Assembly (NCBI GenBank): GCA_036504215.1
Contig: DASXVO010000081.1
Coordinates: forward strand, 62,001 to 126,000
DNA: 64,000 nucleotides
Origin: Vicinamibacterales bacterium
GTDB taxonomy: Bacteria > Acidobacteriota > Vicinamibacteria > Vicinamibacterales > Fen-181
Direction: 5' to 3'
A program made the translations under genes and the position numbers. Under the pieces are notes generated by a model. That model ran no database searches. It had not been told where the DNA came from and worked only from the letters and a program-made list of their open reading frames with translations. This document shows positions 1 through 64,000 of this stretch, piece by piece (the first letter of the stretch is position 1; each line of letters begins with the position of its first letter).

Positions 1-2545
1 ATACGGCCGCACCACCAACCACCCACCAGAGCGCACGGTTCGGCGATCCAATCCTCGAGACAATCGTCTCCGACCACGATCGGTTCGCCAGGATCAAGCC
101 GATGTTCGCCGCGATCAGTGTCGTGAATGACAGCGCCCGCGCCTCTTCCTCTCCCAGGCCTCTCGACTCCGCCACGGCGAACATGCCCGCGACGAGGACG
201 AGCACCACCAGGCCCTGCAGCAGGCTGACGCCCAGCGTCCGGAGCCCGAACAGGCGCTCGCGCGGGTCGCGCGGCGGGCGGCGCATCACGTTGGCCTCCT
301 CACCCTCTGCCTCGAACACCACCGAGCACGCCGGATCGATAATCAGCTCGAGGAAGACGATGTGCACGGGCAGCAGCGCGAGGGGCCAGCGGAACAGCAC
401 CGGAAGGAGCGACATCCCGGCGATCGGAATGTGGATCGCCAGAATGTAGGCCATTGCCTTCTTCAGGTTGTCGAAGATGCGGCGGCCCAGGCGCACGGCC
501 TGCACGATCGACGTGAAGTCGTCGTCCAGCAGGACGAGTGACGCCGCCTCGCGCGCGACGTCCGTGCCGCGCCCGCCCATCGCGATGCCAATGTGGGCGG
601 CCTTGAGCGCGGGGGCGTCGTTCACGCCGTCGCCGGTCATCGCGACGACGTCACCGTTGGCCTTGAGTGCCTGGACGAGGCGCAGTTTCTGCTCCGGCAC
701 CACGCGCGCGAAGATGTTCGTCGTCTTCACGCACGCCCGGAGCGCCTCGTCGCTCATGCCGTCGAGTTCCGCGCCGGTGACCACCGCATGCGTGGCCAGC
801 CCCACCTGCCGGCCGATGTTCACCGCCGTCCCGGGGTAGTCGCCGGTGATCATCACCACCCGGATGCCGGCGGTTCCGCACTCCCGGACGGCGTCGACCG
901 CAGTCGGCCGGACCGGGTCTTCGAGGCCCACCAGGCCCAACAGCTCGAACGTGAAGTCGTGCTGTTCTCCGGGCAGCGCCTCGGGCCGGATCGTCGCGCG
1001 CGCCACGCCAAGCACTCGAAGGCCATCGGCCGCCATTGCCACGACTTCCCCGGACAGCGTGGCCAGCTCGGCCTCGCTCAGGTGGCACAGGTCGGCGATC
1101 GCCTCAGGCGCTCCCTTGGAGGCAATCACGTAGTCCTCGGTCTCACGTGACTTCCACACGTGCGACATCGCCAGCAGGTGCTCCGACAACGGATACTCGC
1201 GAACGAGCGTCCAGTCGTCGTGCAGATGCTCTGTCTGCGCCAGGTAGCGCAATCCGAGCTGCTTGAACGCCTTCTCCATCGGATCGAACGGATCGCGATG
1301 GCTGGCAAGGATGGCGAACTCGACCACCTCGTGGAATGCTTCGGGCAGGCCCGCGCCGTCCGCCAGGATGTCGAGTGTGTGCCAGGGAGGCTCGCCAGGG
1401 ACAGAGTGGGCACGGGCGTCCCGCCCGGTCGGCAGGACAGACGAGCCGCCTGTCTCACTCAGCAGTTCCTGAGTGGCACGGGCGTCCCGCCCGTGGGAAG
1501 GGCCCGCGCACCCCAGTCGCCGCACCGCCATCTGGTTCAGCGTCAGCGTCCCCGTCTTGTCCACGCACAGCACGGTGGCCGCCCCGAGCGTCTCGATGAC
1601 CGGCACCCGGCGCGTCAACACCTGCCGCTGCGACAACCTCCAGGCTCCCAGCGCCAGGAAGATCGTCAGGACAACGGGGAATTCTTCGGGCAGCGTGGCC
1701 ATGGCCAGCGTGAGGCCGACCAGCAACCCCTGCAGCCAGTTCCCGCGCGTCAGGCCGTAGACGACCACGACGATGACGCAGAGCGACGCACCAAGGATCG
1801 CGAGGCGCCGCACGAGCTGTCCGGTCTCCCGCTCGACCGCCGTGGCTTCGGTCTCCACCGTCTGCAGCGCCCGGCCGATCTTCCCGAGTTCGGTCCGAGG
1901 CCCGGTGTGGCGAACCTGTGCGATGCCCTGTCCTTGCACCACGAGCGAGCCGGAGAAGACGAACGGCAGATCGTCCCCGCCAGGGCGTGCGGGCTCCTGC
2001 ACGGTGGCCGTCGCTCGCTTCCTCACCGGGATCGATTCCCCGGTCAGCAGTGATTCGTCGATCGACAAGCCGGTCGACTCGAGCAGGATCGCATCGGCCG
2101 GGACGCGGTCGCCCTCCGCGAGCATCAGCACGTCCCCACGAACCACGTCGCGACCGGGGATGCGGGTGCGCTCCCCATTGCGGATCACCAGCGCGCGCGG
2201 GCTCGACAGGTCGCGGAGGGCTTCGAGCGCCCGCTCGGTCTTGCGCTGCTGATACAGGGTGATGGCCATCACCACCAACACGAACGCCAGCAGAAGCAGG
2301 CCTTCGGTCAGATCACCGAGAACCAGGTAGAGGGAGCCGCTGGCCACCAGCAGCAGGAACATCGGTTCGCGAACGACCTCGAGGGCAATCGTGAGGATGC
2401 TGCGCGGCTTCGAGGCGGGAAGCTCGTTGTAGCCGTCGGTCGCGAAGCGCGCCGCGACATCAGCGTCCGACAGGCCGACGACGGTGTTGATGTCGAAAGG
2501 TGTCACAGGGTTGCGTTCAACGTCTCGCTCAGTCGTCTCCGCCAC
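1..2545 (-). CDS. P-type cation-transporting ATPase, 3' end beyond window
   Basis: Membrane ion pump driven by ATP. About 848 residues are visible and the C terminus runs off the window start. The order is P2-type: N-terminal helices, actuator loop with LTGES, TM4 with PEEFP, the phosphorylation motif DKTGTLT near residue 329, and the hinge TGDGVNDAPALK. PEEFP replaces the PEGLP of classical Ca2+ pumps, so the transported ion is uncertain. The only suitable start is the GTG at 2545; a second in-frame GTG lies 12 codons further on. Between the phosphorylation site and the nucleotide-binding region the protein twice contains GRDARA, produced by two palindromic DNA repeats (1406-1428 and 1473-1497). 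The family is sure; substrate is not. Confidence 0.9.
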   Translation of the reverse strand, partial: MAETTERDVERNPVTPFDINTVVGLSDADVAARFATDGYNELPASKPRSILTIALEVVREPMFLLLVASGSLYLVLGDLTEGLLLLAFVLVVMAITLYQQRKTERALEALRDLSSPRALVIRNGERTRIPGRDVVRGDVLMLAEGDRVPADAILLESTGLSIDESLLTGESIPVRKRATATVQEPARPGGDDLPFVFSGSLVVQGQGIAQVRHTGPRTELGKIGRALQTVETEATAVERETGQLVRRLAILGASLCVIVVVVYGLTRGNWLQGLLVGLTLAMATLPEEFPVVLTIFLALGAWRLSQRQVLTRRVPVIETLGAATVLCVDKTGTLTLNQMAVRRLGCAGPSHGRDARATQELLSETGGSSVLPTGRDARAHSVPGEPPWHTLDILADGAGLPEAFHEVVEFAILASHRDPFDPMEKAFKQLGLRYLAQTEHLHDDWTLVREYPLSEHLLAMSHVWKSRETEDYVIASKGAPEAIADLCHLSEAELATLSGEVVAMAADGLRVLGVARATIRPEALPGEQHDFTFELLGLVGLEDPVRPTAVDAVRECGTAGIRVVMITGDYPGTAVNIGRQVGLATHAVVTGAELDGMSDEALRACVKTTNIFARVVPEQKLRLVQALKANGDVVAMTGDGVNDAPALKAAHIGIAMGGRGTDVAREAASLVLLDDDFTSIVQAVRLGRRIFDNLKKAMAYILAIHIPIAGMSLLPVLFRWPLALLPVHIVFLELIIDPACSVVFEAEGEEANVMRRPPRDPRERLFGLRTLGVSLLQGLVVLVLVAGMFAVAESRGLGEEEARALSFTTLIAANIGLILANRSWSETIVSRIGSPNRALWWVVGGAAV
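1406..1428. repeat. Palindromic repeat copy 1, inside the ATPase gene
   Basis: GGGCACGGGCG TCC CGCCCG forms a short hairpin. It is the same element as at 1473-1497 and 33166-33192. It is translated in frame as part of GRDARA. Confidence 0.75.
1473..1497. repeat. Palindromic repeat copy 2, inside the ATPase gene
   Basis: Core CACGGGCG TCC CGCCCGTG is a perfect 8-bp-arm palindrome around a 3-base loop. It lies 45 bases from copy 1 in the same gene and is read in frame as HGRDARA. Confidence 0.8.
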
Positions 2546-2845
2546 ACGTAGCTCGACGGGGTCGGGCGGGCGGCCCGATTGGGCCAGGGAGCAGAATCCC
2601 GCGATTCTATGGGGCCATGAGGCGACAGTCAACACGTTGGCGACCTGGGACGCATCTGCCAGCCGATCAGGTGGGTCTGACCGACGCGCGGCGGGAATTG
2701 GCACCCTGTGTTCGCGGAGCGACTTGGGATCGATGAGCTGGTCGATGTCGCAAGATCTTCGCCTGACGGTCGTCGGGTTGGGAGTCTCGGCGCCGGAGTG
2801 GACCGACACCTGGGGGACGGTCGGGGATGGTCACGGTGGCATTTC
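2546..2845. other. Intergenic, nothing recognised
   Basis: No reading frame here has the composition or start context of a gene. The stretch separates the ATPase start from the promoter of the small gene at 2946. Confidence 0.5.
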
Positions 2846-2904
2846 GCCATTGTCGGTTCGCCGATTGTGCCCCCCTGGACAATGGCGGATCGGGGACCTA
2901 CATT
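2845..2904 (+). promoter_or_regulatory. Sigma-70-like promoter with inverted repeat
   Basis: TGGACA (2876-2881), a 17-base spacer and TACATT (2899-2904) make a good promoter for the gene at 2946. A 10-bp inverted repeat CGCCATTGTC/GACAATGGCG (2845-2854 and 2878-2887) overlaps the -35 box, so repression by a dimeric regulator is plausible. Confidence 0.55.
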
Positions 2905-2945
2905 AGGGGTGGATTGGTGTCGGACCCCGGAAAGGAGCGTCGGAT

Positions 2946-3161
2946 ATGGCTCCTGTGCTAGCGGTCGAGGAACACATCGTGAGGCGGGCTCGCGCCGAGT
3001 ACCTCGAGATGCCCGGGCTGCGGTTGACGTGCGCACAGGCCCAGCGATTGTGGGGGCTGGATCGTCACACATGCGACGAACTCCTCACAACGCTGACGCA
3101 GACCCACTTTCTGGCGCGGACCAAGGACGGAGCGTTTGTCCTATCGGCGTCCCGGATCTAA
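2946..3161 (+). CDS. Small conserved protein, winged-helix-like
   Basis: 71 residues, no signal peptide. The segment CAQAQRLWGLD followed by CDELLTTL and FLARTKDGAFV reads like a short winged-helix domain: helix, recognition helix, then a beta wing. I know this pattern from small uncharacterised proteins of acidobacteria, where it is usually a stand-alone domain. A clear ribosome-binding site (AAAGGAG at 2931-2937) precedes the ATG, and a sigma-70-like promoter lies just upstream. Function unknown; DNA binding is inference from the fold-like pattern. Confidence 0.7.
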   Translation: MAPVLAVEEHIVRRARAEYLEMPGLRLTCAQAQRLWGLDRHTCDELLTTLTQTHFLARTKDGAFVLSASRI

Positions 3162-3330
3162 ATCCCAGGCGATTGTCGGTCGTTCCCTCCCTGACGTGTC
3201 CCGCAGAGTGATTGCGTGGCTGGCGTGCGTCCGAGGTGTAGCCTTCGGGCGACTCCGTGTACAATTCCCGATGGGTTGGTGGGGTTGCCGTCTTCCCGGC
3301 GGCTCTCACGCGCTACTTCACTGTCCGTTC

Positions 3331-3407
3331 GCGCCCGTAGCTCAGGTGGATAGAGCACCGGCCTTCTAAGCCGGGGGTCGCAGGTTCGAGTCCTGCCGGG
3401 CGCGCCA
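3331..3407 (+). tRNA. tRNA-Arg (anticodon TCT)
   Basis: Acceptor arms GCGCCCG/CGGGCGC, anticodon loop CTTCTAA with TCT at 3365-3367, T arm GGTTCGAGTCC and an encoded CCA at 3405-3407. Its 3' half is the attachment site of the island that follows; a copy lies at 5896-5926. Confidence 0.97.
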
Positions 3408-3879
3408 ACCTTCGCCGCGCTTGTAACTCTGTGCGCGGCTTCGGCTGGGCAAGCCAGCAACTTCTCTTCCTGCTCTTCTCAAGACGACCTTTCGCACTGG
3501 GCCCGACCTTCTTCCGGCGCTCGAGGATCGGCGCCAGCCTCCCTCGCGGGTCGAACGGGACCCGCCGGTTCTCGGAGTCCTTCGCGTTGGCTCCGGGAAT
3601 GGCGATCTGGAACCGCTCCCAGTCGACGTGCCGGTTCTGAATGCGGAGCATCTCGCCTTGCCGGCAACACGTCTCCAGGGCGCCGATGATGCGGTCGTGC
3701 ATCGAGGCGCCCGCCCACTTGTGTTCTTCCGAATCGACGGTCAGCGCCGCGTCGAGCAGCGCCTTCTCTTCGTCCGGCCCGATGCGCCGATCGCGCTTGG
3801 TTTCCTCCTTGGCCCGGATGCAATACCGAACCGGTGGAAGGGCGACGGCGCGCCCTTCGCGGTACGCCGCCTTGAACCG
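3408..3879 (-). pseudogene. Tyrosine integrase remnant
   Basis: In one frame the reading gives a typical phage-type integrase catalytic segment: DRRIGPDEEKALL, then RIIGALETCCRQGEML (the region of the catalytic Arg in box I), then KDSENRRVPF. The N-terminal arm and the C-terminal box II (HxxR...Y) are absent. After about residue 120 the frame runs into the antisense of tRNA-Arg. It is in the same frame as the DrmA-like fragment upstream, separated by one TAG (3880-3882). It is certainly truncated; its assignment to the integrase family is good. Confidence 0.7.
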
Positions 3880-4245
3880 CTAAATCGGCTTCACTTTCTC
3901 GAGCGCCTTCGCCGGTTCGTTGCCGATGACGGCCTTCACCGCTTTCAGACGGCCTCTGATGGTGACCGGATCCTGCAAGCCCTCGGCCTCGACGTAGGTC
4001 GTGACGTAGCGGTCACCCTCGTCATCATCCTGGAGGGCAACCCCGTCCTGTCGGCCGGGCTCGGTCGCCACCGTGCCGCGCGGCGCAAGCATCCCGACGA
4101 GGTATCGCGCCGACACGCGCTCCCTTGCGTCGGCCAGCACCTCGTTCTCGCCGCCGGCGGGGCCGAGGAGGTCGTTGATGATGAGGTCTTGGAGTTCGGC
4201 GCGCAGTCGAACCGGTGCAGGCGGTGTCGAGACAGGCTCAGCCAT
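3880..4245 (-). pseudogene. N-terminal fragment resembling DISARM helicase DrmA
   Basis: 121 residues. The segment RLRAELQDLIINDLLGPAGG followed by RYLVGMLAPRG and an acidic stretch (DDDEGD) resembles the first ~100 residues of DrmA-type helicases of the DISARM phage-defence system, which are normally over 1,000 residues long. No helicase motif follows: the frame stops at TAG 3880-3882 and integrase-like sequence begins at once. I read this as the stump of a defence gene left in the island. The DrmA match is from memory of the family's opening motif and not from a search. Confidence 0.45.
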
Positions 4246-4305
4246 GACGGCCGGACTGTAGCACTGACGGATCGCTACCGACCCGCTGTCCCCTGTCTCC
4301 GCGCG

Positions 4306-4504
4306 TCACGACTGTTCAGTGACGCCGATGACTTGCTTGACGATCTTCGGGTGCAGAATCTCGCCGGCATAAAAGGGGCAGGACGATCGGCGTGACGCCC
4401 CGCAAGTAGATGCGGTGGCTGCCGCGGGACCGGATCAGGACGAAACCTGCCGCCAGGAGGGGCGTCTCGGCCTCCTCGGCAGTGAGGCGCGGCAGCCTAG
4501 GCAA
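4306..4504 (-). pseudogene. hicA: HicA-like toxin, frameshifted
   Basis: HicA is a small double-stranded-RNA-binding mRNA interferase. The first ~40 residues match the family, including AGFVLIRSRGSHRIYLRG with the catalytic His of the GSH motif. After IVLP the frame is lost: one extra base in the C run before TTTTATG shifts the reading. Restoring the frame gives the usual end AGEILHPKIVKQVIG and a TGA at 4306-4308, about 65 residues. The start is TTG at 4504, overlapping the hicB stop. The toxin is therefore probably inactive while its antitoxin is intact. Confidence 0.75.
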
Positions 4505-4721
4505 CGCGGACCTCGATCGTGGTGGTCAGGATCTCCTGGCTCACCAAAACGCGCTTCTCCTCCTCGGAGAGCGTCTCCCAGTACAACTCGATCGCCTCGC
4601 GCATCCGATCGACGGCCTGGTCCACGCTACCTGCCTGAGTCTGACACCCTGGCAGTTCCGGGCAGTAGGCGTAGTACCCGTGTGCGTCCTTCTCGATGAC
4701 GATACTGGCTCTTCCTGACAT
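4497..4721 (-). CDS. hicB: HicB-like antitoxin
   Basis: 74 residues. IVIEKDAHGYYAYCPELPGCQTQAG is the HicB degenerate-RNase-H fold signature, followed by the helix TVDQAVDRMREAIELY-type segment. It lacks the extra C-terminal DNA-binding domain of longer HicB proteins. The ATG at 4721 has AAGGAG upstream. It overlaps hicA by 8 bases in the hicB-hicA order. Confidence 0.8.
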   Translation of the reverse strand: MSGRASIVIEKDAHGYYAYCPELPGCQTQAGSVDQAVDRMREAIELYWETLSEEEKRVLVSQEILTTTIEVRVA

Positions 4722-4872
4722 CGCTGGCGCTCCTTCTTGGTCCCGCCCGAATCGACGCGACGCCCGTTGGTCGCTGGCGACGATCGCATGATCCACCAGA
4801 TCGCCCCCCGGTTGCCAGTCCGTGCTCACGTCGTCGTCAACAGCAGCCGGACCGACCGATGCCGCACTCGAC

Positions 4873-5106
4873 TCAATCGTTGAACAGCCTCGCCGTGTCG
4901 GCCCCGGTCGCCAGGACGCGGCTCTGGCTTCCATTGATGTGGTAGTCGCGGCCTCGAACGCGGACCGGTGATGGAAACTGCCGCAGGAACTCGTCGAGGC
5001 TCTCGCCCGCTTCCAGGTAATCGAAGAGCGACTTGATCGGAACCCGCGTACCGGCGAACACCGGCGTACGTCCGAGAATACTCGAGTCACTCTGGACGAG
5101 GCTCAC
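4873..5106 (-). CDS. DUF433 protein
   Basis: 77 residues. ILGRTPVFAGTRVPIKSLFDYLEAGESLDEFLRQFPS is the DUF433 helix-turn-helix-like core, usually an antitoxin paired with a PIN-type or DUF5615 toxin. The residues after FPS no longer look like the family, whose C-terminal helix is rich in Ala and Glu; a different frame gives SAFEAATTTSMEARAAS, so a frameshift in the last third is possible. The GTG start (5106) overlaps the stop of the HigA-like gene in GTGA, implying translational coupling. No DUF5615 toxin follows. Confidence 0.6.
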   Translation of the reverse strand: MSLVQSDSSILGRTPVFAGTRVPIKSLFDYLEAGESLDEFLRQFPSPVRVRGRDYHINGSQSRVLATGADTARLFND

Positions 5107-5405
5107 GCTGCACTCCGGCCGTGAAGCGCTTCGGCGACGGCCCTTGGGTTCTTGACCGCCACCCTCAGCAGGGCCAGCGCTGGCCCTTCGGGGGTCCGCC
5201 GCCCCTGTTCCCAATTGCGCAGCGTGGCCACGCTCACGCCAATCATCAGCGCGAACTCCGACTGCGACACGCCGAGCTTCGCCCGCACGGCGCGCACGTC
5301 CGCCGGCTGGAACACCTTGGTCCGTGACGGCTTCACGGTGCCGCGCCGGATGCGGCCGGCCTGGCGGACACTCGTGAGCAACTCCTGAAACGCCCTATCC
5401 TTCAC
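5103..5405 (-). CDS. HigA-like antitoxin, XRE family
   Basis: 100 residues. ADVRAVRAKLGVSQSEFALMIGVSVATLRNWEQGRRTPEGPALALL is a classical XRE helix-turn-helix that binds DNA as a dimer. The GTG start at 5405 overlaps the toxin stop in GTGA. Gene order toxin-antitoxin is that of higBA. Its likely operator is the palindrome at 5729-5745 in front of the toxin gene. Confidence 0.85.
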   Translation of the reverse strand: MKDRAFQELLTSVRQAGRIRRGTVKPSRTKVFQPADVRAVRAKLGVSQSEFALMIGVSVATLRNWEQGRRTPEGPALALLRVAVKNPRAVAEALHGRSAA

Positions 5406-5719
5406 TTGAACTCCTCCCGAACGAGGCGCCCGAGGATCTTCACCTGGGCCGCCGTGAGGTCTCCTTGTTCGGTCTTGCTGTAGACGAACAGCATGTAGAA
5501 CACCGACTCGCCAGGAGCCCAGTAGTAGACGACTCGAAGGCCACCGCGCTTTCCGGTGTCCAGCGCCGCCCACCGAAGCTTGCGGAGCCCGCTCGACCCG
5601 CGAATGAGCGCGCCCTGCTCCGGCCGCAACATCAGGGCGACTTGAAGCCGCCGGTACGCTTCGTCGTCGATTAGCCGCTTCAAGGCGCGCGTGAACACCG
5701 GCGTCTCGACGAACCGCAT
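5402..5719 (-). CDS. HigB/RelE-type toxin
   Basis: 105 residues, the usual size for this ParE/RelE-superfamily group of ribosome-dependent mRNA interferases. Visible features are the helical N-terminal half, SGLRKLRW, the strand GGLRVVYYW and the strand FYMLFVYSKTEQGDLT that precedes the C-terminal helix. The frame is complete, with ATG at 5719 ten bases downstream of a 17-bp palindrome. It is co-transcribed with the XRE antitoxin. Confidence 0.82.
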   Translation of the reverse strand: MRFVETPVFTRALKRLIDDEAYRRLQVALMLRPEQGALIRGSSGLRKLRWAALDTGKRGGLRVVYYWAPGESVFYMLFVYSKTEQGDLTAAQVKILGRLVREEFK

Positions 5720-5728
5720 GCTGGTACT

Positions 5729-5745
5729 ATACGCCAATGGCGTAT
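5729..5745. promoter_or_regulatory. Palindromic operator of the HigBA-like pair
   Basis: ATACGCC-AAT-GGCGTAT is a perfect dyad with 7-bp arms, ten bases before the toxin ATG. This is where a HigA-type repressor is expected to bind. Confidence 0.7.
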
Positions 5746-5832
5746 CTCCTTCAACGTCCAGCGGCCGGTTGCCGCCCGGATCCCTGCGACGTTCTTTCGG
5801 CTTGCCAGAGGCTCGCAGGTGCCTCATTTCGA

Positions 5833-5851
5833 CTGACAAATGACTGACAAT
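5833..5851. repeat. Direct repeats near the island's right edge
   Basis: ACTGACAA occurs at 5833-5840 and 5844-5851, 45-60 bases inside the right attachment copy. Short direct repeats of this kind can be integrase arm-type sites; this role is inference. Confidence 0.35.
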
Positions 5852-5895
5852 CCGCGGCGGCTCGAGGCGTTTTCGGGTTGCCTCCCTTCTCCCAA

Positions 5896-5926
5896 CTTCT
5901 AAGCCGGGGGTCGCTGGTTCGAGTCC
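5896..5926 (+). repeat. Partial tRNA-Arg copy (right attachment site)
   Basis: Copies the anticodon loop and T arm of tRNA-Arg (3363-3393) but has no 5' half and no acceptor pairing, so it is not a tRNA gene. A further GGCGCGCC shared with the tRNA end follows after a short gap. Confidence 0.85.
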
Positions 5927-6144
5927 AGGCGCGCCGGATCCACGTCCGGCCGCGCGAGCAGCAGGTCCGCGCCCCGCCGCACGTCGAGGATGGTCTGGAC
6001 GCGGTCGTCGAGCTGCTTCTCGCTGAGCGGCGCGCGGGTGTCGTAGTCGAATCTCGCGGCCAGCTCTCGAGAGGACGACTGGGCGCCCAGCAAGGACACA
6101 GCAACGAACGGGAGGGCCGAGGCGGCCAGGATCGGGCGCTTCAT
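5927..6144 (-). pseudogene. Alpha/beta-hydrolase fragment cut by the island
   Basis: Starts well: MKRPILAASALPFVAVSLLG is a signal peptide, then FDYDTRAPL, as in secreted dienelactone-hydrolase-like proteins. It jumps to DRVQTILDVRRGADLLLARPDVDPARL, which in that family comes just before the GHSxGA nucleophile elbow, so the ~100 residues between are missing. The frame then enters the tRNA-Arg copy and no catalytic residue is present. Two losses are visible: an internal deletion and a 3' truncation exactly at the attachment site. Confidence 0.55.
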
Positions 6145-6210
6145 GGAAGGACCTCCACGTCTCCGCGGTCGTGTAGCAGGTGCTGGTCGGCGTGGTGACT
6201 CGAGCCAGTT

Positions 6211-7461
6211 TCAGAACCGTCTCTGCCGCTCTTCGGACGACCGCGTTCGCCCGGGAGAGGTTCCCGCCGATGCGGGGCCGAACAGGCTGACGAGCAGACC
6301 CCCCAGGTGGTGGGTCCACGTCACGGCGCTGTGGCCCTCGGGCACCTCGGTGTAGTCCACGACATGGCCGGCAGCGGCCAGCGCCTGCCGCAGGCTGCGG
6401 GCGGTCGGGACGTTCGCGTAGTCGTACCGGCCCGCGAGGATGGCCACTCGCAGGCGACGGTTCCGCCGCTCGGCGATCGCATCGATGTCGGCGCGGTCGA
6501 TCCTGCGGCCGGGAACCAACAGGCCCAGGCGGTTGAATACGTCGGTGGACGCGAGAGCGGCGCCGAGCGCGTCCTTCGCGCCGAAAGAAATCCCGATCAC
6601 CGCCCGCCTGCCCGCGCTCCTGGTCAAGGCGAATCGGGACGCCAGCCACGCCGGCAGTTCATCGGTGAGGAACGTGCGCAGCGGCGCGCCGGTGAAATGG
6701 TCTCCGCCGCGTGAGGTCGGGCCGACGAACACGGCCACGATCGGCTCGATCGCCCGGCGGGCAATCAGCCAGTCGAGCACGCGCGACACCTGGCCCGAGC
6801 GCAGGTCGAGAAACACCGCCACCGGGTAGTCCCCTTCGTCCCGATAGCCCGCTGGCGTGTAGACGATGAGGCGGCAGGCTCCGCCGAGATTCTGACTCTC
6901 GACGCTGGCTTCGGTGATCAGGCCCGCGGGCGAGGCCGAAGGGTCCGCGAGCTCCGGCGGTGGCACGTAGCCGGGCATCACGAACTCGGAGGCCCGAAGG
7001 CCCCCGAGTTCCGGCCCGGCGGACTGGCGCGGGTTGTATGGGTCGACCCGGAAATCGGTCAGGCCGTAGGCGATGAGGTACTCGATGCGCGCGCGGGGCG
7101 CCACGGTCGCCTGGAGCGAGTACCAATCCGTACGCCCCACCCGCGTCATCCTGCCAGCCGTGAAGTCGAAGGTGCCGTCGGTGTGCTCGCCCCATCCGGT
7201 GACGTCCGACACGATGCGCGGCACGCGGCCCCCTGCGCGCCTGGCCAGGAACGTGACCGTCGCGTCGCCGCCGGCCGTCGGTTCGCCGATGATCGGAGTC
7301 GTCGCGTGTCCCGCCTCGATCGCGGCAACCGCCGCCTCGAGCGCAGCAACCTTGGAGGCCGGCTTGCCGCGCGACTGCGCCGCTAGCGGGCGCCACACGC
7401 ACACACCAAGCGCGAGAATACCTGCCCCGGCAAGAGTGAAGAGGAAATGGCGATGCGACAT
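6211..7461 (-). CDS. Secreted esterase, enterochelin-esterase-like
   Basis: 416 residues. N-terminal signal peptide (FLFTLAGAGILALGVCVW). Residues ~60-160 look like the immunoglobulin-like N-terminal domain of esterase-D/Fes-type enzymes (TVTFLARR, DWYSLQATVAPRARIEYLIAYG, DPYNPR). From ~185 the alpha/beta-hydrolase domain follows, with RLIVYTPAGYRD, AVFLDL, the nucleophile elbow IGISFGA and a likely catalytic His in PEGHSAVTW. It acts outside the cytoplasm on an ester substrate that cannot be named from sequence. It stands alone, divergent from the molybdenum enzyme gene. Confidence 0.85.
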   Translation of the reverse strand: MSHRHFLFTLAGAGILALGVCVWRPLAAQSRGKPASKVAALEAAVAAIEAGHATTPIIGEPTAGGDATVTFLARRAGGRVPRIVSDVTGWGEHTDGTFDFTAGRMTRVGRTDWYSLQATVAPRARIEYLIAYGLTDFRVDPYNPRQSAGPELGGLRASEFVMPGYVPPPELADPSASPAGLITEASVESQNLGGACRLIVYTPAGYRDEGDYPVAVFLDLRSGQVSRVLDWLIARRAIEPIVAVFVGPTSRGGDHFTGAPLRTFLTDELPAWLASRFALTRSAGRRAVIGISFGAKDALGAALASTDVFNRLGLLVPGRRIDRADIDAIAERRNRRLRVAILAGRYDYANVPTARSLRQALAAAGHVVDYTEVPEGHSAVTWTHHLGGLLVSLFGPASAGTSPGRTRSSEERQRRF

Positions 7462-7608
7462 GTGCGACCTCGAGGATTAGACACCGCAACCCTCGGACCG
7501 GCTGAGGCTCAGTTTCGCCCACGACGGCGTGACCCCACATACAAGCGCGGCCGGTAAGGCCGGCACTTCCGAGCTATACTGCCCGGCAAATGCGGGAGGA
7601 GGCCTCGG

Positions 7609-9705
7609 ATGGAAGAACTGGATCGCCGTGGGTTCCTGAAGGCGGCCGGCTGCGGTGTGTTCATTCTCTTTTCGGTCGACGACCTCGCCGCGGCGGCACA
7701 GGAAGCAGGAGGCCAGCGCTCGTACCCGGACGATTTCAACGCCTATCTGAGAATCGGAGAAGATGGCCGTGTCGCGTGCTACTCGGGGAAGGTCGAGATG
7801 GGACAGGCCAACACGACGGCCCTGGCCCAGATGCTCGCCGACGAACTGGAGGTCCCGTTCGATCGCGTGGACATGGTCATGGGTGACACACGGCTGTGCC
7901 CGTGGGATGGAGGCACGAACGGCTCGCGCAGCATCAAGTACTTCGGACCTGCCCTGAGGGCCGCCGGCGCAGAGGCTCGTGAAGTCCTCATCCAGCTCGC
8001 GGCGGAACAACTTCAGCGACCGCCGGCGCAATTGACGGCCAAGGATGGGTTCGTCGTCGACCGCAACGGCGCGGGCATCCGCCTGGCCTACGGCGCGCTG
8101 ACCGGAGGCAAGCGTATCGAGAGGCATCTCGCGCAGAAGCCGGCATTGAAGAGCCCCGCGAAATGCGTGGTGATCGGCAAGTCGCTGCGGCAGCGAGACG
8201 GTGTGGACAAGGTGACCGGAAAGGCGAAGTTCGCGGGGGACGTCCGCCTGCCGGGCATGCTCTACGGCAAGATCCTCCGGCCGCCGGCGCACGGAGCCCA
8301 GCTGAAGAGCGTCGATGTCGAGGGCGCCGGAACGTTCCCTGGCGCGCGAGTGTTCCGGGACGGCAACTTCATCGCGGTCGTCCATCCCACGCCTGACGGC
8401 GCGGCATCGGCCCTCCAGCGGATCAAGGCGGACTTCAGCCTCCCTGACAGCAAGGTGGACGACGGCAACATCCTCGAGCATCTGATGGCGCAGCCGGGCG
8501 AGGGCCGCGCCGTCGAGGGGAAAGGAGACCTCGCGAAGGGACGCGAGATGGCGGCTGTCACGTTCGATGGGACATACTTCACCCCCTACATCGCGCACGC
8601 GGCGATCGAAACGCATTCGGCGCTGGCGCACGTCGCGAGCGACGAGACGACCGTGTGGGTCTCGACACAGCGGCCCTTCGGCGTTCAGCAGGAAGTGGCG
8701 AAAGCAATCGGGATCCCGGGAGACAAGGTGCGGGTGATCACCCCGCTCGTCGGCGGCGGGTTCGGCGGAAAGAGCGCAGGCCCGCAGGCGGTCGAAGCCG
8801 CACGATTGTCGAAGCTGGCCGGAGCGCCCGTGCAGGTGGTCTGGAGCCGGGACGAGGAGTTCTTCTACGATACGTTTCGACCTGCGGCGTTCGTCAGGAT
8901 CAGCTCCGGACTCGACTCCACCAACCGGATCACGTTCTGGGATTTCCAGGTCTTCTTCGCCGGCGACCGCAGCTCGCAGATGATCTACGACGTTCCTCAC
9001 CTGAGGACAACCTCCACCGGCAGTTTCGGCGGCGGGGGGCCGCATCCCTTCGGCACCGGGGCGTGGCGTGGCCCGGGCAGCAACACGAACAGCTTCGCCC
9101 GCGAGTCCCATATCGACATCATGGCGGCCAGTGTGGGCATGGACCCGGTGGCGTTCCGGCTGAAGAACCTCGCCAACCCGCGAATGGCGCGCGTGCTCAA
9201 GGCCGCCGCCGACGCATTCAAGTGGACGCCGGCCAGGTCCCCGAGCAAACGCGGGTACGGCGTGGCGCTCCTGGACTACCTGAACACGTATGTCGCGGCC
9301 ATGGCGGAAGTCGCCGTGGACAAGGTGACCGGGCAGATTCGCGTCAAGCGCGTCACGGTGGCACAGGATCTCGGGCAGGTGGTGAACCCCGAGGGAGCCC
9401 GGGTACAGATGGAGGGCAGCATCGTCATGGGGCTGTCGTCGGTCCTGACCGAGGAGATTCACTTTGGCGGCGGCAACATCAAGGAGCGAAACTTCGACCG
9501 CTACGACATCACCCGATTCTCGTGGGTGCCCGACATCGAGACGGTGCTCGTCGACAACCCCAATCTGGCGCCGCAAGGCTGCGGAGAGCCGACCATGACC
9601 TGCGTGGCGCCGATGATCGCCAACGCGCTATTCGACGCAACCGGCGTGAGGCTCTTCCGGCTTCCGCTGACGCCCGACAGGGTCAAGGCCGGGATGGCCC
9701 ACTGA
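7609..9705 (+). CDS. Molybdopterin-binding hydroxylase subunit, IorB-like
   Basis: 698 residues. The start DRRGFLKAAGCG is a Tat signal, so it is exported folded. Xanthine-dehydrogenase-superfamily large-subunit motifs follow: GKVEMGQANTTALAQMLADEL, VGGGFGGKS, GAWRGPG and, near the C terminus, GCGEPTM, whose Glu is the expected base that activates the Mo-bound water. Length and Tat signal fit the isoquinoline 1-oxidoreductase beta group. The usual [2Fe-2S] partner (IorA) and any cytochrome partner are not adjacent; the gene is followed by remnants. RBS GGAGGAGG precedes the ATG. The substrate is unknown. Confidence 0.88.
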   Translation: MEELDRRGFLKAAGCGVFILFSVDDLAAAAQEAGGQRSYPDDFNAYLRIGEDGRVACYSGKVEMGQANTTALAQMLADELEVPFDRVDMVMGDTRLCPWDGGTNGSRSIKYFGPALRAAGAEAREVLIQLAAEQLQRPPAQLTAKDGFVVDRNGAGIRLAYGALTGGKRIERHLAQKPALKSPAKCVVIGKSLRQRDGVDKVTGKAKFAGDVRLPGMLYGKILRPPAHGAQLKSVDVEGAGTFPGARVFRDGNFIAVVHPTPDGAASALQRIKADFSLPDSKVDDGNILEHLMAQPGEGRAVEGKGDLAKGREMAAVTFDGTYFTPYIAHAAIETHSALAHVASDETTVWVSTQRPFGVQQEVAKAIGIPGDKVRVITPLVGGGFGGKSAGPQAVEAARLSKLAGAPVQVVWSRDEEFFYDTFRPAAFVRISSGLDSTNRITFWDFQVFFAGDRSSQMIYDVPHLRTTSTGSFGGGGPHPFGTGAWRGPGSNTNSFARESHIDIMAASVGMDPVAFRLKNLANPRMARVLKAAADAFKWTPARSPSKRGYGVALLDYLNTYVAAMAEVAVDKVTGQIRVKRVTVAQDLGQVVNPEGARVQMEGSIVMGLSSVLTEEIHFGGGNIKERNFDRYDITRFSWVPDIETVLVDNPNLAPQGCGEPTMTCVAPMIANALFDATGVRLFRLPLTPDRVKAGMAH

Positions 9706-10075
9706 TCGCGTCGCCGAATTCCGCCACGTCCAGTCGCAGCAGGAAGTCGGTGACGATGCGGTTCTTCTCTCGCACGGCGCTCGTGCGCTTCTGATAGACA
9801 CAGAACCAGTCCTCGAGCAGGCGAAGCCTCGGAAACAGCGCCACGAGGTCGCCACGCGCGACCTTCCCGAGCACGGTGTACTTCGGCAGCACCGCGGCCC
9901 CGTATCCCTCCAGGGCGGCGTGGACCATCCCCCGAACCTGGTTCACCTCGATGATTCGCCCGGGCACCGGCCGCCGCCGCCCCGGAATCGACCGGAGCGC
10001 ATTGGCCCACCAGACCCCGGCTTTGTCGAGCGACAGCACCGGCACCCGCTCGAGATCGATCGGGCGGCGGGCCAT
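9683..10075 (-). pseudogene. LysR-type regulator, C-terminal fragment
   Basis: Only the second half of a LysR effector-binding domain remains: ERVPVLSLDKAGVWWANAL, then IIEVNQVRGMVHAALEGYGAAVLPKY and RTSAVREKNRIVTDFLL. The N-terminal helix-turn-helix and first ~170 residues are missing. The break is at about 10075, exactly where a TonB-receptor remnant begins on the other strand. Its 3' end overlaps the end of the molybdenum enzyme gene by 23 bases. Confidence 0.75.
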
Positions 10076-11020
10076 ATCAAGCAGGACCTGCACGAGGACC
10101 ACAACGTCGGGGAACCGATCAAGAACTTCAACGGCCGCATCGTGTCGGTGGGAGTCGAGGACAGCCTGGCGCTGTCGCCCGCGCTGTCGCTGGTGGGCGG
10201 CGTCAGCGGAGATTGGCAGGCCACCACGAAAGCCCAGGACTATCAGAAGGGACAGGCTTTCGACCTGCTGGTGTCGTGCCGGACCAGCGGCACGTCATGC
10301 GGCGACGCCAATGGCCTCAACCCGCAGGTGGGGGTGTTCTACTCGGTCCCCACGGGCCAGGTCCGGATGACCCTGGCGCGCAAGACGCGCATGCCGTCGT
10401 TGAAGGATCGCTATTCGTACAAGTTCGGGACGGCCGTGCCCAACCCCGACCTGAAGGCCGAACACAACATCACCGTCGAGGGCGGATACCAGGGCACGCT
10501 CGGGCCGAAGACCTCGTTCCAGGCAACGGTGTTCTACAGCCGGATCGACGACCTCATCCAGCGCTTTTACCTGCGGCCGAATCTCGCGCAGCTCCGCAAC
10601 ATCGGGCGGGCCTACCACGCGGGATTCGAGCTGGATGCGCGCACAGAGATCGTTCGACGGCTGGATGTCGGCGCGAACTACACGTTCCTGAAGAGAGAGA
10701 ATCTCAGCGACCCTCTCACGCCGCTCGTGGACACGCCGCGCCACAAGGGGCGGGTGTCGGTCACCGGCACCATCGCGTCGTTCCTGCACGCATCCGGCAA
10801 CCTCGAATTCGAGGCGGACCGCCGGACGCAGAACGAGGCGGGTGCTTATCTGGACGTCCCGTCCTTCGTGACGGCGAGCGTGAAAGGCGTCTAGACGATT
10901 GGCGGGCGGCTGGACGCCGAACTGGCGCTCCTCAACGCCTTCGACAAGTACTACTGGGTGTCGGACGGGTACCCCGAGTCCGGCCGAACCATTGGAGTGA
11001 CCGTTCGTTGCCGATTCTAA
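10076..11020 (+). pseudogene. TonB-dependent receptor, C-terminal fragment
   Basis: About 315 residues of the beta-barrel remain: alternating strands such as SLALSPALSLVGGVSGDW, FQATVFYSRIDDLIQ, AYHAGFELDART and the final IGVTVRCRF ending in Phe, as outer-membrane barrels do. Plug and N-terminal domain are lost at the junction near 10075. A TAG at 10892-10894 interrupts the same frame 41 codons before the terminal TAA. The gene is therefore broken twice. It is not a fragment of the intact receptor downstream. Confidence 0.8.
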
Positions 11021-11096
11021 TCAGGCGATCCGCCTTCCGCTCGGGCGGTCGTGTTGCTGCCTGCCTTGAAAGCGGGAGCGTCGAAGCAGGGACGCT

Positions 11097-13460
11097 TCAG
11101 AATCTGTACGCGACGTTGACGTAGTAGTTCCGGCCGGGTTCGCGCACCCGCGTCCCCAGACGGAACGGATCGCGCTGATACGACATGTGGTCCACGTACA
11201 GCGCGTCGAGCACGTTGTCCACTGCGAACGTCACGCGCACGTTGCGCTTCTGGCCGCCCACCTTGAGATTGAGTACGCCGTACGCCGGCATCGGCTCTTC
11301 CTGGAGGTCGGTGTCCACGTGGACGTGCTTCCCCGAGAACACCGCCTGGATCTCACCGAAGTAGGCCGACCGGTCGTACCGGATCGACGCGGTTCCGAGG
11401 AACGGGTGGATCTCCGCCACGTTCGGGCTCGTGATTCCGAGCGCAGGATTCGGATCCTTCGTGGCCCGGGTGTAGGACGCGTTGAACGACGTGAACAGGC
11501 TGTCGGTGACCGGACAGGTCGCGGTCAGCTCGCCGGTCCACATCCTCGCGTCGACGTTCGCATAGGAGCGGGCGGCGCTGTTCATGATTCCCGGCACGGC
11601 GTTGATCTTCTTCTGCGAGTGAACGGTGATGTAGTCGGTGAGGCGGTCGTGGTACACGGACGCGGAGACGACCGCTCGTCGGTGGGTGTAGCTCAGGCCG
11701 CCGGTCACGCCCGTGTTGCCGGTCGTGCGGAGGTTCGGACTTCCCACCCAGTCGCTCCCCGTCCGCTTGAGCGAGTAGTAGCGTTCCTGCGGGTCGGGCA
11801 CCCGTTCGGTGTGGCCAACGCCCGCCGTCAGCTCGAACAGGTTGCCGACGCGGTGCGTCACGCGGGCCTTGGCCGATACGCCAGCGTCGGTCGTGGACGT
11901 GCTCCGCGTGCCGTTGTAGGCGTAGTAGAGGCCGGTGTTCGCCTTGCTCGCGTCCGCGGCGCTGCGGGACCAATCCACACGCCCTCCAACCTCCACCTTC
12001 GTCCCGGCGCCGAGCGTCCGCCGGTGTTCGACAAAAGCGCCCAGGTGATCGATGCTGACGTCGGGCACCGAGTACTGGGGCGCGTACTTCATGCCGGCCA
12101 TGAGTGTTGAGATGTCCCAGTTCCGCCGGTAGGCTTCGACACCTGTGGAGATCGACCCCAATACCGCCTCGACGCTCCCCCCCGCGGTGTTCGTGTTCGC
12201 CTGCGAGGCCATGCTGTACTCTCGCGCCATCCCGATCGACGTGGTGCGAAACTGGTCGGTCATCCAGTGATTGACGCGGGTGTAGTAGGCTCGAGCGGCG
12301 ACGGTATGGAACCAGCCGGAATGGCGCGCCCACTCGTAGCTCACGCTCGCGCGATCCGCGGTGTCCCAGATTCCGTCCATCTGCAGGTAGGCGTATTTTA
12401 CGTCGGTCGCCTTCTGCCGCGTGTACGCCACCTGGACCGAATGCCCCGCCCCGGGCGACACGAACCCGCGCACCCACCCGGTATTCGCGGTGAACGCCTT
12501 CCCGGCCACCTGGTCGGGACGGTAGTTGGCGTACTGCGTGTAGAGGGTCCCGGACCCGTCCTCGTAGGCATCAGACGTTCTGAACGAGAATCCGCCGAGA
12601 ACAGACATCGCGGCGGTGCCGGCCGACGCCGTCACCGACGGGTTGATGTACCCGCTCGACCCGAAGGCCAGGTTCGGGCTCGCGTGGAGCCCCTGTGCCG
12701 GCGCCCGCGTCACCACGTTGACCACGCCGCCGAGACTCCCTTCGTGACGGACATCGTACGGTCCCTTCCCCACGTCCAGGTGGTCGACCTCGGCGAAGTC
12801 GGCGTGGAACGCCGCGGGGTCCATGCCATTGGGACAAGCTCCGTACACCCGGTCGCCATCGATCAGCACGGTGAGATTGCGGCTCTGGAAGCCGTGGACG
12901 ATGATGTCATTGGCGATTGCACCCTTGCGAATCTTGTAGACGCCGTTCAGCTCGGCCAGCGCCTCGCCGACGTCCCGCGCGGTGCTCTCCCGAATCTCGG
13001 ACACGGCGATCGTCTCCTTCACGAGCGAGCCGATGACATTGACGGATTCGGAGACCGTGGCGAGCGCCAGCTTGAAATTCTGGGCGCGGCTCTCTCCCGC
13101 TCCGAGCGTGAGCCGAGCGCTGCCTTGCAGGAAGCCGTCCAGGGTGGCTGTGAGGTCGTATTCTCCGGGCGCCAGGTTGGATCCGCTGAATCGCCCGTGG
13201 TCAGCCGTCACGATTGTCAGCACCTGCCTGGTTGCCGTGTTGGTGATCGTCACGGTCACACCCGGCAGCCGCGCATCGTCGGGGCCAACGACGATGCCGT
13301 CGACTTCAGCCGTGTCCGGTCGGACCTCGGCCCGCGATGGCACAGACGCTGCCGAACGCGCCTGTCGCGCGGAGTCCGAGACGATCTGGGCGTGCAGATC
13401 ACCAGCAAGTCCAGCCGAGAGTCCGACAGCGCAGAGCACCATCAGGAGTGGTCGAGACAT
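11097..13460 (-). CDS. TonB-dependent receptor, OprC-like
   Basis: 787 residues from the ATG at 13460. Signal peptide (LLMVLCAVGLSAGLAG), then a carboxypeptidase-like beta-sandwich (VDGIVVGPDDARLPGVTVTI, ~50-130), then the plug (ARDVGEALAELNGVYKIRKG; VLIDGDRVYGACPNGMD; LDVGKGPYDVRHEG), then the barrel ending NYYVNVAYRF. The ACPNGMDP stretch resembles the copper-porin group OprC, so copper is a candidate substrate, not proven. It lies downstream of regBA on the same strand and has its own promoter (TTCACA at 13527-13522, TACACT at 13504-13499 on the minus strand). Confidence 0.85.
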   Translation of the reverse strand: MSRPLLMVLCAVGLSAGLAGDLHAQIVSDSARQARSAASVPSRAEVRPDTAEVDGIVVGPDDARLPGVTVTITNTATRQVLTIVTADHGRFSGSNLAPGEYDLTATLDGFLQGSARLTLGAGESRAQNFKLALATVSESVNVIGSLVKETIAVSEIRESTARDVGEALAELNGVYKIRKGAIANDIIVHGFQSRNLTVLIDGDRVYGACPNGMDPAAFHADFAEVDHLDVGKGPYDVRHEGSLGGVVNVVTRAPAQGLHASPNLAFGSSGYINPSVTASAGTAAMSVLGGFSFRTSDAYEDGSGTLYTQYANYRPDQVAGKAFTANTGWVRGFVSPGAGHSVQVAYTRQKATDVKYAYLQMDGIWDTADRASVSYEWARHSGWFHTVAARAYYTRVNHWMTDQFRTTSIGMAREYSMASQANTNTAGGSVEAVLGSISTGVEAYRRNWDISTLMAGMKYAPQYSVPDVSIDHLGAFVEHRRTLGAGTKVEVGGRVDWSRSAADASKANTGLYYAYNGTRSTSTTDAGVSAKARVTHRVGNLFELTAGVGHTERVPDPQERYYSLKRTGSDWVGSPNLRTTGNTGVTGGLSYTHRRAVVSASVYHDRLTDYITVHSQKKINAVPGIMNSAARSYANVDARMWTGELTATCPVTDSLFTSFNASYTRATKDPNPALGITSPNVAEIHPFLGTASIRYDRSAYFGEIQAVFSGKHVHVDTDLQEEPMPAYGVLNLKVGGQKRNVRVTFAVDNVLDALYVDHMSYQRDPFRLGTRVREPGRNYYVNVAYRF

Positions 13461-13498
13461 GAGAGCCTCCAGAGCCGCATTCACAGGCTTTGCCCGGC

Positions 13499-13563
13499 AG
13501 TGTAATGGGGAAGATCGCTCGTGTGAATGAGGCAAGATGTCGCGGTACCAAGGTCGTGGTACC
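13499..13563 (-). promoter_or_regulatory. Promoter and upstream dyad of the TonB receptor
   Basis: On the minus strand TTCACA (13527-13522), 17 bases, TACACT (13504-13499). Upstream of the -35 box is an inverted repeat GGTACCA-N6-TGGTACC (13544-13563), a plausible activator site. Which regulator binds is unknown. Confidence 0.5.
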
Positions 13564-13577
13564 TAAGTACTCGACCG

Positions 13578-13600
13578 GCTCTGGGCTCTGGGCTCCAGGC
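13578..13600. repeat. Short 7-base-period repeat
   Basis: GGCTCTG GGCTCTG GGCTCCA, three units. It belongs with the longer arrays at 38104, 41284, 43614, 48651, 56814 and 61151. Confidence 0.55.
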
Positions 13601-13608
13601 GGTGGGCG

Positions 13609-14163
13609 TCAGCGCGGTGAGGGGAATCGATCGAGCTTGCGCTGAAGGGAGCGACGGTGGATGCCCAGCAGCCGTGCCGCTCTGGAGATGTTGCCGCCAC
13701 AATCGGCGAGCACGCGGTTGATGTGTTCCCACTCGACGCGCGCCAGCGACGGCACCTGGCCTGGCTGACCCGTGGCCGCGAGCGGGCTCGTCTGGCGCGA
13801 GAGTGCCGCGATGATCTGATCGACATCCGCGGGCTTGGTCAGGTACTCGGCGGCACCCAGTCTCACGGCCTCGACCGCGGTTGCGATCGACCCGTACCCG
13901 GTCAGCACCACCGCCACGGTTGCCGCGTCGATCGCCTTGATGTCGCGGATGACGTCGAGGCCCGACTTGCCGCCGGGCATGCGAAGGTCGACGAGCACGA
14001 ACTCAGGGCTGTCGTCGCGAGCCGCCTGCAGCGCGGTCTCGTGGTCGCAGGCCTCGCGCACCTCGAAGCCCCGATCGCGCAGGGCGCGTGCAAGGCGTTC
14101 TCGCAGGCGGTCGTCGTCTTCGACGATGAGCACGGACCGAGGAGCGTCAGTTGGAGCCGGCAT
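13609..14163 (-). CDS. regA: RegA/ActR-type response regulator
   Basis: 184 residues. Receiver domain with acidic pocket EDDD, phospho-acceptor in VLVDLRMPGG, Thr in VVLTGYG and Lys in YLTKPAD; then a Pro/Gln linker and a Fis-type helix-turn-helix VEWEHINRVLADCGGNISRAARLLGIHRRSLQRKL. This layout, and its position 3' of a RegB-like kinase with a 17-base overlap, identify the RegA/PrrA/ActR group of global redox regulators. It presumably controls respiratory and redox genes. Confidence 0.88.
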   Translation of the reverse strand: MPAPTDAPRSVLIVEDDDRLRERLARALRDRGFEVREACDHETALQAARDDSPEFVLVDLRMPGGKSGLDVIRDIKAIDAATVAVVLTGYGSIATAVEAVRLGAAEYLTKPADVDQIIAALSRQTSPLAATGQPGQVPSLARVEWEHINRVLADCGGNISRAARLLGIHRRSLQRKLDRFPSPR

Positions 14164-15559
14164 GTTCTTTCACCCGCACGGGGAGTTCGAGGCGGGCCGT
14201 CGTGCCCCGCCCCGGGGCCGAGTCGAGGTCGAAACGTCCCCCCAATTGTTCCGCCAGGCTCCTGGCGAGCGTGAGACCCAGGCCGAGTCCATGTCCCGGA
14301 GCCTTGGTCGTGAAGAACGGCTCCTCCGCGCGCGCCAGGATCTCGGCGCTCATGCCAATGCCCTCGTCGCGAACGACGATGTCGAGTGCGCGGCCGGCGT
14401 CGGCGCGGAGGGCGATCGGCTGGCCCGCGGCAGACGCCCGCAGGGCGTTGTCGATCAAACTGGAGACGACGCGTACGAGCGCACGCCGCGGCAGGAAGAG
14501 ACGCGCATCGTCGCCCGACACGTGCGTGGTGACGCGCGAGGCGTGCTCCGGCGCCACGCCGCCGAGCACGTCTCGCACGAACTCACCGAGCGTGAACGTG
14601 GTCGGCATCTCCCCGGCGGCGCTGCCGATGCCATTCAGAATCTCGCGACAGCGGTTCACCTCGCCGCGAATCAGCCGGATGTCGTCGGCCACCCGGCCGC
14701 CCGCCGACGAAGGCAGGGAGGTGAGATTCCGCTCCAGTTCGCCAGCCACCACCGCCACGGTCATGAGGGGTGTCGCCAGTTCGTGCGCCGCTCCTGCCGC
14801 CAGCGTGGTCAGGGCGGAGAGGCGCTCCGCCTTGGCGGCTGCCTCCCGCATCCGCTGTATTTCGCGGTCCTGCCTGGCGAGACCCGTCGTGAGCCGCGTG
14901 ACGAAGAATGCGGTGAGCGCCGCGGCGAGCGTGAGAGCCACCCACATGACCTGGAGGTGGCGCGTGAACTCATGTCCGTGTCCGAACGCCATCCCGCCGG
15001 CGCCGGCCGACATGTCCGTCGGCGACAAGGCGAAGAGCGTCGCGTAGCACGACACGCCAAATGCGGTGAGGCACCACGTCCAGCGCGATCCGAGGGTCAC
15101 GGCGGCGGCCGTGATGTGCACCAGGTAGAACACGCTGAACGGGTTCGCGGCTCCGCCCGTTGCCGAGAGCAGCGCCGTCAACTGCAGCATGTCGAACGCC
15201 AGGATCGCCGCCGACCACGCCTCCGACAGAGGCCGATGGCGCATCCAGTACGCGAGGCCGGCGTTGGTGACGCCCATCGCTCCGACCAGCGCGAGCAGCA
15301 ATCCGATCGGGAAGTCGACGCCCGCGGAGCCCCAGATGGCGCCGATGAGGATGACCTGGCCAACGACCCAGCCCCACCGCAGACGGACCAGCCACCACGC
15401 CCGAACGTTGCCACGGGGCGTGCCGGCGCCGGCCTGCGTGTCCGAGAAGACGACTGGATCTGCGCTCGTGGTGGCGGCTCCTCGCGCCGTATTATGCCTC
15501 AACCCTCCATCGAGCGACGGCTGGCACACGCGCCCGGTCCGGGCGACGGGGTGGCGCAT
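14147..15559 (-). CDS. regB: RegB-type redox-sensing histidine kinase
   Basis: Up to 470 residues; the first ~35 before VRAWWLVRLRWGW look non-coding, so the true start is probably an alternative codon near 15450. Six membrane segments follow. The loop TGGAANPFSVFYLVH contains GGxxNPF, the heptapeptide by which RegB senses ubiquinone. The H-box is GAAHELATPL, with the phospho-His, and the following EVNRCREIL contains the Cys that matches the redox-active Cys of RegB. An ATPase domain follows (DNALRAS, DEGIGM, GLGLGLT). It transfers phosphate to the RegA-like regulator encoded next. Confidence 0.88.
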   Translation of the reverse strand: MRHPVARTGRVCQPSLDGGLRHNTARGAATTSADPVVFSDTQAGAGTPRGNVRAWWLVRLRWGWVVGQVILIGAIWGSAGVDFPIGLLLALVGAMGVTNAGLAYWMRHRPLSEAWSAAILAFDMLQLTALLSATGGAANPFSVFYLVHITAAAVTLGSRWTWCLTAFGVSCYATLFALSPTDMSAGAGGMAFGHGHEFTRHLQVMWVALTLAAALTAFFVTRLTTGLARQDREIQRMREAAAKAERLSALTTLAAGAAHELATPLMTVAVVAGELERNLTSLPSSAGGRVADDIRLIRGEVNRCREILNGIGSAAGEMPTTFTLGEFVRDVLGGVAPEHASRVTTHVSGDDARLFLPRRALVRVVSSLIDNALRASAAGQPIALRADAGRALDIVVRDEGIGMSAEILARAEEPFFTTKAPGHGLGLGLTLARSLAEQLGGRFDLDSAPGRGTTARLELPVRVKEHAGSN

Positions 15560-15606
15560 CGAGGGTCATCGGCGACTCGACTTCCGGAGACGTCGGAACT
15601 TTCTTC

Positions 15607-15635
15607 TTGACAATGCGTGTTGTAACACCTACTAT
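15607..15635 (+). promoter_or_regulatory. Strong promoter with operator in the spacer
   Basis: TTGACA (15607-15612), 17 bases, TACTAT (15630-15635). The spacer holds the dyad GTGTTGTAACAC (15617-15628). The expected transcript start coincides with the GTG start codon of the MarR gene at 15642. Confidence 0.7.
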
Positions 15636-15641
15636 GGCGAT

Positions 15642-16106
15642 GTGGCCAGAGACCTTCGCACCGAACTCAAGCAGACCAAGCCGTTCCGCAGCCTTCAGCA
15701 CGAGGCGTTGCTGAGCATTCAGAGGACCGCGGCCGTCGTCGAGCACGAGTTCGAAGCCGACATCAAGCCCTACGGCATCACCGCCACGCAGTACAACGTG
15801 CTGCGGATCCTGCGCGGCGCGGGCGTCGATGGGCTCTGCCGAAACGAGATTCGCGACCGCATGCTGCGGCGCGTCCCCGACGTCACCCGGCTGCTCGACC
15901 GACTCGAGGAGATGGCGCTCGTCACCCGCGCCCGAACCGGCGACGACCGCCGCTTCGTGACGACGCGGATCACGCAGTCCGGCCTGGCGATCCTGGCGAC
16001 ACTCGATCCCCTCGTGGACGAGGTGAACGCGCGTCAGGTCGCACGGCTGGACAAGGCTCAGCTGCGCACGTTGATCGATTTGCTGGCGGAAGTTCGAGAC
16101 AGATAG
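15642..16106 (+). CDS. MarR-family regulator
   Basis: 154 residues from GTG 15642. Winged-helix core: ITATQYNVLRILRGAG, NEIRDRMLRRVPDVTRLLDRLEEMALVTRARTGDDRRFVTTRIT, with the DxRxxxxxIT wing typical of the family. No in-frame ATG occurs in the first 70 codons, and the promoter's predicted start site falls on this GTG, which suggests a leaderless mRNA. A related dyad (GTGTTATCACAC) stands in front of the next gene, yceI, so it likely represses itself and yceI. Confidence 0.85.
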   Translation: MARDLRTELKQTKPFRSLQHEALLSIQRTAAVVEHEFEADIKPYGITATQYNVLRILRGAGVDGLCRNEIRDRMLRRVPDVTRLLDRLEEMALVTRARTGDDRRFVTTRITQSGLAILATLDPLVDEVNARQVARLDKAQLRTLIDLLAEVRDR

Positions 16107-16169
16107 GAAGGCGTGGAAGAACTCGGACGGGCGAGTGCCGCCCGGATCCCGGCGAACCCGCCTCGACAG

Positions 16170-16181
16170 GTGTTATCACAC
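16170..16181. promoter_or_regulatory. Probable MarR operator before yceI
   Basis: GTGTTATCACAC resembles GTGTTGTAACAC in the MarR promoter. It lies 23 bases before the yceI ATG. Confidence 0.5.
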
Positions 16182-16203
16182 AGAGCAGGACAGGAGCACA
16201 ATC

Positions 16204-16743
16204 ATGGCAGCGACAACAGCGGTTCGGACGTTTGCAATCGACAAGGCCCACTCGGAGGCGGTGTTCCAGGTCCGGCACCTGGTCACCCGCGTTCGCGGAC
16301 GCTTCAGTGACTTCGCAGGCACGATCCAGTTCAACGAGGCGAGCCCCGAGAACTCGACGGCCGACGTGACGATCCAGGCGGCGACCATCGACACCAATCA
16401 GGCCGATCGCGACACGCATCTCCGGTCCGCCGATTTCTTCTCGGTCGAGCAGTACCCGACGCTCACCTTCAAGAGCACGAAGGTGACGAAGACCGGCAGC
16501 GAAACGCTCGACGTGACGGGCGACCTGACGATCCGCGGCGTGACGAAACCGGTCACCTTGAAGACGACGTTCCTCGGGCTGGCGAAAGACCCGTGGGGCA
16601 ACCTGCGGGCCGGGTTCGAGGCGGAGGTGACGATCAACCGGAAGGATTTCGGCCTGATGTGGAACGCCACGCTCGAAACGGGCGGGTTCCTGGTGGGCGA
16701 CGAGGTGAAGATCAGCCTCTCGGTTCAGGCCGTGGCGCAGTAA
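16204..16743 (+). CDS. YceI-family lipid-binding protein
   Basis: 179 residues. Single YceI lipocalin-like domain: FAIDKAHSEAVFQVRHLVTRVRGRFSDFAG, ADVTIQAATIDTN, RDTHLRSADFFSVEQYPTLTFKST, GDLTIRGVTKPVTL and GFEAEVTINRKDFG. These barrels bind isoprenoid or other lipids. No signal peptide, so this copy is cytoplasmic; many relatives are periplasmic. RBS CAGGAG. It is 97 bases downstream of the MarR gene and probably under its control. Confidence 0.92.
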   Translation: MAATTAVRTFAIDKAHSEAVFQVRHLVTRVRGRFSDFAGTIQFNEASPENSTADVTIQAATIDTNQADRDTHLRSADFFSVEQYPTLTFKSTKVTKTGSETLDVTGDLTIRGVTKPVTLKTTFLGLAKDPWGNLRAGFEAEVTINRKDFGLMWNATLETGGFLVGDEVKISLSVQAVAQ

Positions 16744-16818
16744 CGATTCGAGGACAGTGGTCGGGACGTCCTTTCAGACCGTCCCGACCTTTGCTGCCGG
16801 CGAGGCAGCCGCACAGCC

Positions 16819-18114
16819 TCAGCGGTTGACGATCACGACACCGTCCTTCATCACGAAGGACACCTTCTCGAGCAACGAGATGTCCTTCAGCGGGTCGCCG
16901 TCCACCGCGACGATGTCGGCGTGGTGACCGGGCGCGACGACGCCCACCTTGTCGCTCCAGCCCAGCAAGTCCGCCGCGCTCACCGTGGCGCTCTGGATGG
17001 CCTGCATCGGCGTCAGGCCATACTTCACCATGTGGGCGAACTGCCTCGCGTTCAAGCCGTGCGGAAAGACGCCCGCATCGGTGCCGTACGCGATCTTCAC
17101 GCCCGCCTTGGCCGCCGCCTGGAAGCTCTCGCGCTGCAGCCGCCCCACCTTCTTCTCTTTCTCGATCGTCGATGGCGGATAGCCGAGGCGCGCGTATTCC
17201 GCGAGGATGTAGTCGTCGTTGTAGATGTCCGCCACGAGGTACGTGCCCCGGTCCTTCATCATCCTGATGGCCTCGGCGTCGAGCAGGCTGCCGTGCTCGA
17301 TTGACGTCACGCCCGCCTGGATCGCACGCTTGATCCCTTCGGTGCCGTGCGCGTGCGCCGCCACCTTCCTGCCCCACATCGCCGCTTCATCGACCGCCGC
17401 CTTCATTTCCTCGAGCGAGTACTGGGGCGCGCCGACCGATTCCTCCTCCGACAGCACACCGGCCGTCGCCATGATCTTGATGACGTCGGCGCCGTACTTG
17501 ATCTCGGTGCGAACCAGCTTTCGGATCGCGTCCACGCCGTCGGCGATACCCGACGTCTGCTCGAACCGCAGATACGGCGAAAAGCCGCTCACGTCGCCGT
17601 GGCCGCCCGTCGCCCCGACGGCCATCGCCGCCACCTGGAGCCGCGGCCCGACAACCTTGCCGCTGTTGATCGCGTTGCGCAGGGCGACGTCCACGTATTC
17701 CGGCGACCCGAGCACGCGCACGCTGGTGAAGCCCGCTTCCAACGTTCGCCGTGCGTAGATGTGGGCCGACACGGCGTCGTCGATCGGCGATCGGCGGAAC
17801 AGGTCGGCGTAGTAGTTCTCAGGTTGACCGGTGATGTGGGTGTGGGCGTCGATCAGGCCGGGCAGGACGGTCTTCCCCCGGAGGTCGATGACCTTGGCGC
17901 CGGCAGGCACCTTGAGGTTCGCGCCGACCTCCTTGATTTCGGTCCCTTCAATCAGAATGTCCTGGCCCGCTTTCACTGTTCCCGACGCGACGTCGACGAG
18001 ACTGCCGGCACGAATCAGGACGGGAACCGGCTTGTCCTCGGCGCGTGCGACACCGATGAGGGCGAAAGCGATCAGAATGACGCAGGCTGCACGAACACGA
18101 ACGGTGGATGCCAT
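16819..18114 (-). CDS. Secreted metal-dependent amidohydrolase
   Basis: 431 residues with a signal peptide (AACVILIAFALIGVARA). Imidazolonepropionase/prolidase-like amidohydrolase of the TIM-barrel metallohydrolase class. Metal-site motifs in order: GLIDAHTHI (HxH), VIKIMATAG (Lys position), VAAHAHG (His), IEHGS (His) and YGTDAG (Asp). Members include Xaa-Pro and Xaa-Arg dipeptidases; the substrate cannot be fixed. RBS GGGAG before ATG 18114. A second member of the family is at 41503. Confidence 0.88.
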   Translation of the reverse strand: MASTVRVRAACVILIAFALIGVARAEDKPVPVLIRAGSLVDVASGTVKAGQDILIEGTEIKEVGANLKVPAGAKVIDLRGKTVLPGLIDAHTHITGQPENYYADLFRRSPIDDAVSAHIYARRTLEAGFTSVRVLGSPEYVDVALRNAINSGKVVGPRLQVAAMAVGATGGHGDVSGFSPYLRFEQTSGIADGVDAIRKLVRTEIKYGADVIKIMATAGVLSEEESVGAPQYSLEEMKAAVDEAAMWGRKVAAHAHGTEGIKRAIQAGVTSIEHGSLLDAEAIRMMKDRGTYLVADIYNDDYILAEYARLGYPPSTIEKEKKVGRLQRESFQAAAKAGVKIAYGTDAGVFPHGLNARQFAHMVKYGLTPMQAIQSATVSAADLLGWSDKVGVVAPGHHADIVAVDGDPLKDISLLEKVSFVMKDGVVIVNR

Positions 18115-18299
18115 GGTTGCTCCCAGGTGAGACATGAGAATCGAATTGTAGCCCCAATAGCCGGGTGTATGCTGAATGTCACCCTTCGACTCAGTTGTGT
18201 TGACCAAGGTCTCGCGCAGGGAACGCCCGTTTCATAGGGTGCGCAGGGCGCGAAGCATGTTCAACACAAGTGAGCTCAGGGTTGAGGGAGAATTCCGAC

Positions 18300-21023
18300 A
18301 TGTCAGACGTCACACGACAGCGGCGCCGGCCCGCGCTCGCACTGCTGGTGGCCCTCGCGGCGCTGTTCGCGCCCACGTGGCTCGCGGCGCGCGCGCCACG
18401 AGCGCCGGCTGCTCCACCTGTCGATCCGGCCCTCTATGCCGGTCTGCGGTGGCGGATGCTCGGCCCATTCCGAGGCGGACGCGTGAATGCCGTGACCGGA
18501 GTGCCCGGCCGGCCCGACACGTTCTACTTCGGTTCGGTGGGTGGCGGCGTGTGGAAGACAACCAACGCGGGACGGACCTGGCTCCCCGTCTTCGACTCCC
18601 AGCCGATTGCCTCGATTGGCGCCATCGCCGTGGCGCCGTCGAATGTCTCCGTCGTCTACGTCGGCACCGGAGAGGCCGACATGCGGTCGCAGATCTCGCA
18701 CGGCAACGGCGTGTACAAGTCCACCGATGCCGGAAGGACCTGGAATCACCTCGGTCTCGACGATACGCGACAGATAGGCCGCATCCTCGTCGATCCACGA
18801 AGTCCGGACATCGTCTTCGTGGCCGCGCTCGGCCATGCGTACGGGCCGAATGCGGCTCGCGGCGTCTATCGGTCGCGCGACGGGGGCAGCACGTGGCAGC
18901 AGGTGCTGTTCAAGGGCGAGAACGTTGGCGCGATCGACCTCGCGATGGATCCACGCGACTCGAAGGTGATCTACGCCACGCTGTGGAACACGAGGCGGCC
19001 GCCGTGGAGCATCTACCCGCCCTCGTACGGGCCCGGCGGTGGCGTCTTCAAGTCCACGGATGGCGGCACCACGTGGAAGCCGCTCACGATCGGTCTGCCG
19101 ACCGAGGGCCTCGGCCGCATCGGCTTGGCGGTCTCGCCGGTGAACCCGAAGCGTGTCTACGCCATCGTCGACGCCAGACAGGGCGGACTCTATCGGTCCG
19201 ACGACGCGGGCGTGAGTTGGACGCTGGTCTCCGGTGACCAACGGATCTGGGGGCGCGGCTGGTATTTCGGCAAGGTCAGCGCCGACCCGAAGGATCCGGA
19301 GGTTGTCTACGTCTCGAACACCTCGCTCTACCGGTCGTCTGACGGCGGCCGCGCCTGGACGGCCATCAAGGGTGCGCCGGGCGGTGATGACTATCACCAA
19401 CTCTGGATCGCGCCCGACGATTCGAATCGGATGGTGCTCGGGAGCGACCAGGGTGCCATCGTGACGGTGGACGGCGCCAGGACGTGGAGTTCCTGGTACA
19501 ACCAGCCGACCGCGCAGGTCTACCACGTCGCCGGCGACTACCGGTATCCGTATTGGGTGACCGGCTCGCAGCAGGACAGCGGCCCGGTCAGCGTGGCGAC
19601 GCAGTCGATGTTCGCGGAGCTCGGCACCCGTACCTGGCTGCCGGCATGCGCCGGGGGCGAATCCGGCTACACCGCGCCCGACCCGCTTCATCCCGACCTG
19701 CTCTTCGGAGGCACCGTCGCGCGCTGCGACGTCCGCACCGGGGAGACGACCAACGTGTCGCCGGAGCGGATGATGAAGGAGCCCCCGCGGCACACGTGGA
19801 CGTTGCCGCTCGTGTTCTCGAAGGCCGACCCGCGGACCCTCTACTTCTCGAATCAGTTCCTGTTCAAGACGACCGACGGGGGCAACAGCTGGACGCAGAT
19901 CAGTGGCGACCTGACGCGCGAGGACCCCGGCGTCCCCCCCAACCTCGATGCAGCCACGGCGGCCGACGCGCCACCGGCGAAGCGCCGCGGTGTCATCTAC
20001 ACCATCGCGCCGTCACCGTTGACGACAGCGACGATCTGGGCCGGCACGGACGATGGCCTCGTGCACGTGACGTGGGACGAGGGAAAGACCTGGCAGGAGG
20101 TCACCCCGCCTGCGCTGACACCGTGGAGCAAGGTGGTGATGATGGAAGCGTCGTACGCCGACATCAACACGGCGTACGCCGCCGTGGACCGCCATCGGCT
20201 CGAGGACTACGAGCCGTACCTCTACCGCACGCGCGACGGAGGCAGGAGTTGGCAGCGGATCACCGCTGGGCTGCCGGCGGGTGTCTACGTGCAGACGGTG
20301 AAGGAGGACCCCCGGCGGCCGGGCCTGCTGTTTGCCGGAACGGAACTCGGCGTGTTCGTCTCGTTCGACGCGGGCGACCGCTGGCAGTCACTGCAGTTGA
20401 ACCTGCCGGCAGTGTCTGTGCGCGATCTCGAGGTGCATGGCGACGACCTGATCGTTGCCACACACGGTCGGGGATTCTGGATGATCGACGCCGTCACGGC
20501 GTTGCGGCAAGCGACCGACGAAGTGGCGCGCGGCGAGGCGTTTCTGTTCCGTCCGGCGGACGCGGTGCTGACGCCGCCGCCCAACGAGAACGGCACGCCG
20601 CAACCGCGCGATGAACCGCTCGCCGAGAACCGGCCGTACGGCGCGCTCATCGACTTCTACATCAGCCGCGCCTCCGGACCGGTGACGCTCGAGGTGCTCA
20701 ACCCGGCTGGCGTCGTTCTGCGTCGGTACTCGAGCGACACGAGCGTCCAGCCGGTCGATCCCAATTCGCTGAGCATCCCGGCATTCTGGCGGCCTGCGCC
20801 CGAAGCGTTCCCGGCGACGCCGGGACAGCATCGCTGGGTGTGGGACCTGCGCACCGAGGCGAAACCAGCGCCGCGATCCGCCGGCGCCGCAGCATCGACG
20901 GGAGGAGAGGAAGGCCCCTCCCGCCGCGGGCCGCTCGTCGTTCCGGGAACCTACACCGTGAAACTGACCGTCGGTGGCCGCAACTGGACGCAGCCCCTGC
21001 ACGTCGTGCGAGACCCGAGGTGA
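18300..21023 (+). CDS. Sortilin-like secreted beta-propeller protein
   Basis: 908 residues. Signal sequence then a long series of BNR/VPS10-type repeats: GSVGGGVWKTTNAGRTW, GVYKSTDAGRTWNHLG, GVFKSTDGGTTWKPLT, GLYRSDDAGVSWTLVS and similar, forming a large propeller. The C-terminal ~200 residues include LEVLNPAGVVLRRYSSD and WDLRTEAKP, a beta domain seen in the same acidobacterial family. The function of the family is unknown; binding or processing of extracellular polymer is often suggested. RBS GAGGGAG before ATG. Confidence 0.85.
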   Translation: MSDVTRQRRRPALALLVALAALFAPTWLAARAPRAPAAPPVDPALYAGLRWRMLGPFRGGRVNAVTGVPGRPDTFYFGSVGGGVWKTTNAGRTWLPVFDSQPIASIGAIAVAPSNVSVVYVGTGEADMRSQISHGNGVYKSTDAGRTWNHLGLDDTRQIGRILVDPRSPDIVFVAALGHAYGPNAARGVYRSRDGGSTWQQVLFKGENVGAIDLAMDPRDSKVIYATLWNTRRPPWSIYPPSYGPGGGVFKSTDGGTTWKPLTIGLPTEGLGRIGLAVSPVNPKRVYAIVDARQGGLYRSDDAGVSWTLVSGDQRIWGRGWYFGKVSADPKDPEVVYVSNTSLYRSSDGGRAWTAIKGAPGGDDYHQLWIAPDDSNRMVLGSDQGAIVTVDGARTWSSWYNQPTAQVYHVAGDYRYPYWVTGSQQDSGPVSVATQSMFAELGTRTWLPACAGGESGYTAPDPLHPDLLFGGTVARCDVRTGETTNVSPERMMKEPPRHTWTLPLVFSKADPRTLYFSNQFLFKTTDGGNSWTQISGDLTREDPGVPPNLDAATAADAPPAKRRGVIYTIAPSPLTTATIWAGTDDGLVHVTWDEGKTWQEVTPPALTPWSKVVMMEASYADINTAYAAVDRHRLEDYEPYLYRTRDGGRSWQRITAGLPAGVYVQTVKEDPRRPGLLFAGTELGVFVSFDAGDRWQSLQLNLPAVSVRDLEVHGDDLIVATHGRGFWMIDAVTALRQATDEVARGEAFLFRPADAVLTPPPNENGTPQPRDEPLAENRPYGALIDFYISRASGPVTLEVLNPAGVVLRRYSSDTSVQPVDPNSLSIPAFWRPAPEAFPATPGQHRWVWDLRTEAKPAPRSAGAAASTGGEEGPSRRGPLVVPGTYTVKLTVGGRNWTQPLHVVRDPR

Positions 21024-21048
21024 GAAATGGGGTCGGGACCAGTGTCTC

Positions 21049-23229
21049 CTACCACGTGATCCAACCGACGTTTCTCAACACATCGAAGTAGCCGACGACC
21101 GCGGTGAGCGGAAGATCGCGGCCCGTCTCGCCGACGACCGCGTTCCGGATTTGGACGATCGACCGCCTGCCGTTCACATAGTTGAGAATCATCGCGCCCT
21201 GCTGCGGCGTGAGGCCGAGCGACTTCAGCGCATCCGGGTGTTCTTTCAGATGCGTCGTGTACTTCGGCCAGGTCTGCAGCGAGAACTCGCGGCCCTTCAC
21301 GGCTGGATCGAGTCGCGGAACGATGGCGGCGGCCTTTGCCTCGGCGGGCCTGAGCGTTTGCCCGGCCGGAGCCGGACGCGAGGCTGCTCCGGTCGCCGGA
21401 ACGACCTGCGCCCGTCGTATCCGTGCAACGCCGACGATCTGCTGCTTCAGGCCCGCGCGGTACAGCTCCCACTGCTGCACCTTGCTGTCGACCACGGCGG
21501 TCGCCGCCGCGGAACGCGTCGAGATCTCGTCGATGGACCGCAGGGCCCCGATCTCTCGGTCAACGGCGAAGTCCGCCACGAGCAACGCACGCGCCGTCGT
21601 GGCGTCGAGGCCGGCGCCGTCGGCCTGCTCGACGAGCGCCAGCGCGCGCGGCAGGTCGCGCTCGGCGACGCGAGCGTACCCGAAGTCCGACACCGCATCC
21701 GCCAGGGCCGGCAACACGTCATCCGTCGCATTCGCTCCCGCCCAGGCGGCCGCCGCTCCAATGAACGCGATGCGTTTCATCTGCGTCGGATCGGACTTGT
21801 CCGGGGTGTCGACGTCGGCGTGATACCACTGGTCTGGCCACGTGAAGAACTCGACGCCCGGCACCCCGACCGACGGATTGTTGAAGCAGATGTGGTCGCT
21901 GCCCCCCGTCGCGCGGTGAATGTAGAACCGGAACGCGTCGGTGGACCCGTTCTTCTCGACCATCGGCCGCGGGAAATTCTGCCCGCCCGCCCGGCCGCGC
22001 GGGGCGTCGGGCAGGTAGACGATGTCGTTGGTGCGCCAGACGTAGTTCATCAGCGACTTCGCGAGGCCGTCGATGTAACACGGCAGGTGGTCCGGGCACT
22101 CGCTCATCGTCATCACACCGTTGTTCTTGCGGAGCGCCTCCCCGACCATGTCCATGTTCAGGTTCGCCGAGAGCGTGTCGGAGAATCCGGGGTGCCGCTT
22201 GATGAAGTCGAAGGTGCCGGAGATCTCCTGCGGCCAGAGGAAGTAGATCGTGCGGCGAGGCCGCGGCAGGTCGCCCGACGCAATCAGCTTGTGCAGCGCG
22301 CGGAGGATCTCGAGTTGCACCGCGCACCCGCTCATGTCGTCGTTCGCGCCGCGCTTGACGAGGCCCTCGAACAGATGCGCCGTGAAGATCACGCCCTTGC
22401 CGTCGGGCTCGCTGCCCGGAATCCAGCTGTAGACCGCTTCGAACTTGTCCTGGATCGACTCGACGTGCGTCTTCATCCGCACCACGATCGTCTGGCCGCG
22501 CTGCAGGTCCTCGAGCAACTCGGACCACTGCCGCCACGACACCGTCATACCCACCTTCAGCGTCCCGTTCTTGTAGGAGCCGCCGGAGTAGAGGACCTGC
22601 GCTGGATCGAGGTAGCGATCCTGGGCGCTGAATGCGATGACGCCCTGGATCCCCGCACCGTCCAGCACCTTCGCCAGGGCCTCGCGCGCGTGGCCCCACA
22701 TCAGCACAACCTTGCCACGGTACTTGTCGCCAGCCGCCGCCAGCGCCGCCTTCACTTGGTCCTCGCTCGATGAGGGCGGCAGATAGGCGAGTTCGGCGGT
22801 GATGTCGGCGGTGGACGACCCGGCGGCGACCAGCGCGGAATCGGCGCCAAGACGGGCGATCAGACGTTTCTCGGGTGCGGTCACCCACAGCTCGCCCTCG
22901 ACCGGATAGTCCACCTTCCGATCGCTCGGCGCCCGGTCGATGCGCGTGGTGTCGATGCCGTAGCCCCGGACGATGTCGTAGATCGCCTGGGACTCGAACA
23001 ACGTGCCGCTGAACTCGGAGAGGTCGCGCGCCCAGGGCGCACCGGCCAGGCGCACCTCATTGTTGAACGCCATCTGGCCCGACACTTCGTTCGCCAACAG
23101 ATCGAGCACCTCCTGCCGAAGCGGAGTCTTCGGCAACGGCGGCGGGGTCGGGGTCGGTGACTGCGCGACCGCGGCACAGGTGAACAACGCAATCAGGCTG
23201 ACGGCGGAGACGACTCGGCGGGTTGGCAC
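21049..23229 (-). CDS. Secreted M28-family zinc aminopeptidase
   Basis: 726 residues from GTG 23229, with signal peptide (VSAVSLIALFTCAAVAQ). A PA-like insert lies near residues 110-230 (KYRGKVVLMWGHAREALAKVLDGAG). The catalytic domain has the M28 zinc and base motifs: FTAHLFEG, NDDMSGCAVQ, LWPQEISG (Glu pair position), LNMDMVGE and WYHADVDTPDK (His). A C-terminal helical region follows. It hydrolyses peptides outside the cytoplasm. It diverges from the hydrogenase-like operon. Confidence 0.88.
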   Translation of the reverse strand: MPTRRVVSAVSLIALFTCAAVAQSPTPTPPPLPKTPLRQEVLDLLANEVSGQMAFNNEVRLAGAPWARDLSEFSGTLFESQAIYDIVRGYGIDTTRIDRAPSDRKVDYPVEGELWVTAPEKRLIARLGADSALVAAGSSTADITAELAYLPPSSSEDQVKAALAAAGDKYRGKVVLMWGHAREALAKVLDGAGIQGVIAFSAQDRYLDPAQVLYSGGSYKNGTLKVGMTVSWRQWSELLEDLQRGQTIVVRMKTHVESIQDKFEAVYSWIPGSEPDGKGVIFTAHLFEGLVKRGANDDMSGCAVQLEILRALHKLIASGDLPRPRRTIYFLWPQEISGTFDFIKRHPGFSDTLSANLNMDMVGEALRKNNGVMTMSECPDHLPCYIDGLAKSLMNYVWRTNDIVYLPDAPRGRAGGQNFPRPMVEKNGSTDAFRFYIHRATGGSDHICFNNPSVGVPGVEFFTWPDQWYHADVDTPDKSDPTQMKRIAFIGAAAAWAGANATDDVLPALADAVSDFGYARVAERDLPRALALVEQADGAGLDATTARALLVADFAVDREIGALRSIDEISTRSAAATAVVDSKVQQWELYRAGLKQQIVGVARIRRAQVVPATGAASRPAPAGQTLRPAEAKAAAIVPRLDPAVKGREFSLQTWPKYTTHLKEHPDALKSLGLTPQQGAMILNYVNGRRSIVQIRNAVVGETGRDLPLTAVVGYFDVLRNVGWITW

Positions 23230-23399
23230 GGTGTACCCCTCCCGGGGCAAAACTCGCCGGGAGGATAGCACAGGAGTGTCCGACGCAGACCTGAGTGGCG
23301 TGATATAGTTGTCGTCTTGCGCGTGGGCACCGCCCCACGAATCTCAATCCCAGCTCGCGACACACACGAGCGCCGCCCCCGCGGCTTGCCAGCAGCGCC

Positions 23400-23945
23400 A
23401 TGTCCTTCGTCCGACTGTTCTCGACGCTCGTTGCCGGTCCCCGCGTGACTGAAGCGGTGAGCGATCTCCTCGCGCCACCGTCTGCCGCCAGTGACGAGTT
23501 CGCGATTGCCGGCGAGGAACTGCGGACCATCCTGCGCGATCTGTACGGTGGCCGCTCGCTCCACATCCGTGCCGTCGACGCCGGGTCGACCAATGCCGAG
23601 GAACTCGAACTCACCGCGCTCGGAAACGCCTACTACGACATCGAGCGGTTCGGACTGTCGTTCGTCGCGTCGCCGCGGCACGCCGATATCCTCGTGGTGA
23701 CAGGCCCGGTGGTCCGCAACCTGGAGCGCGCACTTCGCCTGACGTACGACGCGGCCCCACACCCCTGCATCGTCGTCGCGCTCGGGGACGGCGCGTGCAC
23801 GGGCGGGATCTGGGCCGGGTCGTACGCGGTCGTCGGCCCCGTGGATCGCGTGATACCCGTTCACATCAGGATCCCGGGCGATCCGCCGTCGCCCCCCGAG
23901 ATCATTCGAGGTCTCGCCGCCGGCCTGCGGAGCGTCCGATGTTGA
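23400..23945 (+). CDS. NuoB/HycG-like subunit lacking all cluster ligands
   Basis: 181 residues, homologous to the small subunit that carries cluster N2 in complex I and the proximal cluster in group 4 [NiFe] hydrogenases. The fold is recognisable: DAGSTNAEELELTAL, ADILVVTGPV, VALGDGACTGGIW and VIPVHIRIPGDPPSPPE. The four Fe-S cysteines of the family are replaced: GSCNGCE became GSTNAEE (Thr64, Glu67), GDC became GDG (Gly131) and PGCPP became PGDPP (Asp161). It cannot hold the usual [4Fe-4S] cluster. First gene of a six-gene operon; its stop overlaps the next start. Confidence 0.85.
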   Translation: MSFVRLFSTLVAGPRVTEAVSDLLAPPSAASDEFAIAGEELRTILRDLYGGRSLHIRAVDAGSTNAEELELTALGNAYYDIERFGLSFVASPRHADILVVTGPVVRNLERALRLTYDAAPHPCIVVALGDGACTGGIWAGSYAVVGPVDRVIPVHIRIPGDPPSPPEIIRGLAAGLRSVRC

Positions 23946-25939
23946 TCGAGTGGGGCGTTCGCATCGGGCTCCTCGGCGCCCTGGCGGCCTCGCTGGCTGC
24001 TGCGGCGATTGGCCTGGCGGCCCGCGGACCTCGCGCACGCCGTGCGGCGCACGCGTTGATGGCTGCAGGCTCGGTGGCAGGTGGCGCAGCGTCGATCCTC
24101 TTTCTGATCTGGAACCTGCATCCCCTCGCGATCGGCCAATCCCCACTGCTGTTCGGCGCGCCGCTGGTCGTCGATCGCCTCTCGGCGTTCTTCCTGCTGT
24201 TGCTGCACCTCGTGTCGGCGATGACGGCGTGGTTCGCGTCGACGTACGGCGAGGATGAAGCGGCCAAGTACCCGCCGCGCGCCGTCGTCCCGTTGACAGC
24301 CGTGTTCGGCCTCGGCATGCAGGGCGTCCTGCTGTCGAGCGGCGTAGCCAGCTTCCTGCTGTTCTGGGAAGCGATGTCGCTCTCGTCGTTCTTCCTCGTC
24401 ATGGCCGACGGCGAAGAAGAGTCGCGCCATGCTGCGCTCCTCTACCTGGCTGTCGCGCAGTTCGGGGCGGGCGCCTTGATCGTCGGCGCCGGACTCCTGT
24501 CTGGCGGCGACCTCGCCGCCACCTTCGGCTCCCTGCCGTCGAACGTCTCGACGATGACGGCTGGCACCAGCCTGCTCGCGCTGGCACTGGTGATGTTCGC
24601 GTTCACGTCGAAGGCGGGGCTGGCGCCCTTCCATGCCTGGCTGCCCGAGGCGCACCCCCGTGCGCCGAGCCACATTTCGGCGCTGATGTCGGGCGTGATG
24701 CTGAAGGTCGCCATCTACGGGCTGCTGCGGTTCACGTCCGTCTGCTGGCCCGAACTGCCGTCGGGCTGGGGCATCGGCCTGCTGGTCCTGGGCCTCGGCG
24801 GGGCGGGAGTCGCCGTCATCTATGCCAACCTCGCACGGGAGATCAAACGGGTCCTCGCGTGGAGCAGCGTCGAGAACATCGGCCTCATCTTCACGATGTT
24901 CGGTTTCCAACTCGTGCTGCGGCGCACCGGCCACATCGGCCTGGCCGACGCGGTGCAGGCCGCAATGTTCCTGCACATCGCCGCCCACGCGCTGTTCAAG
25001 TCGGGGCTGTTCCTCGGCGCGGGCGCGATCATCCATGCGACCCACACCGCGAAGATCGAGGCACTCGGGGGACTCGCCAACCGGATGCCGTGGTTGTCCG
25101 CCGCGATGCTCGCGCTGTCGCTTGCTGCCGCCGCGCTGCCGCCGTTCGGTGCGTTCGTGGCCGAGTGGCTGCTGCTGCAGTCGGCGGTCGTGTCGCTGTC
25201 GGTGAAGAACACCCTCGTCGCGGTCCTCGGCCTGACGGTCCTGGTTGGCGTCGCGTTCGTCGCTGGCCTCGCCGTGTTCGCGATGGTCCGTCTCTTCGCG
25301 TTCATCTTCCTGGCGGAACCCCGGTCGGCCGCCGCACGGGCGGCGCACGAACCGGCGGTTGCGCTACGGGGCCCGGTCATCGCCCTGTCGGTCGCCGTGC
25401 TCGCGCTCGGCGTGCTGGCGCCCCTTGCGCGGCCGCTCCTGCCAGTCGTCGTCGCGGTCGTTGGCCCCGCCGTCCCTCCGGCCCCGATCGCAGCCGTGCC
25501 GATCGACCTCTCGCTGCCCGTGGCGCTGGGCGCGGCGCTCGCGGTGGGGTTGTGCGGCGCATGGCTGATTCGGCGCGCCCTCGGGGGACCGTCCCGGGTC
25601 AGGCGCTACCACACGTGGGATTGCGGACAGCCGATCGACGCGAGCATGGAATACACGGCCACTGGGTTCTCCGCACCGGTCCGCTTCTTCCTCCGCGACA
25701 TCGTCAGGGCTGAGAAACATCTCGTCTTCACGCCCGTCGCGGCGGCGAATCCCTGGATCCGCGACGGCCAGATGGAGTTCCGCAAGGCCGCTGGCGTCCT
25801 CGAGCGGCTCTACTTTCCGATCGCACGGCTCATCGAGGGCGTTGGCGCCTGGCTGAAGCAGTTGCAGAACGGCGTCATCCAGTTCTACATCGCGCTGATT
25901 CTGGCCACGCTGCTGCTGACGTTGTGGGTGGCGCTATGA
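23939..25939 (+). CDS. HyfB/NuoL-like proton-channel subunit
   Basis: 666 residues, about 16 membrane segments. Antiporter-like module with the ion-path residues in place: Glu144 in LFWEAMSLSS, Lys225 in TSKAGLAPFHAWLPEAHPRAPSHIS, Lys256 in MLKVAIYG and Lys354 in HALFKSGLF. C-terminally, YHTWDCGQPIDASMEYTATGFSAPVRFFL is the HyfB/HycC-specific extension. Start ATG 23939 overlaps the previous gene. The intact channel residues say the complex still moves ions. Confidence 0.92.
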   Translation: MLIEWGVRIGLLGALAASLAAAAIGLAARGPRARRAAHALMAAGSVAGGAASILFLIWNLHPLAIGQSPLLFGAPLVVDRLSAFFLLLLHLVSAMTAWFASTYGEDEAAKYPPRAVVPLTAVFGLGMQGVLLSSGVASFLLFWEAMSLSSFFLVMADGEEESRHAALLYLAVAQFGAGALIVGAGLLSGGDLAATFGSLPSNVSTMTAGTSLLALALVMFAFTSKAGLAPFHAWLPEAHPRAPSHISALMSGVMLKVAIYGLLRFTSVCWPELPSGWGIGLLVLGLGGAGVAVIYANLAREIKRVLAWSSVENIGLIFTMFGFQLVLRRTGHIGLADAVQAAMFLHIAAHALFKSGLFLGAGAIIHATHTAKIEALGGLANRMPWLSAAMLALSLAAAALPPFGAFVAEWLLLQSAVVSLSVKNTLVAVLGLTVLVGVAFVAGLAVFAMVRLFAFIFLAEPRSAAARAAHEPAVALRGPVIALSVAVLALGVLAPLARPLLPVVVAVVGPAVPPAPIAAVPIDLSLPVALGAALAVGLCGAWLIRRALGGPSRVRRYHTWDCGQPIDASMEYTATGFSAPVRFFLRDIVRAEKHLVFTPVAAANPWIRDGQMEFRKAAGVLERLYFPIARLIEGVGAWLKQLQNGVIQFYIALILATLLLTLWVAL

Positions 25940-26877
25940 CGATCGCGCTGACGCTCGTCCAGATCGTGGTGGTCGTGCTGTTCGCGCCGCTCGCCGCCGG
26001 GGTCGTTCGCAAGGTGAAGGCGCTCCTCCAGGGCCGGCGCGGTGCGCCCGTCCTCCTTCCCTACTGGACCATCCTGACGCTGATGCGGAAGGAAGTCGTG
26101 CTCTCGTCGAGCACCTCCTGGGTCTTCCGCGGTGCGCCGTTCGTTGTGCTGGCGACGTCGCTCGTGTCGGCGGCCGTACTCCCGCTCGTCACACGAGGCG
26201 GCGCGGCGGCGCCGCTGTCCCACTTCGTCGTGGTCGGCAGCCTCTGGATGCTCGGGGCCGTGTTCCTCGTCTTCGGAGGTCTCGACTCGGCCGGCGCGTT
26301 CGGCGGCATGGGCGCGAGCCGGGAGATGACGATCTCCGCCTTCCTCGAGCCGGCGGTGCTCACCAGCCTCGCGGCGTTCGCCGTGGCCTCCGGGTCGGTC
26401 ACGGTGGACGGCATGCTGGTGGCGGGTGGGCGCGGCCTGGTGTCGCACCCGTGGCTGCTGCCGGCCGTCGGCGCGCTGGGCCTCGTCGCGCTCGGCGAGA
26501 ACGCCCGCTACCCGGTCGACAACCCGGCGACGCACCTCGAGCTGACGATGGTGCACGAGGCGATGGTGCTGGAGTATTCGGGCCCGTACCTGGCGATGAT
26601 GGAGTTGGCGAGCATGTTGAAGCTGACCATCTTCGCGCTGCTCCTCGCCAACATCCTCGTTCCTGCCGGCCTGATGACCGTCTCGAGCTCGGCGGTCGGG
26701 TTGGCGATCGCTCCGTTCGCGGCGGCGGCCAAACTGGCGGCCGGCATGATCGTGCTCGCCTTCCTGGAGTCGAGCATGGCGAAACTCCGGTTCTACGGGC
26801 TGCCCGAGTACTTCTTCGGCTGCCTGTTCCTCGGGCTGACCAGCCTCGGACTCGGTCTGTTCGCGGGGTTGCTGTGA
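25936..26877 (+). CDS. HyfC/NuoH-like membrane subunit
   Basis: 313 residues, eight membrane segments. RKVKALLQGRRGAPVLLPYWTILTLMRKE is the NuoH/HycD signature loop, followed by FGGMGASREM, ENARYPVDNPATHLELTMVHEAMVLEYSG, with the conserved acidic and Arg residues that in complex I line the route between the quinone cavity and the membrane arm. ATGA overlap with the preceding gene. Confidence 0.92.
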   Translation: MTIALTLVQIVVVVLFAPLAAGVVRKVKALLQGRRGAPVLLPYWTILTLMRKEVVLSSSTSWVFRGAPFVVLATSLVSAAVLPLVTRGGAAAPLSHFVVVGSLWMLGAVFLVFGGLDSAGAFGGMGASREMTISAFLEPAVLTSLAAFAVASGSVTVDGMLVAGGRGLVSHPWLLPAVGALGLVALGENARYPVDNPATHLELTMVHEAMVLEYSGPYLAMMELASMLKLTIFALLLANILVPAGLMTVSSSAVGLAIAPFAAAAKLAAGMIVLAFLESSMAKLRFYGLPEYFFGCLFLGLTSLGLGLFAGLL

Positions 26878-27584
26878 ACATCGATCTGTTTGCGTTCGCT
26901 CCGGCGCCGCCCGACCTCTTGTCGGTCGAGGGCGTGCTCGCGGGCGGCATGCTGCTCGCCGCATTCTTCTCGATGGGCCGCAAGCGGCTGCCGACGTTCC
27001 TGCGCCACTACACCCTGTCGTCTGCCTGCCTGGCCGGCGTCATCGCCTCGCACGCGGTGCGGACGGCGCATCCGGCGGAGTGGGCCGGCGCCGCTGCCAC
27101 GTTGATCGTGAAGGTGGTGATCATCCCGCTGGCGATTCTGGCCACGGCGCGCCGATGCGGCGAATCGATGCGGCTTCGGCCGATTACGCGTCCGGTCGTG
27201 TCGTACGCGCTGTCGGTGGCCGCCGTCGTCGTCGCGTACGTGATGTCGCGCCGGCTGCCGATCGACGTCGGCGGGGGGCCGGGAGGCGGCATCGTCGTGC
27301 CGCTGTGGGGTCTCCTCTTCGTCGCGCTCGCCCTGATTCTCATCGGTTTCCTGATGCTGATCGTGCGGCGCGATCTCTATTCGCAGATCGTCGGCTTTCT
27401 CACCGTGGAGAACGGCATTGCCGCATTCACGGTGGTCGCCCTCGGCGGCGTGCCGTTCCTGATGGAGATGGGGATCTTCGCCGTCATCGGCAGCGGCGTG
27501 CTGCTGATGGCCGTGCTCAGCCAGCAGGTGCACAGCCTCTACCAGTCGCACGACACCGCGACTCTCCGAAATCTGATCGACTGA
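26874..27584 (+). CDS. HyfE-like membrane subunit
   Basis: 236 residues, about seven membrane segments. The C-terminal half is NuoK-like (DLYSQIVGFLTVENGIAAFTVVALGGVPFLMEMG, with membrane Glu residues); the N-terminal half matches HyfE of hydrogenase-4. GTG start at 26874 overlaps the stop of the preceding gene. Confidence 0.88.
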   Translation: MNIDLFAFAPAPPDLLSVEGVLAGGMLLAAFFSMGRKRLPTFLRHYTLSSACLAGVIASHAVRTAHPAEWAGAAATLIVKVVIIPLAILATARRCGESMRLRPITRPVVSYALSVAAVVVAYVMSRRLPIDVGGGPGGGIVVPLWGLLFVALALILIGFLMLIVRRDLYSQIVGFLTVENGIAAFTVVALGGVPFLMEMGIFAVIGSGVLLMAVLSQQVHSLYQSHDTATLRNLID

Positions 27585-27586
27585 TC

Positions 27587-29065
27587 ATGCTGCTCTTCGG
27601 TGTATTGCTCGTTCCGCTCGTTGCCGCCGTCCAGGCCCTCCTCGCACGGGACGGCCGCTCTGCGTCGCGTGGCGCGGTCATCGCCGCGGTCGTCGCGACG
27701 CTTGGCGCCGGAGCGCTGGCCGGTCTCGTATTCCTCAGCGGCGAGCTGTGGTTCGGCGGGTATGGGATGCTCGATCGTTTCAGCGCGCTGATGGTGGTGC
27801 TGATCCAGATCGTCTGGCTCGGCGCCGCGCTCAGCAGCGTTCGGTACATCGGAATCGAGGAGGCATCGGGCATCCTCTCGGTGCGCAAGGTACGCCTCTA
27901 CTACGCGCTGCTTCCGGTCTTCGTGCTCGCGATGCTCGTGACGGTCACGACCGACCACCTGGGAGTGCTGTGGCTCGGCCTCGAAGCGACGACGCTCGCG
28001 ACGACGCCGCTCGTGGCGCTCTACCGGAAGGATGGCGCGATCGAGGCCGCGTGGAAGTACCTGCTGCTCTGCTCGCTCGGGATCAGCGTGAGCCTGCTCG
28101 GTCTGGTCCTGCTCGCGTACGCCGGCGTCGGGGCGGGACTGCCCGTCGATCAGGCCTTCTCACTCGGCGCGCTTCGAGGCCGGGCGGCGGCGCTGGACCC
28201 CCAGGTGGTGCGCTGGGCCTTCGTCTTCCTCTTCGTCGGCATCGGCACGAAGGTCGGCTTCGTGCCGATGCATCCGTGGCTCCCCGATGCCCACAGCCGC
28301 ACGCCGTCGCCGATCTCCGCGTCGCTCTCCGGGGTCCTGTTGAACGTCGCGCTGTACGCCTTGCTGCGGGCCAAGGCCGTCACCGACCTCGCGCTCGGAC
28401 AGGGCGAGTGGACGTCGCGGTTCTTCTGGGCGTTCGGTCTGCTGTCGGTGCTCTTCGCCGCCTTCGTCCTGCTGCACCAGCAGAACTACAAGCGGATGCT
28501 GGCGTACCACAGCGTCGAGCACATGGGCCTGATCTCCTTCGGGCTGGGCATGGGCCCGCTCGGGTCGGCCGGCGCGGTGATGCACATGATCGGGCACACG
28601 CTCGCGAAGAGCGCGCTCTTCTTCTCGGCGGGTGAAATCCTGCTGCGCACGCACACGACGAAGATCGCCAACATCCGCGGGCTGTGGCGCCAGGCGCCCC
28701 GCACCTCGCTGGCCTTTCTGCTCGGGTTCCTCGGGCTGATCGGCGCACCGACGTCAATCATCTTCGCGAGCGAACTCACGTTCCTCGTGGCCGCCGCACG
28801 GCGCAGCCCCGCCTCGGCGGTCGCGATCATCGTCGCGCTGGCGATTGTCGCGGTCGGCGTCCTGCACCACATCTTCTCCATGCTGTTCGGCGGCGACGCG
28901 CACGCGCGGCCGGAGGAGGCACCGCCACCTGAGCGGTTCACGGTGACGCACGCCGTCCTCGCCGTGGAACTGGCGCTGCTGTTCGGCGGCGGGGTGTTCT
29001 TCCTCACGAGACCCGGCTTCGAACTGGCAGCCAGCATCGCCCGTGTCTTCACGGTGAAGCCATGA
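27587..29065 (+). CDS. HyfF/NuoN-like proton-channel subunit
   Basis: 492 residues. Second antiporter-like module of the complex. Ion-path residues present: Glu133 in WLGLEATTLATTPLV, Lys222 in GTKVGFVPMHPWLPDAHSRTPSPIS and Lys341 in HTLAKSALFF. It starts two bases after the previous stop and overlaps the last gene of the operon by four bases. Confidence 0.92.
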   Translation: MLLFGVLLVPLVAAVQALLARDGRSASRGAVIAAVVATLGAGALAGLVFLSGELWFGGYGMLDRFSALMVVLIQIVWLGAALSSVRYIGIEEASGILSVRKVRLYYALLPVFVLAMLVTVTTDHLGVLWLGLEATTLATTPLVALYRKDGAIEAAWKYLLLCSLGISVSLLGLVLLAYAGVGAGLPVDQAFSLGALRGRAAALDPQVVRWAFVFLFVGIGTKVGFVPMHPWLPDAHSRTPSPISASLSGVLLNVALYALLRAKAVTDLALGQGEWTSRFFWAFGLLSVLFAAFVLLHQQNYKRMLAYHSVEHMGLISFGLGMGPLGSAGAVMHMIGHTLAKSALFFSAGEILLRTHTTKIANIRGLWRQAPRTSLAFLLGFLGLIGAPTSIIFASELTFLVAAARRSPASAVAIIVALAIVAVGVLHHIFSMLFGGDAHARPEEAPPPERFTVTHAVLAVELALLFGGGVFFLTRPGFELAASIARVFTVKP

Positions 29066-30642
29066 ACGCCCAGCAGGCCCTGTTGAACACTCCCGGCGTG
29101 ATCGTCCGCGACGACCTCTATGCGTCGAGCGAGGGACGGGTCGTCGCCTACGTCCACCACTCCGTGTTCCAAACCGTCGTCGAGGCGCTTCACCAACAGT
29201 CGGGCCTGCCGCTCGATCTGCTGTTCGCGACGGACAACCGCGCGGCGAATGGCACGTTTGGACTCCATGCCGTGCTCGCGGTCGATGCCAGCCATGAGTG
29301 GATTGAGGTCGTCACCACTCTGCCGGAAACCGATCCTGTCTACGATTCGCTGACACCGACCGTCATGGCGGCCCACTGGTACGAGCGCTACGCGCAGGAC
29401 ATGTTCGGCATCGTCGCGCAGGGACATCCGGATCCACGCCGGCTCGTTCACCACGAGAACATCCCGGCGGGGACGCATCCGCTGCGCAAGGACTTCGGTT
29501 GGGACACGCCGTTGCCTCACGCCGACGAGCCCTACCCGTTGGGGCGGGTGGCTGGCGAGGGCATCTTCCAGATTCCCGTGGGACCGATCCACGCCGGCAT
29601 CATCGAGCCCGGGCACTTCAGGTTCAATGTCGCGGGCGAACGGATCATCACGCTCGAGGGCAAGCTGTTCTTCACCCACAAGGGTGTCGAGAAGCTGCTC
29701 GAAGGGAAGACACCCCCTGAGGCCATGCCGTTCGTCGAGCGCGTGTCTGGCGATTCGGCGGCCTCGCATGCGCTCGCCTTCTGCCAGGCCATCGAATCGG
29801 TCGCCGGCTGCGCGGTGGCCGAACGCGCCCGCCTGATCCGCCTCGCACTCGTCGAAGTCGAACGGTTCACGATGCACTTGCACGACGTGTCCAACATCTG
29901 CGGCATGGGCACCGGGTACACCGTGATGGCGGCCAACGGGTTCCGGATCAAGGAGCGCCTCCAGCGGCTGTCGGCGCGCCTGCTCGGCAACCGGTTCTTC
30001 CGTGGCCTCATCGTGCCAGGTGGTGTCGCACGAGACTTCTCGGACGCCGAGATGGACGACGTCCGCGAGACGCTTGGGGCGGCCTGGAGCGACGCGTCAT
30101 CACTGATCCGGCTCGGTCTCGACTCCGACACGCTCCGCGACCGCCTCGAGACCACGGGGGTGCTGACCCGGGACGCAGCCTGGGCCTACGGCGCCAAGGG
30201 GCTTGCGGCTCGCGCCTCCGGCCTCGATCGCGATGCGCGCCGCGATCATCCGCACGCCGGATACGACCTGTGTTCGCCGACCGTAAGGACGCGCACCGAG
30301 GGCGACGTGTTCGCGCGTGTGATGGTGCGCGTCAGCGAGATGGAGGACTCGGTCGAACTCGTTCGCGCGGCGCTGGGGCGTTGCCGCGGCGGCGCACTCG
30401 GACCGCGCATCGAAGCCTGCGTCGCGTCCCACGGCGAGGCGCTCGGCTGGGCGGAAGGCTGGCGCGGTCAGATCCTCGACTGGATCCGGCTGCGCGACGG
30501 CGTCATCGACCGGGCCGTGATCCGCGACCCGTCGTTCTGCAACTGGCCGCTGTTCGGCGAGATGGGGCCAGGCAACATCGTCCCCGACTTCCCGCTCTGC
30601 AACAAGTCGCTCAACCTGAGCTACTCGGGCACCGACCTGTAG
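29062..30642 (+). CDS. NuoCD/HyfG-like subunit without NiFe ligands
   Basis: 526 residues. N-terminal NuoC part to ~150 (HWYERYAQDMFGIVAQGHPDPRRLVHHENIPAGTHPLRKDF), then the NuoD/hydrogenase large-subunit part. The hydrogenase L1 motif RxCGxC is RVSGDS (Ser229, Ser232), and at the C terminus DPCxxC is replaced by DFPLCNKS, leaving a single Cys513. No [NiFe] site can form. The family with these losses is known as energy-converting-hydrogenase-related (Ehr). No ferredoxin-like (HyfH/A) subunit is in the operon. What drives the complex is unknown. Confidence 0.88.
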   Translation: MNAQQALLNTPGVIVRDDLYASSEGRVVAYVHHSVFQTVVEALHQQSGLPLDLLFATDNRAANGTFGLHAVLAVDASHEWIEVVTTLPETDPVYDSLTPTVMAAHWYERYAQDMFGIVAQGHPDPRRLVHHENIPAGTHPLRKDFGWDTPLPHADEPYPLGRVAGEGIFQIPVGPIHAGIIEPGHFRFNVAGERIITLEGKLFFTHKGVEKLLEGKTPPEAMPFVERVSGDSAASHALAFCQAIESVAGCAVAERARLIRLALVEVERFTMHLHDVSNICGMGTGYTVMAANGFRIKERLQRLSARLLGNRFFRGLIVPGGVARDFSDAEMDDVRETLGAAWSDASSLIRLGLDSDTLRDRLETTGVLTRDAAWAYGAKGLAARASGLDRDARRDHPHAGYDLCSPTVRTRTEGDVFARVMVRVSEMEDSVELVRAALGRCRGGALGPRIEACVASHGEALGWAEGWRGQILDWIRLRDGVIDRAVIRDPSFCNWPLFGEMGPGNIVPDFPLCNKSLNLSYSGTDL

Positions 30643-30770
30643 GGCCGCGACACCCACCACCAAGCCACCGAGGACACCCAGGCTTCAGTCTCTGCGCGTT
30701 TGTGGCTCCGTGGCCGTCCGTCGCGGCCGCGGTTGGATCTCGTGGTGTTCTTGGAGTCCTCGGGCACCTC

Positions 30771-33041
<2,271 letters not shown>

Positions 33042-33125
33042 GGTCAACCTCCTCGACGACTGGTTGTTCGAGCTGAACTCGAAGGGGGGCGCAGCAGCAT
33101 TCTGCCACAAGCGGGAGGAAAGCCC

Positions 33126-33163
33126 GAGGGGCACCGCGTCCGATGAGGGACACCGCGTCCGAT
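33126..33163. repeat. Tandem 19-base repeat
   Basis: GAGGGGCACCGCGTCCGAT at 33126-33144 is repeated with one change at 33145-33163, immediately before the palindromic element at 33166. Confidence 0.8.
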
Positions 33164-33165
33164 GA

Positions 33166-33192
33166 GGGGCACGGGCGTCCCGCCCGTGCCCC
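33166..33192. repeat. Palindromic repeat copy 3
   Basis: GGGGCACGGGCG-TCC-CGCCCGTGCCCC, perfect 12-bp arms with a 3-base loop. Same family as the two copies inside the ATPase gene. It lies between the divergent S9 peptidase and bshB1 genes. Confidence 0.85.
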
Positions 33193-33258
33193 TGCTCCGC
33201 CCCGCAGAAGTTGCGACATCCGATCTGCGCCCGTGTGCGATACTGGTCGAGCCGCAGG

Positions 33259-33984
33259 ATGACGACCATCGCACTCGATCTGCTCGTGTTCGGGCCGCAC
33301 GCCGACGACCTCGAGATCGGCCTCGGCGGAACCATCGCGCGCCACACGGCTGCGGGCTGGCACGTGGGACTGTGTGATCTGACCCGCGGCGAGATGGGCA
33401 GCAACGGTACGCCGGAAGAACGTCTGGCCGAAGCCGAAGCGGCTCGCGCGGTCCTCGGCGCCGACTGGCGAGTCAACCTCGGGTGGCCCGACCGCGGGAT
33501 CACAGGCACAGCGGACCAGGTGGGCGACATCGTCGCCCTCGTTCGGCGGTGGCGTCCGCGAGCGATTGCCATCCCGTTCTGGCAGGACCGTCATCCGGAT
33601 CACGGCGCCGCGAGCCGCGTGCTGACCGAGGCGATCTTCAACGCGCGCCTGCGCCGCTACCCGGCCGAGGGCGATCCCTGGGCACCCGACTGGGTCTGTT
33701 ACTACTTCATCAACGACAGCGGCCCGATCTCGTTTGCGATCGACGTCTCGGCTCAGTACGGGTCGAAGCGCACGGCGCTCGCGTGCTACCGCAGCCAGTT
33801 CCGGCCCGACGCGGACGGGGCCGTCGCCACGCGGCTGAACACGCCCACGTTCTCGCAGTTGATCGAGAGCCGCGACGCCCAGTTCGGGGCGCTGGCGGGC
33901 GTCGCCTTCGCTGAGGGCCTGGTCGTGAAAGAACCGGTCCTGCGCCCGCACCTGTTCAAGAACTGGGCACTGGAGCGACCGTGA
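33259..33984 (+). CDS. bshB1: Bacillithiol biosynthesis deacetylase BshB1
   Basis: 241 residues. Removes acetyl from N-acetylglucosaminyl-malate in bacillithiol synthesis. LmbE-type zinc site: [14 protein letters not shown] (AHPDD motif with His and Asp) and the later PDHGAASRV His. [22 protein letters not shown] and [17 protein letters not shown] are typical of BshB1. Overlaps bshA by four bases (GTGA), which confirms the pathway. bshC is not in the window. Confidence 0.93.
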
Positions 33985-35126
33985 AGATTGCGATGATCTG
34001 TTACGCGTCAGTGGGCGGCAGCGGCATCGTCGCCACCGAACTGGCGAAGTGCCTCGCGAAGCGCGGCCACGAGATCCACGTGGTGAGCCGCGAGCAGCCG
34101 TTCCGTCTCGGCGACGACCAGCCGGGTGTCATCTTCCACCGCGTCGTGACGCCGTCCTATCCGCTGTTCCGCGAGCCGCAGTACGTGCTCTCGCTCTCGA
34201 CGAAGATCGTGGAACTGTCGCGCGCCGTCGACCTCGACATCATCCACGCACACTACGCGATTCCGCACGCGGCCGCCGCGTTTCTCGCGCGCCAGGTGCT
34301 CGCGGGAACGGGCGACGGACACGCGCCGCGCGTCGTCACCACGCTCCACGGCACCGATATCACGCTCGTCGGCAGCGATCCCTCGTATGCGGAGACGATC
34401 GGTTTCTGCATCGACCGATCGGATGGCGTCACCGCCGTGTCGGAGAGTCTGAAGGCCGACACGTATCGCGGCCTGCCGGTGAAGACCGACATCCGCGTCA
34501 TCCCGAACTTCCTCGACTGCTCGATCCACCGCAGGGTCGATGATCCGGACGTTCGCAAACGAATCGGCGCTCCCGACCACGCCATCATCATGCACGTGTC
34601 GAACTTCAGGCCGGTCAAGCGCATCGCTGCCGTAGTCGAGGTCTTCGCGCGGATCCGCCGGTCGGTACCGGCCACGCTCGTGCTCGTCGGCGACGGTCCC
34701 GACCTGCCGCACGGCCTCGCGCTCGCACGGGAACTCGGCGTCGCGCAGGATGTGCGGGCAGTTGGAGAGCAGGGCGACGTGCGCGGCTATCTGTCTGCCG
34801 CGGATCTGTTCCTGCTGCCGTCCGCCACCGAGAGTTTCGGCCTCGCCGCGCTCGAGGCGATGGCGTGCGACGTGCCGGTCATCGCGTCACGCGTGGGCGG
34901 TCTGCCGGAGGTCATCGAGGACGGCGTGAGCGGCTACCTGCGGGATCCGGATGACCTCGACGGGATGGCGTCCTGTGCCGTCGTATTGCTGACAGATCGG
35001 AAGGTGCACGACCGAATCGGCCTGGCCGGCCGGAAGGTCGTCCGCGATCGGTACTGCTCGGACCGAATCGTTCCTCACTATGAGGCCTTCTACAGGGAGA
35101 TCCTGGCTGCGCCGCCGCGCGCGTGA
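33981..35126 (+). CDS. bshA: N-acetylglucosaminyl-malate synthase BshA
   Basis: 381 residues, GT4 glycosyltransferase joining UDP-GlcNAc and L-malate, the first step of bacillithiol synthesis. [32 protein letters not shown] and [19 protein letters not shown] are BshA signatures. The nucleotide-sugar site follows: FRPVKRI, LVGDGPD and the EX7E segment in [25 protein letters not shown] start overlaps the bshB1 stop. Confidence 0.94.
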
Positions 35127-35216
35127 CTATTTTGCGAGAGGGGCAAGCCAGATGGCGGAAGGCGGCGTCTAAGGGAATAAGAGCCAAGAAACGCTTCAAC
35201 CCTCCTCCACAGTTTG

Positions 35217-35248
35217 GGCCGCCGATGGGAACCGGCGGCCTTTTTTTT
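35217..35248 (+). terminator. Rho-independent terminator
   Basis: GGCCGCCG, an 8-base loop, CGGCGGCC, then eight T. It ends the bsh transcript, or is the expression platform of a leader in front of cbiM; both fit. Confidence 0.85.
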
Positions 35249-35285
35249 GGCCGGCAGATTCGCCGTGTGTTCGCCATTCTCGACA

Positions 35286-35314
35286 CGTAGCACCTCTCTT
35301 CACTTCGTGCTACG
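35286..35314. promoter_or_regulatory. Inverted repeat before cbiM
   Basis: CGTAGCAC-N13-GTGCTACG, perfect 8-bp arms, ending 9 bases before the cbiM GTG. A metal-responsive repressor site or an RNA hairpin that hides the ribosome-binding site. Confidence 0.5.
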
Positions 35315-35323
35315 CTACGATGC

Positions 35324-36415
35324 GTGCATATTCCGGATGGCTATCTCAGCCCGGCCACGTGCGCCGCGCTCTACGCCGGCGCCGCACCGTTCTGGTACGT
35401 AGCGCTCCGCCGCATCAGGTCCGCGCTCCACACACGCCTCGTACCGCTCCTCTCGCTCTTCGCCGCGTTCTCGTTCGTCGTGATGATGTTCAACATCCCG
35501 CTGCCCGGGGGATCGACCGGCCACGCGGTCGGTGTGGCGCTTGCCGCCATCGTGCTCGGCCCGTCCGGCTCGATCCTCGCGGTGTCGATCGCGCTGGCCA
35601 TCCAGGCCTTCTTCTTTGGCGACGGCGGCATCACGGCGCTCGGCGCGAACTCCCTGAACATGGGCGTCGTTGGATCGCTCGTGGCGTTCGGCGTCTACCG
35701 GCTGATCGCCGGCCGTTCGGCGCTGACCTCGCGGCGCAGGTTCGTCGCCGCGGGACTGGCCGGGTACGCGGCAGTGAATGCAGCCGCCTTTTTCACGGCG
35801 GTTGAGTTCGGCATTCAGCCGATGCTCTACCAGGACGCCAGTGGCGCTCCCCTCTACTGCCCGTACCCGCTCAGCATCGCCGTTCCTGCGATGATGATCG
35901 GCCACATGACGGTGGCAGGTCTCGCGGAAATGGTGCTCACGGCCGGCGTCGTGGCCTACCTGCAACGCTCCGACGTCGGGCTGCTGCGACGAACGGCCGG
36001 CCCCGCTGGCGATGACGACTCCGCGCCGTTGCCGGAACGCGCCACGCTACGGCCGTTGTGGATTGCGCTGGGCGTGCTCCTCGTGCTGACGCCGCTTGGC
36101 GTACTGGCGGCCGGTTCCGCCTGGGGTGAATGGGCGCCGTCCGCTTTTGGAGATCCTGCGTCGCGACAGGCCATCGCCGCCGCCTCACTCGATCGGCAGC
36201 CGCCCGCACGAGCCCCGCGCGGGCTCGACCGGCTGTCGACGGTCTGGACGGCACCGTTCCCCGACTACGCGCCGCGCTTCCTTCGCAGCGCGACGATTGG
36301 CTACCTGCTCTCGGCCATGTTTGGCGTCGGCCTCGTCATCCTGGCGGTCACGGCTGTCGCGTGGATGGCCGGCGGGCGAAAGCCTCCCGACGCGGTCGAG
36401 ACGGCAGGAACATGA
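35324..36415 (+). CDS. cbiM: CbiM-like Co/Ni ECF component with fused CbiN-like domain
   Basis: 363 residues from GTG 35324. MHIPDGYLSP is the metal-binding N terminus of CbiM, whose amino group and His2 ligate Co or Ni. Membrane segments follow (GVALAAIVLGPSGSILAVSIALAIQAFFFGDGGITALGANSLNMG). After ~235 a second part, GVLLVLTPLGVLAAGSAWGEW...DYAP, is the PDGLE/CbiN-like domain fused to the C terminus. It is the substrate-binding unit of an energy-coupling-factor transporter with the two genes that follow. Co versus Ni cannot be decided. Confidence 0.92.
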   Translation: MHIPDGYLSPATCAALYAGAAPFWYVALRRIRSALHTRLVPLLSLFAAFSFVVMMFNIPLPGGSTGHAVGVALAAIVLGPSGSILAVSIALAIQAFFFGDGGITALGANSLNMGVVGSLVAFGVYRLIAGRSALTSRRRFVAAGLAGYAAVNAAAFFTAVEFGIQPMLYQDASGAPLYCPYPLSIAVPAMMIGHMTVAGLAEMVLTAGVVAYLQRSDVGLLRRTAGPAGDDDSAPLPERATLRPLWIALGVLLVLTPLGVLAAGSAWGEWAPSAFGDPASRQAIAAASLDRQPPARAPRGLDRLSTVWTAPFPDYAPRFLRSATIGYLLSAMFGVGLVILAVTAVAWMAGGRKPPDAVETAGT

Positions 36416-37248
36416 GCCGCCTGACGAAGCGTCGCCCCCGCGGGTATCTCGAGCGGACGCTCGATGTCCTGCACGGCGCGATCGATCGCACGCTGGCCGC
36501 CGAACTCACCGTGTCCCGACGCGGCCTGCTGCAGCGCCTCGATCCTCGCGTCAAGGTCGTCGGCCTCCTCTCGCTCATCGCCGCAGTCGCCCTCGCCCGG
36601 AATGCGCCGACGATGGCCGCCATGCTCGGGCTGGCGACCATCCTCGCGGCGCTGTCGCGGCTGACCCCGGCGCTGCTGCTCTCGACGGTCTGGATCGGCA
36701 CCTTCGTTTTCACGGCGGCGCTCGCCGGGCCCGCCATCTTCCTGACGCCGGGGCGCGTCACCCTGCGCCTGCCGCTCCTCGGGTGGCCCGTCACCGCACA
36801 GGGACTGACGACCGCGCTCTACCTGATCCTCCGAGTCGAGGCCGCCGCCACGTTCGGCTTCCTGCTGGTGTTCACGACACCGTGGGCGCACGTCCTGAAG
36901 GCTCTCCGCGCGCTGCGCGTGCCTGTCGTGGTCGTCGTCGTGCTCGGGATGACGTATCGCTACGTGCTGCTGCTGCTCGAATCGGCGAGCGAGATGTTCG
37001 AGGCGCGTCGCAGTCGAACGGTGGGATCGCTGGCCGGCACAGACCGCCGCCGTCTGGCTGCGGCCAGCGTGGGCGTCCTGCTGTCGAAGGCGCTGCACCT
37101 GAGCGGCGAAGTCTTCCTGGCGATGCAGGCGCGCGGGTTTCGTGGTGAGGTCTACCTGCTGGACGAGTTTCGGATGACGGCCCTCGACTGGACGGCCCTC
37201 GGGTCGTTGGTTGTCACCGCAGCCGTTGCGATCTGGGTGGGACGATGA
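36412..37248 (+). CDS. cbiQ: CbiQ transmembrane component
   Basis: 278 residues. Energy-coupling T component with about five membrane segments (VKVVGLLSLIAAVALA, TPALLLSTVWIGTFVFTAAL, VVVVVVLGMTYRYVLLLLE) and the coupling helices containing Ala-Arg-Gly/Ser (SEMFEARRSRT and MQARGFRG). ATGA overlap with cbiM. Confidence 0.92.
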   Translation: MSRLTKRRPRGYLERTLDVLHGAIDRTLAAELTVSRRGLLQRLDPRVKVVGLLSLIAAVALARNAPTMAAMLGLATILAALSRLTPALLLSTVWIGTFVFTAALAGPAIFLTPGRVTLRLPLLGWPVTAQGLTTALYLILRVEAAATFGFLLVFTTPWAHVLKALRALRVPVVVVVVLGMTYRYVLLLLESASEMFEARRSRTVGSLAGTDRRRLAAASVGVLLSKALHLSGEVFLAMQARGFRGEVYLLDEFRMTALDWTALGSLVVTAAVAIWVGR

Positions 37249-38036
37249 ACGTGTTCGACGTGGCGGATGTGACGTACCGCTATCAGCGGCAGGTCGCGCT
37301 CGACGCGCTCTCGATGTCGGTGGTCGAAGGCACCCGCGTCGGCCTCGTCGGGTCGAACGGATCCGGGAAGTCCACGCTGCTTCGGCTGTTGGACGGCCTC
37401 TATTTCCCGGAGACGGGGGAGGTCCGCTTCTGTGGTGAGCCGCTCACAGAGGCGCGCTTCGGCGATGACGACCTCGCGTTTGCGTTCCGCAGGCGCGTCG
37501 GCCTGGTCTTTCAGAACCCGGACGCACAGCTGTTCAATCCAACGGTGTTCGACGAGGTCGCGTTCGGTCCGCTGCAACTGCGCTGGCCGCCGGGCGAGGT
37601 GCGGACCCGCGTGGCCGAGGCGATGGAGCGGATGCGGATCGCCGACCTCAAGAACCGCACTCCACAGCGTCTGTCGGGAGGCGAGAAGAAGCGGGTCGCC
37701 ATCGCCAGCGTGCTGGCGATGGACCCTGACGTCCTGCTGCTGGACGAGCCGACGGCGGCGCTCGACCCCCGGAGCCAGAGCCAGATCATCGACCTGCTCG
37801 TCGGTTGGGCAGGCACGGGGAAGACCGTCATCACGGCGACGCACGACCTCGGCATTCTCGAGGACATTGCGGATCGCTGCTGCGTGCTCGACAGGGGCCG
37901 ACTGGTGGCGGACCGCTCGCCGGCCGCCCTGCTCGCGGACGAAGACCTGCTCGGCCGGACGAACCTGATTCATGCCCATCGACACCATCACGGCGCCGCG
38001 CACGAGCATTCGCACCCGCACGTGCACAGGCGGTAA
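37245..38036 (+). CDS. cbiO: CbiO ATPase with histidine-rich tail
   Basis: 263 residues. ABC ATPase of the ECF transporter: Walker A GSNGSGKST, Q-loop FQNPDAQLF, signature LSGGEKKRVAIA, Walker B VLLLDEPTAALD, switch His in TATHD. The last 21 residues contain ten His, a likely metal-binding or sensing tail that most CbiO proteins lack. Overlaps cbiQ. Confidence 0.93.
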   Translation: MNVFDVADVTYRYQRQVALDALSMSVVEGTRVGLVGSNGSGKSTLLRLLDGLYFPETGEVRFCGEPLTEARFGDDDLAFAFRRRVGLVFQNPDAQLFNPTVFDEVAFGPLQLRWPPGEVRTRVAEAMERMRIADLKNRTPQRLSGGEKKRVAIASVLAMDPDVLLLDEPTAALDPRSQSQIIDLLVGWAGTGKTVITATHDLGILEDIADRCCVLDRGRLVADRSPAALLADEDLLGRTNLIHAHRHHHGAAHEHSHPHVHRR

Positions 38037-38103
38037 GGTGCCAAGCGCAAAGTGCTATGTGCTGAGGGCCCCCTTCTCACTTGTCGCTGCTCGTTGTACG
38101 CCC

Positions 38104-38152
38104 CTGGCTCCTGCCCCTGACCTCTGATCCCTGACCCCTAATCCTCAATCCC
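38104..38152. repeat. 7-base-period array, CTGRCYC type
   Basis: Units CTGGCTC, CTGCCCC, TGACCTC, TGATCCC, TGACCCC, TAATCCT, CAATCCC with exact 7-base spacing, between the convergent cbiO and tupC genes. Confidence 0.7.
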
Positions 38153-38877
38153 TAATAGATCATGTCCCCCGTCAGGAACGCCTTCGTGCGCGGATCGGCG
38201 GGATGGTCGATCAAGTCGGCTGTGGGCCCGGATTCCACGATCTGGCCGTCGAGCAGAAGTGCGGCGCGGGTCGTCAGCCGGCGCGCCTGGAAGATCTGGT
38301 GCGTGGCCAGGACGATCGTCACGCCCCTTGCCTGCTGTTCGCGGACGAGGTCCTCTACGAGACGGACGTTCCGCGGGTCGAGATTCGCTGTGGGCTCGTC
38401 GAGGAGGAGGATCTCGGGGCTGAAGGCCAGCGCCCGGCCAAGCGCGACGCGCTGGACCTCCCCGCCAGAGAGGGTGCGCGCCGGTTCGTCGGCGAGCGGC
38501 GTGAGACCGAGCGCGTCGAGCAACTGCGCCACGCGCGCTTGGTGATCGTCCCGTCCACGCAGGCGGATGCCGTAGGCGATGTTCGCGCGAACCGAACGGT
38601 CGAGCACGATGGGACGCTGGAACACCGTGGTCACGCGCCGGCGCAGCTCGAGCGGCGCTGACGGCGCCACGGCCTCGCCATGGAAGCGCAGCGCGCCGTC
38701 TGTCGGGCATTCCAGGAACTGGAGCAGACGCAGCAACGTGCTCTTCCCCGCTCCGCTCGGGCCGATGATCGCCAGCGTCTCCCCGCGGCGGATCTCGAAC
38801 TCGCCAATGTCGAGTACCACGCGGTCACCATAGCGGTGGCGGATCGAATCGAGGCGATAGACGATGTTGGGGGACAT
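38152..38877 (-). CDS. tupC: Tungstate ABC transporter ATPase TupC
   Basis: 241 residues. Walker A GPSGAGKST, Q-loop FQRPIVLDRSV, signature LSGGEVQRVALG, Walker B ILLLDEPTANLD, switch His in ATHQIFQARRL. The FQRP and THQ variants are usual for the tungstate/TupC group. Start ATG 38877 overlaps the permease stop (TGATG). Confidence 0.9.
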   Translation of the reverse strand: MSPNIVYRLDSIRHRYGDRVVLDIGEFEIRRGETLAIIGPSGAGKSTLLRLLQFLECPTDGALRFHGEAVAPSAPLELRRRVTTVFQRPIVLDRSVRANIAYGIRLRGRDDHQARVAQLLDALGLTPLADEPARTLSGGEVQRVALGRALAFSPEILLLDEPTANLDPRNVRLVEDLVREQQARGVTIVLATHQIFQARRLTTRAALLLDGQIVESGPTADLIDHPADPRTKAFLTGDMIY

Positions 38878-39545
38878 CACGAGTCGCGGAACCGGCCCTG
38901 GAGCCGGAGAAGGAGGATATTGGCCGCGAAGGCCACGGCAATCAGGGTGATGCCGAGCGCCATCGCCATCGCGAAGTCGCCCTGCCGTGTGTAGAGCACG
39001 ATGGCGGTCGTCAGCACGCGCGTCTGTCCGTCGATGTTTCCGCCGACGAGCATCACCGCCCCGACCTCGGAGATGATCCCGCCGAACGCCGCCACGATCG
39101 CCGCCGTCACGCCCACGCGAGCCTCGCGCACGACCGTCCACGCGGTCTGGCTGCGCGACGCGCCGAGGGCCGTGACCTGCACGCGCACGGCCCGGTCCAC
39201 CCCGGCGACGGCGCTCATCGTGAGTCCGGCCACCAGCGGAAACGCGATGACCGTCTGCGCCACGATCATGGCCGCCGGCGTGAACAGCCATCCAAGCGCA
39301 CCGAACGGTCCGCTGCGGGACAGCGCGATGTAGACGAACAGGCCGACGACGACGGGCGGCAAGCCCATACCCGTGTAGAGCGCCAGCGTCACGACCCGCT
39401 GCCCGCGGAACCGGACGAGGCCGAGCAGCGCACCAATCGGGACGCCGGTGAGCGTCGCAACGAGCAGCGCCGCGCCGGTCACGCGGAGCGTGAGCGCTAT
39501 GATCTGCAGCAGTTCGGGACGCTGGAATTCGGTGAGCACGCTCAT
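38877..39545 (-). CDS. tupB: Tungstate ABC transporter permease TupB
   Basis: 222 residues, five to six membrane segments, with the coupling motif EAA-like ALGASRSQTAWTVVREARVGVTAAIVAAFGGIISEVGAVMLVGGNI typical of the TupB family. One base after the stop of tupA. Confidence 0.9.
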   Translation of the reverse strand: MSVLTEFQRPELLQIIALTLRVTGAALLVATLTGVPIGALLGLVRFRGQRVVTLALYTGMGLPPVVVGLFVYIALSRSGPFGALGWLFTPAAMIVAQTVIAFPLVAGLTMSAVAGVDRAVRVQVTALGASRSQTAWTVVREARVGVTAAIVAAFGGIISEVGAVMLVGGNIDGQTRVLTTAIVLYTRQGDFAMAMALGITLIAVAFAANILLLRLQGRFRDS

Positions 39546-39546
39546 G

Positions 39547-41127
39547 CTACCGTCCCGGCGGGACGACTTCGATCGTCCTCACCCAGTGCGAGTAGCGTCC
39601 GGCGAACTGGTCGGGACCGACGACGAGTTGCAGCAACCCCTCACGTCCACCCATGAGCCGGCCGTCCCGCTCATAGGCGAGCAGCACGACTTCCCGACCG
39701 ACGGGTGCCTTGTAGCCGTCCCCCTTCGCCGACCGTGACGGCTTCGACAGCCAGCCGACCAGCGCCTCGACGTCGACGCGACTCAGTTGCGCGTCCGTGT
39801 ACCCGTTGAGCCCGCCGTGCGCCTCGCGACCGGTCCTGAGGATGGTGACCATCCGTTCGACGGGCCACGTCCGACCCGCCAGAGAAGGCGCCGGCCTCTT
39901 GCCGGCGGGCGCCGACCCTTCGCCTTCCACGCCATGGCATTCGTTGCAGCCCTTCACGTTGTAGAGCGCGGCACCGCGCGGCACCGACGCAAACAGTTCC
40001 GCCCACCAGATCGTCGCCGTCCATCCATCGCTGCTCGTCACGACGATGCGGTCGTTGGCGTGCCTGGTGTCCGCCACGCCGGAGTCGGCGGCCAGGAGGA
40101 GGTCCTTCAGCGCCACACCCGTCCAGGTGCGCGGCGCAATCGGGCCGATCTTCACACCGGTCACGTCGTAGTTCGCGAGCGTCGCCTTCGGCATCGTGCG
40201 CAGTTCGGCTAGCGGAAACGTACGGGACCTCGCACCCACCTTGACCGTCACGTCTCGGGTGGTCTTCGTCTCGTCCGAGTCCGGGTAGAAGAGCGGCTGG
40301 CCGAAGCGCTTCACTCCGAACTCACCGATCGCGCGCTGCGTCTCGGCGGACAACAGCCAATCGACGAACTGTGTCGCAAGGGCGAACTGCACGCCAGGGT
40401 GCGTGTCCGGGCTGACGGCCATCACGCCGTACGGGTTGCGGAGGCTGGCGTCGCGATTCTCGGCCAGTGTCCTGCCGCCCACGAGCACGCGCAGGCCCTG
40501 CAGTTTGTCGCGCATCGACAGCCAGGTGCCGCGATCGGTGAGCGTGTACGCCTTCTGCTCGCGCGCGACCATCAGCGTCTCGCCCATGCCTTGTCCCAGC
40601 GACCGGTACCACGGGCCCGACGGTGAAATCTTCGCGCCGGCCCAGACGCCGAGTTCAGCCGTGTGCGTGCCCGACTTGTCGCCGCGGCTGACAAATGGCG
40701 CCTGCGCACGAGCGATTGCCGTCAACGCCTCGCGCGCCTGCGCCAGCGTCCCGATCTTCGCCGGATCGTCGACGGGTCCGACGATGACGAAGTCGTTGTA
40801 CATCACGTCGTGGCGGTCCCTGGCGTGACGCTCGGCCACGAACTGCTCCTCGGCCTTCCGGCCGTGTACGAGCACGACGTCGGCATCGCCTCTGCGGCCA
40901 ATCTCGAGCGCCTGGCCTGTGCCGACAGCGATGACGTCCACGCGGCAGCCGCAGATCTTCTCGAACGTGGGGAGAATCGCCTGCAGCAAGCCCGAGTCGG
41001 CGGTGCTGGTTGTCGTCGCGAGGCGCAGCACATCTGGAGCCGGTGCGGCGTGGCCGGCGACTGCGCCACCGACGAGCGCCGCGACGAGCGATGTGAGGAC
41101 GAGGCACGAGAGCCGGATGCGAGTCAT
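39547..41127 (-). CDS. tupA: TupA fused to Mo-domain with nested cytochrome c
   Basis: 526 residues, against ~270 for ordinary TupA. Signal peptide (LVLTSLVAALVGGAVAG). Residues 33-285: tungstate-binding protein with TTTSTADSG (39-47), SRGDKSGTH and NPYGVMAVSP. Residues 290-522: an oxidoreductase molybdopterin-binding (SUOX-like) fold, TFPLAELRTMP, TWTGVALKDLL, IVVTSSDGWTATI ... VVLLAYERDGRLMG, LQLVVGPD and HWVRTIEVV. That fold is split at ~385-470 by a monohaem cytochrome domain with CNECH (394-398); the usual distal Met region is GGLNGYTD. The SUOX active-site Cys is not visible. A periplasmic tungstate receptor joined to a redox module. Confidence 0.85.
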   Translation of the reverse strand: MTRIRLSCLVLTSLVAALVGGAVAGHAAPAPDVLRLATTTSTADSGLLQAILPTFEKICGCRVDVIAVGTGQALEIGRRGDADVVLVHGRKAEEQFVAERHARDRHDVMYNDFVIVGPVDDPAKIGTLAQAREALTAIARAQAPFVSRGDKSGTHTAELGVWAGAKISPSGPWYRSLGQGMGETLMVAREQKAYTLTDRGTWLSMRDKLQGLRVLVGGRTLAENRDASLRNPYGVMAVSPDTHPGVQFALATQFVDWLLSAETQRAIGEFGVKRFGQPLFYPDSDETKTTRDVTVKVGARSRTFPLAELRTMPKATLANYDVTGVKIGPIAPRTWTGVALKDLLLAADSGVADTRHANDRIVVTSSDGWTATIWWAELFASVPRGAALYNVKGCNECHGVEGEGSAPAGKRPAPSLAGRTWPVERMVTILRTGREAHGGLNGYTDAQLSRVDVEALVGWLSKPSRSAKGDGYKAPVGREVVLLAYERDGRLMGGREGLLQLVVGPDQFAGRYSHWVRTIEVVPPGR

Positions 41128-41502
41128 GAGCGTTGGCCAGAATCAGGATGCTGAGTGCGCGCCGAGCCGGACCGGCGGGCCGAGAGTGCAACAGGGCTTT
41201 GTACCGAGCGGCGGGCAGTTCTGTCAAAGTGGATACGTCAGAACGATCGATTCTCAGCGGTTTTTGTCGATTCTCTCTTCCCCTTCCTCCTTCATCCTTC
41301 CTCCTTCATCCTTCCTCCTTCCTCCTTCCTCCTTCCTCCTTCATCCTTCATCCTTCATCCTTTCTTCTTCCCTCTTCCTCCTTCCTCCTTCATCCTTCCT
41401 CCTTCATCCTTCATCCTTTCTTCTTCCCCCCTTCCTCCTTCATCCTCCGCTGGTTTTGGAGTAGGATCCCGGCTGTTCCACACTGCCAACATGGAGTGTC
41501 CC
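41128..41502. other. Intergenic between tupA and amidohydrolase
   Basis: No gene seen. Most of it is the 7-base-period array at 41284-41447. The promoters of two divergent genes must lie here, but I cannot place them. Confidence 0.6.
41284..41447. repeat. 7-base-period array, TTCMTCC type
   Basis: About 23 units, mostly TTCCTCC and TTCATCC, a pure pyrimidine tract on the plus strand. The period is not a multiple of three, so it is not coding although all frames stay open. Confidence 0.9.
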
Positions 41503-42822
41503 ATGCGCCTTCGCTCGGTTCTCGTTGCAGCGTCGCTCGTTGGCGTCAGCGGTCTGGCACTTGGTGTTGTCGAGGGGCAGGCGCCGGCCAGCGTCTTGCT
41601 GAGGCCAGCGCGCGTTTTCGATGGGAGCGGCGGGCCCGCGCACGACGGATGGGTCGTGTTGGTGACTGGCAGGAAGATCGCTGTTGCAGGGCCCGCGGCC
41701 AACGTCCAGATGCCGGCCGGCTCGACGGTCATCGATCTGCCCGGCGCCACGCTGCTGCCGGGCCTCATCGATGCGCACTCGCACATCTTCCTGCACCCCT
41801 ACAGCGAAACGCTCTGGAACGACCAGGTGCTCAAGGAACCGATCGCGTACCGGACGATCGCGGCGGCTATCCATTGCGAGCGAACGCTGAAAGCCGGGTT
41901 CACGACCTTGCGCGATCTCGGCACCGAGGGCGCGGGGTACGCGGACATCTCGGTCCAACGCGCGATAGACGAGGGCCGCATCCCGGGGCCCCGCCTCTTC
42001 GTCGCGACGCTCGCCATCGTGGCCACGTCCAGCTACGGGCCGGGGCCGCGCGGCTTTGCGCCCGACCTGATCCTGCCGAAGGGCGCGCAGGAAGCGAGCG
42101 GCACCGCGGAGATTCTGCGGGCGGTTCGCGATCAGGTCGGGCACGGCGCCAACTGGGTGAAGGTCTACGCGGACTACGGTCGCGGTCCCAATGGCACGCC
42201 AGCGCCCACGTTCTCGCTCGACGAGTTGAAGGTGCTGGTGGACGAGGCACACAGCGCCGGCCGCCCGGTTGCCGCGCACGCGACGACCGCCGAAGGGATG
42301 CGGCGGGCGGTCCTGGCCGGCGTGCAGACGATCGAGCACGGCTACGGCGGCACCGAGGAGGTGTTCCGGCTGATGCAGGAGCGAGGCGTCGCCTGGTTCC
42401 CCACGCTCGCCACGGAAGAGGCCTACTCTCAGTATTTCCAGGGCTACAAGCCGGGCGTGACGCCGCCGACGGCCGACATGGAGCGTGTCAGCCAGGCCTT
42501 CCGCATCGCGTTGAAGCTGGGCGTCATCATCGGCCTGGGCAGCGATGTCGGTGTGTTCGCCCACGGCGAGAACTACCGCGAACTGGAGTGGATGGTCCGG
42601 GACGGCATGACGCCGGCACAGGCGCTTCGCGCGGCCACGGCCGTGAACGCCAAGGTCCTCGGAAAGGGCGAGGAGTTCGGCCGGATCGCGCCGGGCCTGC
42701 TCGCCGACCTCGTCGCCGTGGCAGGCGATCCCACGCGAGACATCTCGGCCACGCGAAATGTGCGCATGGTGATGAAGGACGGGGCAGTGGTGCATAATGT
42801 CGGGCAGCCTGGAGCGCGATGA
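41503..42822 (+). CDS. Secreted amidohydrolase
   Basis: 439 residues from ATG 41503 (GGAGTG just upstream; ATG 41491 is an alternative). Signal peptide ([15 protein letters not shown]). Same metallohydrolase family as the gene at 16819: [31 protein letters not shown] and GLGSDVG supply the metal-site His and Asp residues. Imidazolonepropionase-like; a dipeptidase role is possible. Its stop overlaps the next gene's start. Confidence 0.87.
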
Positions 42823-43568
42823 TGACTTCCCAAGAAGAAACCGTTGTGCTGTGGTCGCTTCGCGGGCACGGCCGCGACGTGCGCTGCCTCCGCCAGCGGA
42901 CACGCGTCGGACTCGAACTGCGCGTGCTCTGGGGCGATGAACTGTTCCTGACGGAGACCTTCAAGGATTCCGAGCGCCTCATGACCCGCGCGGACGAGTT
43001 CCGATCGACGCTGGAAGCGCGGGGGTGGCGGCGGATGGTGGGAGAGGAATCGGCCCCGCCATCACCCGGCGCCTGGTTGTCCGATGGCCCGCTCGGCGTC
43101 GAGCCTGAAGAAGACGCGGAACTTCCCCCAGTCTCCGACCACTACTATTCCTCGCCGGACGCGGGCCGGCGGCCGACTGTGCTCATCGTGGACGACGAGA
43201 CGACCGTGCGGTCGTTCCTGCGGAGCTATCTGGAAGAGGCGGACTACGCCGTCTGCGAGGCGGGCGACGTGGACAGCGCGTTGAGCGCGCTCGACGACAC
43301 GCCGGTGGACGCGGTCGTCCTCGATGTGCGGATGCCGGATCCCATGGGGTGGGGCCGCACGGGCCTGGAGGTCCTGGCGTTCATCCGCCTGCACGCCGCG
43401 TTTGCCGCGTTGCCCGTGCTCGTGCTGACGGGACACGCTCTCGAGATCGAGGAGCAGGACTTGATCCGGCGTCACCGCGCGCACCTCTTCCTCAAACCCG
43501 ACGGCTATCGAACGCTGCTGCTCAGGCTGGATCAGCTGACGGGCCGGCGCGAAATCAATCGGCACTGA
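42819..43568 (+). CDS. Response regulator with N-terminal unknown module
   Basis: 249 residues, soluble. Residues 10-75 ([55 protein letters not shown]) form a compact module I cannot name. After a Pro-rich linker, residues 119-240 are a receiver domain: VDDE pocket, phospho-acceptor Asp169 in [10 protein letters not shown], Thr204 in VLTGH and Lys226 in FLKPDG. No output domain, so signalling is by protein contact or phosphorelay. Translationally coupled to the amidohydrolase (ATGATGA). Confidence 0.8.
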
Positions 43569-43613
43569 CCGCGGGCCGGGGCTTCGCGGCTGGCGGCTCC
43601 GGGCTGCAGATCC

Positions 43614-43662
43614 CTGGCTCCTGGCTCCTGGCTCCTGACTCCTGACTCTTGACTCTTGATTT
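43614..43662. repeat. 7-base-period array, CTGRCTC type
   Basis: CTGGCTC x3, CTGACTC x2, TTGACTC, TTGATTT: seven contiguous units ending 14 bases before the next ATG. Confidence 0.85.
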
Positions 43663-43676
43663 CATTGGAGACGACG

Positions 43677-44819
43677 ATGACCGATCGACGGGACTTCTTC
43701 AAGACTTCCGCACTCGTGGCGGCGTCGGTGATGGCACCTGGCGGTGCCCGCTGGGCGGAGGCCCAGGCCGCGGCACCAGCGGGCGGGCGGGCGTCCGGCA
43801 GGATGACGCTCACGTACAAGCCCTTCACCGCGCAGCTTCGTCACGTCTTCACGATTGCCTTGTCCTCGCGCAGCACCACGCCGGGCATGCTCACCGAGAT
43901 TGCCTACAACGGTGTCGTCGGGTACGGCGAATCGTCCATGCCACCGTATCTCGGGGAAACACAGGAGAGCTGCGCGGCATTCCTGGCAAAGGTCAATCTC
44001 TCGAAGTACCCGAATCCCTTCGAACTCGAGACGATCCTCGCAGACATCGACGCGATTGCGCCCGGCAATTCGGCCGCCAAGGCGGCGGTCGACATCGCCC
44101 TGCACGATCTCGTCGGTCGGCTGATGAACCAGCCCTGGTACAACATCTGGGGATTCAATCAGGCGCAGACTCCGTTTACGAGCTTCACCATCGGCATCGA
44201 CACGCCCGACGTCGTGCGCAAGAAGGTGCAGGAGGCCGCCGAGTTCAAGGTGCTCAAGGTGAAGCTCGGGCGGGACAACGACCACGAGATGATCGAGACC
44301 ATCCGATCGGTCACGAACAAACCGTTGACCGCGGATGCGAACCAAGGCTGGAAGGACCGCCAGAAGGCGCTCGACGAGGTCGCCTGGTTGAAGGAGCGGA
44401 ATACCCTGTTTGTCGAGCAGCCCTTCCCCAAGGAGGCTCCGCTCGAGGACTTCGCGTGGCTGACCGAGCGAAGTCCGCTGCCGATCATCGCCGATGAGTC
44501 GTGCCAGCGGCTCGCGGATGTCAAGAAGCTGCATGGAGCCGTCTCGGGCATCAACATCAAGCTGATGAAGTCGACCGGCATGCGGGAAGCGCACAAGATG
44601 ATCGTCCTGGCGCGCGCCCTCAAGATGAAGGTGATGTTGGGGTGCATGACGGAAACCTCGTGCGCCATCTCCGCGGCGTCGCATCTCTCGCCGATGGTCG
44701 ATTGGGCCGACCTCGACGGCGCGCTGCTCATCAGCAACGATCCGTTCAAGGGCACGACGGTCGTGGATGGGAAGGTCACCCTGGGCCCGGTTCCTGGCGT
44801 TGGGGTGACCAAGCTGTAG
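43677..44819 (+). CDS. Dipeptide epimerase, enolase superfamily
   Basis: 380 residues. Tat signal DRRDFFKTSALVAAS, so it works in the periplasm. Muconate-lactonising/enolase-type barrel with the epimerase residues: KVKLG (KxK), metal ligands in DANQGW, VEQP and ADES, and the opposite Lys in INIKLMK. This set fits L-Ala-D/L-Glu-type dipeptide epimerases of cell-wall peptide recycling. RBS GGAG. Confidence 0.87.
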   Translation: MTDRRDFFKTSALVAASVMAPGGARWAEAQAAAPAGGRASGRMTLTYKPFTAQLRHVFTIALSSRSTTPGMLTEIAYNGVVGYGESSMPPYLGETQESCAAFLAKVNLSKYPNPFELETILADIDAIAPGNSAAKAAVDIALHDLVGRLMNQPWYNIWGFNQAQTPFTSFTIGIDTPDVVRKKVQEAAEFKVLKVKLGRDNDHEMIETIRSVTNKPLTADANQGWKDRQKALDEVAWLKERNTLFVEQPFPKEAPLEDFAWLTERSPLPIIADESCQRLADVKKLHGAVSGINIKLMKSTGMREAHKMIVLARALKMKVMLGCMTETSCAISAASHLSPMVDWADLDGALLISNDPFKGTTVVDGKVTLGPVPGVGVTKL

Positions 44820-44822
44820 ACC

Positions 44823-44915
44823 CTGGTGGCCGCGGGCACGGAGGCCCGCGACCATTGGATCTTGCACGGTGGTGGCGGGCTTTCCGCCCGCCGACCACGT
44901 CTCGTGCGTTGCCGG
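44823..44915. repeat. Two palindromic repeats, CGGGC family
   Basis: GTGGCCGCGGGC...GCCCGCGACCA and GGTGGCGGGCTTTCCGCCCGCCGACCAC, each able to form a hairpin, one after the other downstream of the epimerase gene. A second palindromic family distinct from the GGGCACGGGCG element. May also terminate transcription. Confidence 0.65.
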
Positions 44916-44956
44916 CCAGGCGAGCCGGTGCTAAAATCAGAGGTTCCAGTCGTTAC

Positions 44957-45032
44957 GGTGGGTATAGCTCAGTGGCAGAGCGCCGGACTGTGGCTCCGGA
45001 AGTCGCGGGTTCGAACCCCGTTACCCACCCCA
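44957..45032 (+). tRNA. tRNA-His (anticodon GTG)
   Basis: Acceptor arms GTGGGTA/TACCCAC with the extra G at -1 (44957), anticodon loop CTGTGGC, T arm GGTTCGAACCC, encoded CCA. Its 3' half is duplicated at 48576-48633. Confidence 0.96.
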
Positions 45033-45375
45033 ACTTCCTCGCAACAAAATGAAGCGTTTGGCAAGTTTGCCAAAGTTATGGACTTTGGTCATGGACTTGA
45101 CGCGCTTCAGTTTTCTAGGAAAACCGCCCGTTGCGTTCTCGGTCGCTGGCCGTCACAGGCACGCTCCCGACGCCCGCCTTGGCCTACTTCGGCGTCGAGT
45201 TCGATGCCGAGAGGTGTCTGCTTTCCGCGCCAGACTCTTGTTCGATGACGCGGAAAGACGATACGACGTGGTTCACCGACCATCCCAAGTGGCTGGCCCA
45301 CTGGACAGGCGCAATCTTGCGATGAATGTTGATTGCGAAACGTCCGGCCAACTATGGGAGAGTAGAATACGGCCG
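45033..45375. other. Left end of the tRNA-His island, no gene seen
   Basis: The HEPN gene's frame stays open across this stretch but its composition before ATG 45376 is not protein-like. A short open stretch (45131-45325) shows no recognisable pattern. It may be remains of a lost integrase gene; nothing supports a call. Confidence 0.4.
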
Positions 45376-46386
45376 ATGGCAGGTACGAACAGCATACGTA
45401 CGGTCGCTTCGGCTTGGTCTCGATTCACAATCAACGGGCTCGCGGTCGCTCCGAATGTTGTCGGGGCGTGTCACCGCCTGACGGTTCGGAACACGGCCGT
45501 GGAGATTCGGTTGCCGAACCTTCCACCGGATAAGCCTCGTCAAGTCGAGGTGTGGGAAAACGAACGAATCGTCTGTACGGCATGGCAACGTGGGACGCCT
45601 CTCTATATTCAGGTCTGTGCCGTCGATGTGGTCGTCCATGCGGCGCAGAGCGTTCAGATTCCGCCGCTGGCGCTCCAGTCCGTCAATACGACTCTGTTTG
45701 ACCAGAAGGCGCGTCACCGATTAGACAACATCGTCGCTGGTGCGCAGCAGGTGGCGACGGATGCAGTTGACTGGTGGTTGCGGACGCTTCGCTGGAAGAC
45801 TCTCAACGGGAGCATTGGCCAGAGAGAAGTTGCGGGGGCGGACAGCGGATGGGGAACGTACCTCATGGATGCTCACACCGAGGCACGGTTCTACACGCCC
45901 GCTTGCGTAATCAACTTACCCGCTGACAATCCGGTGACCAAGCGCCAGTGGAACCGGGCCGGACGGTCACTGGCGAAAGCAGAAGTCGCACCCGTATGGT
46001 TCGACTTCATGTTCGACGGCGAACATAGGATCAAGTCCGGAGACCTGCACGGTGGCATTCTCTGCCTGGCGATAGCCTCGGAAACGGTCATCAGGGCCCT
46101 GATGACAAGGCATCTAAGACTCCCGACTAACCAGCACTTCCGGTCGATGACGGATTTTCTGAACATCCGGCAGATTTTGGACAAATGGCATCATCTCGGG
46201 TATTGGGACGCACAGTGGCAAGCGGCTATAGACCTGCCCACACTGAAGAGCCTGTTTGAACTCCGGAACGCGGTAGCGCATCGCGGGACGACGCGCTTGG
46301 ACGCTGCCGCGTGCCGCGACATCGCGAAAGTAGTCCGGACGTTTGTTGCTAAAGCCGCGCCAGCAGCGGACAAACTGTCCGGCTGA
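45376..46386 (+). CDS. HEPN-domain protein
   Basis: 336 residues, soluble. N-terminal ~120 residues are a beta-rich part (FTINGLAVAPNVVGACHRLTVRNTAVEIRL, RQVEVWENERIVCTAWQ). The C-terminal helical part has ILCLAIASETVIRALM, FLNIRQILDKWHHLGYWD and LKSLFELRNAVAHRGTTRLD; RNAVAH is the Rx4H motif of HEPN ribonucleases and of HEPN scaffolds. Such domains are common in toxin and defence genes of islands. It may be an RNase; no partner gene is obvious. Start chosen at the first ATG after non-coding sequence. Confidence 0.65.
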   Translation: MAGTNSIRTVASAWSRFTINGLAVAPNVVGACHRLTVRNTAVEIRLPNLPPDKPRQVEVWENERIVCTAWQRGTPLYIQVCAVDVVVHAAQSVQIPPLALQSVNTTLFDQKARHRLDNIVAGAQQVATDAVDWWLRTLRWKTLNGSIGQREVAGADSGWGTYLMDAHTEARFYTPACVINLPADNPVTKRQWNRAGRSLAKAEVAPVWFDFMFDGEHRIKSGDLHGGILCLAIASETVIRALMTRHLRLPTNQHFRSMTDFLNIRQILDKWHHLGYWDAQWQAAIDLPTLKSLFELRNAVAHRGTTRLDAAACRDIAKVVRTFVAKAAPAADKLSG

Positions 46387-46416
46387 GTTCCGGCCATTGG
46401 AAACGGTGGTCAGAGA

Positions 46417-46524
46417 CTACCGCCAGTCGAACTGATTCAGAAGCGCATCACGTTCGGCCGCGATTTCCGCCAGTCGTGCCTTCGCCCCGAGCCGCGCCAG
46501 AGCCTTGATGTCAACCTCGGTCAT
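46417..46524 (-). CDS. 35-residue protein
   Basis: MTEVDIKALARLGAKARL then AEIAAERDALLNQFDWR, amphipathic helix. The ATG lies inside the end of the upstream gene (14-base overlap), so the two are co-translated. Similar short ARLGAxARL helices occur in small proteins of phages and islands; function unknown. Confidence 0.5.
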   Translation of the reverse strand: MTEVDIKALARLGAKARLAEIAAERDALLNQFDWR

Positions 46525-47149
46525 CGTCATCTCCCTGTTCGCCAGCGACCCGAACGTCCACGATGTCACCGGGCAGTTGCTGGTGGTTGTCCTTGCCGCA
46601 TTTCGGACAGTCGAACCGGTAGAAGTTCATCTGCGCGAACCCCGGTGTGTGGGCGCAATCCACCTCAAGCGGTTCGCGGCAATGCCCGCACGCGAACGGA
46701 ACGACGACAGCCCGGCCCGTCTTCGACGGCGGCTCGGCCACCGGCCCGTCGAGAACCGACGCGACGTGAAGCAAGAGCGTGTCGGACGTGCCCGCTGGCG
46801 CTTCGGGTCGTACCGCGTACCAGTGGTCACCCTCAAGTTGCACCCGCAACCGCCACTGCTTGGGCGGCGCGGGCAGGTCGGACAGCTTGAGCCGGATGCG
46901 CTCGATAACCTGCTTGTCGTCAATCTGAACGGTCCTCAATCCTGAGATGGCGCCATCCGCCAGTTCGCGAGCATCGATGTAGGTGTCCTCGTCCTTGTTC
47001 CGTGTGCGGAGGTTCTTCGTCAGGTCAAGGCTGATGTCGAACGGGTCACCGGGACGAGCCATGAAGTCCTCAGCGAACAGCGTGGTCGCGTCGGTGAAGT
47101 CGTAGGACGCATAGACGATGGTCGAAGTCTTCTTGAGGTTTCGCCACAT
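46511..47149 (-). CDS. Zinc-ribbon protein, intact paralogue
   Basis: 212 residues. First ~130: IVYASYDFTDATTLFAEDF, LDLTKNLRTRNKDEDTYIDARELADGAISGLRTVQIDDKQVIERI, WRLRVQLEGDHWYAV, a domain I do not know. C-terminal zinc ribbon CGHC (~155) ... CPKCGK (~187). The neighbour at 47181-47628 is a clear paralogue of the first part. ATG 47149 is preceded by GAGAGGG. Its last codons overlap the 35-residue gene. Confidence 0.6.
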   Translation of the reverse strand: MWRNLKKTSTIVYASYDFTDATTLFAEDFMARPGDPFDISLDLTKNLRTRNKDEDTYIDARELADGAISGLRTVQIDDKQVIERIRLKLSDLPAPPKQWRLRVQLEGDHWYAVRPEAPAGTSDTLLLHVASVLDGPVAEPPSKTGRAVVVPFACGHCREPLEVDCAHTPGFAQMNFYRFDCPKCGKDNHQQLPGDIVDVRVAGEQGDDDDRG

Positions 47150-47180
47150 GGTACCCTCTCGCTGTCAGCGGTCTGCTGCC

Positions 47181-47628
47181 CTAACCCGCTGCCTCGTGGT
47201 CCGGTGGAGCACCGTGCATCCGTTCCACGATGCGCAACGTCAGGCACCGATAGGCTTGCTGCGACCGGTACTCGGGTTCGACCACGAACCAGTGCGGCTC
47301 TACGAGTTCAACGAGCAACCGCCACGACGTGGGGTCTTCTTCCATGTTCGCCATCACGTCGTTCAGCCGTTCCAAGACCTGCTTGTCGTCAATCTCGACG
47401 CTCGACAACCGCTGAATCGCGCCATCGGCCAGACGTTTGGCATCGATGTAGCTGCCGCCCGATTTGCTGCGGGTTCGAAGATTCCTGCTCAGGTCCAAGG
47501 CGATGTCCAAAGTCGCGTTGGTGCGGACGCGGACATCTTCCGCAGAGAGTTTGCGGCTGAAATCGTGGCCATAGGTGACGCGTGGCAGGTGGACTGCCGT
47601 CTTTCTCAGGGTCTCCTACATGGTGCCG
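47181..47628 (-). pseudogene. Paralogue with nonsense codon at position 2
   Basis: Upstream context and first codons copy the neighbour: GAGGG...ACCATG then TAG where the intact gene has TGG, then ETLRKT against RNLKKT. Without that stop the frame would give ~147 residues, with LDLSRNLRTRSKSGGSYIDAKRLADGAIQRLSSVEIDDKQVLERL matching the intact copy. It lacks the zinc ribbon. Translation could only start from an internal weak codon such as TTG 47510. Confidence 0.65.
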
Positions 47629-47724
47629 TTCCCTCCTGCTCGGCCCGGCGTTCGGTTCTGCGTCACCGTTACCGCCGAACGCATCGGGCAGAGCTTACCC
47701 GAAAACTGGTACACTGCGCGACCG

Positions 47725-48387
47725 ATGCAGGTCACCTCAATCCGAGTGGGCAAACGCTTCCGTGACGTTGGCGACGTGTCGAGTCTCGCGGAATCGATTT
47801 TCCGGTGCGGTTTGCTGCACCCGATTATCTGCGATGCGAATTTGCGGTTGGTGGCCGGCGCGAGAAGATTGGCGGCGGTCAAGGCGCTCGGCTGGACTGA
47901 GGTTCCAGTCCGTGTGGTGAACGGTTTGACGGATGCCGCCGCCGCCATCCGCGCAGAACGCGCCATCGCCCGTGCCCTTGAACCGCTTGAAGCCGCTGAA
48001 GCCAAGGCGCGCCAGAAGCACGGTGGACGGCCGAAGAACGGCAGCACGAAAAGGTCTGGAAGATTGCCAGACCATTCCATCGGCACCACTCGTGACCGAG
48101 TTGGGAGAGCGGTCGGAGTCTCGGGCAAGACCTTGGCGATGGCAACAGCGGTTGTCGAAGCGGCCGAACGCGAGCCGTTGAAATACGCCGGTCTGCTGCG
48201 TCAGATGGATTCCACGGGCAACATGTCAGGCTCATTCCTGAGATTGCGCAAACGCCAAGCGGCCGAGCGTCTTGCCGCGCAGCCACCTCCGCCACCCACC
48301 GGCCCGTTCGATGTCATCGTCGTTGACCCCGGATGGCCGTACCCCATCCGTGACGGCGACGTGACCCAACGGGGCAACACGCATTAG
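47725..48387 (+). pseudogene. ParB-like/MT-A70 gene, truncated
   Basis: Residues 1-60 are a ParB-type nuclease-like domain (VGKRFRDVGDVSSLAESIFRCGLLHPIICDANLRLVAGARRLAAVKALGW). A following helix region seems to lack ~15 residues compared with the usual AER...ALEPLE segment. VGRAVGVSGKTLAMATAVVEAAE follows, then DVIVVDPGWPYPIRDGD, the DPPW motif of MT-A70 adenine methyltransferases with Gly for Pro. Then TAG (48385-48387) stands where the family has Tyr, and one base is missing just after it. The catalytic domain is therefore lost. Confidence 0.7.
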
Positions 48388-48575
48388 CCACCATGCTGCC
48401 GTGCTCGTGAACCACACCGGTACTGTGCTGTCAGCCGACGCGTTCTCGGAATTGAAACGAACTTGAAACCTTGCACCACAAACGACCTCGGGCCGCCCCA
48501 GGTCACCCCAGCAAGCGGCCCGACATCACCAGTGGATCCGAGACCACCACTCACCGCTTCGACGTCTTCCCGCGG
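48388..48575. other. Right end of the tRNA-His island, no gene seen
   Basis: Probably decayed remainder of the methyltransferase gene; no frame is convincing. Confidence 0.4.
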
Positions 48576-48633
48576 CTGTGGCTCCGGAAGTCGCGGGTTC
48601 GAACCCCGTTACCCACCCCAATTTCCTCGCAAC
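48576..48633 (+). repeat. Partial tRNA-His copy (right attachment site)
   Basis: Identical to 44988-45045 except for one T/C difference. It has no 5' half, so it is not a tRNA gene. Confidence 0.9.
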
Positions 48634-48650
48634 TCTCGGCGCTCGCATTC

Positions 48651-48719
48651 GCACCTGGCACTGCGCACCTTGCACCTGCCCCCGGCACTTGGCACGTGGC
48701 ACTCAGCACCCGGCACTTT
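48651..48719. repeat. 7-base-period array, GCACNNN type
   Basis: Nine GCACNNN units in register, with one degenerate 6-base unit (48679-48684). The same unit recurs at 61151-61192. Confidence 0.9.
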
Positions 48720-48727
48720 TCACTCTG

Positions 48728-49195
48728 TTAGTTGTTCCCCGCCCCAGCCGCGATCCACTGCCGGATCAGGGCAACCTGGGCGTCGCTCAGGTACGGCGGA
48801 CCATTTCGCGGCATCCGTAGACCGACGATGCCGGCCGCACCCTCGAGCTTCTGAACCAGGTAGCTGTTGTTCGGGTCTCCAGGTATCACCCGGATCGCCC
48901 CGGGCTTGCCGCTGCTGGCGACGTTCACGAGGCCCGCATACGCAACGCTCGACTTCAGGTTCAGGCCACCGGCCGGCGTCCGCCCGTCGTCGGTGTGGCA
49001 GCCCACGCACGCCGGTGTGAAGACCTGACTCGAGACTTGGCTGAACGTCGCGGTCGGCGTCGATGGGGACGGGTTGGTCGGCGTCGTGGGAGACGACGTC
49101 CCGCCGCCGGAATTGCTGCTGCACCCGATCGCCACGAGCGCCACGCACACGCCGACACCCGCTGTCACTGCACGCATCACCATCTGAATCCGCAT
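48728..49195 (-). CDS. Monohaem c-type cytochrome lipoprotein
   Basis: 155 residues. Lipobox LVAIGC near residue 25, a Ser/Thr/Pro-rich linker, then a cytochrome domain with haem motif CVGCH and possible distal Met in LRMPRNGPPYLSDAQVALIRQWI. It would be anchored to a membrane outside the cytoplasm. Last gene of the group that starts with the sigma-54-controlled cupredoxin. Confidence 0.85.
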   Translation of the reverse strand: MRIQMVMRAVTAGVGVCVALVAIGCSSNSGGGTSSPTTPTNPSPSTPTATFSQVSSQVFTPACVGCHTDDGRTPAGGLNLKSSVAYAGLVNVASSGKPGAIRVIPGDPNNSYLVQKLEGAAGIVGLRMPRNGPPYLSDAQVALIRQWIAAGAGNN

Positions 49196-49272
49196 TGCTG
49201 CCTCCGCTGTTGATCCGATTCAAGGGTGAGCCGCCTTGGGTTCGCCAGGGCGGCCTGAAGTCAACCACCGTG

Positions 49273-50259
49273 TCAGTAGAACTTGCGCGAGATATTGAAC
49301 CCGAGGTACCAGTTGGTGCGGCCGCTGGCCGCTCCGCGTGCGATGTTCGCCGGCGTCGAGGCGAACCCGTTGGACACGTTCAACTGGAAAACGTGGCCAC
49401 CCACCTGCTTCTCCAGGCCGAACGACGCCAGTGTCTTGCCGGGCGCGTAGACGAAGACGCCCTGGGCCGGCGTCGCGACGCCGCCTTTGAAGCCCGACAG
49501 ACGCGGCGATACCTCGGCGAGGACGAATGTGCCGCGACGCAACCGCACCCGGGCACCGATGCCGAGGAACAGAGTCTGGTCGGTGTCGCCCAGGCCCGGC
49601 GACCCGGGATTGGTGTTGCCGACCCACGTCGGCTGAACGTAGACGGCCGCCACGTTCCGAATCGTGGTGCCGAGGACAACGCCAATCGACGGCGACTTCT
49701 CGTTCTTGAAGTTGTTGGTGCCCTCGACAGCGCCGATGACCGACAGCGATAGCGGCAGGGTGTCGCCGGCCTGCAGCACGCTGTAGGAACCGAAGAAGTC
49801 GATCGTCTTGTCACTCGTGCGATAGATTCCGATCTGCGCCCCGCGGGCCGGTGCAAACCTGAACTCGAGGCCGATCTGCGCCCCCGCGTCGAGTCCGAAC
49901 AGATCCCCCGCGGAGCCGCCGAAATCGCCCTGGTTGAGGGACCGAGTGAAGCGGTGCGTCACGCGAAACGCGCTCTTGAACCGCGGCAGCCTGAGCGTCG
50001 TCGCCAGGTTCACGGTCGTGAAATCTGGCTCGAGGGGCGACGGCGACATGTCGTCGTCGCCGGTGACCCGAGAACCTGTCGATGTCGACGGCGACTGCGA
50101 GGACGTGGCCGGCGGTTCGAGGGCCGACACTGCGGTCGTGGCTGGCGACGCTGGCAACGGAGGGTCGGCCTGCACGCTCGACGCGCCCAGGAACAGGCCG
50201 AGCACGGCGAACATCGCGACCGGCCATCCACGGAATCGAGTGAGTCGTTTCTGTCGCAC
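49273..50259 (-). CDS. DUF5777 outer-membrane beta-barrel
   Basis: 328 residues. Signal peptide (VAMFAVLGLFLGASSVQA), Ser/Thr/Pro-rich segment to ~75, then strands typical of the DUF5777 barrels: SAFRVTHRFTRSLN, DLFGLDAGAQIGLEFRFAP, IGIYRTSDKTIDFFGSY and NWYLGFNISRKFY, ending in an aromatic residue. DUF5777 genes usually sit with cytochromes and YceI; here a cytochrome and a cupredoxin flank it. Possible conduit for electrons or copper. Confidence 0.82.
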   Translation of the reverse strand: MRQKRLTRFRGWPVAMFAVLGLFLGASSVQADPPLPASPATTAVSALEPPATSSQSPSTSTGSRVTGDDDMSPSPLEPDFTTVNLATTLRLPRFKSAFRVTHRFTRSLNQGDFGGSAGDLFGLDAGAQIGLEFRFAPARGAQIGIYRTSDKTIDFFGSYSVLQAGDTLPLSLSVIGAVEGTNNFKNEKSPSIGVVLGTTIRNVAAVYVQPTWVGNTNPGSPGLGDTDQTLFLGIGARVRLRRGTFVLAEVSPRLSGFKGGVATPAQGVFVYAPGKTLASFGLEKQVGGHVFQLNVSNGFASTPANIARGAASGRTNWYLGFNISRKFY

Positions 50260-50293
50260 GGAGTACTCCTCGTGAATCTGGATTGGACCGCGC

Positions 50294-50707
50294 CTACCGC
50301 GAGCCGGCCCCGGCGGCCGACGCCGGGTTGACGACCAGCAGGGCGGTCATTTGCTTGTGGCCGCGCCCGCAGTACTCCGAGCACGTGATGGGGAAGGTGC
50401 CGGCCAGGTCGGCCACGAACTCGATCGTCACGGGCTTGCCTCCCTTTGGCACCTCGACATCCTGTTTCAGCTTCTTGATGGCGAGACCGTGGGTGCCGTC
50501 CGCGGAGTGCACGACGAGGCGCACGACATCGCCCTGATTGACTTCGATCCGGTCTGGCGTGAACTTGAACCGCTCCGCGACGACGGTGATCTCCTTGACG
50601 GAACGACCGGCTTGAACGGCCGAGAGATTGACGGCCGCGCCGTCGGCGAGCGACCACGTCATGAGCAAGATGCCCGTCAGTCCGGCCACGATCTCGAGGT
50701 ATCGCAT
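50294..50707 (-). CDS. Exported cupredoxin with CuA-like site
   Basis: 137 residues. N-terminal hydrophobic helix (EIVAGLTGILLMTWSLA), then a single cupredoxin domain: VVAERFKFTPDRIEVNQGDVVRLVVHSADGTHGLAI, VEFVADLAGTFPITCSEYCGRGHKQM. His in GTHG plus CxxxCxxxHxxM is the CuA pattern of cytochrome oxidase subunit II and nitrous-oxide reductase. It lacks the transmembrane part of CoxB. A sigma-54 promoter and enhancer-like dyads lie upstream. Confidence 0.87.
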   Translation of the reverse strand: MRYLEIVAGLTGILLMTWSLADGAAVNLSAVQAGRSVKEITVVAERFKFTPDRIEVNQGDVVRLVVHSADGTHGLAIKKLKQDVEVPKGGKPVTIEFVADLAGTFPITCSEYCGRGHKQMTALLVVNPASAAGAGSR

Positions 50708-50747
50708 GGAGCTTCTCCCGGTAACAGGTGCCACACGGCATGGAATC

Positions 50748-50762
50748 GCAAGCGCGATGCCA
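50748..50762 (-). promoter_or_regulatory. Sigma-54 promoter of the cupredoxin gene
   Basis: TGGCATCGCGCTTGC on the minus strand: GG at -24, GC at -12, ten bases between, nearly the full consensus. Transcription would start about 30 bases before ATG 50707. Confidence 0.8.
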
Positions 50763-50821
50763 GGAGGCAATCGGTCTTATGTTGAGGAAAACAGGCCGCG
50801 GCGAGCGTGCTACAGGTGGGG

Positions 50822-50860
50822 TTTACGCGAGCGGTCGCGTCAATTTACGGTCCGCGTAAA
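50822..50860. promoter_or_regulatory. Enhancer-like dyads of the NtrC-type regulator
   Basis: TTTACG-N5-CGTAAA at 50844-50860, and a second half-site pair TTTACG (50822) with CGTCAA (50838). They lie 60-110 bases upstream of the sigma-54 promoter, as NtrC-type activator sites do. The same dyad occurs at 56772-56788. Confidence 0.7.
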
Positions 50861-50863
50861 TCG

Positions 50864-52228
<1,365 letters not shown>

Positions 52229-52232
52229 AGTG

Positions 52233-54050
52233 TCAGATCTGGGTGGGCGCCGGCGGCGCGCACGGAAGCTCGATGCGAACAACGGTGCCGGCCTGGGGCT
52301 GGCTCGAGATGTCGATCGTGCCCCCCAGGCCCTCGATCACGTGCCTGGCGATGGCCAGGCCAAGGCCAGTGCCGTCCCGCCGCGTGCTGAAGTACGGTTC
52401 GAACACGCGCGACAGCACATCCGGCGCGATTCCCACGCCCGAGTCGCGCACCTCGATGGCCGCCCGGCCGTCGGGCACGCCATCCACGTGAATCTCGACG
52501 CCGGCCGCACGCTCGCGTCTTCCGCTCTCATCGGGCGAGGCGGCCGCCTCGCGGGCGAGCACCGCCTGCCGGGCGTTGGTCACGAGGTTCACGAGCACGC
52601 CGCGCACCCGCTCGGCATCGGTGACGACGGGGAGATGCCCCTCGGCGGGCACGACGGCGACGGTCGGATGGTCCGTCCCCGCCGTCGCGGCCGCGGCCGA
52701 CTGGACGCACAGTGCGTGGAGGTCGGCCTCGGCGCAGACGAACCGGATGGGCCGCGCGAAGTCGAGGACCTCCGTCACCAGGCGGTTCAGGCGGTCCACT
52801 TCCTCACCGATGTCGGACGCGGCCTGCCTGACTTCCTCTTCGTTGCCCGTCTGCCGCCGCAGCGTGCGGACGGCGGCCTTGATGATCATGAGCGGGTTGC
52901 GGATCTCATGGGCGATGACGGTGGACAGGCGGCCGAGCGAGGACAACCGCTCCTTCTGCGCCGCGTCGCGCTGGAACGCCGCGATTGAGTCGGTCAGCCT
53001 GTTGAACGTGGTCGCGAGCAGGCGTGCGTCCTCGTCGCCCCAGTTGCCGGGCGGCAGATCGATCTTTCGCGTCAGGTCGCCCGTGGCGGCAATCTCACGC
53101 ATCCCGCTCGTGATCGTCGCCAGCGGTCGGGTGATTGTCCGGGCCACGAGGTAGCTCAGCAAGACGGCGGCGAGCACGGCAAGCACCGCCGTGGCCGCCA
53201 GCGCACGATGGATGTCGGCGAGGAAGCGGAGGCGGCGCGTGCGGGATTGCAGTACCAGCATTCGGGGCGACAGCGCCTCGTTCTCGAGGCGCACCCGCTC
53301 GGGCGGGTTGGCCTCTGCCCGCATGCGCCGGACCTCGAGAGGCCGTACGAGGCCCGCGTATTCGTCGCCACCGATCGTGACGCGAGATCCGACCGGCGTC
53401 CGCAGGAGACCGGACAACGCGAGAAAGGCGGCGGGGGCGAACGTGCCGGCCACCACTCGCCCACCGATGGCGAAGGCGACCTCGGTTTCCGTCGCCCGCT
53501 TGAACTGCTCGGCGCGGCGCCGATCGAAGAGAAACCCGAGGCTGACTGTGCCGATGACCTGCGGTTTCACCATCATCGGCACGGTCGCCACTTCGACGAC
53601 CCCACCCTCATCGGGCCAGTAGGTCACCGTCTCGTGTCCTGCCGCCGCTCGAACCACCGCGGCGTGCTGCGGATCGACGAGCGCCGGCTTCGCGCGCGAG
53701 GCGGCCAGTACGCGGCCGGCCGCGTCGGTGACGATGAAGATGTCGGCGTTGACGAGGCGGCGATAATCCTCCGCGAGCGGCTGCACCGTGACCGCGTCGC
53801 CGGTGTCGACCGCCGCCTTCAGCTTCGGATCGTCCGCAATCAGTCGAGCCGCCAGGAGAAAACTGTCCGACAGCGTCGCCCGCCACTCCGACACGAGACC
53901 GGCCGCATCTTCCAGTTCGCGCTGGAGCCCGGCCTCCGCATCGCGGGTCACGCGATCACTGACGACATAGACGCCGACACCAATCGAGATCACCGCGAGC
54001 AGCGCCGTCGCGAGGAAGATCCGATTGGTGAGCGAGGATAGGAATCTCAT
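52233..54050 (-). CDS. Sensor histidine kinase with periplasmic Cache-like domain
   Basis: 605 residues. Membrane helix 7-29, periplasmic sensor to ~275 (DIFIVTDAAGRVLAASRAKPALVDPQ, PQVIGTVSLGFLFD, a Cache-type double module), helix ~285-305, HAMP (ITRPLATITSGMREIAATGDLTRKI), then LSSLGRLSTVIAHEIRNPLMIIKAA with the phospho-His, and an ATPase domain (NLVTNARQA, DSGVGI, GTGLGLAI). Partner of the NtrC-type regulator; the ligand is unknown. Confidence 0.9.
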   Translation of the reverse strand: MRFLSSLTNRIFLATALLAVISIGVGVYVVSDRVTRDAEAGLQRELEDAAGLVSEWRATLSDSFLLAARLIADDPKLKAAVDTGDAVTVQPLAEDYRRLVNADIFIVTDAAGRVLAASRAKPALVDPQHAAVVRAAAGHETVTYWPDEGGVVEVATVPMMVKPQVIGTVSLGFLFDRRRAEQFKRATETEVAFAIGGRVVAGTFAPAAFLALSGLLRTPVGSRVTIGGDEYAGLVRPLEVRRMRAEANPPERVRLENEALSPRMLVLQSRTRRLRFLADIHRALAATAVLAVLAAVLLSYLVARTITRPLATITSGMREIAATGDLTRKIDLPPGNWGDEDARLLATTFNRLTDSIAAFQRDAAQKERLSSLGRLSTVIAHEIRNPLMIIKAAVRTLRRQTGNEEEVRQAASDIGEEVDRLNRLVTEVLDFARPIRFVCAEADLHALCVQSAAAATAGTDHPTVAVVPAEGHLPVVTDAERVRGVLVNLVTNARQAVLAREAAASPDESGRRERAAGVEIHVDGVPDGRAAIEVRDSGVGIAPDVLSRVFEPYFSTRRDGTGLGLAIARHVIEGLGGTIDISSQPQAGTVVRIELPCAPPAPTQI

Positions 54051-54069
54051 CGTTCCAGCGCGCCGGGGC

Positions 54070-54750
54070 TCATCGCAACGTGAAGTCGAGGTCGGCGGTC
54101 CCTCCCGCGAGAATTGTCACCTGCTCGGTCCGCTCGGCGATTCCCTCGTACCATGCCGTCACCCGATAGGTCCCGGGCGGAATGCGGTCGATCCGGTACC
54201 GGCCATCCTGGTCGGTGACTGCGAAGAAGCGGTGACCGAAGACCAGGATGAACGCATTCATGTGTGAGTGAATCTCGCAGAACACACGGACGAACCCGGC
54301 CCGGTCGAACGTGACGGATTTCGACTGGCCGGCCGCATAGCGCCCCAGGTCGAAGCGCCGCGCCTTCGAGAGCGAGAAGACGTTGTGGTACGTGCGATCG
54401 TCGTTGGGAAACTCCACCGTGCTGCCGGTCGTGATCGCCAGCAGATGCGGGACGAACGTCTCGCTCGTCTGGTGCATGCGCACGCGCGTCGGCGTCGGGG
54501 CCTCGTCGCCGGCCGGCGCCTCCTCGAAGAAGACCACCGCCTGCCGCCTCGTGTCACCGGTCAGCCCGCGCTGGCGTCCGTCGGTGCCGGATCCGGGTGC
54601 GGGCATGGACCGGACCGCGGATAACGGGCGCGCGACGGTCACCCGGCCTCGCAGGATTCCCGACGGCACGGACGATGAGCCGGTCGGACCGGCAGCCCTG
54701 CCGGCCGGCATCGCCACACCGAGCGCGAGGACGACCCAGAGGTATCGCAT
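54070..54750 (-). CDS. Secreted plastocyanin-like cupredoxin
   Basis: 226 residues with signal peptide (LWVVLALGVAMPAG). Type-1 copper ligands are visible: His in RTYHNVFSLS and Cys-His-Met in VFCEIHSHMNAF. A C-terminal beta-sandwich (FAVTDQDGRYRIDRIPPGTYRVTAWYEG) is of the carboxypeptidase-regulatory type. ATG at 54750 abuts the stop of the upstream barrel gene. A likely electron carrier for this gene set. Confidence 0.85.
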   Translation of the reverse strand: MRYLWVVLALGVAMPAGRAAGPTGSSSVPSGILRGRVTVARPLSAVRSMPAPGSGTDGRQRGLTGDTRRQAVVFFEEAPAGDEAPTPTRVRMHQTSETFVPHLLAITTGSTVEFPNDDRTYHNVFSLSKARRFDLGRYAAGQSKSVTFDRAGFVRVFCEIHSHMNAFILVFGHRFFAVTDQDGRYRIDRIPPGTYRVTAWYEGIAERTEQVTILAGGTADLDFTLR

Positions 54751-56078
54751 CAGAACGTGAGCACCAGTTGCGCCGCAGCCAGGCCGAGCTTCGCCGCCTG
54801 CGTCGTATCCCGCCGGTTGTACTGATACACGGCCTTGGCCGTGAGGTTCCGCGTCAGCGCGTATCCCAGGCCCGCCTCGACGCGCCCGACGTTGGCGTCC
54901 CATCCGAGCGGCCCGCTGGCCGTCGAGACGTCGCCGAACGCGATGTAGCCCAACCGCACCGCAGCGTAGAGACCCGGCAGGATCTTGTACCGCGCCTCGA
55001 CGTCGGCCGACGTTGCGACGAGCGGGTCGTCCAGGAACGGCGCCTTGAACGCCGGGAAGCGGCGACGAACCACGAGCACCTCGGCCCTCACGATCCAGTA
55101 GCCGAACGAGTACTCCGCGTCCAGGCCGAACGCGGATTCCCGCGGATCGCGGTTGGACGCAGCCGTCGCGACGACGGCACTCAGCCGACGGTCCACGAAG
55201 CTTCCGTACGCTCCAGAGGCGCCAACCACCAGGCCGACGATCGGACGCGCTTCGAATCGTCCGGTCAACTCCCAGCCGCCGTGTGCGTCGGAACTGCCTG
55301 GGTTGGCGAGGCTGCCGCGCATCACGGTGACCGTCGTGCGGGTGCGAGCGGTGTCGGCGGTCACCTCGACACCCGGACTCCAGCCGGTCGTATTCACCAA
55401 GGGCATGCCGGACACGCCGCGCCCCCCGCCGATCGGGTAGTGGGGCGCCCACCCTCGCCCCCGGTTCGCGACGAGATCGGCCGTGGAACTGGGCAAGGCA
55501 TCGGCTCGCACTCCCGTCGTGTACTGATACCCAAGCGGATAGCCGATGAGCGGGTTGGACGTGCCGTAGCGGCGCTGAAGAAACGCCCCGAATGCCGGCT
55601 GCACGAGCCCTGCCGAAACTCCCACCCGGCCCGACGCGAATGGCTCGACGTGCAGGGTGGCGACAACCGGATAAGCGGTCCAGCCGGCCTCGACCACGTC
55701 GCCCTCAGCGCGAAACTCGCCGTGGAGCGAAATGCGCGACGAGACGACGAACGTCCCGGCGGCGCCGAGCCGAATGAGGCGCATCATGTCGTGGTCGTAG
55801 TCGCCGTAGTTGAAGAACGCCACCTCGTCGTAGGGCCCGAACGCGACCGCCACGTCGCCGCCGACCGTGAGCCGCCCGCCGAGGAACGTCACGGGAGTCG
55901 CGGGCAGCACCTGTGCGTTCGACACGGCGGAGGCGGCCAGGCACCACACCGTAGCGAGCGGGACCACGAGAGACAGGCCCCCACGCCCCAGCGATCGCGC
56001 CAGCGGTGCCAGCCCGCGCCGGCGCGCGTCGAGCGGGAATTGGTGACGTATGGTGATAGGACCAGTATAGCTGGTCAT
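54750..56078 (-). CDS. Outer-membrane beta-barrel, unknown family
   Basis: 442 residues. A long N-terminal region with a hydrophobic signal (LSLVVPLATVWCLAASAVSNA) and then regular alternating strands to the end (ISLHGEFRAEGDVVEAGW, RVEAGLGYALTRNLTAKAVYQYNRR, QLVLTF). Ends in Phe. I do not recognise the family. Placed between a cytochrome and a cupredoxin it may be the barrel of a porin-cytochrome conduit; this is inference. Overlaps the cytochrome gene by four bases. Confidence 0.75.
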   Translation of the reverse strand: MTSYTGPITIRHQFPLDARRRGLAPLARSLGRGGLSLVVPLATVWCLAASAVSNAQVLPATPVTFLGGRLTVGGDVAVAFGPYDEVAFFNYGDYDHDMMRLIRLGAAGTFVVSSRISLHGEFRAEGDVVEAGWTAYPVVATLHVEPFASGRVGVSAGLVQPAFGAFLQRRYGTSNPLIGYPLGYQYTTGVRADALPSSTADLVANRGRGWAPHYPIGGGRGVSGMPLVNTTGWSPGVEVTADTARTRTTVTVMRGSLANPGSSDAHGGWELTGRFEARPIVGLVVGASGAYGSFVDRRLSAVVATAASNRDPRESAFGLDAEYSFGYWIVRAEVLVVRRRFPAFKAPFLDDPLVATSADVEARYKILPGLYAAVRLGYIAFGDVSTASGPLGWDANVGRVEAGLGYALTRNLTAKAVYQYNRRDTTQAAKLGLAAAQLVLTF

Positions 56079-56644
56079 TCGGATTTCCCGGGATCTCGTC
56101 GCGAGTCGCCACCACCGGCCGACGCACCCCCGGTCCGATCACTCCCCATCACCTGCTCGAGTTCGTCTGGCGTCAGCCGCGGCAGCCGGCGAATGAACGA
56201 CACCATCTTCCACGTGTCGGACGCGCTCAGTTCGCGCTCCCATGCGGGCATGCCGGTATAGCGGATGCCGTTCTGGATCACGAAGAACAACTCGCCGTCG
56301 GTCAACTCCTGCGTCTGGGCCTTTCGCATGTCCGGCACCTTCGGATACAGGTTCTGCCCGACCTCGCTTCGGCCGCTCCCGCCCTCGTCGTGGCAGACCG
56401 CGCAGTGCTCCTGGAACGCGCGTCCGCCTTCGGTCCACGCCGAGGGATCGCGAGCGACGGGGCTCATCGCACGACTGGCGTTCGACGGCATCGACAGTCG
56501 ACGGACGTGGCGCGCCATGAAGGCCTCGATGGCGGGAGGGTCGGTTCGCGCGGACAGACCGTTCCGCGTTAAGAGATACCCAACGCCAGCCATCAGGATC
56601 GCGAGAATGGCCAGCGTGATGCCGACGTCTCTGAGAAATCGCAT
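56075..56644 (-). CDS. Membrane-anchored monohaem cytochrome c
   Basis: 189 residues. N-terminal helix (VGITLAILAILMAGVGYLL), then a cytochrome c domain with CAVCH and a distal Met in YTGMPAWERELS. Haem protein facing the periplasm. First gene of an operon with the barrel, the cupredoxin, the kinase and the regulator. Confidence 0.9.
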   Translation of the reverse strand: MRFLRDVGITLAILAILMAGVGYLLTRNGLSARTDPPAIEAFMARHVRRLSMPSNASRAMSPVARDPSAWTEGGRAFQEHCAVCHDEGGSGRSEVGQNLYPKVPDMRKAQTQELTDGELFFVIQNGIRYTGMPAWERELSASDTWKMVSFIRRLPRLTPDELEQVMGSDRTGGASAGGGDSRRDPGKSE

Positions 56645-56666
56645 GAACCCTCCGTCTCGACGGGGT

Positions 56667-56681
56667 TCAATTCGCGTTCCA
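56667..56681 (-). promoter_or_regulatory. Weak sigma-54-like promoter
   Basis: TGGAACGCGAATTGA on the minus strand has GG at -24 and GA, not GC, ten bases later. The -12 mismatch makes this doubtful, but its position before the cytochrome gene and below the dyad at 56772 fits. Confidence 0.35.
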
Positions 56682-56771
56682 CCCAGGCGCCAGCCGTCCA
56701 GCAGGGTTTCCGAATGAATCGGAGGCAGGGCCGGGAAGGTCCAGCCGTGAACGTCACGATTGGCGAAGCGG

Positions 56772-56788
56772 TTTACGTTTTACGTAAG
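56772..56788. promoter_or_regulatory. Enhancer-like dyad upstream of the cytochrome operon
   Basis: TTTACG-TTTTA-CGTAAG, the same half-sites and 5-base spacing as at 50844-50860. Confidence 0.6.
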
Positions 56789-56813
56789 AGGAGGATCGGT
56801 CCCGGCCGGGCCC

Positions 56814-56852
56814 TTCCTCCTTCCTCCTTCATCCTTCCTCCTTCATCCTTTT
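56814..56852. repeat. 7-base-period array, TTCMTCC type
   Basis: TTCCTCC x2, TTCATCC, TTCCTCC, TTCATCC, then TTTTCTC: the same unit as at 41284, just after the 3' end of the porin gene. Confidence 0.85.
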
Positions 56853-56853
56853 C

Positions 56854-58284
56854 TCAGAACGTGTAGCTCCACATCACGTACGGCGTCCAGATGCGCTGAA
56901 CGTCAACGGACTGCGTGATGAAGCCCCCGCCGAACAGGACCGCGAGCCCCGCGCCAACCGTCAGATCCTTCGTGACAGCGTAGGCACCGAACAGGTCCGG
57001 CTCCCAGCCCAGGTCGCGGCTGGTCGCCTTCCGGTTGAGGACGATCCTCGAACCCGACGAGCCGTACCACCCGTCGTTCACCGTCGCCAACAGCATCCGG
57101 TTCAGGGCAGCGTTCACCTTCAGTTTCGGTGCCGGCGAGATCTCGAACTTGACGGCGACGTGGTGCAGGTTGCGCCAGCCAACGTTGTCGCCCAACCCCC
57201 ACTTGCCATGGGTGCTCGCGTAGAGCTGGTCGAAGGTCGTCTTGATCCCATCCTTCGGATCGTGGTCGCCCGATGCGAAGTTGTACTCGAACCCGATTCG
57301 CGGCTTCAGCTTCGGAACCCAGCCGGCGACGGCCCACGTCACGCCCTCGTGCGATGCCCACGCGGAGGTGTCGTCCGCCGCGGAATGGCCCCGCTGGATG
57401 ACGTTCTCAGCCTCCCAGGTCACGGTCTTCGTGGCCGGTCCGCCCAGTCGAACGCCGGCGGTGTACAGCGTCGCATCTCCCTTTCCGCCGAGTTCACCGG
57501 TCGCGGTGCTGTTGAACTTCACGACCAGATACGGCTCGACGTACGCGAGCGGCTTCACCCTGTCGAATCTCACCCACGTCCCATAGAAGCGCTCGCCGAC
57601 TTTCGCGCGCGAGAAGGCATCCGGCGTCACGTCCACAGGCGCCGCTCCGAACAGGTCGATCCTGAACCCCGGGGCCGCCGCCGTCAGACGAACGGCGTCG
57701 TAGGTCCGGCCGACGTTGCCCCAGTCGGGACTCGCAATGAGGCGACCATCGCCGAACAGCAGTTCCTGACGGCCGACGCTGGCGCCGAGACGGCGCGCGC
57801 CCTTCCTGCCAATCTCGACGTACGCGAGCCTGAGGTCGAAGGTGTTCTCCATGCTCTTGGGCGGAACCGGCGCGAGGTCGTAGCCGCTGACCCGCGAGTC
57901 CTGCGCCTGCACGGTTGCCTGCAGCCACGGCGTCGCACGAACGGCGGCGGTCAGGCGAAAGCGGTTGATGAGGTAGCCGTCGTACTCCGCGCCGCGCGTC
58001 GCCGGCGGGCGGGTCGCCTCCACGCGGACCCGCTCCTGGATGGACACGGTCAGCCACGACGGCCAGTTGTCGCTGAGGCGCGCAAGACCGACCTTCTCGC
58101 CCTTCGTCGGCGGCTTCGCCTGCCCTCCGGCGCGGGCCGGCGCGGGTGCGGCCGCCGGCTCCCCAACCGGTGGGCGTGGCGGCGCCACGGCCTGCTGCGC
58201 CGCTGCGGAGGCCGCGAGAGCTGCTGCGAGTAAGACCCCGACCGCGCCAGCCGGTCCCAGTCGTCCCACCATCAGAACCTCCAC
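56854..58284 (-). CDS. Alginate-export-like outer-membrane porin
   Basis: 476 residues; ATG 58284 or 58272. Signal peptide, a Pro/Ala-rich linker to ~60, then a barrel of the AlgE-like family: RFRLTAAVRATPWLQATVQAQDSR, FDLRLAYVEIG, VGRQELLFGDGRLIASPDWGNVGRTYDAVRL, GFEYNFASGDHDPKDGIKTTFDQLYAS, ending MWSYTF. Passive or gated outer-membrane channel; substrate unknown. Confidence 0.82.
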   Translation of the reverse strand: MEVLMVGRLGPAGAVGVLLAAALAASAAAQQAVAPPRPPVGEPAAAPAPARAGGQAKPPTKGEKVGLARLSDNWPSWLTVSIQERVRVEATRPPATRGAEYDGYLINRFRLTAAVRATPWLQATVQAQDSRVSGYDLAPVPPKSMENTFDLRLAYVEIGRKGARRLGASVGRQELLFGDGRLIASPDWGNVGRTYDAVRLTAAAPGFRIDLFGAAPVDVTPDAFSRAKVGERFYGTWVRFDRVKPLAYVEPYLVVKFNSTATGELGGKGDATLYTAGVRLGGPATKTVTWEAENVIQRGHSAADDTSAWASHEGVTWAVAGWVPKLKPRIGFEYNFASGDHDPKDGIKTTFDQLYASTHGKWGLGDNVGWRNLHHVAVKFEISPAPKLKVNAALNRMLLATVNDGWYGSSGSRIVLNRKATSRDLGWEPDLFGAYAVTKDLTVGAGLAVLFGGGFITQSVDVQRIWTPYVMWSYTF

Positions 58285-58296
58285 GCGCCTCTGGTG

Positions 58297-59112
58297 TTAT
58301 CTCTGGAGACGCTGCTGATCAATCCAGGTGAGGCACCCGACGATCTGTTCCTGCAGCTGCTTCCGACGATCGGTGAACCGATGGTTGCCCGCGTCGATGA
58401 GCACGAGCTTCTTGGGCTCGCGCGCCACCCGTTCGAACGTCCGGTAGTCGGCCTCCGTCACGTATTCGTCCCTGGTCGACTGGATCATGCAGAGCGGCAG
58501 CGGAGAGACGGACGGCACGAACTCCTTCGGCGCGAACATCGGCTCGTCGGAGTCCTTCTTCGTGATCCAACTCGTGAAATCGGTCCACCGCCAGCCCAGT
58601 TCCGCCGTCGGCGGCAGCCCCATCGTCAGCACGCCGTGGGCCCAGGTGTGGTTGGCCGGGGCCGAACCGGCGAGCACCGCCAGGGCGGCGCCTTCGGACA
58701 CGCCCGAGAGGATGACGGGCTGGACGAGCAGGTTGCGCGCCCTGAGAAACTGCGCGAGCTGGTTGTAGTCGCCGGGCGGCTCGGCGACGGTCAGCGTCTT
58801 GTTGCCCGAGGTGAATGAACCGAGATACTGCCGCATGTTCACGCCGATGACGTGGTACCCGCGCTGCGACAGGTACTCCGACATGTCCACGGCGAGCCCC
58901 ACCCACCCCACGTCGCCGCTGCCCATGATGATCGTGCCGCGCGGGGTCGCGCCCACAGCCCGGTACACCTCGATCGTGAGCGTCTTGCCGCGCACGACGA
59001 AACCGAGATGCTGCTCGGCGGCCGCCAGCGACGACGTCGGGCAGCCGGTCAGGATCACGACCACCAGGAACCAGCCGGACAAAGTCGATCGCAACGTCAT
59101 AAGAGGTTTCAA
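58297..59112 (-). CDS. VirJ/AcvB-like exported hydrolase
   Basis: 271 residues with a signal peptide (LSGWFLVVVILTGC, possibly a lipoprotein). Alpha/beta-hydrolase with GTIIMGSGDVGWVGLAVDMSEYLSQRGYHVIGVN, nucleophile in LSGVSEGAAL, acid in TRDEYVT and His in AGNHRFTDRR. This pattern is that of VirJ/AcvB proteins; AcvB is known to hydrolyse lysyl-phosphatidylglycerol. A relative follows at 59129. Confidence 0.75.
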   Translation of the reverse strand: MKPLMTLRSTLSGWFLVVVILTGCPTSSLAAAEQHLGFVVRGKTLTIEVYRAVGATPRGTIIMGSGDVGWVGLAVDMSEYLSQRGYHVIGVNMRQYLGSFTSGNKTLTVAEPPGDYNQLAQFLRARNLLVQPVILSGVSEGAALAVLAGSAPANHTWAHGVLTMGLPPTAELGWRWTDFTSWITKKDSDEPMFAPKEFVPSVSPLPLCMIQSTRDEYVTEADYRTFERVAREPKKLVLIDAGNHRFTDRRKQLQEQIVGCLTWIDQQRLQR

Positions 59113-59128
59113 TGAAGGAAGCCGCCCG

Positions 59129-59968
59129 CTACTGCCCTGGCGCCGGCTGCGTCTTGCAGATCCACGCCAGCGAACCGGCCATTTGATCGTACATCGCCTC
59201 GCGCGCCCCGGCGAAGGCGTGATTACGCGCGTCGATCGCGTAGAACTTGCGCCACTCGGTGTCGGGCCCGAACAGCTGCCGTGCCGCGTCTGCCGCCAGA
59301 TAGTCGTCGTGCGTCGACTGAATCACGGCGAGGGGCAGCATCCGGAGGCGATCGAGGTACTCGTACGTCTGGAACACCACCAGTTCGCGCGTCGGCATGT
59401 CGCTCGGTGACTTGCCCCGCCTCACGCGGTAGTGGCGGACGTATTCCTCTTCCTTCGTCAGCGCCACCACCAGGACCCCGGCGAGCTCCGCATGGAGTTC
59501 CTCACGGCCCGCCGCGACCACCGCGAGGCCGGCACCGCGCGACACGCCCACGAGAATCGTTCGGGTCGATTCGGGAAGGCTGAGCGCCTCCTTCGCGAAC
59601 TCGACGAGCTTCTGGTAGTCCCGGGCCAGCCTGGCCGGCGTCGTCGATCCCGACACGAACCCGAGGTGGCTGAGGTAGCTGGGCGTACCGAAGCCGGCGA
59701 CCGGGTATCCCCAGCGGATCATCCGGTGGAAGGTGTCGAGGTCATTGCCCCGCCACCCACCGTCGCCGGTTGCGTAGAGCAGCAACGGCGTGTCGGGCTG
59801 CATCTGCGCCGGCCTCGCCAGGTGCACCTCGAGCGGGTGATCGTAGAGCACGATGTCCCGCGTGTATTCCACGGGCCGATACGGCGAGCGAAGCCCCGGG
59901 GGATGGGCGCAGCCGAACAGGCTGGCGATCACGAGACCACCGATGACCCGAAGCCAGGAAGAAGGCAT
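59129..59968 (-). CDS. VirJ/AcvB-like lipoprotein hydrolase
   Basis: 279 residues. Lipobox VIASLFGC. Same family as the previous gene: LLLYATGDGGWRGNDLDTFHRMIRWGYPVAGF, nucleophile in VGVSRGAGL, STHDDYLAAD, and His in ARNHAFAG. The two adjacent relatives differ widely, so the duplication is old. Possible lipid or lipoprotein maintenance in the envelope. Confidence 0.72.
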   Translation of the reverse strand: MPSSWLRVIGGLVIASLFGCAHPPGLRSPYRPVEYTRDIVLYDHPLEVHLARPAQMQPDTPLLLYATGDGGWRGNDLDTFHRMIRWGYPVAGFGTPSYLSHLGFVSGSTTPARLARDYQKLVEFAKEALSLPESTRTILVGVSRGAGLAVVAAGREELHAELAGVLVVALTKEEEYVRHYRVRRGKSPSDMPTRELVVFQTYEYLDRLRMLPLAVIQSTHDDYLAADAARQLFGPDTEWRKFYAIDARNHAFAGAREAMYDQMAGSLAWICKTQPAPGQ

Positions 59969-59971
59969 GGC

Positions 59972-61111
59972 CTAGGGACGTTCGGGCAGCCCGCCCGGCT
60001 TCGAGCGTTCGACTCGGGCCTTCAGCAGTTCGATCCGCTGCCGCGGCGCCTCGCCATCGACCGGTGCGGCCTCGATCGCCTCGACGACCTGGAGGCCATC
60101 GACCACGCGGCCGAACACCGAGTAGACGCCGTCGAGGCGGCTGTTGGGAGCCGTGCAGATGAAGAACGACGTGGACGCGCTGGCCGGGTCGTCGCCGCGC
60201 GCCATCGACAGCGTCCCCTTCACGTGTGGAAGATCGTTGAACTCCGGCTGGAGCGTGCGCACGAAGCGCTGCTGGCGCTCGCCGAGCGGTTCGCGCCTGC
60301 CATTCATTGCCCCGGTCTGGATCACGAAACCCTTCACGACGCGATGGAACGCCGTGCCGTCGTAGACCCCGGCCGACGCCAGCCGCAGGAAGTTCCGCAC
60401 GTGCTCGGGCGCCTTGTCCGGACGTAGCGCAAGCGTGATCGCGCCGGCGCTCGTCTCGAGCACGACCTGGTAGCCGGACAATTCCTCGATGCTTTCGCGT
60501 GAGAACGGCTCGGGGCCTTCGACGGGCTTGTCGCGCACGGTCACCGACGTGATTTCGATCCGGTCGAGAGCCTTGCCCTTGTCATCCACCGGCGCTTCGG
60601 AGATCTTCTGGACAATGCGCAGCCCTTCGACGACGCGGCCGAACACGGTGTACTGGCCATCGAGCACCGGCTGGTCAACCACGCAGATGAAGAACTGCGA
60701 ACCGCCGGTGTCGGGCTTGCCGGGCAAGATCACACTCGAAACAGCCCCCTTGGTGTGCTTCTCGGCGCTCGGCTCGGCCTTGAGCACGCCGAGTCCACCC
60801 GTGCCGTACAGATCCCGCTTGGCCGGGTCCCTGGAGAGGGGGTCGCCGCCTTGAATGATCCCGTACTTGATGAGCCGGTGGAAGGTCGTGCCGGCGTACG
60901 CGCCTTCCGACGCCAGTTTGATGAAGTACCCGACGTGGGTGGGTGCGGCCTCGGGCAGCAGGTCGATCACGATCGTGCCCGCCGTCGTCTCGACCACCGC
61001 CTGCTTGCCCTTCATCTGCTCGGGCGTGAGCGGCGTGGCAAACGGCACCGGTTTCTGGGACGGGGCGGCCTGAGCCGCGACGAGCGTCATCAACAGGAGC
61101 AGGCTGTTCAT
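59972..61111 (-). CDS. Double cyclophilin-type prolyl isomerase
   Basis: 379 residues with signal peptide (LLLLMTLVAAQA). Two cyclophilin domains in tandem: ~40-195 (GTTFHRLIKYGIIQGGDP, GGSQFFICVVDQPVLDGQYTVFGRVVEG) and ~225-365 (GTAFHRVVKGFVIQTGAM, STSFFICTAPNSRLDGVYSVFGRVVDG). Each has the FHR and FFI active-site segments. It helps fold exported proteins. The start ATG 61111 precedes the signal sequence. Confidence 0.9.
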   Translation of the reverse strand: MNSLLLLMTLVAAQAAPSQKPVPFATPLTPEQMKGKQAVVETTAGTIVIDLLPEAAPTHVGYFIKLASEGAYAGTTFHRLIKYGIIQGGDPLSRDPAKRDLYGTGGLGVLKAEPSAEKHTKGAVSSVILPGKPDTGGSQFFICVVDQPVLDGQYTVFGRVVEGLRIVQKISEAPVDDKGKALDRIEITSVTVRDKPVEGPEPFSRESIEELSGYQVVLETSAGAITLALRPDKAPEHVRNFLRLASAGVYDGTAFHRVVKGFVIQTGAMNGRREPLGERQQRFVRTLQPEFNDLPHVKGTLSMARGDDPASASTSFFICTAPNSRLDGVYSVFGRVVDGLQVVEAIEAAPVDGEAPRQRIELLKARVERSKPGGLPERP

Positions 61112-61150
61112 GTGCGTGAGAATATGCGGCTTGTCGGCGCCGCGCAACTG

Positions 61151-61192
61151 GCACTTCGCACCCAGCACTTGGCACCTGGCACCGCGCACCTT
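61151..61192. repeat. 7-base-period array, GCACNNN type
   Basis: Six contiguous units GCACTTC, GCACCCA, GCACTTG, GCACCTG, GCACCGC, GCACCTT between the isomerase and glycosyltransferase genes. Confidence 0.92.
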
Positions 61193-61198
61193 CTGCTA

Positions 61199-64000
61199 TC
61201 ACCCCGTGATCGTCCCCCTCCTCTCCACCTTTCCCCACCCCACCTCGCCGCCGCGCACGGACGCAAGCAGCGCGCGAATCGCCACGTAGTACATGAGCTG
61301 GCGATAGAAGAAACGCTGCCAGACGAGCAGCACGAGCAGACGGACGCTCTCCTTTCGTTCGAGAGCGAACGCAATGAGCGCGGCACCGAGATCGACCGCG
61401 AGGAAGAGCGCGTAGTAGAAGAGCACGCTGCGCAACGTGTCGCTGTTGAAGCCGGTCGGGTGCTGCCACCTGTCGAGCGCCGTCGCCACCAGTGAAGCGG
61501 CCATCACGAGGTCCATGACCGGCGAGACGATCGGGAAGACGATTTGGAAGACGAAGAGATTCGGCAGGGCGACCAGTCCGAGCGCCCCGTCGCGCCAGCG
61601 GAACAGCGCCCCGCGGTGCTTCCAGGCTGCCTGGAACGTCCCGTACATCCAGCGATAGCGCTGCTTCACGAAGCCTTTCACGGTGTCCGGCGCTTCGGTC
61701 AGCGCCATCGCGTCCTCTTCGTACGCCACCCGATAGCCCATCCGCAGTATCGCCATCGTCAGGTCGGCATCCTCAGCCAGCGTCAGCGGCGAGAAGCCCC
61801 CGACCCGCCGAATCAACTCGCGCCGCCACGCGCCGACCGCTCCCGGCACGACGGTGATGCAGTTGAGCAGGTCGAACGCTCGTCGATCCAGGTTCTGGCT
61901 GGTGATGTACTCGAGGGCCTGCCATCGCGTGAGCAGATTCACCCGGTTGCCAACCCGCGCGTTGCCGGCCACGGCACCGATGGCCGGGTCGCAGAAGTGA
62001 CGGACGAGTTTGCTGATCGTGTCGCGTGCGAACACCGTATCCGCATCCAGCGCGACGACAATGTCGGCCGTCGTGTGGGCGACCCCGTAATTGAGCGCCA
62101 CCGCCTTGCCGCCGTTGCCCTTCGTGAGCAACTGCACGCGGGGCTCCGCGGCGAACGCCTCGCGCACCCGCTCCACCGTCCGGTCGGTCGAACCGTCGTC
62201 TACCACGACGATCTCGAAGTGGGTCGGGTGATCAGAGGCGAGCAGCGACGTCACCGTCTGGACGATGACCTTCTCCTCGTTGAAGGCAGGGACGACCACG
62301 GCGACGGACGGCTGGAAATCGGCCGAGTACGTCCGGCGCCGCCCGAACCACCGCTCGGCGATGGCCAGGCTGCCGACGAACAGCAGCCGGAACACGCCGA
62401 GCACGATGCCGGTGAGGAACAGCCACCTCAACGTGACGATGCCGATGTTCAGGGCGCCAAACGCCAGCGCATCGCCCCACGACTGCCAGCGCTCGCGGGA
62501 CGAGAGCGGGGGCATCAGGTCGGCGCGGGATCGCCCGAGCAGCTCCGACAACGAGACGAACCGGAAGCCTCGAGCGCGGAGTTGACCGATGATGGCGGGC
62601 AGGGCCGAGACGGTCTCGTTGCGATCTCCTCCCCCATCGTGCAGCAGGATCACGTTGCCTTCGCCCGACGCGGCCTGTTCGACCGTGCGGCGAACGATCG
62701 CCTCCACGCCAGGCCGCTGCCAGTCGCCGGGATCGATCCGCATCCCGACGGTGACATAGCCTCGCTCGTTGACGAATTCGAGCGGCGCCACCTGGTCTGG
62801 TGTCTCGGGCTCTGCGTCCTCGGCGTACGGCGGCCGGAACAGGTGGGACTGGAGGCCCAGGACGCCCTCGAGCAGGCGCTGCGTCGCGGACAACTCGAAC
62901 CGCAACTGGGTCACGGGAATGTTGGCGATGTTGGGATGCGTGAAGGTGTGGTTGCCGATCTCGTGGCCCTCGCCGACGATCCGCTTGAGCAGACCGGGGT
63001 ACGTCTCCCCGTTCACGCCGATGATGAAGAACAGGCCCGGGACGCGCTCAGCGCGCAGGATGTCGAGGATCGCCGGCGTGTAGTCCGGATCTGGCCCGTC
63101 GTCGAACGTGAGGACGAGTTGATGGTCTCGCTTCCCGTATCGCGTGAGCACGTAGGGCGTGGGCAGCACATCGAACCGCTCCCCGACGATGGCTTGGCGG
63201 ACCTGATCGAAGCTCAGCGTCCGTCGGCCCGGTGAGGGCTGCGAGGTGATGCCGATGATCTCCCCCTCGCCCTCGTAGTCGAGATCGTAGCCGTAGCGGA
63301 TCGTGCCGAGTTGCTGCGCGGTGGCGGCATCGAGTGGCGTCCCTCGGCCGAAGAAGGTCCAGATCGACGGATCCTCGCTGCCGAGACGCCAGAGCGCGAC
63401 GCCTCCCGCGCCATGCGTCGTGGCAATCCGCACCTGGTTGAAGGCCGAGGCGGCGTCCAGCATCCATACCTGGTGGGTGATCCCGTTCTCGCCCTCGTAC
63501 CGGAAGCCCGGCTCGAGGGCGGTCGGATCGAAGCCAATCGTCGCGTCCGACTCCTTCGCGGTCAGCACCGCTTCCTCGAACGTGCGCTCCTCGGCCGGCC
63601 GGCCCTTCGCCCCCCAATCGTAGCCGTAGTTGCCGACGGCCACGATGGTTCGGTTCGCGGGTACGTCCGCCTGGCGGCGCGCCAACACGGCCGTGAACCA
63701 GTCGATCGCCGCAATCGGACCCGGGCTGCCGCCGGCCCAGTGCTGGTCGTATGCCATGAGGATGACGTAGTCCGCAGCGCGCGACAGCCGCGCATAGTCG
63801 AGCCGGTCATCGTCGGGCGCAACATTGACCGACACAGCCAGCCCCGCCGCGTGGAAACTCAAGGCGGTCTCTTCGACCAACCGGAGGAACGCCTCGTGAG
63901 CGCCCGCGGGCAGGTTCTCGAAATCGAGGCTGATGCCGAAGAAGTGATTGCGTTGGACGTACGCCAGACATTGCGACACGGTGCGCGCACGGGCGGATGG
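61199..64000 (-). CDS. GH18-deacetylase-glycosyltransferase fusion, 5' end beyond window
   Basis: 933 visible residues; the frame is open to the window edge. Order: GH18 barrel with FFGISLDFENLP and YVILMAYDQHW; polysaccharide deacetylase (NodB) with LTFDDGPDPDYTP, NHTFTHPN, FRPPYAED and VILLHDGGG, whose Asp, His and His ligate the metal; two membrane helices; GT2 synthase with VVVPAFNEEKV, VVDDGSTD, ALDADTVF, LAEDADLT and QRYRW; three to four terminal helices. These are the parts of PgaB and PgaC, so it probably makes, exports and modifies a beta-1,6-GlcNAc or chitin-like polymer. Confidence 0.88.
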   Translation of the reverse strand, partial: PSARARTVSQCLAYVQRNHFFGISLDFENLPAGAHEAFLRLVEETALSFHAAGLAVSVNVAPDDDRLDYARLSRAADYVILMAYDQHWAGGSPGPIAAIDWFTAVLARRQADVPANRTIVAVGNYGYDWGAKGRPAEERTFEEAVLTAKESDATIGFDPTALEPGFRYEGENGITHQVWMLDAASAFNQVRIATTHGAGGVALWRLGSEDPSIWTFFGRGTPLDAATAQQLGTIRYGYDLDYEGEGEIIGITSQPSPGRRTLSFDQVRQAIVGERFDVLPTPYVLTRYGKRDHQLVLTFDDGPDPDYTPAILDILRAERVPGLFFIIGVNGETYPGLLKRIVGEGHEIGNHTFTHPNIANIPVTQLRFELSATQRLLEGVLGLQSHLFRPPYAEDAEPETPDQVAPLEFVNERGYVTVGMRIDPGDWQRPGVEAIVRRTVEQAASGEGNVILLHDGGGDRNETVSALPAIIGQLRARGFRFVSLSELLGRSRADLMPPLSSRERWQSWGDALAFGALNIGIVTLRWLFLTGIVLGVFRLLFVGSLAIAERWFGRRRTYSADFQPSVAVVVPAFNEEKVIVQTVTSLLASDHPTHFEIVVVDDGSTDRTVERVREAFAAEPRVQLLTKGNGGKAVALNYGVAHTTADIVVALDADTVFARDTISKLVRHFCDPAIGAVAGNARVGNRVNLLTRWQALEYITSQNLDRRAFDLLNCITVVPGAVGAWRRELIRRVGGFSPLTLAEDADLTMAILRMGYRVAYEEDAMALTEAPDTVKGFVKQRYRWMYGTFQAAWKHRGALFRWRDGALGLVALPNLFVFQIVFPIVSPVMDLVMAASLVATALDRWQHPTGFNSDTLRSVLFYYALFLAVDLGAALIAFALERKESVRLLVLLVWQRFFYRQLMYYVAIRALLASVRGGEVGWGKVERRGTITG

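Follow-up and report, generated by a model that had tools for sequence, protein, structure and literature searches.

An Ehr-branch relative of complex I without ligands for its known redox centres, and its possible link to inorganic carbon

What could drive a relative of complex I that has kept its ion channels and lost the residues that hold its redox centres? The question is raised by an operon in a 64,000-nucleotide stretch of a contig from a Vicinamibacterales bacterium (the window), for which an earlier note, made from the sequence alone, had left the driving force open. Our inferred candidate is the ion gradient across the membrane, and carbonic anhydrase would be the partner.

The operon and its former metal sites

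Six genes on the same strand (positions 23400-30642) encode NuoB-, HyfB/NuoL-, NuoH-, HyfE-, HyfF/NuoN- and NuoCD-like products (Table 1). Pfam/NCBIfam matches were obtained for NuoB, HyfB/NuoL, NuoH, HyfF and NuoC plus NuoD. The HyfB-like protein matched hydrogenase 4 subunit B (2.7e-136, below the cut-off) and FHL subunit 3 (2.5e-45), and the HyfF-like protein matched hydrogenase 4 subunit F (1.7e-110, below the cut-off). The HyfE-like protein of the window itself had no Pfam match, and its ortholog in L010 matched Oxidored_q2/NuoK barely above the cut-off. The earlier note had described six overlapping genes; all six are present, but the HyfE and HyfF genes lie 2 nt apart and do not overlap. 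Its statement that no ferredoxin-like subunit is encoded held for the operon and for the flanking genes scanned, and neither an NADH module (NuoEFG) nor another electron input was found in the operon or its flanks.

Table 1. Genes of the operon, with positions in the window
Product	Length	Positions	Strand	Evidence and key residues
NuoB-like subunit	181 aa	23400..23945	+	PF01058 1.4e-23; T64/E67/G131/D161 at the four [4Fe-4S] cysteine positions
HyfB/NuoL-like antiporter subunit	666 aa	23939..25939	+	PF00361 1.9e-44; channel residues E144, K225, H350, K354, E409
NuoH-like subunit	313 aa	25936..26877	+	PF00146 1.6e-27; E-channel glutamates E188, E202, E208, E213
HyfE-like subunit (GTG start)	236 aa	26874..27584	+	Position and homology across the clade; NuoK-like C-terminal half, E179, E198
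HyfF/NuoN-like antiporter subunit	492 aa	27587..29065	+	PF00361 8e-51; channel residues E133, K222, H333, H337, K341
NuoCD-like subunit	526 aa	29062..30642	+	PF00346 2e-35, PF00329 3.4e-21, PF00374 7.1e-8; S229/S232/S520/G523 at the NiFe cysteine positions

A foreign or misassembled contig was considered and rejected, since the GC content of the operon (0.685) is close to that of the window (0.668) and two other acidobacterial genomes (L007 and L026) carry the operon. The two genes downstream of the operon are the same in L007 as in the window. Downstream in the window (33211-35126) lie genes for a PIG-L-type deacetylase and a glycosyltransferase, which resemble the bacillithiol genes BshB and BshA; in L007, genes of these two types lie directly 3' of the operon.

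For comparison across genomes, loci were collected by a GTDB genome scan and by searches among Acidobacteriota and Patescibacteria, and removal of duplicates left 71 distinct loci from about 70 genomes, mostly Patescibacteria with a few Acidobacteriota. Alignment of the NuoB-like protein with MbhJ (6cfw), HycG (7z0s) and relatives that retain all four cluster cysteines (CCCC) placed exactly the residues named by the earlier note, Thr, Glu, Gly and Asp, at the four positions. The window genome (5.9 Mb, estimated 100% complete) contains five further NuoB-family genes, and the two of them that were aligned (L001 and L002) both have all four cysteines, indicating that the cysteine loss is specific to this operon. 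An AlphaFold model (pLDDT 88) retained the fold of formate hydrogenlyase, membrane-bound hydrogenase and complex I.

The signatures at positions 64/67/131/161 over the 71 loci were TEGD (33), SEGD (15), TCDD (9), TEGN (4), DCDN (3), DCDD (2) and single cases, one of which comes from a partial sequence. Positions 67 and 131 covaried, Glu occurring with Gly or Cys with Asp (single exception TEDD; shared ancestry was not corrected for), so that one side of the former ligand pair stays acidic. The residues that stand in for the cysteines are near-invariant. Close to them, residues such as Asn65, Glu68, Asp130 and Pro162 were invariant across 28 aligned members of the main group, and conservation of the soluble arm ranks among the highest in the complex, with 61 invariant residues out of 181 in NuoB. 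Conserved cysteines at shifted positions, which could have refuted the earlier note's reading by forming a cluster, were not found as an alternative set in the clade alignments; Cys133 is frequent in the clade, yet absent from many members. A cluster built from shifted cysteines was rejected for want of a conserved set.

In the NuoCD-like protein, whose best solved relative is HycE of formate hydrogenlyase (7z0s, 2.7e-71), alignment to HycE and relatives located the four NiFe ligand positions, and Cys occupies none of them. The earlier note had correctly read serines 229 and 232 in place of ligands, but the one C-terminal Cys that it counted occupies no ligand position: cysteines 493 and 513 both lie outside these positions and are unconserved. 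The pattern S-x-S-G is found at the NiFe ligand positions across the clade.

Could the complex be a redox or metal enzyme after all, its acidic pocket holding a different metal or cofactor, or electrons arriving from a partner encoded at an unlinked locus? Glu67 or Asp131, Asp161, Glu68 and Asp130 are conserved and could be metal ligands, and the pocket is under strong selection. We nonetheless consider this improbable, because there is no cysteine set, the operon holds no ferredoxin-like or flavin gene, the NiFe ligands are absent, and positions 161 (Asp, Asn or Glu) and 64 (Thr, Ser, Asp, Ala or Asn) vary, which is loose for a metal site. Loss of the redox sites is well supported by the sequences, and it is very likely that the complex contains no redox centre.

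The membrane arm has been retained. The channel Glu and Lys residues of both antiporter modules are present, as had been claimed, and the Glu/Lys/His residues are kept in about 58-71 of 70-71 loci; residue counts over the clade put these residues, the NuoH glutamates and the NuoK-like glutamates at near invariance, with E179 and E198 of the HyfE-like protein retained in 43 of 44. Comparison of the window with its two acidobacterial relatives gave dN/dS values of 0.14-0.38, lowest for NuoB. That the operon is a decaying relic of a hydrogenase-like complex would fit the absence of all known redox ligands, but six intact genes, these dN/dS values and retention of the same residues across several phyla speak against decay, which we reject as extremely improbable. 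Judged from the sequences alone, the FeS and NiFe ligands are absent, the channel residues are intact, and the operon is conserved clade-wide under purifying selection; the proton path and coupling fold are retained and the electron path is gone.

A cysteine-less clade among Ehr relatives

The earlier note had asked if the missing cysteines are a trait common to a clade, and the answer is affirmative. All 71 loci, with at most one of the four cysteines each (none in the window), formed a single clade on the NuoCD tree (SH-aLRT 93), which was built by a quick search without bootstrap. The defining Ehr feature of redox coupling with an FeS cluster in the NuoB-like subunit is thereby unmet. The clade was nested in Ehr relatives that have CCCC but lack the NiFe ligands (SH-aLRT 99), and several of the nearest CCCC relatives, mostly of the window's own phylum, already lacked the NiFe ligands and had the same S-x-S-G. 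This nesting indicates that loss of the NiFe site, a feature of known Ehr complexes too, preceded loss of the proximal cluster, and it supports the earlier proposal of an Ehr-like complex without the proximal cluster as well.

The window, L007 and L026 grouped together (SH-aLRT 100), and the group that encloses them (100) consists otherwise mainly of Patescibacteria. Transfer, in an undetermined direction, may account for the acidobacterial copies. The operon is uncommon in the order to which the window belongs: among 120 genomes, G000, G888 and G892 scored like members, as did possibly a partial copy in G908. Three loci with other labels, L018 (Micavibrio), L040 (Dadabacteria) and L041 (Bacteroidetes), fell inside Patescibacteria groups on the NuoCD tree, and L018 also has the carbonic anhydrase genes of those groups; the three are probably mis-binned contigs, or recent transfers.

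According to one study, the large subunits of CPR Ehr complexes are monophyletic and lack metal-binding cysteines (Jaffe et al. 2020, PMC7304191), and the separate CPR Ehr group of that study is probably the clade found here. In another, Ehr was defined by missing NiFe ligands and redox roles were proposed (Matheus Carnevali et al. 2019). The operon thus shares gene family, branch and the lost NiFe ligands with Ehr, which is described as redox-linked, unlike the complex studied here. The passages located in the two papers contained no mention of NuoB cluster loss or of linkage to ATP synthase or carbonic anhydrase. A literature search returned no report of a cluster-less NuoB clade, but it left subscription papers mostly uncovered, so novelty is unproven. 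What is new is the genomic context of the operon, its proximity to genes for ATP synthase and carbonic anhydrase.

Neighbouring carbonic anhydrase, ATP synthase and SulP genes

A carbonic-anhydrase-like gene adjoined the operon in 32 of the 71 loci, more than half having no such neighbour. We counted 38 of these genes, all within 1.1 kb of one or other end of the operon, versus 0 in 331 kb of farther flank (binomial 3e-12). The counts were made on all six-frame reading frames and with equal flank lengths; shared ancestry was not corrected for, and the profiles were seeded from neighbours, which makes the contrast somewhat favourable.

The adjoining enzymes belong to at least four families that are unrelated or very distant: CsoSCA-like proteins (12 genes; best PF20686 match 5.8e-7; ligand motif retained in 12/12), CA13, a name given here (15 genes; CxD...HxPC, with the full motif in 11/15), Pro_CA_2 tandem proteins (5 genes; PF20393 down to 1.6e-19) and a gamma-class enzyme (3 genes; CcmM 1.3e-32 for L158; catalytic motif retained), along with CxD/HxxC proteins in L029, L032 and L034, which do not reach the cut-off of any Pfam family. 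The best PDB matches of a CA13 model were exclusively beta-carbonic anhydrases, though with low TM-scores. That different folds (beta and gamma) with one activity occupy the same slot points to a functional link.

Several features of these genes and their surroundings were also observed. In L010 (17227-17847), L019 (17239-17832) and L145 (11120-11737), the region downstream of the operon holds a degenerate CA13 copy that lacks the zinc-ligand motif, and an intact copy lies upstream. The Peregrinibacteria proteins of L029 (17305-18420) and L032 (17254-18219), which adjoin the operon, have a twin-arginine-like start and a CxD/E...HxxCGA motif and are possibly exported carbonic anhydrases. A gene for a DUF4349-like membrane protein of about 310-370 aa follows the carbonic anhydrase gene in L191 (4216-5169) and holds the same place in L156-L161 and L193. 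In one subgroup (L164, L168, L171 and L175), a gene for a DedA-like membrane protein (~200 aa, judged by eye) lies just upstream of the NuoB-like gene, and in L190, an operon-less genome, a DedA-like gene comes just after the CsoSCA-like gene.

No carbonic anhydrase gene was found in the flanks of the acidobacterial copies (window, L007 and L026), and the window genome contains no PF00484 or PF00194 enzyme, the gamma class being outside that search. The idea that the CsoSCA-like gene occurs only together with the operon was also considered and failed, as operon-less genomes have this gene elsewhere.

An F1Fo ATP synthase operon lay directly upstream in 30 of the 63 loci with enough upstream sequence, these 30 being from Patescibacteria or unnamed bacterial bins; the acidobacterial copies and most of the second subgroup showed no such linkage. 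In Patescibacteria, linkage of the operon to ATP synthase and carbonic anhydrase genes is thus directly visible in gene order. By the usual Na+ motif of c subunits, Glu followed by Ala counts as non-Na+. The adjoining c subunits have Glu then Ala and appear to be of the H+ type, and a Na+-type ATP synthase beside the operon was rejected since they lack the usual motif.

The slot after atpC was also inspected in genomes of the same order without the operon. It held SulP followed by carbonic anhydrase in L191 and L193, SulP in L203 and L211, and carbonic anhydrase in L192 and L194. Since carbonic anhydrase thus lies beside ATP synthase without the operon, and the CsoSCA-like gene is found in operon-less genomes, its tie may be to the ATP synthase. 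SulP and the operon occurred together in 3 of 131 genomes versus 7.3 expected (one-sided p 0.027, uncorrected for ancestry and incompleteness). SulP proteins transport anions, bicarbonate included; the substrate of these SulPs is undetermined.

The ATP synthase and carbonic anhydrase neighbours suggest that an ion gradient is used for carbon dioxide or bicarbonate and not for electrons. These neighbours bear on two further explanations. The complex could be a redox-free cation/proton antiporter of the Mrp type, its membrane arm swapping Na+ or K+ for H+ beneath a structural or regulatory lid formed by the NuoB/NuoCD arm. Mrp antiporters (6z16, 7qru) have antiporter-type subunits without redox centres, as does the operon; its two such subunits keep all channel residues and resemble Mrp A/D, and with an H+-type ATP synthase next door the complex could draw on a proton gradient to set up one of sodium. 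Against this, Mrp antiporters have no NuoB, NuoH or NuoCD homologues and different small subunits, so that the operon does not meet the definition of an MrpA-G set without these proteins; no MrpE/F/G-type partners are encoded, the conservation of the soluble arm exceeds the needs of a lid, and the carbonic anhydrase and SulP linkage is left unexplained. We regard this explanation as unlikely, though it cannot be dismissed.

A still less probable explanation is an acid-base module in which the ATP synthase as proton pump, carbonic anhydrase and the complex (or SulP) hold cytoplasmic pH in fermenting cells, the complex acting as a proton/bicarbonate leak or exchanger. It accords with the gene order ATP synthase, complex or SulP, carbonic anhydrase, and with carbonic anhydrase adjoining the ATP synthase even without the operon (L192 and L194), but not with the fact that the acidobacterial copies, like most members of the second subgroup, have no ATP synthase link. 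It differs from the explanation that we favour mainly in purpose, so that sequence separates the two poorly.

Relation to known systems and proposed function

The operon does not meet the criteria of group 4 NiFe hydrogenases (Hyf/Hyc/Ech), namely two CxxC motifs in the large subunit, a proximal [4Fe-4S] cluster and a ferredoxin-like subunit, nor those of respiratory complex I, as the operon and its flanks hold no electron-input module and N2 cluster ligands are missing. The mycobacterial Rv0082-Rv0087 locus may be an operon of similar make-up. Cyanobacterial NDH-1MS is redox-driven, retains clusters and quinone chemistry, and has a carbonic anhydrase subunit different from the operon neighbours. 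It is a complex I relative linked with CO2 hydration (PMC6981117). Hydrogenase 4/formate hydrogenlyase (HycG and HycE; 7z0s) shares subunit types and fold with the operon, which lacks its NiFe site, proximal cluster, and ferredoxin-like or formate dehydrogenase subunit.

The working analogy is DAB/DAC (DabA-DabB), in which a NuoL-like membrane subunit and a beta-carbonic anhydrase use the proton-motive force without redox chemistry; in DAB2, which has been studied experimentally, a NuoL-like subunit and a beta-carbonic-anhydrase-like protein are coupled to the gradient (PMC13144422). The operon differs from DAB in encoding a six-subunit complex with NuoB/H/CD/K-like parts, in having carbonic anhydrases of other families beside it, and in keeping the key antiporter ion-pair motifs that DabB2 is said to lack (PMC13144422). 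DabA (PF10070) had no match among the neighbour genes scanned, which did not cover all neighbours.

Our preferred reading, to which as a whole we assign a probability of roughly 0.45, is that the operon encodes a redox-silent Ehr-branch complex coupled to the proton-motive force, which in Patescibacteria serves CO2/bicarbonate with carbonic anhydrase. Such a member of the complex I superfamily would have lost every known redox centre and kept fold and proton path, and would be a membrane machine and not an oxidoreductase. In Patescibacteria, the complex and carbonic anhydrase would most likely act on CO2/bicarbonate, by vectorial CO2 hydration or bicarbonate uptake, and by analogy might work like DAB and NDH-1MS with other parts. 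The pockets that once held the cluster and the NiFe site, where Thr/Ser, Glu or Asp, and Ser are now conserved, would serve to couple the soluble arm to the proton channels. The acidobacterial copy in the window would be the same machine, its partner encoded elsewhere or replaced. That the complex moves ions is probable. We infer, from sequence and gene order, that ions flow and in which direction, that CO2/HCO3- is the substrate, that carbonic anhydrase physically touches the complex and that the acidobacterial copy has the same role; the inorganic-carbon role itself is likewise an inference.

More tentatively, and with doubts outweighing our confidence, a full complex I homologue without redox chemistry would use the proton-motive force for CO2/bicarbonate conversion or transport with exchangeable carbonic anhydrases. 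It would have converged on the DAB way of working and would be widespread in Patescibacteria, which for the most part have no respiratory chain. It has long been asked how redox reactions in one arm of complex I drive the movement of protons at a distance, in the membrane arm, and if the proposal is true, a natural homologue would isolate the coupling machinery, with fold and proton path and no redox centre. It would also add a third route from ion gradient to inorganic carbon besides DAB and NDH-1MS, sited in Patescibacteria, which have small genomes and a poorly known energy metabolism, and would account for the Patescibacteria 'Ehr' genes without catalytic residues.
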